Below, one piece after another: positions 1-41,049 of a stretch of 41,049 bases of DNA (its first letter is position 1; each line of letters begins with the position of its first letter). The notes beneath the pieces were generated by a model. That model had not been told where the DNA came from, did no database searches, and was given only the letters and a program-made list of their open reading frames with translations. The DNA comes from Sandarakinorhabdus cyanobacteriorum (lineage in GTDB: Bacteria; Pseudomonadota; Alphaproteobacteria; Sphingomonadales; Sphingomonadaceae), in contig NZ_NOXT01000086.1 of assembly GCF_002251755.1 (NCBI RefSeq), positions 1-41,049 of the forward strand. The letters run 5' to 3'. Both the position numbers and the translations under genes were made by a program.

Positions 1-37
1 ACGCCCTGACAGGAAGGCTCATGAATAAGGCGGGCTA
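1..37 (+). repeat. Left copy of a 37-bp inverted end repeat (TonB-receptor fragment)
   Basis: The first 37 bases are identical to the reverse complement of 41011-41047 at the other end. In the receptor's frame this copy reads Ala-Leu-Thr-Gly-Arg-Leu-Met-Asn-Lys-Ala-Gly and then meets a TAG stop at 36-38, whereas the right copy reads on into an intact receptor C-terminus. The match starts at base 1, so its true left limit is unknown. It may be an assembly-end artefact or a genuine duplicated fragment. Confidence 0.8.
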
Positions 38-79
38 GGCACTTTTCTTGGCCTCAAATCGGCCTAAGGTGCATGCCCC

Positions 80-1813
80 ATGAAGACCATCCTCACCCTT
101 GCCGCATCGCTTCTCGCCACGGCGGCCGTGGCCCAACCCATCCCGAAGGACGCTGACAGCGGACCGGTGCAGGCATCGGCCAGCGCCGGGGCCGGGCCGT
201 TCAAGGCGGTGGTGTCCGCCGCCCATCCGCTGGCCAGCGAGGCGGGGCTGAGCATCCTTCGCCAAGGCGGCACCGCGGCTGATGCCGCCATTGCCACCAT
301 GCTGGCGCTGACGGTGGTGGAGCCGCAAAGCTCCGGCATCGGTGGTGGCGGCTTCATTGTCTATCAGCCGGCCAGGGGCAAATTGGGCACCATCGATGGC
401 CGCGAGAAGGCGCCCGGCGTTGCCAGCCCCGGCCAGTTCCTGGTTGCCGATGGCAAGCCGATGCCGTTCATGAAGGCCGCCACCGGCGGGCGCAGCGTGG
501 GCGTGCCCGGCAATATCGCGCTGGCCGCCGAAGCACACCGGAAATGGGGCAAGCTGCCCTGGGCCAAGCTGTTCGAACCGGCAATCAGGCTGGCCGAAGG
601 CTTCCCGATCTCGCCGACCATGGCGCGCTTCATCGCCTTCGGGCAGGACAGTCTGAAGCAGGCCGGCCCGGAAGGCCGAGCGCTATATTTCGATCAGAAT
701 GGCGCGCCGCTGCCGGCTGGCATGGTCTTCCGCAACGAAAAGCTTGCCGCCACGCTGCGCAGCATTGCCGCCGGCGGCCCGGATGCCTTCTACAAGGGCG
801 AGATTGCCGCCGGCATCGTCAAGACCGTTTCCACTGCCGATGCCAACCCGACCGCCATGACCATGGCCGATCTTGCCGCCTACAAGGCGGAGGTGCGCGA
901 GCCGGTGTGCGGCACCTATCGCACCTACAAGATCTGCGGCATGGGCCCGCCGTCGTCGGGCGGGGTCGGTGTGCTTGCCATGCTGAAGCAGCTGGAACGC
1001 TTCGACATGAAGGGGCTGGGCAAGGACAATGTCGTGTCCTGGCACCTGTTCGGTGAAAGCCAGCGCCTCGCCTATGCCGACCGTGAAAAATGGATTGGCG
1101 ATCCCGGCTTTGTCGCCGTGCCCACCAAGGGTCTGGCCGATCCGGCCTATATCGCTGCCCGCTCTGCCCTGATCAGTGCCGATGCGCGGCTGGCCAAGGC
1201 CGAAGCCGGCATGCCGGCCGGCGCCCCGGTGGCGCGGGTGAACGCCGCCGACAATGAAGTGGCCGGCACCACCAATTTCGCCGTGGCCGATGGCCAGGGC
1301 AACATCACCACCTGGACGAGCACGGTGGAAAAGACCTTCGGGTCCGGTCTGGTGTCAAACGGCTTCGTGCTCAACAACGAGCTGACCGATTTCAACTTCG
1401 CGCCGCAGGATCAGGGCAAGCTGACCGCCAATGCCGTGGCGCCCGGCAAGCGTCCGCGCTCCGCCATGTCGCCCACCATCGTCTATGATGCCAAGGGCAC
1501 GCCGATCCTGGCGATTGGCGCGGCCGGCGGGCCGACCATCATTGCCCAGGTCGCCAAGGCGATCATGGGCGTGCTGGATTGGGGCCTGCCGGTGGAGGAA
1601 GCCATCGCCCTGCCGCAGCTGATCGCCATCGGCGACCGGTTTGCGGTGGAAAAGGGCACGTTCCTCGAACAGATGATCCCGGCTTTCACCGCCATGGGTC
1701 ACAAACCGGTGGCAACGGCGCTGCCGCTGAAATTGAACGGGGTGCAACGGGTGGCAGGTGGCTGGCGCGGCGGGGCAGACGCGCGCGGCGAAGGCCGGCC
1801 AGCCGGATATTGA
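80..1813 (+). CDS. ggt: Gamma-glutamyltransferase (glutathione hydrolase), exported
   Basis: This 577-residue protein is an N-terminal nucleophile hydrolase that cleaves or transfers the gamma-glutamyl group of glutathione and related peptides in the periplasm. An N-terminal signal peptide of about 18 residues ends near AAVA. The autoprocessing site is visible as AGTTNF, making Thr397 the predicted nucleophile and N-terminus of the small subunit. The following GSGLVSNG and LNNELTDF stretches and the later AAGGPT glycine motif are typical of the family. Length matches the usual 550-600 residues. It stands alone, 55 bp ahead of the acyl-CoA synthetase gene, with a hairpin between them. Confidence 0.95.
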   Translation: MKTILTLAASLLATAAVAQPIPKDADSGPVQASASAGAGPFKAVVSAAHPLASEAGLSILRQGGTAADAAIATMLALTVVEPQSSGIGGGGFIVYQPARGKLGTIDGREKAPGVASPGQFLVADGKPMPFMKAATGGRSVGVPGNIALAAEAHRKWGKLPWAKLFEPAIRLAEGFPISPTMARFIAFGQDSLKQAGPEGRALYFDQNGAPLPAGMVFRNEKLAATLRSIAAGGPDAFYKGEIAAGIVKTVSTADANPTAMTMADLAAYKAEVREPVCGTYRTYKICGMGPPSSGGVGVLAMLKQLERFDMKGLGKDNVVSWHLFGESQRLAYADREKWIGDPGFVAVPTKGLADPAYIAARSALISADARLAKAEAGMPAGAPVARVNAADNEVAGTTNFAVADGQGNITTWTSTVEKTFGSGLVSNGFVLNNELTDFNFAPQDQGKLTANAVAPGKRPRSAMSPTIVYDAKGTPILAIGAAGGPTIIAQVAKAIMGVLDWGLPVEEAIALPQLIAIGDRFAVEKGTFLEQMIPAFTAMGHKPVATALPLKLNGVQRVAGGWRGGADARGEGRPAGY

Positions 1814-1822
1814 TGGGAACGC

Positions 1823-1846
1823 GACAGGGGTGATCAACACCCCGTC
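1823..1846 (+). terminator. Hairpin after the gamma-glutamyltransferase gene
   Basis: A stem GACAGGGGTG / CACCCCGTC with one bulged A and a five-base loop sits 10 bp after the ggt stop. No T-tract follows, so it may be a weak terminator or an mRNA 3' end stabiliser. Confidence 0.4.
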
Positions 1847-1867
1847 ACCAATGGTTCTGGGGAGAGG

Positions 1868-3724
1868 ATGATGCTGCCGAAACTGCCGCCGATGCGGCCA
1901 GCCGAACTGGCTGCCCATATTGACCGGTCGCCCAACCTGGTCAGCCTGTTTCTGGACCGGGCGGAGGAACAGCCTGCCGCCCCGATGCTCACCGCCAAGG
2001 TGGGCGGGCAGTGGCGCACGATCAGCTGGGGCGAGGCGCGCGACATCGTGGCGGCACTGTCGGCTTCGCTGATCGGCATCGGCATCAACAAGGGCGACCG
2101 GGTCGTGCTGGTCTCCGAAAACCGGCCGGAATGGTGCTTGGGCGATCTGGCCATCATGGCCGCCGGTGGCATCACCGTGCCGGCCTACACCACCAACACC
2201 GAAGCCGATCACACCCATATCCTCACCAACAGCGGCGCCCGCGCCGTGATCGTCTCTGGCCCGAAACTGGCCAAGGCGGTGCTGCCGGCGGCGCTCGCCA
2301 CCGAACATTGCCGCATCGTGGTAGGCATGGAGCCGATTGCCGATGTGCAGGGCCTCGTCATCCACGACTGGAGCCGGCTGATCGGCAGCCGCGCCCCGAT
2401 GATGGACGAGGACCGCGCCGCCGTGCGCGCCCGCGCCACGATGAAGCGCGAGGATCTGGCCTGCCTCATCTACACCAGCGGCACCGGCGGTGCGCCGCGC
2501 GGCGTGCGCCAGCACCATGGCGCCATCCTGCGCAACATTGCCGGCGCCATCACCGTGATTGAACAGGATTTTCCCGATCCCCCGCCGGAGGCGAAGGGAG
2601 AGATTTTCCTGTCCTTCCTGCCGCTCTCTCACGCCTATGAGCACACCGCCGGCCAATATATGCCGATCGGGATGGGCGGGCAGATCTGGTATGCCGAAGG
2701 CCTGGAAAAGCTCGCCGCCAACATCGAGGAGGCGCGGCCGACCCTGATGGTGGTGGTGCCGCGCCTGTTCGAGGTGCTGCGCATGCGCATCGCCAAGCAG
2801 ATCGAGAAGCAGGGCGGGCTGGCCATCACCCTGCTCAATCAGGCGCTGGGCATCGCCCGCAAGGAGGCCAAGGGCGAGAAGCTCAGCCTCGCCGAAAAGC
2901 TGGTCGATCAGGCGCTGGAACGCACCATCCGCAAATCCATCCGCGCCAAGTTCGGCGGCCGGCTGCGCGCCATGGTCGCCGGCGGCGCGCCGCTGAACCC
3001 GGAAGTCGGCATTTTCTTCACCGCCATCGGCATCCCGATCCTGCAGGGCTATGGCCAGACCGAGGCCGGCCCGGTGATCAGCTGCAACCGCCCGCGGGCG
3101 CGGCTGAAAATGCACACGGTTGGCCCGCCGCTCGACGGTGTCGAGGTCAAGATCGCGCCCGACGGCGAGATTCTTGTGCGCGGCGAGCTGGTGATGGACG
3201 GGTACTGGATGAACGATGCCGAGAGCCACAAGGCCCTGAGAGACGGCTGGCTCTACACGGGTGACATCGGCCATCTCGACAAGGATGGCCACCTCGTCAT
3301 CACCGACCGCAAGAAGGATATCCTCGTCAACGACAAGGGCGACAATGTCGCGCCGCAGCGGGTGGAAGGCATGCTCACCCTGCAGGACGAGATTGCCCAG
3401 GCCATGGTCTATGGCGACCGCCGGCCCTATCTGGTTGGCGTTGTCGTGCCCGAAGCCGAATGGGCGCTGAGCTTCGCCCGCGACAAGGGCCTGCCGGCCG
3501 ACATGGACAAGCTCAAGCAGGAGCCCGAGTTCGTCCGCGCCATGCAGGCGGCGGTTGACCGGGTGAACCAGAGGCTGAGCGTGATCGAGAAGGTGCGCCG
3601 GGTGATCATCGCCGACGCGCCGTTCAGCACCGACAACCAGCAATTGACCCCCAGCCTGAAGATCCGCCGCCATGTGCTGAAGCAAGTCTATGGCGAGCGG
3701 CTGGACAAGCTCTACAAAGATTGA
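1868..3724 (+). CDS. Long-chain acyl-CoA synthetase (AMP-dependent synthetase/ligase)
   Basis: This 618-residue ANL-superfamily enzyme is predicted to activate fatty acids to acyl-CoA through an acyl-adenylate. The AMP-binding P-loop at about residue 202 reads YTSGTGGAPRGV, a variant of YTSGTTGxPKGV with Thr to Gly and Lys to Arg. LSFLPLSHAYEH, GYGQTEAGP (about 394-402) and the C-terminal TPSLKIRR with the adenylation Lys near 598 fit the FadD15-like long-chain class. ATG codons lie at 1868 and 1871 behind GGGGAGAGG; spacing slightly favours 1871. The 3' end overlaps the next gene. Substrate chain length cannot be read from the sequence. Confidence 0.92.
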   Translation: MMLPKLPPMRPAELAAHIDRSPNLVSLFLDRAEEQPAAPMLTAKVGGQWRTISWGEARDIVAALSASLIGIGINKGDRVVLVSENRPEWCLGDLAIMAAGGITVPAYTTNTEADHTHILTNSGARAVIVSGPKLAKAVLPAALATEHCRIVVGMEPIADVQGLVIHDWSRLIGSRAPMMDEDRAAVRARATMKREDLACLIYTSGTGGAPRGVRQHHGAILRNIAGAITVIEQDFPDPPPEAKGEIFLSFLPLSHAYEHTAGQYMPIGMGGQIWYAEGLEKLAANIEEARPTLMVVVPRLFEVLRMRIAKQIEKQGGLAITLLNQALGIARKEAKGEKLSLAEKLVDQALERTIRKSIRAKFGGRLRAMVAGGAPLNPEVGIFFTAIGIPILQGYGQTEAGPVISCNRPRARLKMHTVGPPLDGVEVKIAPDGEILVRGELVMDGYWMNDAESHKALRDGWLYTGDIGHLDKDGHLVITDRKKDILVNDKGDNVAPQRVEGMLTLQDEIAQAMVYGDRRPYLVGVVVPEAEWALSFARDKGLPADMDKLKQEPEFVRAMQAAVDRVNQRLSVIEKVRRVIIADAPFSTDNQQLTPSLKIRRHVLKQVYGERLDKLYKD

Positions 3725-4619
3725 TGCGATACTGGCGCTATCGGCACCAGCCCGCCATTCCGGCCATGACGTGCGGCTGCAGATCGATGCCCATTTCACC
3801 GGCTGGGAAAGCCGGTTGCTGATCGATGGGGTGGCTGTGGCCCGGCAATGGACCGGGCTGGATGCCGCTGATCCCTTTGCCAACCATGGCCTGGCCGCCA
3901 CCCTCTCCGATGGCCGTGAGCTGGTGGTGGAATGCGGCTTCAATTCCATGCTGGGCACGGGCGCTGCGGCCTATGTCGATGGCCGCCTGCTGTGGGAAAG
4001 CCACCCTGGCCGCCCGATTGCGTTGCCGGCCCGCATGCAGGCGCTGGCCAATCCGGAACGCCGCGCGCAAAGCCAGGCCCAGATGGCGCATCTGAAGCGC
4101 AACTGGCCGGCGATGGCCTGCGATATCGGCGTCGGTCTGCTCTTCTATGGCGTCGCCAGGCTCAGCGATCTGCCCACGGCCGCCATCACCTCCGCCGTTG
4201 CCGGCATCGCATTGGCCGTGGTGCAGCGCTTCGTGAAGGTTGATCTGCTCGGTGGCCTTGCCCGCTTTGGCATCATCATGGGCCTGGTGTCGGCCGGGCT
4301 TGCCATCGCCTTTCAGGACGATCGGGCGGTGATGCTGCGCTCCACCATCATGGGCACGCTCACCGCGCTGCTGTTCCTCGGCGATGCCGCGCTCGGCGGC
4401 CGCTGGCTGGGCAAGGGGCTGGCCAATTACATGCCGATGGCGATGAACCGGCGCCGGCTGGCCCTCGGCCTCGGCCTCGTCGGCCTGGCCTCGGCCGCCG
4501 CCGAACAGGGCGTGATCTGGTGGGGCGGCAAGGATGCCTGGCTCAACTGGACGACCTTCATCGAAATGCCGGTCAGCCTCGTGCTCATCATGCTGATGAT
4601 GCGCTGGGCCCGCGCTTAG
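3690..4619 (+). CDS. YciB/septation protein A-like inner-membrane protein with an extra N-terminal domain
   Basis: The C-terminal 170 or so residues (from about 138) form a multi-pass membrane domain resembling the YciB/IspZ family, with several hydrophobic segments, a central QRFVKVDLLGGLARFG loop and a terminal segment ending in MMRWARA. YciB proteins are linked to envelope synthesis and septation. The first 130 residues are soluble-looking, hydrophilic and not part of canonical YciB (about 180 residues). The ATG at 3690 gives 309 residues and a 35-bp overlap with the synthetase gene; a GTG at 3771 (codon 28) would remove the overlap and is also possible. It ends convergently, overlapping the penicillin-binding protein gene by 4 bp. 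Confidence 0.75.
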   Translation: MASGWTSSTKIDAILALSAPARHSGHDVRLQIDAHFTGWESRLLIDGVAVARQWTGLDAADPFANHGLAATLSDGRELVVECGFNSMLGTGAAAYVDGRLLWESHPGRPIALPARMQALANPERRAQSQAQMAHLKRNWPAMACDIGVGLLFYGVARLSDLPTAAITSAVAGIALAVVQRFVKVDLLGGLARFGIIMGLVSAGLAIAFQDDRAVMLRSTIMGTLTALLFLGDAALGGRWLGKGLANYMPMAMNRRRLALGLGLVGLASAAAEQGVIWWGGKDAWLNWTTFIEMPVSLVLIMLMMRWARA

Positions 4620-6571
4620 CGCGGTTCCGGCGGCACCGGCGGCTCGGTCACGCTTTCATCGGGAATATCGATCACCGGCGGCGGGTTGTTGGGCTCGCCA
4701 TTGAGATCGATCGTCATCCCTTCCATGTCGGTGGCCAGCGCCTCCATGTCGACCTCGACCGGGGCGATTTCCTGCACCGCCTGCATCTTGCCTTCCATCT
4801 GCAGCGCCTGGGCCATGAAGCCCTTCCACAACCGCGCCGGCAGGCCGCCGCCAACGATGCTGGCTGCCATCGGGCTGTTGTCATCATTGCCCACCCACAC
4901 GCCCACCACCAGATCGCCGGCAAAGCCGATGAACAGCGCATCGCGGTGGTTCTGGGTGGTGCCGGTCTTGCCCCAGGCCGGGATCGGCAGCCGCGCCGCG
5001 TTACCGGTGCCGTTGCGCACCACCGATTGCAGCAACTGCATCATGTCGGCCCTGACCGGCCAGCTGGCCTTCGTCGCTTCCGGCGGCGTCACTTCGGGCG
5101 GCGGATCATCGCGCCACAGGCCGGTGGCCTTCACCGGATATTTGCCACTGGCGACGGCGGCAAAGGCCCGCGTCATGTCGATCAGCGGGATCGGCGTGGT
5201 GCCCAGGGCCATCGCCGGATAGATGCTCACCCCGCCCTCGATGCCCAGCTTCTTCACCTGCTTGGCCACCGCCGAAATGCCCACTTCCTGCGCCAGCTTC
5301 ACGGCGGCGATGTTGGAACTGGCGGCAAAGGCGGTGGCCAGGCTGATGGTGCCGCGGAACCTGAGATCATCATTCTTGGGCGCATAGCATTCGCCCGGCT
5401 GCTGCCCCGGCTCGCACAGCTCGATGGGTTCATCGACGATGGTGTCGCTGGGCTTCTTGCCGGCCTCCAGCGCCGCCAGATAGACGAACAGCTTGAACGA
5501 GGAGCCCGGCTGGCGCTGTGCCTGGGTGGCGCGGTTGAAACTGCTGGCCTTGTAATCGGTGCCGCCCACCATGGCCACCACCCGGCCATCCAGCCGCATC
5601 GCCACCAGCGCCGCCTGGTTGACGTTCAGCCCGCGCGCCCGCGCCAGACCATCCAGGATCATCTGTTCGGCCAGCTTCTGCAGGCGTGGGTCGAGCGTCG
5701 TCTTCACGACAATCTCGCCATAATCCGCCTCGGTCGCCTCGCGCGCCTGCGGCAGCACCCAATCGGCAAAATAGCTGCCGGTCGGCAGATTCTTGCGCCC
5801 CGGGCGATATTCGGCCGGCCGGGCGGCGGCGGCCTGCGCCTTGGTGATGGCGCCGGTGTCGACCATGGCGGCGATCACTTGCGCGGCACGTTCGCGGGCG
5901 TCTTCCAAGTGGCGCGACGGCGCCAGGCGGGACGGCGCCTGCACCAGCCCGGCCAGCATGGCGGCCTCGCCCAGGTCCAGCTCTTCCGGCGCCTTGTCGA
6001 AATAGGTGCGCGCGGCGGCACGGATGCCATAGGCGCCATCGCCGAAATAGACCGACGAGAGATAATTCTGCAGGATCTCGTCCTTCGACAGCCGCGCCTC
6101 CAGATAGAGGGCGATGATCACCTCCTGCAGCTTGCGCTTGATCGAGCGTTCGGAGGACAGGAAGCTCGTCTTGGCCAATTGCTGGGTCAGCGTCGAACCG
6201 CCCTGGCGCACGCCGCCGGCCTGCGCATTGGTCACCAGCGCGCGCAGGATGCCGATCGGATCAACGCCCCAATGTTCGCGGAAGCGGCGATCCTCGATGG
6301 CAATGAAGGCGGCCGGCACATGGGCTGGCAGCTGCGCGATCGTCACCGGCTCTTCCTTGTAATCGCCGCGCCGGGCGATGGCCTTGCCGTTCATGTCGGT
6401 GATGATCAGGCTGGGCTGCTTGGCCGGCTCGAGCGCGCGGTCAAGCGGCGCGGTCGCCACCAGCCAGGCCAGCAGCGCCACGAACAGCCCCACCACCGCC
6501 GCCACCGCCCACCAGCGATACGGGCGCACCACGGCCCACACACTGCCAATCCGGGCGGCGACGCCGGCCAT
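4616..6571 (-). CDS. Class A penicillin-binding protein (PBP1 family, glycosyltransferase/transpeptidase)
   Basis: This 651-residue bifunctional peptidoglycan synthase polymerises lipid II and cross-links peptides in the periplasm. A short cytoplasmic tail and one membrane segment (about 19-42) precede a GT51 domain with the catalytic Glu in EDRRF (93-97) and the GGSTLTQQL motif (124-132). The transpeptidase domain carries all three motifs: SSFK (Ser357 nucleophile), SSN (418-420) and KTG (535-537). Cys386 and Cys395 could form a disulfide. The tail after about 600 is Pro/Glu-rich and low-complexity. Its ATG overlaps the prfC stop by one base (TGATG), suggesting translational coupling. Confidence 0.93.
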   Translation of the reverse strand: MAGVAARIGSVWAVVRPYRWWAVAAVVGLFVALLAWLVATAPLDRALEPAKQPSLIITDMNGKAIARRGDYKEEPVTIAQLPAHVPAAFIAIEDRRFREHWGVDPIGILRALVTNAQAGGVRQGGSTLTQQLAKTSFLSSERSIKRKLQEVIIALYLEARLSKDEILQNYLSSVYFGDGAYGIRAAARTYFDKAPEELDLGEAAMLAGLVQAPSRLAPSRHLEDARERAAQVIAAMVDTGAITKAQAAAARPAEYRPGRKNLPTGSYFADWVLPQAREATEADYGEIVVKTTLDPRLQKLAEQMILDGLARARGLNVNQAALVAMRLDGRVVAMVGGTDYKASSFNRATQAQRQPGSSFKLFVYLAALEAGKKPSDTIVDEPIELCEPGQQPGECYAPKNDDLRFRGTISLATAFAASSNIAAVKLAQEVGISAVAKQVKKLGIEGGVSIYPAMALGTTPIPLIDMTRAFAAVASGKYPVKATGLWRDDPPPEVTPPEATKASWPVRADMMQLLQSVVRNGTGNAARLPIPAWGKTGTTQNHRDALFIGFAGDLVVGVWVGNDDNSPMAASIVGGGLPARLWKGFMAQALQMEGKMQAVQEIAPVEVDMEALATDMEGMTIDLNGEPNNPPPVIDIPDESVTEPPVPPEPR

Positions 6572-8163
6572 CAGGCCCGCTCCCGCGTGGCGGAAAACTT
6601 GATGTCGGGGAAACGGCCGGTGATGAAGTTCAATTCCCAGCTGTCACGCGCCATGAACACCGGGGCTCCGTCGCGGTCTTCGGCCATGGCGCTGCGATGC
6701 TCGTCCATGAACGCCTTCATGGCCGCTGGCTCGCCAGAAATCCAGCGCGCCGTTTCATAGGGGCTGGGCTCGAAACTGGCGGCGACGCGATATTCCGCCT
6801 CCAGCCGGCTGATCAGCACCTCCAGCTGCAGCTGGCCAACCACGCCGACAATCCACTGGCTGCCCAGCGCCGGCTTGAACAATTGCGTCACGCCCTCTTC
6901 GGCCATGTCGGTCAGCGCGGTTTTCAGCTGCTTGGATTTGGTCGGATCGTCCAGCTTCACGCGCCGCAGGATTTCCGGCGCGAAATTGGGGATGCCGGTG
7001 AAGGTCAGATCATCCTTTTCCACCAGCGTGTCGCCCACGCGCAGCACGCCGTGGTTGGGAATGCCGATGATGTCGCCCGGAAACGCCTCGTCGGCGATCT
7101 CGCGATCCTGCGCGAAGAAGAAGATCGGCGAGTTGATGGCAATCTGCTTGCCGGTGGACATCTGCTTCAGCTTCATGCCGCGCCGGAAGCGCCCGCTCGC
7201 CAGGCGCAGAAAGGCGATGCGGTCGCGGTGCTGCGGGTTCATGTTGGCCTGCACCTTGAACACAAAGCCCGAAACCTGCGCCGCGTTGGGGTCCACCGCG
7301 GCCGGCAACGCCGGTTGCGCGCGCGGGGAGGGCGCCATCGCCGCCAGCGCATCGATCAGGTCGACAACGCCAAAATCCTTCAGCGCCGAACCAAAGATCA
7401 CCGGCGTCAGCGACCCGGCGCGATATTGCGCCACGTCGAGTTCGGCATAGCCGCCCTCGGCCAGCTCCGCCTGTTCGCGCAGGCGTTCCGCCATCGGCCC
7501 GGCCAGCGCATCGATGCGCGGATCATCGAGCCCGTCCACCGCCTCGACATCGCCGGCGAGCCGGCTGTCGCTGCCATCGGGCTTGTGGAAACGCCGGCGC
7601 TTCAGATCATAAAGCCCGGTGAACTCGCCCCCCAGGCCGGCCGGCCAGTTCAGCGGCGCCACATCCAGCGCCAGCGTGTCGGCCACCTCGTCCAGCAGTT
7701 CGAACGGGTCCTTGCCCTCGCGGTCCACCTTGTTGATGAAGGTGATGATCGGCACATCGCGCAGCCGGCAGACTTCAAACAATTTCTTGGTCTGCGCCTC
7801 GATGCCCTTGGCGGCATCGATCACCATCACCGCGCTGTCGACGGCGGTCAGCGTGCGATATGTGTCTTCGGAAAAATCCTCGTGGCCCGGCGTGTCGAGC
7901 AGGTTGAAGGTGATGCCGTCGCGCTCGAAGGTCATCACGCTCGATGTCACCGAAATGCCGCGCGCCTGCTCGATCTTCATCCAGTCCGACCGGGCGCGCC
8001 GGTTGGCGCCACGGGCGCGCACCTCGCCGGCGGCATGGATGGCACCGCCAAACAGCAGCAATTTCTCGGTCAGCGTGGTCTTGCCGGCGTCCGGGTGGGA
8101 AATGATGGCGAAGGTGCGCCGGTTTTCCACCGGATTGGCCGAACGGGCAGGGGTGACGGTCAT
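6571..8163 (-). CDS. prfC: Peptide chain release factor 3
   Basis: RF3 is a translational GTPase that recycles RF1/RF2 from the ribosome after termination. The GTPase signatures are in order: G1 HPDAGKTT (23-30), G2 around RGISVTSS, G3 DTPGHEDF (90-97) and G4 NKVD. The length of 530 residues is that of E. coli RF3, and the internal RxxSDWMKIEQ segment is typical of RF3 rather than EF-G. It is transcribed first in a two-gene unit with the penicillin-binding protein gene. The 277-bp region to the right is divergent with the carboxypeptidase gene. Confidence 0.95.
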   Translation of the reverse strand: MTVTPARSANPVENRRTFAIISHPDAGKTTLTEKLLLFGGAIHAAGEVRARGANRRARSDWMKIEQARGISVTSSVMTFERDGITFNLLDTPGHEDFSEDTYRTLTAVDSAVMVIDAAKGIEAQTKKLFEVCRLRDVPIITFINKVDREGKDPFELLDEVADTLALDVAPLNWPAGLGGEFTGLYDLKRRRFHKPDGSDSRLAGDVEAVDGLDDPRIDALAGPMAERLREQAELAEGGYAELDVAQYRAGSLTPVIFGSALKDFGVVDLIDALAAMAPSPRAQPALPAAVDPNAAQVSGFVFKVQANMNPQHRDRIAFLRLASGRFRRGMKLKQMSTGKQIAINSPIFFFAQDREIADEAFPGDIIGIPNHGVLRVGDTLVEKDDLTFTGIPNFAPEILRRVKLDDPTKSKQLKTALTDMAEEGVTQLFKPALGSQWIVGVVGQLQLEVLISRLEAEYRVAASFEPSPYETARWISGEPAAMKAFMDEHRSAMAEDRDGAPVFMARDSWELNFITGRFPDIKFSATRERA

Positions 8164-8251
8164 CGATCTCGGCAGTCAGCAAAGGGTCGGCGGCGCTTGG
8201 CAGGTTCCGGGCAAAAGCGCAATGACCCGCCATGATCCGCCCCCGCTCGAT

Positions 8252-8290
8252 CCTCCCCCTCTGGGGGAGATGCCCACAGGGCGGAGGGGG
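8252..8290. repeat. C/G-tract palindromic repeat in the prfC-carboxypeptidase intergenic region
   Basis: CCTCCCCCT pairs with GGGGGAG eight bases on and with AGGGCGGAGGGGG further on, giving alternative hairpins in the 277-bp gap 8164-8440. The composition resembles the C-tract/G-tract element at 17027-17158 and may be a member of a dispersed intergenic (REP-like) repeat family. Nothing else convincing was seen in this gap apart from a possible ribosome binding site ahead of 8441. Confidence 0.45.
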
Positions 8291-8440
8291 CACCGGGCAA
8301 GTTCACATCGCACCCACACAACGCCCCGTCGCACCGGCGGCTGCGGCAGGCTGCTGCACCGTCATTCACCCCTTTCCAGCGACGTGCCAATATGGTTAAA
8401 CTGTCACAAACGCTGGCAATGGGGGGAAAAGCGTTTGTTG

Positions 8441-9493
8441 ATGAAGGCTCTGGCGCGGTTTCTTGTGGTGGTGATGGCACTGACGGCGCCATCGGCCTTT
8501 GCCGCCAGCCTTTATTCGGCCCCGCGCTATGCCGCGATCCTGATCGATAACGACACCGGCGAGGTGCTCTATGCCCGCCGCGCTGATGAAATCCGCTATC
8601 CCGCCTCCATCACCAAGGTGATGACCCTCTATGTCGCGTTCGAGGAATTGGCCGCCGGCCGCCTGTCGCTGGACGACGACATCCGTATTTCCCGCCGGGC
8701 CTTCAATCAGGCCCCCTCCAAGCTCGGCCTGCGCGTTGGCGCCACGATCAGCGTGCGCGATGCCTTCGGCGTGATCGCCACCAAGAGCGCCAACGACATT
8801 TCCGTCGCGCTGGCCGAACATATCAGCGGCAGCGAAGCCGCCTTCGCCGAACGCATGACCCAAACCGCCCGCCGGCTGGGCATGATGAACACCAGTTTCC
8901 ACAACGCGTCGGGCCTGCCGCACCCGGATCACACCACCACCGCGCGTGACATCGCCATCCTGTCCCGCGCCATGCTGCGCGATTTCCCGGCGCACTATCC
9001 GGTGTTTTCGCAAACCCATTATCGCTATCGCGGTATGGCAGTCGCCAATCACAACCATCTGCTCAGCACCATGCCGGGCGTCGATGGCATCAAGACCGGC
9101 TTCACCAACGCCGCCGGCTTCACTCTTGCCGCCTCGGCCGTGCGCGACAACCGCCGCCTCGTCGCCGTGGTGCTCGGCGGCCCCAGCCGCATGGGCCGCG
9201 ACGGCAATGTCCAGGATCTGCTCAACATCGGCTTCGATGTGCTGGGCGCCCGCCAGCGCGGCGAATATCTCACCGTCGCCGCCCGCTTCGCCGAACCCGA
9301 TGATCTGCCCGATGCCGTGATGGAAACCCTGGGCGGCGAGGATGTCGCCCTCGACGGCACCGCCGATCGCCCCGCCCGCGCCGTGCAAACCGTGGATGTG
9401 AACAGCGCCATCAGCGCGCTCGGCGATCAGGGCCTTTCCGCCCCCACCCTCGCCGGGGTCGGCGGCGGCGGCCGCTCCACCCCCCGCCGCTAA
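8441..9493 (+). CDS. D-alanyl-D-alanine carboxypeptidase (class C PBP5/6-like, S11 family)
   Basis: This 350-residue periplasmic serine peptidase trims the terminal D-Ala from peptidoglycan stem pentapeptides. A signal peptide of about 22 residues ends near FAAS. The S11 catalytic motifs are SITK (Ser56), SAN (116-118) and KTG (218-220). An ATG preceded by GGGGGGAAAA at 8421-8430 is chosen as start; the frame stays open far upstream but that extension lacks a signal peptide. The residues after about 270 replace the usual PBP5 C-terminal domain with a short, Pro/Ala-rich tail ending in basic residues. The RidA gene follows after 3 bp. Confidence 0.93.
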   Translation: MKALARFLVVVMALTAPSAFAASLYSAPRYAAILIDNDTGEVLYARRADEIRYPASITKVMTLYVAFEELAAGRLSLDDDIRISRRAFNQAPSKLGLRVGATISVRDAFGVIATKSANDISVALAEHISGSEAAFAERMTQTARRLGMMNTSFHNASGLPHPDHTTTARDIAILSRAMLRDFPAHYPVFSQTHYRYRGMAVANHNHLLSTMPGVDGIKTGFTNAAGFTLAASAVRDNRRLVAVVLGGPSRMGRDGNVQDLLNIGFDVLGARQRGEYLTVAARFAEPDDLPDAVMETLGGEDVALDGTADRPARAVQTVDVNSAISALGDQGLSAPTLAGVGGGGRSTPRR

Positions 9494-9496
9494 CCC

Positions 9497-9880
9497 GTGA
9501 CCATCACCCGCATCAAGAGCGGCGCGCCGTGGGAAGCCCTCGTCGGCTATTGCCGCGCCGTCGTCGCCCCGCCCTTTGTCTTCGTCTCCGGCACCGTCGG
9601 CCGCAACCCGGACACCGGCGAAATGCCCGCCGACGTGGAAGGCCAATGCGCCAACGCGTTGACCATCATCGGCCGCGCCCTCGAAGCCGCCGGCACTGAT
9701 TTCGCCCGTGTCGTGCGCGTGACCTATTATCTGCCCAACCGCGCCGATTTCGAACCCTGCTGGCCTCAACTGCGCGCCGCCTTCGGCGAACACCCGCCAG
9801 CCAGCACAGTGATCTTCGCCGACCTGCTCGATCCGGCGATGAAGATCGAAATCGAAGTGACGGCGGCGTTGAAGAGCTGA
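9497..9880 (+). CDS. RidA/YjgF-family protein lacking the catalytic Arg
   Basis: This 127-residue protein has the chorismate-mutase-like fold of the Rid family, recognisable from FVSGTVGRNPDTG, the VTYYLPNRADF stretch and the closing MKIEIEVTAAL. Archetypal RidA hydrolyses reactive imine/enamine intermediates using an Arg in the PARS motif. Here the equivalent stretch reads PAST, so that Arg is absent, placing it among the non-RidA subfamilies of unknown or different activity. It starts at GTG, 3 bp after the carboxypeptidase stop, and is probably co-transcribed. It converges on the SH3-like gene. Confidence 0.85.
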   Translation: MTITRIKSGAPWEALVGYCRAVVAPPFVFVSGTVGRNPDTGEMPADVEGQCANALTIIGRALEAAGTDFARVVRVTYYLPNRADFEPCWPQLRAAFGEHPPASTVIFADLLDPAMKIEIEVTAALKS

Positions 9881-9896
9881 AAATTGCCTCCGGCGG

Positions 9897-9915
9897 GCAG
9901 GGGCGCGGCCCCTGC
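9897..9915. terminator. Hairpin between convergent genes
   Basis: An 8-bp perfect stem GCAGGGGC / GCCCCTGC with a 3-base loop lies 16 bp after the RidA stop, in the 152-bp gap before the convergent SH3-like gene. There is no T-tract. A bidirectional terminator is likely from its position; the rest of the gap shows nothing recognisable. Confidence 0.5.
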
Positions 9916-10032
9916 ACCCGTTCGATTGCAATCCTGCAGGTTCATCATGGGGACGCCCATGAGGTCACTTGCGCTCACCCACCGCCTCGTCGAGTCGGAC
10001 GAGATACCGGGCGGCAGCCCTTCTTCCTGCCC

Positions 10033-10788
10033 TCAACCCGGCCGGTCGCCGTCCACACCGTCGCAGGTGGTTTCCTGGATGTTGCAGATGCCGGTGGACC
10101 AGGCGCGCAGGGTGATGGGGGTGCGGGCGACGACGGCTTGCGGGCGATAGGCCAGCGGGTTGGCACCATAAGAGGGCTTGGCCTCGAACAACCAGTCCAC
10201 CAGCACCCAGTTGCCGGCGCAGCCGACGATCGCCCGCTGCTGCACGCTGTCGAGGTGATTGTCGGGCCGGGCGTCCACCAGCCAGGGCGCATCGTGGGAG
10301 GGCGCGGCAAAGCCGAGCCGGGCCTGCACAACCACGCCCACGCCCTTGCCGGAAATCCAGCCCTCCCCGGCATAGGATGGCGGCACCTTGTCGCCGACAA
10401 GCGCAGTATCAAAGCCGGCATTGCGGATCTTCAGCCAGCCATTGCGGCTTTCGATGATTTCGAAGGTCGCCGGGAAGTCGAGCCTGCCCTGGGCCGGGAT
10501 GATGCCGAGCACGCTGCCAGCAGGCGATGGCGCATCCCGCACATTGCGCCCGGCCGGATCAGGATCGTCCAGCCGGCCGGTGATATCGGTACAGGCGGTG
10601 CCATCCCGCGCCGCGGCGGCGAAGGGCGGCGCGTTGGACAGGCGGATCGGCGGTCTTGGTGCAGCGGGCTGCGGTGGCGGCGCGTCCGGAACGGCCGGTT
10701 CGGCCACCGCCATGGTCTCCTCGGCCTGTGGTGTCGGCGCCGGCCCGAATGCCGCCAATGCCAGCGCCAGCAGCGGTACCCAGCGCAT
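10033..10788 (-). CDS. Secreted SH3-like domain protein
   Basis: The 251-residue product starts with a hydrophobic signal segment (about 1-16) followed by a Pro/Ala-rich linker (about 17-50). From about residue 60 comes a region resembling bacterial SH3 domains: NVRDAPSPAGSVLG and NGWLKIRNAG match the pattern of short beta-strands around a conserved Arg-xx-Pro and a Trp-Leu-Lys strand. The C-terminal half, with several Cys (CAGNW, CNIQ, TTC), is not recognised. Such domains usually bind cell-wall peptides. The ATG directly abuts the stop of the upstream methyltransferase-like gene, so the two are an operon. A specific role cannot be assigned. Confidence 0.75.
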   Translation of the reverse strand: MRWVPLLALALAAFGPAPTPQAEETMAVAEPAVPDAPPPQPAAPRPPIRLSNAPPFAAAARDGTACTDITGRLDDPDPAGRNVRDAPSPAGSVLGIIPAQGRLDFPATFEIIESRNGWLKIRNAGFDTALVGDKVPPSYAGEGWISGKGVGVVVQARLGFAAPSHDAPWLVDARPDNHLDSVQQRAIVGCAGNWVLVDWLFEAKPSYGANPLAYRPQAVVARTPITLRAWSTGICNIQETTCDGVDGDRPG

Positions 10789-11520
10789 TCAGGGCTTCAC
10801 GAACCGATAGTAGAACCGGTTCGTCTTCCCCCTGAGCGACGGGTCGAACACCAGCTTGGTCGGATCATCGCCCGTCATTTCCAGAATCGGCACGCTGCCG
10901 GCAAAGCGGAAGCCGGCGCGGGCCATGTCGGCCTTGACCACGTCCGCATCGATGCGGTGGGTCTTGTCGGCCTGGGCGCGGCTGTCCATGCCGGGGACGC
11001 CATAATGATCGATGATGATCACGACACCGCCGGGTTTCAGCGCGGCGAACAGGCGGGCGTTGTAGGCATCGACATCGGTGCGGGGATATTTGAACTTTTC
11101 GCTCTGCCAATAAAGATCGTGGTAGGTCAGGTGATAGAAGGCGGCGTCCAGCTTGTCGGGCATGGCGGCTTCGCCCGGCGCGCCGACGATCAGTTCGACA
11201 TTGGCGTTGCGCTTCTTCAGCGCGTCCCATGCGGCGGCGGTCTTGGGATCGTCCATATAGCTGACGGGTTCGACGGCGAAGACCTTGCCCTTCGGCCCCA
11301 CCCAGCGCGCGAGGAGCTCGCTGTAATAGCCCTGGCCGGCCATCACATCCATCACCCGGGCGCCGGAGCCGATCAGGCTTTGGGCGAGCACAGCGGCAGG
11401 CTTGCGGCCTTCGTCCAGCTTCACCATCGCCTCGGGCCGACCGGGCGCAGACACCACATCAGGGGCCGCCGCCACCAGCAGCGTGGCAAGCCCGGCCAGC
11501 ATCACGGCACGCATCGTCAT
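10789..11520 (-). CDS. Exported class I SAM methyltransferase-like protein
   Basis: This protein of 243 residues has the Rossmann methyltransferase motif I as VMDVMAGQGYYSELLA and a later motif with ALKPGGVVIIIDHYG typical of post-motif strands. The N-terminus (MTMRAVMLAGLATLLVAAAP) is a clear signal peptide, odd for an enzyme needing cytosolic SAM. The ATG at 11520 is chosen because GGAGG lies 8 bp upstream; an ATG 27 bp further up has no such site. Family members of this kind are annotated as methyltransferases, but activity is unproven. The 82-bp gap to the right is divergent with the ABA4-like gene. Confidence 0.8.
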   Translation of the reverse strand: MTMRAVMLAGLATLLVAAAPDVVSAPGRPEAMVKLDEGRKPAAVLAQSLIGSGARVMDVMAGQGYYSELLARWVGPKGKVFAVEPVSYMDDPKTAAAWDALKKRNANVELIVGAPGEAAMPDKLDAAFYHLTYHDLYWQSEKFKYPRTDVDAYNARLFAALKPGGVVIIIDHYGVPGMDSRAQADKTHRIDADVVKADMARAGFRFAGSVPILEMTGDDPTKLVFDPSLRGKTNRFYYRFVKP

Positions 11521-11602
11521 CGCATTTCCTCCCCTGTTTTGCCGCATGCTGCCACAGCCCCCCGCGCTTGACCATCACCCCCGCCGTCGCCACTATTGGG
11601 CC

Positions 11603-12022
11603 ATGATGCCCGACAGCCTGTTCAGCCTGGCCAGTGCCGCCGTGTTGCCCGGTTGGCTGGCGCTGGCCTGTGCGCCGCTGGCCCGGGCCCGGATGGTGCT
11701 GGTGGCGCGGGTGATCGCGGTGCTGCTCGCCGGCCTCTATGTCACCCTGTTGGTCACCGGCCTGGCGGGTGACGGCCCGCCCAAGGGGGCCAGTTTCAAC
11801 AGCCTGGAGGGCGTGCGGCTGCTGCTGTCGTCCCCGCAGGCGCTGCTGGCCGGCTGGGTGCATTATCTGGTGTTCGATCTGTGGGTCGGCAGCTGGGAAG
11901 CCGAAGACAACAGCCTGCCGCACTGGCTGCTGCTGCCGTGCCTGGCCCTCACCTTTCTGGCCGGACCCACCGGCCTGTTGCTCTATCATCTGTTGAAGGC
12001 CGGGCGGATGCGCCGATCATGA
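11603..12022 (+). CDS. ABA4-like (DUF4281) integral membrane protein
   Basis: The 139-residue product has about four hydrophobic helices and the family hallmarks LLSSPQALLAGWVHYLVFDLWVG and a GPTGLLLY segment near the end. Plant ABA4 is needed for neoxanthin formation; the bacterial relatives have no established role, though carotenoid-related functions have been suggested by homology. Tandem ATGs occur at 11603 and 11606. Its stop overlaps the start of the DUF1289 gene (ATGA), so the pair is likely translationally coupled. Confidence 0.87.
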   Translation: MMPDSLFSLASAAVLPGWLALACAPLARARMVLVARVIAVLLAGLYVTLLVTGLAGDGPPKGASFNSLEGVRLLLSSPQALLAGWVHYLVFDLWVGSWEAEDNSLPHWLLLPCLALTFLAGPTGLLLYHLLKAGRMRRS

Positions 12023-12216
12023 GCCAAGCCAGCGACGTGCCCAGCCCGTGCATCAACGTGTGCCGGATCGACCAGCAGACCGGCTGGTGCGAAGGCTGTT
12101 TCCGCACCGTGCGGGAAATCACCCAGTGGCCGATCGCCAGCGATGCGGAGCGCCGCCGCATCCTGGCGGCCCTGCCCGGCCGGCGCGCGCCGAAGAAATG
12201 GTGGAAACCCTGGTGA
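12019..12216 (+). CDS. DUF1289-family small Cys-rich protein
   Basis: A 65-residue protein with the DUF1289 pattern SPCINVC, then GWCEGCFRT and EITQW, giving four conserved Cys that could bind a metal ion. The C-terminus is basic and Trp-rich (KKWWKPW). Function of the family is unknown. It overlaps the ABA4-like gene by 4 bp and its stop overlaps the start of the oxidoreductase gene by 3 bp. Confidence 0.87.
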   Translation: MSQASDVPSPCINVCRIDQQTGWCEGCFRTVREITQWPIASDAERRRILAALPGRRAPKKWWKPW

Positions 12217-13232
12217 TCCCGCTTTCCGTTCTGGACCAGACACCGATTCCCGAGGGCTGCAGCCCGGCGCAGGCGCTGGCCAATTCGATCGATCTGGCCC
12301 GCCATGCCGAGGCTTTGGGCTATCAGCGCTTCTGGCTGGCCGAACATCATGCCAGCGCCGCCCTGGCCGGCAGCGCCCCGGAAATCCTGATCGGCGCGGT
12401 GGCCAATGCCACGTCGCGCATCCGCGTCGGGTCGGGCGGGGTGATGCTGCCGCATTATTCACCGCTGAAGGTGGCCGAACAGTTCAGCCTGCTCGCCGGC
12501 CTCCATCCCGGCCGCATCGATCTGGGGCTGGGCCGTGCGCCGGGCAGTGATCAGCGCACGGCGGTCGCCCTGCAGCAGGACCGCCGCCAATATGCGCCCA
12601 ACCAGTTCCCGCAAGCCTTGGCGGAGCTGATCGGCTATCTGGAAAACAGCCTGCCCAGCGATCATCCCTTTGCCGCCTATGCCGCTACCCTGCCGGGCCT
12701 GCCGCATGCGCCGGAACCCTGGGTGCTGGGCTCCTCGCCCGACAGCGTGGCCTTTGCCGCCGATCTGGGCCTGCCCTATTGCCTGGCGGATTTCATCGCG
12801 CCGCGGCTCGGCGATCTGGCCGCCGCCTATCGTGACCAGTTCCAGCCCAGAAAGACTTTGGGCCACCTTGGGGACCGGCCGCACCTGATGGTGGCGGTGT
12901 GGACAGTGTGCGCTGAAAGCGATGCGGAGGCGCGGGCGCTGGCTGCGCCGGCCCGCATGATGTTCGCGCATCTGCTGATGGGCAAATCCATTGCCGTGCC
13001 GCCGCCCCAGGTGGCGCAGGCCTGGCTGGCCGACCGGCCCGATGTGGCGCGGGCCTTTGCCAGCCGGCGCGTGGTGGCCGGCAGCCCGGCCACGGTCCGC
13101 GCCGGGCTGAACCAGGTGATCGCCGAGTATCAGCCGGACGAGCTGATGCTGGTCAACATCCTGCACGGCCATGAGGACCGCAAGCGCAGTTACACGCTCG
13201 CCATGGAGGCCATGGCGACGGTGGACGCTTGA
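12213..13232 (+). CDS. LLM-class flavin-dependent oxidoreductase (luciferase-like)
   Basis: This 339-residue TIM-barrel protein belongs to the luciferase-like monooxygenase class that uses reduced FMN. Recognisable are the opening IPLSVLDQTPI, RFWLAEHH, VGSGGVMLPHYSPLKVAEQF and LGLGRAPGSD. This subgroup (MsnO8/YhbW-like) is widespread and its substrates are unknown. The GTG at 12213 is preferred because it forms a GTGA overlap with the preceding stop and matches the usual N-terminus; an ATG at 12198 adds five residues. It is the last gene of a three-gene coupled set with the ABA4-like and DUF1289 genes. Confidence 0.9.
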   Translation: MIPLSVLDQTPIPEGCSPAQALANSIDLARHAEALGYQRFWLAEHHASAALAGSAPEILIGAVANATSRIRVGSGGVMLPHYSPLKVAEQFSLLAGLHPGRIDLGLGRAPGSDQRTAVALQQDRRQYAPNQFPQALAELIGYLENSLPSDHPFAAYAATLPGLPHAPEPWVLGSSPDSVAFAADLGLPYCLADFIAPRLGDLAAAYRDQFQPRKTLGHLGDRPHLMVAVWTVCAESDAEARALAAPARMMFAHLLMGKSIAVPPPQVAQAWLADRPDVARAFASRRVVAGSPATVRAGLNQVIAEYQPDELMLVNILHGHEDRKRSYTLAMEAMATVDA

Positions 13233-13280
13233 CGGGCGGATTTCTTCCCCTAAGGCCATGGCCAGCAACGGGGAATCAAC

Positions 13281-13727
13281 ATGGGCAAGCGCGTGCTGGC
13301 CATCGCTTCGGGTGGCGGCCATTTCATCCAGCTGATGCGGTTGCAGCCCGCCTGGGCCGGCCATCAGGTGAGCGTGGCGACGGTGGATCCCAGCACCCGC
13401 ACATTGGCCGGCGACGTGCCCTTCTACACCTTCCGTGATGTCTCCCGCGCCGATTGGTGGCGCATCCCGGCCGCCGCCCTGGATATCGCCCGCATCCTGC
13501 TGGCGGTGCGCCCGCAGGTGATCATCACCACCGGCGCCCTGCCCGGCCTGATCGCCGCCGCGCTGGCCCGGCCGTTTGGCACCAAAAGCCTGTGGGTGGA
13601 CAGCATCGCCAACAGCGAGGTCCTCTCCGGCTCCGGCGCGCAGGCTGGGCTTGTGTGCAACCAGGTGGTGACGCAATGGCCGCATCTGGCCAGCGACCGG
13701 GTGGACAATTGGGGCAGCGTGCTGTGA
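13281..13727 (+). CDS. Alg14/PssD-type glycosyltransferase subunit (membrane-anchor half)
   Basis: The 148-residue product matches the Alg14/PssD half of a split GT28-type glycosyltransferase: the N-terminal Gly-rich loop ASGGGHFIQLMRL, the ITTGALPGL stretch and WVDSIANSE are characteristic. In the family this subunit provides the acceptor-binding and membrane-docking half, while the partner supplies the nucleotide-sugar site. Its TGA overlaps the GTG of the partner gene, so the two proteins are probably made in equal amounts. No other polysaccharide gene is nearby, so the sugar and acceptor are unknown. Confidence 0.85.
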   Translation: MGKRVLAIASGGGHFIQLMRLQPAWAGHQVSVATVDPSTRTLAGDVPFYTFRDVSRADWWRIPAAALDIARILLAVRPQVIITTGALPGLIAAALARPFGTKSLWVDSIANSEVLSGSGAQAGLVCNQVVTQWPHLASDRVDNWGSVL

Positions 13728-14224
13728 GCGGGGTGTTCGTTTCGGTCGGATCGATGATGCCGTTTGACCGGCTGACCCGCGCCATGGACGAATGGGCAGC
13801 GGCCAACCCGCACATCCCGGTCGAAATCCAGATCGGCCGTGGTGATTATGAACCGCGCCATGCCCGCTGGGTGCGCAAGCTGCCGCTGTCGGACTATCAG
13901 GCCCGGGTCCAGGCATGCGCGCTGTTTGTTGCCCATTGCGGCATGGGATCGATCATCAGCGCCATCGAGGCCGGCAAGCCGATCCTGATGCTGCCGCGCC
14001 TCGCCACGCAGGGGGAGCACAACACCGATCATCAGCTCGCCACGGCCAGGCATGTCGGCACCCGCCCCGGCCTGCATGTCGCGGCCGATTCCGATGATCT
14101 GAAAGCCCGCGCCAGCGCGCTGCTGGCCGATGCCGCCCATGATGCGGCAGGGGCGCCGGCGCCGATCTCGCGCTTTGCCGATCCGGCCTTCACGGCCCGC
14201 ATCCGCGCCTTCATCGAAAGCTGA
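13724..14224 (+). CDS. Alg13/PssE-type glycosyltransferase subunit (catalytic half)
   Basis: This 166-residue protein resembles the C-terminal domain of GT28 glycosyltransferases, the Alg13/PssE partner. FVSVGSMMPFDRL opens the fold and VAHCGMGSIISAIEAGKP followed by LPRLATQGEHN is the UDP-sugar binding stretch. The GTG start at 13724 overlaps the upstream stop (GTGA). Together with the Alg14-like protein it should form a heterodimeric glycosyltransferase at the inner face of the membrane. The thioesterase gene follows after 3 bp. Confidence 0.87.
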   Translation: MSGVFVSVGSMMPFDRLTRAMDEWAAANPHIPVEIQIGRGDYEPRHARWVRKLPLSDYQARVQACALFVAHCGMGSIISAIEAGKPILMLPRLATQGEHNTDHQLATARHVGTRPGLHVAADSDDLKARASALLADAAHDAAGAPAPISRFADPAFTARIRAFIES

Positions 14225-14227
14225 TCC

Positions 14228-15052
14228 GTGCACCCGTTCATCCCCGTCGAACCCACCGATCGGCCCGGCCATTACCGCATGGTGGTGCCGAAGAATCTCT
14301 GTGTCGGCCCGCCCGACCGGCTGTTCATGTTTGGCGGCGTGGGCCTGGCCAGTGCGCTGGCTGCGGTGGAGGCGCACACCGGCCGGCCAACCGTGTGGGC
14401 GGCGGCGCAATATCTGTCCTACGCCCGGCCGGGGACGTTGCTCGATCTGGAAGTGATCGTGCCGGTGACCGGCAAATACAACAGCCAGGCGCGGGTGATC
14501 ACGCGCGCCAGGAATCCTGATGGTTCCGATCAGGAAATCATCACCGTCAACGCCGCGCTGGGCAGCCGGCCCGACAGCCCGCACCACCAATGGGCCGAGA
14601 TGCCCGACGTGCCGCCGCCCGAAGCCTGCCCCGAAATGACCATCCGCTGGCAACGCGACCCCGACGACATGAACAGCCAGTGGGATCGCCGGGTGGCGAG
14701 TGGCAGTTTCGGCCGAGATCGTGGGCTCGCGCCACCGTCGCCCGATGGCATCGGCCGGCTGTGGGTGCGGCCGAACAACTCCGATCTGCCGATCGACCGG
14801 CTGGTGCTGGCGGTGATGGCGGATTTCCTGCCATCGGGCGTTGGCAATGCCATGGGCGCCAATGCCGGCGGCAACAGCCTGGACAACACCATCCGCTACA
14901 TGAATTTCGTGCCCACCGATTGGGTGCTGGCCGATATCCGCATCCATGCCGTGCACGCCGGCTTTGCCCATGGCCGCGTGCATCTCTTTGCCCGCGATGG
15001 CACCCTGCTCGCCACCGCCAGCCAGAGCCTGATTGTGCGAATTCACAGTTGA
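14228..15052 (+). CDS. TesB-like double-hotdog acyl-CoA thioesterase
   Basis: The 274-residue product looks like a two-hotdog acyl-CoA thioesterase. MFGGVGLASALAAVEA in the first domain and NSLDNTIRYMNF plus HAGFAHGRVHLFARDG in the second fit the acyl-CoA thioesterase II pattern, where Asp, Thr and Gln residues act across the dimer. It would hydrolyse acyl-CoA to free acid and CoA in the cytoplasm. It starts with GTG 3 bp after the glycosyltransferase gene and 31 bp before the alkylsulfatase gene, so it is probably part of the same transcript. Confidence 0.85.
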   Translation: MHPFIPVEPTDRPGHYRMVVPKNLCVGPPDRLFMFGGVGLASALAAVEAHTGRPTVWAAAQYLSYARPGTLLDLEVIVPVTGKYNSQARVITRARNPDGSDQEIITVNAALGSRPDSPHHQWAEMPDVPPPEACPEMTIRWQRDPDDMNSQWDRRVASGSFGRDRGLAPPSPDGIGRLWVRPNNSDLPIDRLVLAVMADFLPSGVGNAMGANAGGNSLDNTIRYMNFVPTDWVLADIRIHAVHAGFAHGRVHLFARDGTLLATASQSLIVRIHS

Positions 15053-15083
15053 GGCCGGTCGGCGTGCGGCCTAGCGTTGCGAC

Positions 15084-17015
15084 ATGACACCGCACCTCAT
15101 CGCCCTTCTGCTCGCCTCTGCCGCCAGCGCCGCGCCGCCACCGCCCACGGCCAGCCCGCAAACCCAGGCCGACAACGCCGCGCTGGCCGCCACGCTGAAC
15201 TGGGCCGACACCCAGGATTTCGATTTCGCCGGCCGCGGCTTTCTGGGCAGCATTGCCGACGGCAAGATCCGCGATGCCAAGGGCGCGGTGCTGCGCGATC
15301 TGAATGACGAGGCGCAGTTCAGCGGCCCGGCCCCGGCGACGGTGAACCCCAGCCTGTGGCGCAACGCCAGCCTGCTGGCCAGGCACGGCCTGTTCGAGGT
15401 GGCCGACGGCATCTGGCAGGTGCGCGGCTTTGATCTGGCCAACATGACGATCATCCGTGGGACAACAGGCTGGATCATCATCGATCCGCTGACCGGGGCG
15501 GAGGCGGCGACGGCGGCGATCAGCCTGGTCAATGAAAAGCTCGGCAAGCGGCCGGTGGTCGCCGTGATCTATACCCACAGCCATGTCGATCATTTCGGCG
15601 GCGTGCTGGGCGTGGTGAACCCCGCTGATGTGGCGGCCGGCAAGGTGGCGATAATCGCGCCAGAGGGCTTCCTCGAACATGCCGTGTCGGAAAATGTCAT
15701 CGCCGGGCCGGCCATGCTGCGCCGCGCCAGTTACATGTTTGGCGCGCTGCTGCCGCGCGGGGCCACCGGCCATGTCTCTTCCGGTCTGGGCCCGATGGGC
15801 ACGCCCGGCACCTACGGCCTGATCCCACCGACCGACAGCATCAAGACGACCGGCGAGACGCGGACCATCGACGGGGTGGAGATCGTGTTTCAGGTGACGC
15901 CGAACACCGAAGCCCCGGCGGAGATGAACTTCTACCTGCCGGCGTGGAACGCGCTGTGCCTGGCGGAAAACGCCAACGGCGCCATGCACAATCTGCTCAC
16001 CCCGCGCGGCGCGCTGGTGCGCGATGCCAAGGGCTGGGCCGATTATCTGATCGAGGCGCGGCGGCGCTGGGGCGGCAGCGCCAATGTGCTGTTCACCAGC
16101 CATTTCTGGCCGCGCTGGGGCAAGGACCAGATCAGCGATTATCTGCTGCGCCACGCGCAGGCCTATGCCTTCGTGCACAACGAAAGCGTGCGGCTGATGA
16201 ACCAGGGGCTCAATGCGGTCGAAATCGGCGAGGCGATCAAACTGCCGGAGCCGCTGGGCAAGGCGTGGTTCAACCGGCCCAATTACGGCAGCCTGAAATT
16301 CAACGCCCGCGCCGTCTATCAACGCTATCTCGGCGCCTTTGATGGCGATCCGGCCAATCTTGATCCGCTGCCGCGCGCCGATCTGTCGGCCCGGTTGGTG
16401 GCGCAGATGGGCGGGGCGAAAAAGGTGCTGGCCGCCGGCAAGGCCGCCGCCGCCAAGGGCGATGACCGCTGGGCGGCGACCCTGCTTTCCACCCTGGTGC
16501 GCGCCGCGCCCGACACGCCGGGGGCCAAGGCAGCGCTGGCCGGCGTCTATCGCCAACTCGCCTTCCGTGCCGAGGCCTCACCCTGGCGCGATTTCTATCT
16601 GACCGGCGCGCAGGAACTGGAACAGGGCATCAAGCCCAGCACCCAGGCGGCCGCCGCCGGCATCGCCGCCAATCTGTCGGTGACCAACCTGCTCGACTCC
16701 ATGGCGGTGCGGCTGGTGCCCGAACGCGCCATCACCCCGATGACCATCGCGTTCGAAATCCCGGATGCCAGGGAACGCCACCTCGTCACCATCGGCAATG
16801 GCGTCATGCTGCACGAAAAGGGCGTGGACGATGCTGCGCAGGCCACCCTGGTGGTGCCGCGCCGGGCCCTGATTGGCCTGATCGGCGGCGCGGTGAAAGC
16901 GCCGGAGCTGATGGCGGCAGGGCAATTGCAGATCAAAGGCGATCTGGCCGTGCTGCAGCGGTTCATGACGCTGTTCCAGCCGCCGAGGCCGGATTTTCCG
17001 CTGGTGGCGCCATAG
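15084..17015 (+). CDS. SdsA-type alkylsulfatase, metallo-beta-lactamase fold, exported
   Basis: This 643-residue protein matches the alkyl (SDS) sulfatase family, which hydrolyses long-chain alkyl sulfates to alcohol and sulfate. A signal peptide (about 1-16, ending ASAA) suggests a periplasmic location. The dinuclear zinc site is visible as THSHVDH (164-170), with the downstream NTEAPAEMNFYLP, HNLLTPRGA and SHFWPRWG segments characteristic of SdsA1/YjcS. The C-terminal 130 or so residues form an SCP2-like domain presumed to hold the hydrophobic tail. Length fits the family. It ends convergently with the decaheme cytochrome gene across a palindromic repeat. Confidence 0.93.
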   Translation: MTPHLIALLLASAASAAPPPPTASPQTQADNAALAATLNWADTQDFDFAGRGFLGSIADGKIRDAKGAVLRDLNDEAQFSGPAPATVNPSLWRNASLLARHGLFEVADGIWQVRGFDLANMTIIRGTTGWIIIDPLTGAEAATAAISLVNEKLGKRPVVAVIYTHSHVDHFGGVLGVVNPADVAAGKVAIIAPEGFLEHAVSENVIAGPAMLRRASYMFGALLPRGATGHVSSGLGPMGTPGTYGLIPPTDSIKTTGETRTIDGVEIVFQVTPNTEAPAEMNFYLPAWNALCLAENANGAMHNLLTPRGALVRDAKGWADYLIEARRRWGGSANVLFTSHFWPRWGKDQISDYLLRHAQAYAFVHNESVRLMNQGLNAVEIGEAIKLPEPLGKAWFNRPNYGSLKFNARAVYQRYLGAFDGDPANLDPLPRADLSARLVAQMGGAKKVLAAGKAAAAKGDDRWAATLLSTLVRAAPDTPGAKAALAGVYRQLAFRAEASPWRDFYLTGAQELEQGIKPSTQAAAAGIAANLSVTNLLDSMAVRLVPERAITPMTIAFEIPDARERHLVTIGNGVMLHEKGVDDAAQATLVVPRRALIGLIGGAVKAPELMAAGQLQIKGDLAVLQRFMTLFQPPRPDFPLVAP

Positions 17016-17026
17016 AAGGGCGAACT

Positions 17027-17158
17027 CCCTCCCCCTTGCGGGGAGGGCGACTCGCGCGAAGCGCGGCGGGGTGGGGGTAACCCGACTGCGGCCGCCCAAG
17101 ACCCCCACCCCGGGCCGCGCCGTTGGCGCGTCTCTCGCCCTCCCCACAAGGGGGAGGG
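17027..17158. repeat. 132-bp imperfect inverted repeat between convergent genes
   Basis: Outer arms of 24 bp (17027-17050 and 17135-17158) are complementary except for one position; the inner arms continue imperfectly through GGGGTGGGGGT and ACCCCCACCCC. The element fills the gap between the alkylsulfatase and decaheme cytochrome stops. It looks like a dispersed intergenic palindrome of the kind found in sphingomonads and could also act as a bidirectional terminator. No coding capacity is apparent. Confidence 0.75.
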
Positions 17159-17169
17159 AAATTGGCACC

Positions 17170-20100
17170 CTATTTCCGCAGCGGCGACCAGGCCCCCATG
17201 TCCACCCGGTCGGTCACGCGATAGGGCTGGCCATTCTCGCCGATGAAGAAGCGCTCCGTCTCCTTGCGGTTGAACGGCCGTGACCCCAGGCGACCCAATA
17301 TGGCGATCTGGCCGCCGGTTTCGTCCACTGCCCGGTCACGGTCCAGCCCCTTGGCCACCGACAGCGCCGGTTTGGCGGTGCGGGCAAAGGCGATCATCTC
17401 CGGCATCGGCTTGGGCGAGAAGCCATAGAAATTGGGCTGGCTGTCCGGGCTGGTCAGCTGCAGCACCTTCACGCCGTTGCGGCCGTCCGCGACATAGGCG
17501 AACAAGGTGGCGTTGGTGCTGGCCACCACCACATCCTCGGCATCGGTCAGCGTGCCGCCTGCCGTGAAGCGCTGATACAGCCTGGGCGCCAGCGGCTTCT
17601 TCACGTCCACGATCAGCAGGCCATTCGATTTTGCGGCGACATAGGCATAGGTGCGGGCCAGATAGAATTTGCGCGCATCGGCAATGGGCAACGTGGCGTC
17701 CGGATGATGCACCGGCCGCTTCAGATCGGCGATATCGAGCACTTCGAGGCCATTGGCCGTCGTCACCCACAGATAGCGGAACTGCACCGCGCTCGCCCGC
17801 GCATCATTGAGCGGCAGGCTTGTCGCCAGCTTCGGCGCCCTGGGATTGTCCAGATCCACCACCACGAGGCCGCGCGGCGTCGTCACATAGGCGATGTGGC
17901 CGGCCAGCGTGATGTGGCGGGCGCCGTTCAACACGCCATCGGGGTTCCACGCCGTGCGGCCACCCTCCAGCACCGTCCGCTTCAGGAAATTGTTGCGCGG
18001 CTCGCCATCGGTCAGCGTGTCGACATTGACCAGCACCAGGCCCTCGATGCTGTCGGTCACCACCGCATAGCGGTAGATCTCGTGCATCTTCTGCTCCTGA
18101 TTATAGCCGGCCAGCGGGTCGGCCAGCGGCTTGCCAGCGGTGCGGTCGTTCTGTTCCCCCACGATCTTGTCGTTGCGCGGCACGCTGATCGGCTGGTTGG
18201 TGGCGATCGCCATGCAGGTGGCATTCGCCGTCTTCACCTGGGCATCATGGCCCAGGCCTGAGAAGGGTGATTTGACGATGCGTTCGGAAACACCCTTGTT
18301 CGACAGATTGGCAATGTCATAGGCGACAAAGCCGCCCCGGCCTTCGGCGACATAAAGATATTCGCCGCGGTTCTGGATGCAGCGCACTTCGCCCGACGTG
18401 CCTTGCGTGATGTTGCGGATCTCCTCGGTCGGGTTGGTCTCGCCCGACAGGCGCTTGTCGAACACCCGCCCGCGCGTCCAGTTGATCAGCTCGCGCTTGT
18501 TCTTCTCGACATGCAATTTCCAGAAATCCGGATAGGCATAGCGGTGGAGATAGGAGCCGAACACCGCCTGCGGCTCGCCAAACTCCGTCACCCGCACCGC
18601 TTCGACAGCGCGGTCGAGGCCAAAAAAGGCGTGCATGCCCACGAAGTTGACGAAGTTGGTGCCCTGCAGGGTCAGCTGCGCCAGGATGGCATTGTTGTCG
18701 TCGTCCTCGCTCACGTGGCAATCGGTGCAGGTCTTGGTTTCCTGGGTGCGCACCGTGTGCGGGAAATGCGGTGCAAAGGCCTGGGAGGAGAAGCCCGACG
18801 CTGCGATCGGCGGCTGCTGCACATAGATGCGCTCGCGGTTGATGTTGGTGGAGGTCAGGATCAGCGCCGAGCTGGAACGGATCGGCGCGATGATGCCGCC
18901 CTTGCTGGTCTGGTGGCGGCCCAATTGGAACATCTCGTCGCGTGCCACCTGCGGGTTGTAGGTGGCAAAGTTGCGGGTCTCCTGCTCCTCATACTTGTGC
19001 GTCGTCGATTTCCAGTTGGCCTCGATCGGCAGGTGGCAGCCGCCGCAGCTGGTGGTCCAGCTGGTGTGGCAGGCAAAGCAGGCCACATTGTCGTCATTGT
19101 GGGCTCGGGTTGCAACGCCGGGGCCGAACGACATTTTTCCGCCAGTGCTGGCCAGCGTGCCCATCAGCTTGGCCCGCGCCGCCTTGGCGTTGAAATCGGG
19201 ATGCTCGCGATTGACACTGTCCTTCACCAGCTTGACGCGCCAGACCAACGCCGGATCGCTGGCCGAACGCTGCCACAACACCCGGCGGCCATCTTGCAGC
19301 CCCCATTCAAAGCGCAGCCGGCCATCCGGGTTGCGGATGTTCGACAGATCGGTGCCCGGCGGCGGTGCGGCCAGGTTGGAGGTGCGCAACGTCGGATAGG
19401 CGTCGGCGGTGCCGTGGCAATCCTTGCAGCCGATCTCGACGCTGTTGGCCACTTCGCCATGGATGAAGCCATTGCCATGGGCATCCTGGGCGAAATGGCA
19501 ATCGGCGCACTGCATGCCCACTTCGGTGTGGATGTCCATCAGATGCACCGCCTTGCCGGGCTGGCCGGGGCCGGGCACGGCGGCGGGCTTGGTAAACTGC
19601 GGCCCACCTGCCTTGCGGAACTTCTCCGGATCATCATTGGCGACGATATGGGCCGTGTCGGTGCCCCAGCTCGCCATGTTGCCGCCCGCATCGAGCAGAT
19701 TGCCCTCGCGGTCGCGCTTGTAGACGGCGCGGAAGTTCCAGCCATGGCCGTGATAATCGGCGAACTGGGTGTCCTTCATCTTGTCATTGCGGTCGTTCAC
19801 CGTGCGCAGGAAATCCAGATCGCTCCAGGCACCATGGGCGGCGGCACCTTCCGGGTTGCGTTCGTTGGTCTCGCGCACTTCAGCGGCGGTCGGATAACGC
19901 TGGCGTTTGAACAGCCGGTCATACTCGGCGTCGGACATGCCCGCCGGCTTGGGATAGGGATTGTCCTTGCCCGGCCACATGCGCGGGGCGTCGCTTTCAT
20001 AATCCCACATCGTGTAGCCATAATAGGTGTTCACGAACATGTTGGGCTGGTGCATGTGGCAATTCATGCACAGGCTGGACGGCATGGCGCGGGTGAAGCT

Positions 20101-21342
20101 GTGCTTGATCGGGTGGCCCGGCTCGGTCTTGTTGATGGTCGGATCGGCACTCTGGCTCTGCCCATCGCGCCCGGCCGCGGCATAGACCGACGAATGCCGC
20201 ACCTCCCGATCATTGGCATAGACGATGTGGCAGGAACCACAGCCCGAAGTGCGATAATCGCCGGGCTGGTCGTTGGTGCCCATGAACCAGGTGAAGGGGT
20301 CGTTCAGCCGCGTCTTGTGGATGTTGATCACCGGCACCGCAATGCGCAGGCCGGTGCCGGGGCCACGGTTGGACTGGCGGATATCAGGCCGCCCGGGCTC
20401 TTCCAGCCGCTGGATGCTGCCCAGGCTGTTCGGCAGGCCGATTTCCGGGAAGGTCGGGTTGATGTTGCGGCCGCCGCGTTCGAACACGCGGAAGATGTCG
20501 GCCGGCGGGATCACCTGCCAGGCCGGCAGCGGGGCCAGGAAGGGCAGCGCGCCGCGCGCCTTTTCCGCATCCGAAAGCGCGCCAATGCCCTTGGCGCCCG
20601 GGCTGAACATCAGGCCGGGCAGGCTGTTGTCGTGATGGCCGCCGCCCGCGGCATGATGATCATCGCCATGCTTCAGGCCCAGCTCGCCATGGCCCGACGC
20701 GTCGCCGTTCCACGCCCCCAGCATGCCGGCCGCCTGGCCCGGCCGGTAATAGGCCTCGCCCAGGACGTAGTTCTTGTAGGGCAGGATGCCATTGTTATAG
20801 GCCGCGCCGCCGAACAGCATGGCGCCGGTGGCCATCAGGCTGCGCTCGGCCCGCTCGATGATCTCCATGTGGCAGGCGCCGCAGGCATCGCGGGCGGCGC
20901 GATAGTCAGACGGGTTGACGAAGCGGACGAACTCCGGGCTCTCGCGGTTGAGCAGCGTGTAGCTGCGCTTGGGGTTGGCCGACGACGGGAAGTGCCAGCT
21001 TTCCGGGAACATCGGCAGCACATGGGCTTCGTCGCGCAGCTTCCTGTAATTGGGATCGCCCATCGCCAGCGCCGGCGGCGCAATGATCTTCGCATCGCCG
21101 CCGTGGCAATCGGTGCAGCCAAGGACGACCGATTTCGGCGCGTGCATCGTCGCCTCATCGCTCGCCGTGTGGCAGCTGATGCAGCCGGCCGATTTGGCAT
21201 CCGCTTGCGCCTGCGTCTGCCATTTCGGTGCGGCTGGGGCGCGGACATGGGCATAGTCGCGCGCCACCGGCTTTTCGCCTTCCGACGCGATCGCCATCCC
21301 CATCAGGGGCAGGATCAGCAATAGGGCGAGCCGTTTCAGCAT
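17170..21342 (-). CDS. Decaheme c-type cytochrome fused to an LVIVD-type beta-propeller
   Basis: A 1390-residue exported protein. After a signal peptide (about 1-20) there are ten CxxCH heme-attachment motifs at 54, 76, 154, 368, 425, 612, 639, 755, 766 and 872, plus many further His that could be distal ligands, including a His/Gly-rich patch at about 218-238. From about 985 to 1310 the sequence repeats a beta-propeller pattern (EYLYVAEGRGGFVAYDI, GLVVVDLDNPRAP, GLEVLDIADL, GLLIVDVKKP) of the LVIVD type. No lipobox is seen. The start at 21342 is chosen for the signal peptide and lies 2 bp after the barrel gene's stop; longer forms to 21582 lack one. It is the last gene of a four-gene operon. 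Electron carrier or terminal reductase are both possible. Confidence 0.9.
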   Translation of the reverse strand: MLKRLALLLILPLMGMAIASEGEKPVARDYAHVRAPAAPKWQTQAQADAKSAGCISCHTASDEATMHAPKSVVLGCTDCHGGDAKIIAPPALAMGDPNYRKLRDEAHVLPMFPESWHFPSSANPKRSYTLLNRESPEFVRFVNPSDYRAARDACGACHMEIIERAERSLMATGAMLFGGAAYNNGILPYKNYVLGEAYYRPGQAAGMLGAWNGDASGHGELGLKHGDDHHAAGGGHHDNSLPGLMFSPGAKGIGALSDAEKARGALPFLAPLPAWQVIPPADIFRVFERGGRNINPTFPEIGLPNSLGSIQRLEEPGRPDIRQSNRGPGTGLRIAVPVINIHKTRLNDPFTWFMGTNDQPGDYRTSGCGSCHIVYANDREVRHSSVYAAAGRDGQSQSADPTINKTEPGHPIKHSFTRAMPSSLCMNCHMHQPNMFVNTYYGYTMWDYESDAPRMWPGKDNPYPKPAGMSDAEYDRLFKRQRYPTAAEVRETNERNPEGAAAHGAWSDLDFLRTVNDRNDKMKDTQFADYHGHGWNFRAVYKRDREGNLLDAGGNMASWGTDTAHIVANDDPEKFRKAGGPQFTKPAAVPGPGQPGKAVHLMDIHTEVGMQCADCHFAQDAHGNGFIHGEVANSVEIGCKDCHGTADAYPTLRTSNLAAPPPGTDLSNIRNPDGRLRFEWGLQDGRRVLWQRSASDPALVWRVKLVKDSVNREHPDFNAKAARAKLMGTLASTGGKMSFGPGVATRAHNDDNVACFACHTSWTTSCGGCHLPIEANWKSTTHKYEEQETRNFATYNPQVARDEMFQLGRHQTSKGGIIAPIRSSSALILTSTNINRERIYVQQPPIAASGFSSQAFAPHFPHTVRTQETKTCTDCHVSEDDDNNAILAQLTLQGTNFVNFVGMHAFFGLDRAVEAVRVTEFGEPQAVFGSYLHRYAYPDFWKLHVEKNKRELINWTRGRVFDKRLSGETNPTEEIRNITQGTSGEVRCIQNRGEYLYVAEGRGGFVAYDIANLSNKGVSERIVKSPFSGLGHDAQVKTANATCMAIATNQPISVPRNDKIVGEQNDRTAGKPLADPLAGYNQEQKMHEIYRYAVVTDSIEGLVLVNVDTLTDGEPRNNFLKRTVLEGGRTAWNPDGVLNGARHITLAGHIAYVTTPRGLVVVDLDNPRAPKLATSLPLNDARASAVQFRYLWVTTANGLEVLDIADLKRPVHHPDATLPIADARKFYLARTYAYVAAKSNGLLIVDVKKPLAPRLYQRFTAGGTLTDAEDVVVASTNATLFAYVADGRNGVKVLQLTSPDSQPNFYGFSPKPMPEMIAFARTAKPALSVAKGLDRDRAVDETGGQIAILGRLGSRPFNRKETERFFIGENGQPYRVTDRVDMGAWSPLRK

Positions 21343-21344
21343 GA

Positions 21345-23213
21345 TCAATAAGCCAGCACAGCGTTGAACAGCACCGAATAATAATGGCCGGTGCGGGGTG
21401 AATTGGTGAACAGGTCGCGGAAGCCGGCGCCGGGCTTCAGCACCGCGCCCGACAGGCGGAACACCAGATTCTGGTTGAAGTGCGGGCGGTAGGTCGCCGC
21501 CGTCGACAGATCCCACCCGATATCCTTGGGGATCGTCCCTTCCACGCGCAGCGCCTGCAGCGTGGCGGTGGTGGCAAACCACAGATGATTGGCGCTGCCG
21601 CTGATCCTGAGTTCGGGCAATATGTCGAAATCGGCGCCCACGCCCAGCAACATGGTGCCGGGGTTGGTGAAATTGGCCTGGCCCTGTTCCTTGGACGACC
21701 TGAGATCGTTCAATATGCCGTTGCGGCTGTTCACCGAAATGGCGCGGCCGCCGCCGGCAAAGGGAATGGTCTGGCGCACCCAGTAACTCGTGTCGGCACC
21801 GGCAAACTGCGGATTCTCGAAAATCGCCGCATAGCCACTGTCGACATCGTCATACGGGTTGGAATCGCCCGAGGCATAGAGTGCCGAAGCCCGGAAGCGC
21901 GCCCAGCCGCGGTCATAGCTCGGCTCCACCGCCACGAACCAGCTGTTGATCTTCGCCCGCCGGTCCGTGAAGATGTTGTTGCGGTTGGTTCCCGTCGCAT
22001 GCGTGGCCGACAGCGACAGGTTGAGCCGGCCGATATGGCCATCGGCGTTGTAGCTGAGATACACCACATCATAGCTGCGGCCCCGCAGGGTGCCGAGCAG
22101 CGCCGGCCGCACCGGGAAGCCATTGGTGTCCACCTGCACATCATTTCGCTCGCGGTTGATGTTCCAGATGGCGCTCACCTGGCTGGTCATCCCCGGCAGC
22201 GGCAGATCCTGGCGATAGAGATTGGCCACGAACAGCGCATCGCGGCGGGGTGCGCGCAGCACGGCGTTCAGCCCCGAGTTGCTGTCCTTCTCCAGCCGCC
22301 AGAAGGCCGCCAGATTATATTGGAATCGGTTGTTGTCGCGGTTCCCGAACAGCCGCACGCCCAGCTGGTTGTCCTGGAACAGGAAGCCGCGAAAATCGCT
22401 GGAAAAGGGCTGGATGCCGACCCGGATCGAATCGAAATCATAGCGGTCCGACGTGTTCCGAAGGTGATAATCCAGGAACAATTCCTGCACGCCCACGAAC
22501 GCATCGGTGCGCAAGGATCGCTTCGACGGCAGCACCGACAGCACCCGCTGTTCCGGCACGTCGACATGGTTCACGTTGAAGGCAATCGCCGCCCGCAGTT
22601 CATATTCGGGCGGCTTGAAGGCCGTGCTGCCCTTGGTCAACGCCGCGCCCAGGATGAAGGTCTGCGCGAACACCTCGCTATACTGGCGGCCGAACACGTC
22701 ATTGTTGCCCGGCCGCTCCGTCGTCTGCACGCCCACCGGGATGGGGAAGCTGCGCGGTTCGGCCAGCGTATCGGAAATCGCGGTCAACTGCAGGAACAGG
22801 TCGTGCGTGCCGCAGATCGGCCGATCGCCCTTCAACGTGTTCTGGTTATAAGGGTCTTTCCAGTTGGATTTGACCAGGCCCAGCGTTTCGATCAGCCGCC
22901 AGCGATCGGGCACCGGCAGATGATCGGCAGGAAAATCGCCCTGCTTCGGCCAGGCCACCGCGCCCTGGTTGGCCTGCACCACCGGGTCCCACGTCTGCGG
23001 CCCGCCCATCCCCGGCACCCGCCGGCCGGGCAGATTGCCGGCTTGCGGATCGGCTGGCGGCGCGGCCTCGTCGCCCGGCAGCCGGTCCTTGGGCGGTTCC
23101 ACCTTGGCATAGCAATCAAACCATTTGCCGAACGGCTTGGCCACGGCCGGCCCCGCGCTGCCCAGCAGCGCCAGCAGCACGAGGCTGCGCCACTCAGCGC
23201 GCCTGGCAGACAT
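21345..23213 (-). CDS. Outer-membrane beta-barrel protein of the multiheme operon
   Basis: The 622-residue product has a signal peptide (about 1-25, ending AVAK). Its mature part is rich in alternating hydrophobic/polar strands of about 10 residues with Tyr, Phe and Trp at the ends, and it terminates in ...FNAVLAY, the aromatic ending of barrel proteins. An N-terminal periplasmic-looking segment (about 26-110) is Pro/Gly-rich and holds Cys34. No heme motif is present. Size would allow a large barrel comparable to the porins of porin-cytochrome complexes, but no sequence motif of MtrB/PioB was recognised. Its start overlaps the lipoprotein gene by 20 bp. Confidence 0.75.
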   Translation of the reverse strand: MSARRAEWRSLVLLALLGSAGPAVAKPFGKWFDCYAKVEPPKDRLPGDEAAPPADPQAGNLPGRRVPGMGGPQTWDPVVQANQGAVAWPKQGDFPADHLPVPDRWRLIETLGLVKSNWKDPYNQNTLKGDRPICGTHDLFLQLTAISDTLAEPRSFPIPVGVQTTERPGNNDVFGRQYSEVFAQTFILGAALTKGSTAFKPPEYELRAAIAFNVNHVDVPEQRVLSVLPSKRSLRTDAFVGVQELFLDYHLRNTSDRYDFDSIRVGIQPFSSDFRGFLFQDNQLGVRLFGNRDNNRFQYNLAAFWRLEKDSNSGLNAVLRAPRRDALFVANLYRQDLPLPGMTSQVSAIWNINRERNDVQVDTNGFPVRPALLGTLRGRSYDVVYLSYNADGHIGRLNLSLSATHATGTNRNNIFTDRRAKINSWFVAVEPSYDRGWARFRASALYASGDSNPYDDVDSGYAAIFENPQFAGADTSYWVRQTIPFAGGGRAISVNSRNGILNDLRSSKEQGQANFTNPGTMLLGVGADFDILPELRISGSANHLWFATTATLQALRVEGTIPKDIGWDLSTAATYRPHFNQNLVFRLSGAVLKPGAGFRDLFTNSPRTGHYYSVLFNAVLAY

Positions 23214-25149
23214 TGTTCTCGCTCGTGTCGAGGAAGGGCGCAAACGGGCAGCCAACAAAGCGCAGCCGCACCCGGTTGCCGGTGGCCAACGGCACCTCCA
23301 CTTGGTCGGACCGCACGCTGGCCGGCGGCAGGCCGATGCCGCCCACACGCAGCCCGGCATTGCTGGTGCCGAGGAAGCTGATCATGTCGTCCTGATCGAT
23401 GCCGTCGCCCGACACGCCGATCGCGCCCACCAGCGTGGCGCCGCGATAGATGGGCACGGCACCGGGAAAGATCTGGATGCCATTGGCCAACCGGTTCTGA
23501 CCGCTGGCCGTGTTGGGCAGGAAGCTGCACTGCCGGGGGTCGCCGCCACCCAGCACCTGCACCAGATTCTGCACGATCAGCGCCGATTGCAGGCCGGTGG
23601 AAAAGGGCGACCAACCCCTGATGTCACGGCTCAGGGCACCCGGCGGCCGCCCGGCCTCGCCATCGGGGAAATAGGGGCGGGCGATGTTGCCGATGGCACG
23701 GTTTGACACGGCCACCTGCCCGGTGAGGAAGCCGGTGTTGCCAAAGAAGGCGTTGGTCTTGGCAACGAAATCACGCACATTGGCATCCGGCGCACCAGCT
23801 GCCGTCACCACCGCGCCCAGTTCGGCAGCCGCGCGCGGGTTGGAGAAAAAGGCCGCCGTGCGCGCCTTTTGCAACGAGACATCGATGCCGAACACCGGCG
23901 CATCCGGGGATCGCACCAGCCCCAGCACGGTGCCGCGCGTGTCCACCACCGAAATCGACACCTGCGCCCGGCTGTCGAGCGGCTGGCGGATCTGGGCGCG
24001 GGCGCGCGCCATGATGGCAAAGGCCTCTTCCAGGATGGCGCGGGCCTCGGCAGCGGTCAGCGGCTGCGCCACATCGCCGGCATCGCTGCCGGCCCGCACC
24101 GGGTAGCGGTTGGCACCGGCCCCGTCGCTCAGCACATAGGCATCGGGATGGTTGAACTCCGCCGCTGTCGCCGGCCGCACGCCGCTGGCCTCGCTGCCAT
24201 AGGGGGTGCCGGCCACGATGCTGGCGGCGTTGAAGCCAGCCACCGCCACCAGGCTGCCGGTCAGGCTGGCAAAGCCGGGCGCGCTGGCCGGATTGGCGCG
24301 CAGGCCCGCCGCCACCGCATCGCTGTAGCGCAGCAATGTGCCATCCACCGAAATCCGCTCCGCCCGGATGGTCGCCGGCGCCTCGAACCCGGTGGTGGCG
24401 GCGAGCGCGATATGCTCCTCGTCGTCGACATCGGTGTCGGTCACTTCGCTGTCAAAACCATAATCGCCATCGGCCATGATGCCGACACCGCCCACGGCAA
24501 CGCCGTTCTTGTAGAGCGGGAAACCGCCGGGATCGGCGGCAAGGCCCAGCGGGGAGCGTTTGGGGCCGATGAACGGGCTGCCCACGCCAAAGCGCGCCAC
24601 CAGATCGGAACAGGGCAATTGGCTGAACTGCACGCCATAAAGTGGGCCCGATTCCAGCCCCACCGTGCGGGCCGAGGGCGGGAAATGCGGCTGCACGATC
24701 ATCGATGCGGTGCGGGTGGAAAAGGCATTGCCGCCTGATGACAGATAGGCGCCAGTGATGGCCTTGGCGATCGCGGCCAGCTCGGCCGGCACCGTGACCC
24801 CTTGCGCATCGATGTTGGCGCCATTGGCGTTGGCGCGGGTGGTGGCGGTGGCGCGCGCACCAGCCATGCGATAGACGGCCAGCACATTCCCCACCCGATC
24901 CACCACGGCAATCACCGCCGGCAGATTGCGCGCCGTTGCTTCGGCGGCGGCGCGGGCAATGATCGCCTGCACATCGGCGGTGGTCAGCGCTTCGGCGGGC
25001 GGGCGGGTAAACACGCTGGCCGGGCTGACCCCGGGTGACGGCGTCGGGCTGACCGCCACCGGGGTGGAAGGCGCGCCGCCACCGCCGCAACCGGCCAGCA
25101 GCAGTGCAGCCGCTGCAACGCCCGCCGTGATGCGCACAGCCGGCGTCAT
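23194..25149 (-). CDS. Lipoprotein with two GlcG/HbpS (heme-binding) domains
   Basis: This 651-residue protein starts with a lipoprotein signal whose lipobox LLAGC puts the lipidated Cys at 21, followed by a Gly/Pro/Ser linker to about 50. Two GlcG/HbpS-like (DUF336) domains follow: the first from about 58 contains AVIAVVDRVGNVLAVYRM, the second from about 370 contains SVVDTRGTVLGLVRSPDAP and a KARTAAFF segment. HbpS of Streptomyces binds heme outside the cell and GlcG accompanies glycolate genes. In this operon a heme-binding or structural role at the outer membrane is plausible but inferred. Start ATG overlaps the pentaheme stop (ATGA). Confidence 0.83.
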   Translation of the reverse strand: MTPAVRITAGVAAAALLLAGCGGGGAPSTPVAVSPTPSPGVSPASVFTRPPAEALTTADVQAIIARAAAEATARNLPAVIAVVDRVGNVLAVYRMAGARATATTRANANGANIDAQGVTVPAELAAIAKAITGAYLSSGGNAFSTRTASMIVQPHFPPSARTVGLESGPLYGVQFSQLPCSDLVARFGVGSPFIGPKRSPLGLAADPGGFPLYKNGVAVGGVGIMADGDYGFDSEVTDTDVDDEEHIALAATTGFEAPATIRAERISVDGTLLRYSDAVAAGLRANPASAPGFASLTGSLVAVAGFNAASIVAGTPYGSEASGVRPATAAEFNHPDAYVLSDGAGANRYPVRAGSDAGDVAQPLTAAEARAILEEAFAIMARARAQIRQPLDSRAQVSISVVDTRGTVLGLVRSPDAPVFGIDVSLQKARTAAFFSNPRAAAELGAVVTAAGAPDANVRDFVAKTNAFFGNTGFLTGQVAVSNRAIGNIARPYFPDGEAGRPPGALSRDIRGWSPFSTGLQSALIVQNLVQVLGGGDPRQCSFLPNTASGQNRLANGIQIFPGAVPIYRGATLVGAIGVSGDGIDQDDMISFLGTSNAGLRVGGIGLPPASVRSDQVEVPLATGNRVRLRFVGCPFAPFLDTSENNVCQAR

Positions 25150-26540
25150 TTCAGCGCCCGTGCCCTGGCGGCAATCTGGCCCAGCGCGGCGCGGAATGCC
25201 GGCGCATCCCAGCGATTGGCATCGCGGGCCAGGGCATAGGCGCGGTCAAGATCGGGCCGCAACGCCAGCGCCGCCGCCCGGTCCACCTGGCCGGCGGCCA
25301 CCAGCGCATTCAGCAGCGTGTCCGCCGCCATCACGGCCTGCGCACCGCCCTGATAATCGGTGTAGGCCGGCGCATTGCCCACCAGCACCGCCTCGATCAG
25401 CGCAAAGCTCTGCGCCCGGTCAAAGCTTGCGCCGGCAAAGCGCCGGGCCAGAGTGCCCGCCGTGGCCTTCAACGCCGCCGCCGCCTTCAACGCGCCCGCC
25501 CGGTCACCGCCCAGCGCGGCGTGGAAGGCGCGGCTCTGGCCCTCGAGGCTGCGCGCCAGATCGGGCGCCGCCACACGGGCAGCGGCCATCAGCATGATCA
25601 TCTGCTCGTCATTCCACACCGGGTGGCCGGGTGGGATCGGCCGCCAGCCGTTGCTGCGCGCCACCAGCTGGGCGGCCGGATCATCGCTGAACGTGCGATG
25701 GCAACTGCGGCAATCATAGAAATAATAATCCGGCCCGGTCAGCCCGGCCGATGCGGCGGGCAACAGGCTCAGCGCCCGTTCCACCGCCATGGCCTGGCCC
25801 ACCGCCCAGGTCTTCACGCCGCCGGAAATCCCTTTTTGTGCCCGATAATCAGCGTCTTCATCATGGTGCGATTGCAGGCTGGTGAACAGGTCCAGCTCGA
25901 ACGCCACGCGCGGGTGGCCGGCGGCCATGATGCGGTGAAACACGAACTGGCCCGGCTTGTCCGATCCGAAATGGCAATCCAGGCAAACGCCGGCGCGCAC
26001 GGCGGGATTGTGCATCGCCCACATGCCGCGCGCCATGTTGTCGGCGGTGCTGGCCTTCACACTGGCATGGCTGGCCAGCCAGTTCACCGATCCGCCATGG
26101 CAGGCTTCGCAACCAACACCATCCGATTGCTGGAACTTCGGCCCGCGCACCGGGGCGGGATCACCATGGCAATTGATGCATTCGGGGCTGGCGGCGACAT
26201 TGGCAATGCCCAGCCGCCGGCCGATGGCCTGGGCGCGCGGCTCCATCAGCACCTTCCAGGCGCGGCTGTGCGCGCCGGTCAGGCTGGCCGGATCGCTCCA
26301 CGTCATCACCTCGTTCTGGCGCACGCGCGGGCCGGTCGCCTCCTGCCGGCCATGGCAGGTCGAACCGGCGCAGGTGGCAACGCCCTGGTGCAGGGCGCGG
26401 TCATGCCCGGCAGCCAGCACCGCCGATTCGGCCGCCAGAATCGCCCAAACCAACGCGGCGATTCGGGTCAACCAGCCCCAGGCCCCCACCTGTTGCGAGC
26501 GGCCGCGGCGCGGTGCGTGCATTGGAACGTTCACGTCCAT
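25146..26540 (-). CDS. Pentaheme cytochrome c554-like protein
   Basis: This 464-residue protein has an N-terminal hydrophobic segment (about 22-43) serving as signal or anchor. Heme sites are CAGSTCH (57-63, a CX4CH variant), then CINCH (121), CEACH (144), CLDCH (186) and CRSCH (277). The spacing, ECINCHGDP and the DGVGCEACHGG stretch resemble the cytochrome c554 family. The C-terminal 180 residues are helical, Ala-rich and heme-free. The ATG at 26540 follows a GGGGGGAAA site; an upstream extension to 26696 lacks a signal peptide. It is the first gene of the four-gene operon and could pass periplasmic electrons to the decaheme protein. Confidence 0.88.
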   Translation of the reverse strand: MDVNVPMHAPRRGRSQQVGAWGWLTRIAALVWAILAAESAVLAAGHDRALHQGVATCAGSTCHGRQEATGPRVRQNEVMTWSDPASLTGAHSRAWKVLMEPRAQAIGRRLGIANVAASPECINCHGDPAPVRGPKFQQSDGVGCEACHGGSVNWLASHASVKASTADNMARGMWAMHNPAVRAGVCLDCHFGSDKPGQFVFHRIMAAGHPRVAFELDLFTSLQSHHDEDADYRAQKGISGGVKTWAVGQAMAVERALSLLPAASAGLTGPDYYFYDCRSCHRTFSDDPAAQLVARSNGWRPIPPGHPVWNDEQMIMLMAAARVAAPDLARSLEGQSRAFHAALGGDRAGALKAAAALKATAGTLARRFAGASFDRAQSFALIEAVLVGNAPAYTDYQGGAQAVMAADTLLNALVAAGQVDRAAALALRPDLDRAYALARDANRWDAPAFRAALGQIAARARALK

Positions 26541-26559
26541 TTTCCCCCCGGTGCGGCAT

Positions 26560-26587
26560 AGGGTAGCAAAGGCAAGGCGGGATGCAA
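26560..26587 (-). promoter_or_regulatory. Candidate promoter of the multiheme operon
   Basis: On the minus strand TTGCAT (26587-26582) and TACCCT (26565-26560) are separated by 16 bp, about 20 bp upstream of the pentaheme start. The match to consensus is partial. Two near-identical elements GAACGGCCAAT (26594-26604) and GAACCGGCCGAT (26608-26619) lie just upstream and could bind a regulator. Confidence 0.3.
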
Positions 26588-26751
26588 GACATTGAACGGC
26601 CAATATCGAACCGGCCGATGCGATGCCGAAAGACCATTGCCGCCGGGTCAAGGCTGTGATTACTTCCCGCCCGAATTCGATAGAGGAACAGGGCAATCAC
26701 ATGGCCCGTCAGAGGCTAGGCCCTTCCTGCAACGCGCTGGGGAGTGACGTC

Positions 26752-27522
26752 ATGGATCTGCGTGCCAATCTTGCTGCTGTTTCGGTCCGGTCGATGGCCG
26801 ATGTGCGCCGCGCCGCCGAGGCGCTGCGCGATATCGCGCTGGGCTGCGGTGGGCTGCATGTCATCGCGGTGGACAATATCGCCTCCAAGCATCCGATGGA
26901 GGATGCCGACGGCAACATCCTGGCCGCCGATGTCTTCGGCTGGACTGGCGAAAGCGAACATTGGTGGAAGGACACCAAGCTGGCGCTGTCCTCGCCGCTG
27001 CCGCGCGCCTGCCGCTACGAATCGGAAGTCTTCTGGGCCAATGCCACCGGCTTCTACACCCGCCAGCCCAACCCCTATCTCGACGAGATGAACCTCGAGA
27101 ATTTCGAGAAGCGCGCGCTGACCAAGGCCGCGATCGTGGTGCCGGTGCACCTGCCCTTTGGCCAGATCGGCGCGGTCTGCTTTGTCAGTCGCGATCCGGG
27201 CCGCTCCGATCTGTCGGCCGAATATGATGCCTGGGGCGATCCGCTCGCCCTGATGTCCCACCGTTTCCTGGCCGGTTATGTGAAGGCGCACCGCACCCGC
27301 CGCTGGCTGCCGGGCGATTGCCAGCTCACCAAGCGCGAGGTGGAATGCCTGCGCTGGGCCAGCATCGGCAAGACCGACAAGGAAATCAGCCTGATCCTGT
27401 CGCGCAGCCACGCCACCGTGCGCTTCCACATCCAGAATGCCGGCGAAAAGCTGAACGCCGTCAACCGCAGCCAGACCATCTTCAAGGCCGCCCAGCTCGG
27501 TTATCTTGGCGCGGCCGCCTGA
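26752..27522 (+). CDS. LuxR-type transcriptional regulator
   Basis: This 256-residue protein has an N-terminal region resembling the autoinducer-binding fold of LuxR-type proteins (about 1-165, with FGWTGESEHWW and LPRACRYESEVFW) and a C-terminal LuxR/GerE helix-turn-helix (about 190-250: LTKREVECLRWASIGKTDKEI then HATVRFHIQNAGEKL). No LuxI-type synthase is in the window, so it may be a solo regulator. The ATG at 26752 has GGGGAG 7 bp upstream; an alternative ATG at 26701 adds 17 residues. It is divergent from the multiheme operon across 211 bp and is the obvious candidate to control it. Confidence 0.85.
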   Translation: MDLRANLAAVSVRSMADVRRAAEALRDIALGCGGLHVIAVDNIASKHPMEDADGNILAADVFGWTGESEHWWKDTKLALSSPLPRACRYESEVFWANATGFYTRQPNPYLDEMNLENFEKRALTKAAIVVPVHLPFGQIGAVCFVSRDPGRSDLSAEYDAWGDPLALMSHRFLAGYVKAHRTRRWLPGDCQLTKREVECLRWASIGKTDKEISLILSRSHATVRFHIQNAGEKLNAVNRSQTIFKAAQLGYLGAAA

Positions 27523-27567
27523 TCCGTTCATGGCGCATGAAGCCGCGGCCGTGTAAGGCGCGCGGCC

Positions 27568-28149
27568 ATGCGCATGCTTCTTCCCCTTGCCCTGCTGCTG
27601 GCCGCCCCGGCCAGTGCCACCACGCTCGCTGATGTCGCCACATCGCTGAAAGGCACCACCAGCCTTGCGGCCGATTTCGTGCAGCAGGGCGCCGATGGCC
27701 GCATACTGCCTGGCAAATTGTGGCTGGCGCGCCCCGGCAAGGTGCGGTTCCAATATGATCGCGCGCCGATGCTGCTGGTCGCCGATGGCCGCACGCTGGC
27801 CTTTGTTGATTATGAGGTGAAGCAGGTCAGCCGCTGGCCGGTCCGCAAGACGCCGCTGCAGATCCTGCTGGCCGCCGAACCCGATCTGGCGCCGCTCGCC
27901 CGCATCACGCTCGATTCGCCCGGCCTGGTCGAAGTGCTCGCCCGCGATCCCAAGCGGCCGGAGTTTGGCACCCTGCACATCCGCTTCACCCGCTCCGCCG
28001 CGGCGCCCGGCGGCCTGGCGCTGGCTGGCTGGACTGCGCTGGATGCGCAAGGCGGCCGCAGCGAGGTGCGATTGGCCAATGTCCGCTATGGCGCCAGCAT
28101 GGCCGGCGTGAACTGGGGCTTTGCCGATCCGCGCAAGGCGGCGCGCTGA
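27568..28149 (+). CDS. lolA: LolA-family outer-membrane lipoprotein carrier
   Basis: The 193-residue product has a signal peptide (about 1-18) and the LolA fold signature: SLAADFVQQGADGRILPGKLWLARPGKVRFQY is the typical beta-strand pair, followed by VADGRTLAFVDYEVKQVSR. LolA shuttles lipoproteins across the periplasm from LolCDE to LolB. It lies 45 bp after the luxR-type gene. The lipoprotein of the nearby multiheme operon would be a client, but LolA is general-purpose and the adjacency may be chance. Confidence 0.9.
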   Translation: MRMLLPLALLLAAPASATTLADVATSLKGTTSLAADFVQQGADGRILPGKLWLARPGKVRFQYDRAPMLLVADGRTLAFVDYEVKQVSRWPVRKTPLQILLAAEPDLAPLARITLDSPGLVEVLARDPKRPEFGTLHIRFTRSAAAPGGLALAGWTALDAQGGRSEVRLANVRYGASMAGVNWGFADPRKAAR

Positions 28150-28156
28150 AATCTGA
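28143..28156 (+). repeat. Left 14-bp direct repeat flanking the NYN gene
   Basis: GCGCTGAAATCTGA, spanning the lolA stop codon, recurs exactly at 28946-28959 across the stop of the NYN-domain gene, 803 bp away. The pair brackets the low-GC gene. Confidence 0.6.
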
Positions 28157-28176
28157 CAGCCGGTCCTGCTTGCAAA

Positions 28177-28195
28177 TTAGGATAACTAGTCCTAA
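28177..28195. promoter_or_regulatory. Palindromic operator-like site upstream of the NYN gene
   Basis: TTAGGA-N7-TCCTAA forms a perfect 6-bp inverted repeat in an AT-rich patch, unusual for this window. TTGCAA (28170-28175) and TAAAAA (28193-28198), 17 bp apart, could be a weak promoter overlapping the palindrome. A dimeric repressor site is possible; no cognate regulator is identified. Confidence 0.35.
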
Positions 28196-28232
28196 AAACC
28201 GGACATACCCACCGCGCAGCGTGCTGCCGGTT

Positions 28233-28264
28233 CGAAGGCCGCCAACGTCAGTTGGCGGCCTTCG
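28233..28264 (+). terminator. Strong hairpin with T-tract before the NYN gene
   Basis: A perfect 14-bp stem (CGAAGGCCGCCAAC with its complement) closes a GTCA loop and is followed by CTTTTC. This has the form of an intrinsic terminator for lolA, 22 bp ahead of the NYN start. Because it lies downstream of the operator-like site it could alternatively act as an attenuator of the NYN gene. Confidence 0.65.
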
Positions 28265-28286
28265 CTTTTCCTGTGATAATGAAACA

Positions 28287-28952
28287 ATGCGCACTTTTGT
28301 TTATGTTGATGGGTTCAATCTCTATTACCGGTTGCTTCAATCGGATCCTTCGCTGAAATGGCTGAACATCCTTGCCATGGCGCAAGCTGCACTGCCAAAA
28401 ACAGCCGAGATCGTTCGAATGCGATATTTTTCCGCTCGAGTGTCCGGGCGACGAGACCGACAAGCGCCCGGCAGGCAACAAGCCTATCTCAATGCCTTGG
28501 CCACGCTGCCCGGTTTCGAAGCCCACATGGGCAACTTCCTCACATCATCAAAATTTGCGGAACTTGCTCAGCCGCCTGAATTCCGACCAAGAATCTCTTG
28601 GCCAGCCAATGAGCCAGCACCTGACGTCGTCAAGATCATCAAGACCGAGGAGAAGGGCTCTGACGTCAACCTTGCCAGCCATCTTTTGATGGACAGTTTT
28701 CGAAACAGCTTTGAAGCCGCAGCAGTGATTTCGAACGACGCCGATCTGATCGAGCCGATCAGGCTAGCAACCCGCGAACTGGGCAAGACGGTTGGTTTGC
28801 TCACGCCGGTGCCCAGTCCAAATCCAAGGCTGAGGGAGGTCGCCAGTTTTGTCCGTCATATCGAGCGTCGTCATCTTTCACATGCGCAATTTCCAGACGT
28901 GATTGAACTGCCAAATGGTCAAAGGGCGCAACGCCCTGCCGAATGGCGCTGA
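28287..28952 (+). CDS. NYN-domain (PIN-like) putative ribonuclease
   Basis: A 221-residue NYN/DUF88-type protein. The acidic active-site signatures of the PIN-like fold are visible: YVDGFN (Asp8), KGSDVNLASHLLMD (Asp126) and SNDADLIEPI (Asp151, Asp153). Such proteins are metal-dependent nucleases, usually on RNA, and are often found in mobile or defence-associated settings. GC content and codon use look clearly lower than in flanking genes. It is a single gene, bracketed by hairpins and a 14-bp direct repeat, consistent with acquisition. Biological target unknown. Confidence 0.88.
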   Translation: MRTFVYVDGFNLYYRLLQSDPSLKWLNILAMAQAALPKTAEIVRMRYFSARVSGRRDRQAPGRQQAYLNALATLPGFEAHMGNFLTSSKFAELAQPPEFRPRISWPANEPAPDVVKIIKTEEKGSDVNLASHLLMDSFRNSFEAAAVISNDADLIEPIRLATRELGKTVGLLTPVPSPNPRLREVASFVRHIERRHLSHAQFPDVIELPNGQRAQRPAEWR

Positions 28953-28959
28953 AATCTGA
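28946..28959 (+). repeat. Right 14-bp direct repeat flanking the NYN gene
   Basis: Second copy of GCGCTGAAATCTGA (first at 28143-28156), spanning the NYN stop codon. The following ACAG resembles the CAG after the first copy. Confidence 0.6.
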
Positions 28960-29108
28960 ACAGAAACAAACACCCCGTTCATGGGCGGGCAAGGTCGAAT
29001 CAGCCATAACCCACGTGTAGCCGCTGTTCGGCGATCCGGGTTTTGCCCCCTGTTGACCGGATTGCACGCGTAACCACCAGTGGCTGCATGCGTGAAGAGC
29101 GCAGACAC

Positions 29109-29141
29109 GACCCCCGGCACCCGCCCCCGGTGCCGGGGGTC
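29109..29141 (+). terminator. Strong hairpin upstream of the OYE-family gene
   Basis: A perfect 13-bp stem (GACCCCCGGCACC with its complement) and a 7-base C-rich loop are followed by AACTTTTGAG. It lies in the 238-bp gap 28953-29190, 157 bp after the NYN stop and 50 bp before the next start. Likely an intrinsic terminator. Nothing else was recognised in this gap. Confidence 0.6.
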
Positions 29142-29190
29142 AACTTTTGAGAGGCGTGCATTTCCGGCCCGATCCGCTAGGGAAGCGGCC

Positions 29191-30294
29191 ATGAGCACGC
29201 AAACCCTCTTCCGCGCCTTCACCCTCAACGGCCTGGCGCTGCCCAACCGCATCGCCATGGCCCCGATGACGCGCAGCTTCTCGCCGGCGGGCCAGCCCGG
29301 CGAAAATGTCGCCGAATATTATCGCAAACGCGCGGCCGGCGGGGTTGGCCTGATCATCACCGAAGGCACGGCGGTGGAGCGGATCGGCGCGGCCAATGAT
29401 CCGGATGTGCCGCATTTCTTCGGCTCGGCCCTTGATGGCTGGGGCCAGGTGGTCAAGGCGGTGCACGGCGAAGGCGGCAAGATCGCGCCGCAACTGTGGC
29501 ATGTCGGCGCCCTGCCCAACCGCCGCAACCCCAAGGCCGAAGAAGCCGAAAGCCCGTCGGGCCTCTACATGCCGGACAAGACCAATGGCCGGGTGATGTC
29601 CGATGAAGATGTGGCCGATGCCATCGCCGCCTTCGCCCGCGCCGCCGGCGACGCCAAGCGGCTGGGCTTTGATGCCGTCGAACTGCACGGCGCCCATGGC
29701 TATCTGATCGATCAATTCTTCTGGGGCGAAACCAACCGCCGCGACGAGCGCTGGGGCGGGGCCACCCTGCCCGAACGCGCCCGCTTTGCCGCCGAGCTGC
29801 TGAAGGCCGTGCGCGCCGCCGTTGGCCCGGATTATCCAGTGATCATCCGCCTGTCGCAATGGAAGCAGCAGGATTTCGGCTTCCGCCTCGCCCCCAGCCC
29901 GGATGCGCTGCTGGCCTGGCTCGCCCCGCTGGCCGAAGCCGGCGCCGATGCCTTCCACTGCTCGCAGCGCCGCTTCTGGGAACCGGAATTCCCCGAGATT
30001 GACGGGCCGGACGGCCTCAACTTCGCCGGCTGGGCGAAAAAGCTCACCGGCACACCCACCATCACCGTGGGCAGCATCGGCCTGTCGGGCGAATTTGTTG
30101 CCGGCATGCGCGGCGAAGCATCAAAGCCGGCCAGCATCGACAATCTGCTCGCCCGGCTGGAGCGGGACGAATTTGATCTGGTGGCGGTGGGCCGCGCCCT
30201 GATCGTCGATCCGGATTGGCCGCACAAGGTGCGCGACGGCCGCTTTGGCGACATGACCGATTACACCGCCCAAGCGCTGATGACCTTGGTGTGA
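29191..30294 (+). CDS. NADH:flavin oxidoreductase, Old Yellow Enzyme family
   Basis: This 367-residue FMN enzyme belongs to the ene-reductase family, which reduces activated C=C bonds with NAD(P)H. Family features are LPNRIAMAPMTRS at the N-terminus, IAPQLWHVG, the substrate-binding HGAHGYLIDQFF and the FMN-phosphate region around TITVGSIGLSGEF and VGRALIVDPDW. The ATG at 29191 follows AGGGAAG and matches the usual N-terminus; the frame extends upstream to 29080 but through the hairpin. Physiological substrate unknown. The NUDIX gene follows after 27 bp. Confidence 0.93.
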   Translation: MSTQTLFRAFTLNGLALPNRIAMAPMTRSFSPAGQPGENVAEYYRKRAAGGVGLIITEGTAVERIGAANDPDVPHFFGSALDGWGQVVKAVHGEGGKIAPQLWHVGALPNRRNPKAEEAESPSGLYMPDKTNGRVMSDEDVADAIAAFARAAGDAKRLGFDAVELHGAHGYLIDQFFWGETNRRDERWGGATLPERARFAAELLKAVRAAVGPDYPVIIRLSQWKQQDFGFRLAPSPDALLAWLAPLAEAGADAFHCSQRRFWEPEFPEIDGPDGLNFAGWAKKLTGTPTITVGSIGLSGEFVAGMRGEASKPASIDNLLARLERDEFDLVAVGRALIVDPDWPHKVRDGRFGDMTDYTAQALMTLV

Positions 30295-30321
30295 CGGCCG
30301 CAGTTGCGCTAGGAAATTTCC

Positions 30322-31011
30322 ATGCGCGTCGATGAAGACAATGTGCCGATCCTGCCGGGCCGTTCGCTGCGGCCCAAGGATGCCGCCACCCTGCTGCTGA
30401 TCCGCCGCGATGGCGGACCCCCACGCGTCCTGATGGGCCGGCGCGCGCGCGGCCATGTCTTCATGGCGCAGAAATGGGTGTTCCCCGGCGGGCGCATCCA
30501 TCCCAGCGATTTCCGTGTGCCCGTTGCCAGCGAACTGGCCGATCATGTCGCCACGCCCTTGTGCCGCACCGCGCCGCCGCCGCGCGCCCGCGCCCTGGCG
30601 GCGGCGGCCGTGCGCGAGCTGTTCGAGGAAACCGGCCTGGTGCTCGGCCAGCCCGGCAAGGGTGTCACCCGCTCACCGGAATGGCGGGACTTTCTCGGGC
30701 TCGGCTATCTGCCGCACTTGGCACCGCTGCAGTTCGTGGGCCGCGCCATCACGCCGCGGGTGCGGCCGCGCCGCTTTGATGCGCGCTTCTTCATGGCCGA
30801 TGCGGGCGCGCTGGTCAGCCTTGATCCCACCAGCGGCTCGGGCGAGCTCGACGAGATCGCCTGGTTCCGCTGGGACGAGGCGGAAAGGCTGGACCTGCCC
30901 AGCATCACCCGCGCCATCCTCGCCGATGTGGCGGCGCGGCTCAGCGACCCGACGCGGCCCATCCCCTACCATCGTTTCGACGCCGGCAAGCACCGCCTGC
31001 TTGATCTGTGA
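30322..31011 (+). CDS. NUDIX hydrolase (NUDT19/CoA-pyrophosphatase-like)
   Basis: The 229-residue protein has the NUDIX fold with [15 protein letters not shown] and the metal-binding core [10 protein letters not shown]. The first half of the box is degenerate: the positions of the leading Gly and Glu are not conserved, as in NUDT19-like members. A nucleoside-diphosphate-linked substrate such as CoA derivatives is possible but not shown. Its TGA overlaps the GTG start of recF by 4 bp, so the two are coupled. Confidence 0.85.
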
Positions 31012-32093
31012 CGGCGATCACCCGCCTTGCCCTCACCGATGTTCGCAACCACGCCGCAGCCAGTCTGGAGGCCGCGCCCGCCCTGGTGGTGATCACCGGG
31101 GAGAATGGCGCCGGCAAGACCAACATATTGGAAGCCATCTCGCTGCTGGTGCCCGGCCGTGGCCTGCGCGGGGCGGCCCTGTCGGCCGTGGCACGCCACG
31201 GTGGCCCCGGCGGCTGGAGCGTGGCGGCCAGCCTGACCAGCCCGGATGGCCCGGTGCAGCTGGGCACCGGCACGGTGGCCGATGCGCCCGAACGCCGGCT
31301 GGTGCGGATCAACGGGGCGGCGGCCACCGCGGCGGCGCTGGGCGAATGGCTGGCCCTGGTCTGGCTCACTCCGGCGATGGACCGGCTGTTCAGCGACAGC
31401 GCCTCGGCCCGGCGGCGCTTTTTCGACCGGCTGGTGCTGGCGCTGCACCCCGGACACGGCCAGCGGGTCAGCCGTTATGAGGCAGCGATGCGCGAGCGCA
31501 GCCGCCTGCTCGCCGCCGATGCGCCGGCCGATCCCGTCTGGCTGGCCGCGCTGGAGGCGGACATGGCCAGCCACGGCACCGCCATCGCCGCCGCCCGCGC
31601 CGATGTGCTGGCCGCATTGGCCGATGCGCTGGCGGCCGCCCCCGATGGCCCGTTTGCGCGCCCGTTGATCGCGCTTGCCGGCAATAATGCCGATGAACTG
31701 GCTGGCCGGCTGGCACGGGGCCGGGCGCGCGATGCCGCTGCAGGGCGCGCCATCGAAGGGCCGCACCGCGCCGATCTGATCGTCACCCACCAGGCCAAGG
31801 CGATGCCGGCCGCCGCCTGTTCCACCGGCGAGCAGAAGGCGCTGCTGATCGCCATCGTGCTGGCCCATGCCGGGCTGGTGGCGGATCGCCAGGGCCGGCC
31901 GCCGATCCTGCTGCTCGATGAAATTGCCGCGCATCTGGATGCCGGCCGCCGAGCGGCGCTGTTCAGCCAATTGGCCGGCATGGGCGTGCAGGCGTGGATG
32001 ACCGGCACCGATCCGGCACTGTTTGATGCTGTTGCCGGCTGCTGGCTGCACGTCGACCACGGGGTCGTGCTGCCATCCGCCCCGCCGGGCTGA
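31008..32093 (+). CDS. recF: DNA replication and repair protein RecF
   Basis: RecF is an SMC-like ATPase that, with RecO and RecR, loads RecA at gaps. This 361-residue protein has Walker A GENGAGKT (31-38) followed by [16 protein letters not shown], the [15 protein letters not shown] signature motif and Walker [17 protein letters not shown] near the C-terminus. Length fits. It starts with GTG overlapping the NUDIX stop. In many bacteria recF sits between dnaN and gyrB; here the NUDIX gene precedes it and a c-di-GMP enzyme gene separates it from gyrB. Confidence 0.95.
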
Positions 32094-32225
32094 TCGCCGA
32101 AAGGCAAAACTGGAAAGCTTTTGGCAGCCTTGGTCAAAATTTTACGATTTGGGCGCATAGCCTGAAATAAAGCAAAGTCGCGAATCGCCGTTGCCCTTCG
32201 ACATGATCCTGGGAGAATGAACCCG

Positions 32226-34394
32226 ATGTCGGACGTGAGTTGGTTGCTGGACGAGCAACTGGCGCCGCGCAGCCCCCTGGCGGGCCGGCCGCTGGATGCC
32301 CGTGCGTTGGCGGCAGCCGAACCGATCCTGGAAGTGGCCGGCATCGGGGCCTGGCAATACACGCCCGGCGGCACCCTGTGGTGGAGCAACCAGACGCGGC
32401 GGATCCACGGCGTGTCGGCCGGTTTTGTCCCCACACTCGATCTCGCGGTGAATTTCTATGTGCCGGAACATCGGCAGATCGTGGCCGATGCGGTCGAGCG
32501 GGCCAGCCAGGATGGCAAGCCCTGGGATCTGGAACTGGCCATCCGCCGCGGCGATGGCGAACGCCGCCAAGTGCGGGCGCGTGGCCGCGCGGTGCGGCGG
32601 AAGCGCAGCGAGGCGCTCTATCTGCTCGGCACGTTTGAAGACATCACCGATCGCCATGTTGCTGCCACCCGCGCCGCGCGCGAGCTGGAATTGCGCAGCC
32701 GCACCGAAACACTGTTGCGCGATGTGATCAGCGGGATTCCGGCGGCGCTGTCAGTCTATGATGCCGATGAACGGCTGATCCTGGTGAACGAGGTTTATCG
32801 CGATATCCTCCCGGGCAACCGCCAGTTCATGGTTCCGGGCGAAACCCTGGCCAACATCATCACCCGCAAGGTGATGGCCAATCATTATGTGCCGGAAATC
32901 AGCGCCGATGATCCGCCCGAAGCCCGCGCCGCCTGGGTGGCCGATTATCTGCGCCAGCATCGCGCCGCCGGCTACAAGCGGGTGTTCCACCCGGCGGACG
33001 ACAAGTTCATGCAGGCCAGCACCGCCATTTCGGAAAGCGGCAACATCGTTTCGATCCGCACCGATGTCAGCGAGCTGAAGCGGGCGGAGCGCGAACTGCG
33101 CCGCCGGGCGGAGGAAGACACGCTGACCGGGCTGGCCAACCGCGAGGTGCTGCTGTACCGGCTGGAACAGGCGGCACAGGGCGAACGGCCGGGCTTCCTG
33201 ATCCTGCTCGATGTCGATTTCTTCAAGGCGGTGAACGACAGCCTGGGCCATGCGGCCGGCGATCTGCTGCTGCGCATCGTCGGCCGGCGGCTGCGCATGC
33301 TGGTGGGCAAGATCGGCGGACCCGGCAGCATCGCCGCCCGGCTGGCTGGCGATGAATTCGCCCTGATCATCAACCGCGCCGTTGATCCCGATCATCTCGC
33401 CGAACTGGCCACCGGGCTGATGACCCGCATGCGCCGCCCGATGCAGCTCGGCGCCAGCCGCTATGCCCCGTCCGTCTCCGTTGGCATCGCGCCCTTTCCG
33501 GATCAGCCCTGCGATCCCAAATTGCTGCTCGCCAATGCCGATGCGGCGCTGCTCGATGCCAAACGCCAGGGCCGCGGCCGCCATGTGATTTTCAGCGCCG
33601 CGCTGGCCGAGCGCGTGGTGCGGCGGACGCAGTTGGCGGAAGCCTTGCGCCGGGCGCTGGCCGCCAGCGAGCTGCAGGCCGCGCTGCAGCCGCAACAACG
33701 GCTGCGCGATGGCAAGGTGCTGGGCTTTGAGGCACTGGCGCGCTGGCAGCATGGCAGCCAATGGGTGCCGCCATCCGAATTCATCAGCCTGGCCGAGGAT
33801 GTGGGCCTGGCGCAAAGCCTGGGCCATGCCGTGATGGAAGCGGCGATGGCCGGATTTGCCGCCATGCTCGCCGCTGGGCTGGAGCCGGGCCATCTTGCCA
33901 TCAATGTCTCCACCGCGCAGCTGTTGGCCGATGATTTCGTTGATCAGGTGGCCGCGGCGCTCGCCCGCCACGCCATCCCGCCCCGCCGGCTGGAAATCGA
34001 GGTCACCGAAACCGTCCTGCTCGACCGCTCCACCGCCCGCATTGGCCAGACGCTGGAGGCATTGCGCGCCATGGGCTGCACGCTGGCCATGGATGATTTC
34101 GGCACCGGCTATGCCTCGCTCTCTCACCTCACCAGCTTTCCGGTGGATCGCATCAAGATTGATCGCAGCTTCACCCACGCCATCGACAGCGAGGATGGAT
34201 CGGGCCTGATTGCCCGCTCGCTGATCCAGCTGGGCGGCGCGCTGGGGCTGGAGGTGATTGCCGAAGGGGTGGAAACCGACAGCCAGCGCAACTTCCTGTT
34301 CACCCACGGCTGCTCGGCCATCCAGGGCTATTGGTTTGCCCGGCCGATGCTGCCCGATGCCGCCATGGCCTGGCTGCGCGCCCAGGCAGGCTGA
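32226..34394 (+). CDS. PAS-PAS-GGDEF-EAL cyclic-di-GMP turnover protein
   Basis: This cytoplasmic protein of 722 residues has no obvious membrane segment. A PAS-like domain (about 30-150), a second PAS domain (about 160-285), a GGDEF domain (about 290-450) and an EAL domain (about 465-715) follow in order. The GGDEF site reads AGDEF (374-378) without an RxxD inhibitory site. The EAL domain keeps EAL (502-504), IEVTET, DDFGTGYASL, KIDRSF and AEGVET, so phosphodiesterase activity is likely. The ATG at 32226 is preferred (GGGAG 10 bp upstream) over 32217, where spacing is too short. It lies between recF and gyrB. Confidence 0.92.
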   Translation: MSDVSWLLDEQLAPRSPLAGRPLDARALAAAEPILEVAGIGAWQYTPGGTLWWSNQTRRIHGVSAGFVPTLDLAVNFYVPEHRQIVADAVERASQDGKPWDLELAIRRGDGERRQVRARGRAVRRKRSEALYLLGTFEDITDRHVAATRAARELELRSRTETLLRDVISGIPAALSVYDADERLILVNEVYRDILPGNRQFMVPGETLANIITRKVMANHYVPEISADDPPEARAAWVADYLRQHRAAGYKRVFHPADDKFMQASTAISESGNIVSIRTDVSELKRAERELRRRAEEDTLTGLANREVLLYRLEQAAQGERPGFLILLDVDFFKAVNDSLGHAAGDLLLRIVGRRLRMLVGKIGGPGSIAARLAGDEFALIINRAVDPDHLAELATGLMTRMRRPMQLGASRYAPSVSVGIAPFPDQPCDPKLLLANADAALLDAKRQGRGRHVIFSAALAERVVRRTQLAEALRRALAASELQAALQPQQRLRDGKVLGFEALARWQHGSQWVPPSEFISLAEDVGLAQSLGHAVMEAAMAGFAAMLAAGLEPGHLAINVSTAQLLADDFVDQVAAALARHAIPPRRLEIEVTETVLLDRSTARIGQTLEALRAMGCTLAMDDFGTGYASLSHLTSFPVDRIKIDRSFTHAIDSEDGSGLIARSLIQLGGALGLEVIAEGVETDSQRNFLFTHGCSAIQGYWFARPMLPDAAMAWLRAQAG

Positions 34395-34439
34395 GCCGGC
34401 AAAATCAACCCTCGCGCGCGCGGGCGGGAGTCTCTATAG

Positions 34440-36875
<2,436 letters not shown>

Positions 36876-36878
36876 GGC

Positions 36879-38837
<1,959 letters not shown>

Positions 38838-38883
38838 GCCGCACAGACTAGGCCGTGCGCGCCGGCTGGGCTAGAGTTTTGCC

Positions 38884-39342
38884 ATGGTCTTCCCCCCCTC
38901 CAAAGCAATGGCCCAGGCGCTGGACGAAGCCCGCGCCGCCGCCGCGCGCGGGGAGGTGCCGGTGGGCGCGGTGATCAGCGATCCTGCCGGTGCCATCATC
39001 GCCAGCGCCGGCAACCGCACGCGCGAGCTGCACGATCCCACCGCCCATGCCGAGCTGCTGGCCATCCGCGCCGCCTGCGCCGCGCTCGGCAGCGAGCGGC
39101 TGACCGGCTGCACCCTCACCGTCACGCTGGAGCCATGCGCCATGTGCGCGGCGGCCATCGCGGCGGCGCGGGTTGAGCGGCTGGTCTATGGCGCTTCCGA
39201 TCCCAAATCGGGGGGGGTCGAACAAGGCGCCCGCGTGTTCAGCCACGCCCAGTCCCACCACCGGCCCGAGGTGATCGCCGGGGTGGCCGAAGCCCAATGT
39301 GCTGCCCTGCTGAAAGATTTCTTCGCGGCCAGACGTGTCTGA
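38884..39342 (+). CDS. tadA: tRNA-specific adenosine deaminase
   Basis: TadA converts A34 of tRNA-Arg(ACG) to inosine. The 152-residue cytidine-deaminase-fold protein has the zinc ligands HAE (His55, catalytic Glu57) and PCAMC (Cys85, Cys88), with VPVGAVI upstream and GASDPKSGGV downstream, all typical of TadA. The closely related guanine deaminases are less likely. Its 3' end overlaps the next gene by 8 bp. Confidence 0.92.
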   Translation: MVFPPSKAMAQALDEARAAAARGEVPVGAVISDPAGAIIASAGNRTRELHDPTAHAELLAIRAACAALGSERLTGCTLTVTLEPCAMCAAAIAAARVERLVYGASDPKSGGVEQGARVFSHAQSHHRPEVIAGVAEAQCAALLKDFFAARRV

Positions 39343-39781
39343 AAACCGCCCACTGACGCCCGGCGAAATCGCGCTGGTCGCCAGCGTTTTCGGTCCCGCG
39401 CTCGATCCTGCCCCGGTGCGCATCCGCCGTGCCAAATATTGGGCGTTGCACCCTTGGTGGGTGACGATGGCGCCCAACGGCCAGATCTGGTGCCACCCCA
39501 ATGGCCCCAACTGGTCACCCGATTATGCCGCCGAACCGCCGGGCTTCCAGGCACATTTCGTCCATGAAATGGTGCATGTCTGGCAGTTTCAGGTGGGCGG
39601 CCATCTGGCGCTGCGGCGGCCGCCGTTCGCCCGCTATGGCTATGCGCTCGTGCCCGGCAAGCCCTTTTCTCGTTATGGGATCGAACAACAGGCGATGATC
39701 GTCGAACACGCCTTCCGCGCCCGCCTGAGCGGTCAGCCCGATCCGGCGCTGGAGGCGCTGCTGCCGTTCGGTCAATCCTGA
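39335..39781 (+). CDS. Small HExxH-motif protein of unknown function
   Basis: The 148-residue product starts with GTG inside the tadA end. It has no signal peptide. FVHEMVHVWQF (HExxH at 77-81) matches the zinc-peptidase consensus, and a later EQQAMIVEHAF segment could supply a third ligand. Similar short proteins occur in alphaproteobacteria, some annotated as related to type VI VgrG-associated zinc peptidases, but no T6SS genes are here. Proteolytic activity is unproven. The 3' end overlaps the convergent cytochrome b561 gene by 10 bp. Confidence 0.8.
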   Translation: MSENRPLTPGEIALVASVFGPALDPAPVRIRRAKYWALHPWWVTMAPNGQIWCHPNGPNWSPDYAAEPPGFQAHFVHEMVHVWQFQVGGHLALRRPPFARYGYALVPGKPFSRYGIEQQAMIVEHAFRARLSGQPDPALEALLPFGQS

Positions 39782-40347
39782 CGGGTGCCGGGCCGGCCCT
39801 TCCACATGCCCATCAGCACATTGTCGCGCCGCCGGTCGTGGTGCCAGAAGGCGGCGATGATGTGCACGCTCACCAGCGCCAGCAGCGCCCAGGCCAGACC
39901 GAAATGCGCCCAATAGGTGGGCGCCACCAGCGGCTTTGATTTGGGGATGATGCCGGGCACGGTGAACAGGCCGAACACCTTGGTGCCGCTGCCGAACGCC
40001 GATGACGCCAGCCAGCCGGTGATCGGCACTGCCAGCATGAGGGCATAGAGCGCGATATGGGCGCGATGCGACCAGATTTGCTCGAACATGGTCAGCGGTG
40101 CCGTCTGCGGCACGACATTGCTGCGCCGCCAGGCCAGACGCGCCAGCACCAGCACCAGCGCCAGCAGCCCGAACGCCTTGTGCCAGTGGATATAGGTGAT
40201 GAAGACCAGCGGCGATGATTTGAACCACGGCATGCTGTCGTTCACGTGCAGCACGAACAGCGAGGTGCCGATGATCAGCAGCGCCATCAGCCAGTGCAGC
40301 GCGCGGGCCACCCCGCCCCACTGCACCGGTGTGTTGCGCAGCGGCAT
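39772..40347 (-). CDS. Cytochrome b561-family membrane protein
   Basis: This 191-residue protein has four membrane helices with the conserved heme-ligating His of the CybB/b561 family: RALHWLMALL in helix 1, YIHWHKAFGLL in helix 2, HRAHIALYALM in helix 3 and VHIIAAFWHH in helix 4. Such proteins move electrons from the quinone pool or respond to superoxide. The ATG overlaps the receptor stop by one base (TGATG), so it is co-translated with a TonB-dependent receptor. Confidence 0.9.
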   Translation of the reverse strand: MPLRNTPVQWGGVARALHWLMALLIIGTSLFVLHVNDSMPWFKSSPLVFITYIHWHKAFGLLALVLVLARLAWRRSNVVPQTAPLTMFEQIWSHRAHIALYALMLAVPITGWLASSAFGSGTKVFGLFTVPGIIPKSKPLVAPTYWAHFGLAWALLALVSVHIIAAFWHHDRRRDNVLMGMWKGRPGTRQD

Positions 40348-41049
40348 CAGAACTGCGTGCCCAGGATGATGCCGAACTGGCGCCGCCGCGGTGCCGAAAC
40401 GGCGAAATCGCGGAAGAATGTGGTCTGGTTCAGCCCGGTCAGCGGGTTCACCCGGGTCAGCAGGCGATTGAAGTCAAGCAGGCGGGTCACCACCAGCGGC
40501 GTCTGATCGTCCAGAAGATTGCTGGCAAACAGGGTCAGATTCCAGTGCTTGCCCTCGATGCCGATGTTGACGTTGAGATTGTAGCTGTCGCCAGCCCAGT
40601 TGAGATTGTCGACCTGGGAATAGCGGCGGCTTTCATAGGCAAGATCCGCCCGGGCAAAGGCCGAAATGTCCTTGGCCACCGGCCGGGTCACCTGCCCGGT
40701 CAGGATGAACTGGTGCTGCGGGGTTTGCGGCAGCCGGTTGCCGCGCAGGTCGCCACCCGAAAGACCATCGACATCCAGCGGGTTGATGGCGCCACCGCGC
40801 AACCGGGCCGGCCGGCCATCGGTGTCGAAAATCTCTTCGGTGGTATCGTCATAGAATTGCTTGAAGCGGGCATCGACGAACGTATAGGCCGCGCGCAGGA
40901 ACAGCCAGCTTGTGGCGTTGGCGCTCACGTCAAATTCAAAGCCCTTGATCTGCGAGCGCCCGGCATTCTGGATGAACACCACCGAATTGGGCGTGTTGTT
41001 GGTGCGGGTATAGCCCGCCTTATTCATGAGCCTTCCTGTCAGGGCGTTG
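40347..41049 (-). CDS. TonB-dependent receptor, C-terminal part (runs off the window)
   Basis: The visible 234 codons encode the end of an outer-membrane barrel. SQIKGFEFDVSANAT, LFLRAAYTFVDARF and the QTPQHQFILTGQ strand are typical of TonB-dependent receptors, and the last residues ...FGIILGTQF give the terminal aromatic. The frame stays open to the right edge, so the start, plug and TonB box lie outside. Substrate cannot be told. The last 37 bases or so are duplicated in inverted form at the left edge of the window. Confidence 0.88.
   Translation of the reverse strand, partial: NALTGRLMNKAGYTRTNNTPNSVVFIQNAGRSQIKGFEFDVSANATSWLFLRAAYTFVDARFKQFYDDTTEEIFDTDGRPARLRGGAINPLDVDGLSGGDLRGNRLPQTPQHQFILTGQVTRPVAKDISAFARADLAYESRRYSQVDNLNWAGDSYNLNVNIGIEGKHWNLTLFASNLLDDQTPLVVTRLLDFNRLLTRVNPLTGLNQTTFFRDFAVSAPRRRQFGIILGTQF
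41011..41047 (-). repeat. Right copy of the 37-bp inverted end repeat
   Basis: The reverse complement of this stretch equals bases 1-37. It lies within the receptor frame, continuing in-frame into the barrel after the repeat, while the left copy hits a stop immediately after it. The window extends only 2 bases beyond, so the full repeat length is unknown. Confidence 0.8.

Follow-up and report, generated by a model that had tools for sequence, protein, structure and literature searches.

Extracellular electron transfer has been studied mostly in anaerobic metal reducers and iron oxidizers. In MtrCAB, MtoAB and PioAB, an outer-membrane barrel, which in MtrB has 26 strands, is co-encoded with multiheme cytochromes. 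Two other gene sets, PCC4 (He 2017, PMC5566968) and the Geobacter extHIJKL cluster, are, in the available parts of their accounts, the closest published kin of the locus described here. PCC4 combines a porin with three multiheme cytochromes of 4, 5 and 10 hemes and no surface cytochrome, along with an inner-membrane protein that carries two WX3HX13H motifs and SGXXG; in its Subgroup II a PF13247 Fe-S gene lies upstream of that protein (PMC5566968). The Geobacter extHIJKL and extMNOPQS clusters encode a non-cytochrome outer lipoprotein, a 45-kDa barrel and a periplasmic pentaheme, together with larger multiheme cytochromes, a membrane cytochrome b and an Fe-S protein (PMC6148476, PMC5877670). 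PCC3, for which Alpha-, Beta- and Gammaproteobacteria are given as hosts, an Erythrobacter sp. among them, has an inner-membrane protein of the same motif class as that described below, but the median heme numbers of its cytochromes are 34 and 21 and most of its porins have many predicted segments, up to 42 (PMC5566968).

The four genes considered here lie on the minus strand of a window of 41,049 nucleotides from Sandarakinorhabdus cyanobacteriorum (contig NZ_NOXT01000086.1; Table). A first-pass annotation had read them as an operon (17170-26540) with 15 c-heme motifs and an outer-membrane barrel, and a re-check of coordinates and counts bears this out: the overlaps of 4 and 20 bp and the gap of 2 bp agree on re-measurement, and the part types that it assigned (c554-like pentaheme, tandem HbpS/GlcG lipoprotein, barrel and decaheme) all stand. 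The pairing of a barrel with multiheme cytochromes is shared with MtrCAB, MtoAB and PioAB, but here the barrel belongs to another family and is predicted to have 18 strands, none of the proteins scored matches the MtrA type above cut-off, and there is no surface lipoprotein cytochrome. With PCC4 the system shares the porin, the 5- and 10-heme cytochromes among a set of three and the lack of a surface cytochrome, and, in a second gene cluster described below, both the inner-membrane motifs and the upstream Fe-S gene. Set side by side through the published description rather than sequences, the two differ in heme numbers (5, 10 and 10 here), and FHA, cNMP, HbpS and LVIVD are unnamed in the available part of the PCC4 account, in whose main text "Sphingo" and "lipoprotein" have 0 occurrences (PMC5566968); the present set may nonetheless prove identical with part of PCC4. 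The extHIJKL lipoprotein is rhodanese-like, whereas ours is of the HbpS type (PMC6148476, PMC5877670). No description of this gene set appears among the open-access literature matches listed; the earlier label "undescribed" is sound to that extent, and is tempered by the closeness of PCC4 as far as its account goes (PMC5566968).

Table. Features of the operon and its divergent neighbor, with window coordinates.
Feature	Coordinates	Strand	Remarks
Pentaheme c554-like cytochrome, 464 aa	25146..26540	-	N-terminal hydrophobic signal; heme motifs ~26372-25698; PF13435 E 4e-9
Tandem HbpS/GlcG-domain lipoprotein, 651 aa	23194..25149	-	signal and lipobox 25149-25087; PF03928 E 5.9e-24
Outer-membrane beta-barrel, 622 aa	21345..23213	-	18 predicted strands ~22799-21351; first ~135 residues low confidence
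Decaheme with C-terminal LVIVD repeats, 1390 aa	17170..21342	-	heme part ~21183-18715, repeats ~18390-17383 (limits estimated)
LuxR-type regulator, divergent, adjoining operon	26623..27522	+	

The four genes form one conserved unit. Of 199 Sphingomonadaceae genomes sampled, 72 have strong matches, and these are the same 72 for each of the four genes, which bears out the conserved co-occurrence that the operon reading predicts; weak or partial matches, outside these counts, concern the barrel in two genomes (G010, G196), the pentaheme in one (G102) and the lipoprotein in three (G052, G091, G138). In 36 of 38 genomes whose regions were fetched, the genes occupy one locus in the same order, with intergenic gaps that are approximate because start codons were picked by rule; in one of the 36 (G047), 2.9 kb separates the lipoprotein from the barrel. 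The other two genomes are G106, in which the lipoprotein is on a different contig from the rest, and G016, in which a contig ends between barrel and decaheme. Chance clustering is ruled out by the shared genomes and the conserved order. Two loci (L129, L164) carry the barrel and decaheme with neither lipoprotein nor pentaheme in the 8-10 kb upstream. The LuxR-type gene was rejected as a general partner: among the 80 named loci, which are the best of at least 594 stretches and thus biased toward close relatives, it lies beside the operon in 2, both from close relatives, so it is at most a genus-level regulator.

The barrel was predicted with 18 strands at a mean pLDDT of 66, and all 17 of the best PDB fold matches of the model are AlgE. 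No Pfam family matches it at E<=0.01, and PDB sequence searches with the single sequence and with a profile returned no match; across the 32 orthologs aligned (for each operon protein, alignments A1-A4 include 32 of 39 available sequences), weak matches were found to PF13372 Alginate_exp in 2 and to the porin model NF033939 in 16. Membership of the MtrB_PioB family (PF11854) is rejected, with 0/32 orthologs matching at E<=1; the whole window genome has no match to it, and among 14 control genomes Caulobacter alone matched, below cut-off, so that this set offered no clear positive. The earlier proposal of a cytochrome sheathed by a porin, after the manner of MtrAB or PioAB, is therefore not supported: to the barrel family and AlgE-like model are added a lipoprotein devoid of heme-c motifs and decahemes devoid of a lipobox (0/39). 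In the model, the barrel looks too small for an MtrA-like cytochrome. Some caution in reading 18 strands in this way is called for, since ExtB of the Geobacter extABCD conduit is also predicted, in the available part of its description, with 18 transmembrane segments (PMC6148476).

The largest protein of the operon contains ten CXXCH motifs, a number kept in 38/38 genomes, and LVIVD repeats (PF08309, E 3.4e-17 in Pfam; present in 32/32 orthologs), which the first-pass annotation had overlooked. It is far from the DmsE/MtrA type (TIGR03508, 9.2 bits against a cut-off of 192.2), PDB sequence searches with single sequence and profile gave no match, and its structure prediction, made from only 8 sequences cut at estimated coordinates, reached a pLDDT of 27. 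Membership of the Geobacter ExtM family (NF040943) is likewise rejected, at 68.8 bits against a cut-off of 800; judged by this model score, since ExtM occurs in no control genome, the E value of 3e-19 suggests a distant relative of ExtM, which belongs to a selenite/tellurite cluster.

These features invite a reading in which the electrons stay inside the outer membrane. The operon would then encode a periplasmic reductase along with a porin for its substrate: the AlgE-like barrel would admit an oxidant in solution, such as a quinone, a chelate or a metal oxyanion, which the HbpS lipoprotein would bind and the decaheme reduce. The 18-strand model, the weak porin-model matches in half of the orthologs, the lipobox-free decahemes and the distant kinship with ExtM are all consistent with it, as is the porin ExtI of the same Geobacter cluster, proposed in the available text to be a selenite/tellurite channel or a cytochrome anchor (PMC5877670). 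The ExtM score is a small fraction of its cut-off, however, a surface-cytochrome domain (MtrC/MtrF domain II/IV) is also matched by 8/32 decaheme orthologs, and no oxyanion gene is named among the annotated neighbors in two plasmid records; we regard such a reductase as rather unlikely, and the decaheme may instead be sited at the outer membrane.

The lipoprotein has the lipobox LLLAGC, a pattern found in 37/39 sequences, and passes the gathering score of PF03928 (HbpS-like) with 85 against 25 bits over three stretches; HbpS-like is the only Pfam domain at E<=0.01, and no rhodanese-like domain was found. Among structures, its profile matches EfgA best and a cobalamin-adenosyltransferase-type protein next; heme binding can therefore not be assumed. 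The extracellular heme-binding proteins 4nkp and 3fpv are also among the matches, and Sphingobium herbicidovorans has a gene for a low-affinity iron permease ~20 kb downstream, so that lipoprotein and barrel might import heme or ferric iron while the cytochromes serve as a ferric reductase. The ranking of the structural matches argues against this, as does the absence of any named heme-uptake gene among the neighbors in two annotated records, and we consider it quite improbable.

The pentaheme carries four CXXCH motifs and one CX4CH, a pattern found in 37/38 genomes, the frame being broken in G020. It passes the gathering score of PF13435 cytochrome c554 (37.7 against 20.8 bits, for a Pfam query with two extra residues, start 26546), and its profile matches cytochrome c554 itself (1bvb, E 8.9e-7). 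TIGR03508 gave it 11.1 bits against the cut-off of 192.2, with weak matches in 24/32 orthologs (best E 2.1e-5). A lax lipobox pattern matches 18/39 pentahemes, always at the first heme cysteine, and thus does not point to a lipid anchor there.

A second cluster, often not adjoining the operon, encodes an NAD(P)H/FAD oxidoreductase, a membrane cytochrome b and an FHA-anchored decaheme. The oxidoreductase, presumably a cytosolic protein, has two cyclic-nucleotide-binding (cNMP) domains and four 4Fe-4S sites, the Fe-S part retaining 16 cysteines for four clusters in 20/20 sequences. The cytochrome b has WX3HX13H twice in 20/20 sequences and SGXXG in 18/20, the window genome's protein having both, and directly upstream lies a PF13247 Fe-S gene (E 6e-11 in L131, 1.2e-10 in L118). 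The FHA-decaheme has one hydrophobic membrane segment in 12/12 sequences, and that of L131 scores 18.2 bits with TIGR03508 (cut-off 192.2); the alignment of the FHA protein omits L171 (stop in its range) and L162. In the window genome all four inner-cluster genes, ordered by tblastn, lie together on another contig (G000:C109).

A full-length FHA-decaheme is found in 71 of the 72 operon-bearing Sphingomonadaceae genomes and in none of the 127 others. One of the 71 (G116) has it in two pieces at contig ends; the sole operon genome that lacks it (G022) is a 67% complete assembly, and one of the 127 (G176, 70% complete) holds a 44-residue piece. The two members of a pair lie within 15 kb of each other in 35 of the 71 cases; in 17 they share a contig at distances of 16 kb to 2.2 Mb, and in 19 they are on different contigs, some perhaps through assembly breaks. 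The raw statistic for this co-occurrence is inflated by shared ancestry and frequent adjacency; the sole guard against ancestry is the within-genus contrast, at least five genera (g15, g28, g34, g78, g79) including genomes with both halves and genomes with neither. In a phylum sample of 398 genomes, the decaheme is strong in 11, all 11 with a full-length FHA protein, which occurs in 15; the four with no decaheme match (G348, G347, G231, G199) indicate that the inner half can also feed into other outlets. In G348 the inner set, lipoprotein and barrel are present before the contig stops, and outside the Sphingomonadaceae G554 and G562 carry all parts of both halves on one strand. Both the 199- and 398-genome sets are samples, with genomes lacking matches listed in part, and weak or partial matches outside the counts number 11 (family) and 110 (phylum) for the FHA protein and 8 (phylum) for the decaheme. 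In the soil strain Sphingobium herbicidovorans MH, one plasmid, pMSHV, bears both halves (operon B6S01_RS18410-18425, inner cluster RS18440-18455).

Since the operon is conserved and accompanied by this second redox gene set, a chain linking the cytosol to the outer membrane suggests itself. The four window genes probably encode the outer half of an electron chain that spans the envelope, its inner half being the cluster of oxidoreductase, cytochrome b and FHA-decaheme. If the predicted cofactors are loaded, NAD(P)H would donate electrons to the FAD of the cytosolic oxidoreductase, and from there they may pass to four Fe-S clusters, with cAMP or a related nucleotide as the gate, and on to two hemes b in the two heme-binding helices of the small membrane cytochrome. 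These would reduce the ten hemes c of the FHA protein, anchored in the inner membrane behind its FHA domain, then the five of the pentaheme and finally the LVIVD decaheme at the outer membrane, where, with the AlgE-like barrel and HbpS lipoprotein, electrons would be passed outward to an acceptor bound on the surface or close to it.

That outward direction, the one we think most likely, is a guess. Electrons could instead be drawn from a donor outside the cell, Fe(II) or Mn(II) for example, and reach the membrane or NAD(P)+, the direction suggested for PCC3 and PCC4. The cytochrome b has the inner-membrane motif set of those systems, for which He 2017, in its available part, models transfer from extracellular donor to quinone and lists for PCC3 a Mn(II)-oxidizing Erythrobacter, a sphingomonad (PMC5566968). 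Against this, NAD(P)H as donor would suit an inner cluster that starts with an FAD/NAD(P) oxidoreductase and four Fe-S sites, and also the NADP-type glutamate dehydrogenase gene close by in 32 of the 80 named loci (best 80 of at least 594). Hosts among the same best 80 of at least 594 stretches include Sphingobium and Phenylobacterium, which are heterotrophs. Inward flow thus seems unlikely to us.

Taken further, a chain running outward would give many ordinary aerobic Alphaproteobacteria a nucleotide-gated, NAD(P)H-driven route of electron export, with ~27 hemes reaching from one side of the envelope to the other. Such a chain would be the bacterial equivalent of a surface NADPH oxidase or ferric reductase. 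It would cross the outer membrane via an AlgE-like barrel of 18 strands and an HbpS lipoprotein that lacks heme, rather than an MtrB-type sheath and surface cytochrome. We offer this fuller picture tentatively, as a possibility about which we have real doubts. If sphingomonads, Phenylobacterium and others do share a complete and conserved chain of this kind, surface redox chemistry would be routine for aerobic heterotrophs, and it would be linked with cytosolic NAD(P)H as well as with signaling through cyclic nucleotides and FHA domains.

The four genes read from the window in the first-pass annotation were all confirmed on the minus strand at the positions tabulated here; at the first two junctions neighbouring genes overlap by 4 bp and 20 bp, and at the third they are 2 bp apart. 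Its 15 predicted c-hemes correspond to fifteen heme-c motifs, ten in the decaheme gene and five in the pentaheme gene. The check that it had proposed, co-occurrence across genomes, was also borne out: among 199 sampled Sphingomonadaceae genomes, all four proteins have their strong matches in one common group of 72, with weak matches elsewhere in that sample for the barrel (2 genomes), the pentaheme (1) and the lipoprotein (3). The loci of 38 of these 72 genomes were retrieved; 36 of them have all four genes together and in one order, and the decaheme retains its ten motifs in 38/38 and the pentaheme its 4+1 motifs in 37/38. At one locus (L057, genome G106) the lipoprotein lies away from the barrel and decaheme on another contig, its identity being 74% as against 85-86% in two genus mates; at another (L058, genome G020) the pentaheme is broken across two frames, which could reflect gene decay or an error in sequencing.

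Features of the outer operon in the window and of the inner gene set found near its relatives
Feature	Coordinates	Strand	Characteristics
Pentaheme cytochrome, gene 1	26540-25146	minus	PF13435; four CXXCH and one CX4CH
Lipoprotein, gene 2	25149-23194	minus	PF03928
Barrel, gene 3	23213-21345	minus	window's own sequence without Pfam match
Decaheme cytochrome, gene 4	21342-17170	minus	ten CXXCH; LVIVD repeats (Pfam)
Phosphodiesterase-like protein, inner			SpdA model, below cut-off
FHA-decaheme, inner			FHA domain and ten heme motifs
Small membrane protein, inner			
Large flavoprotein, inner			pyridine-nucleotide/FAD, two cNMP-binding and 4Fe-4S domains

At least 594 stretches in public genomes encode a relative of the decaheme. 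By record title, the best 80 of these belong to sphingomonad genera, Phenylobacterium or Caulobacteraceae, (Alpha)proteobacteria and one Aquisalinus, and the closest among the matches listed come from a Sphingomonadales bin and from two species of Sandarakinorhabdus. When the window is added to these 80 loci, the four genes are separate frames in 67 of 81; among the other 14, 11 start at a contig end, L184 carries lipoprotein and barrel in one frame, and L129 and L164 are without lipoprotein and pentaheme upstream, neither gene adjoining barrel and decaheme there. Four loci (L120, L121, L122, L123) encode proteins of ~785-857 aa with 12 heme motifs, distantly related to the decaheme, and in L122 this protein adjoins a NapC/NirT cytochrome.

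Clustering the neighbours of the best 80 loci revealed an inner gene set that recurs convergent to the decaheme, with tblastn relatives of the phosphodiesterase-like protein in 50 of the 80, the FHA-decaheme in 46, the membrane protein in 41 and the flavoprotein in 39. In the window, an alkyl-sulfatase-like metallo-beta-lactamase protein (15084-17015, plus strand) occupies the convergent position that the inner cluster takes in many relatives; all four inner genes of this genome lie together on another contig (G000:C109). The gene adjoining the cluster in the window's genome, in G449 and in locus L131 (L209:3096-5664, L223:6910-8982, L131:20302-22257) we take to be ccmF, and relatives of it were found in a sequence search. 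In G554, of the same phylum and another class, flavoprotein, membrane protein, FHA-decaheme, lipoprotein, barrel, decaheme and pentaheme follow one another on one strand; G562, of the same class, has this set on one strand in a different order with glutamate dehydrogenase between, and in G348 the inner set together with lipoprotein and barrel extends to the contig end, a search for the decaheme in that genome finding none. In G554 the operon is followed by genes for TPR, FecR and cadherin/Big domain proteins (L118:1-6031), and a TPR gene is present in 36 of the 80 loci. Two stretches (L219:3052-8143, L220:4850-10653) have flavoprotein and membrane cytochrome b fused in one ~1120-aa frame close to an FHA protein that bears nine heme motifs, with no outer operon within the stretch. 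Among plasmids (L228, L230, L231 set), pMSHV of Sphingobium herbicidovorans contains the inner and the outer half, near which lie CHASE2, CHAT and two FhaC-type secretion genes, and pMC4 of Sphingopyxis indica carries the outer operon.

In the genomes sampled, the two halves largely go together. A full-length FHA-decaheme is encoded in 71 of the 72 operon-bearing Sphingomonadaceae genomes (counting G116, where two pieces at contig ends make it up), the exception, G022, being a genome 67% complete; none of the other 127 genomes has it full-length. The 71 pairs lie within 15 kb (35), farther apart on one contig (17) or on different contigs (19), some of which may be assembly breaks. A raw Fisher value is blind to shared ancestry and linkage, and we do not read it as a probability; the contrast within at least five genera (g15, g28, g34, g78, g79), in each of which some genomes have the two halves and others have neither, serves as a guard. 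Across 398 genomes of the phylum the decaheme was matched in 19, strongly in 11, and all 11 of the latter have the full-length FHA protein, as do four further genomes with no decaheme match.

Two WX3HX13H motifs occur in 20/20 sequences of the membrane protein and SGXXG in 18/20, the combination that He et al. describe for the inner-membrane protein of PCC3/PCC4, a protein taken there to bind two hemes b (PMC5566968). In the Fe-S region, 20/20 sequences have sixteen cysteines grouped in four clusters. Since a single hydrophobic segment follows the FHA domain of the FHA protein (12/12), FHA and hemes would lie on opposite sides of the membrane. We propose that NAD(P)H would reduce FAD, from which electrons would pass through four Fe-S clusters and two hemes b to the FHA-decaheme, and thence to the pentaheme and the LVIVD decaheme. 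Outward flow is our preference; inward flow and a periplasmic reductase are less favoured alternatives. In 32 of the 80 loci a glutamate dehydrogenase of the NADP type lies close to the operon, at several positions; it fits NAD(P)H input, and its proximity may be due in part to shared synteny. Such loci include L117, L116, L138, L181 and L193; the gene lies between pentaheme and lipoprotein in G562 and adjoins the pentaheme in Sphingopyxis indica. Domain content suggests control by a cyclic nucleotide, because the cNMP domains are accompanied by the phosphodiesterase-like neighbour and, in 29 of the 80 loci, by a CHASE2-domain neighbour, presumably a cyclase.

The barrel model has 18 strands (residues 139-621; mean pLDDT 66, the first 135 residues at low confidence), and the 17 best fold matches to this predicted structure are all AlgE; Alginate_exp is weakly matched by 2 of 32 barrel orthologs and porin model NF033939 by 16. 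A barrel so modelled does not alone account for a passage of electrons across the outer membrane; ExtB of a tested Geobacter conduit is likewise predicted with 18 segments in the portion of PMC6148476 drawn on here. A lipobox pattern is present in 37 of 39 lipoproteins, whose profile matches structures of EfgA, a cobalamin-adenosyltransferase-type protein, NahX and HbpS. LVIVD is found in 32/32 decaheme orthologs and MtrC/MtrF domains II/IV in 8/32, and the match to an ExtM model is far below cut-off.

The first-pass annotation had likened the operon to porin-cytochrome conduits such as MtrCAB. The gene set failed the tests of MtrAB type run here, including that on the 18-strand barrel model. 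Within the excerpts used of PMC5566968, PCC4 shares the membrane-protein motifs and an Fe-S gene; in contrast, its reported heme numbers are not matched here. The comparison with PCC4 covers these features. An Erythrobacter is listed under PCC3 in the same paper (He 2017). Geobacter extHIJKL, as described in the sections of PMC6148476 consulted, likewise combines a lipoprotein that lacks heme with a barrel and a pentaheme, and its authors advise that searches take in non-cytochrome components. From these comparisons we regard the gene set as a variant of a kind already known, one that may work like a porin-cytochrome conduit.
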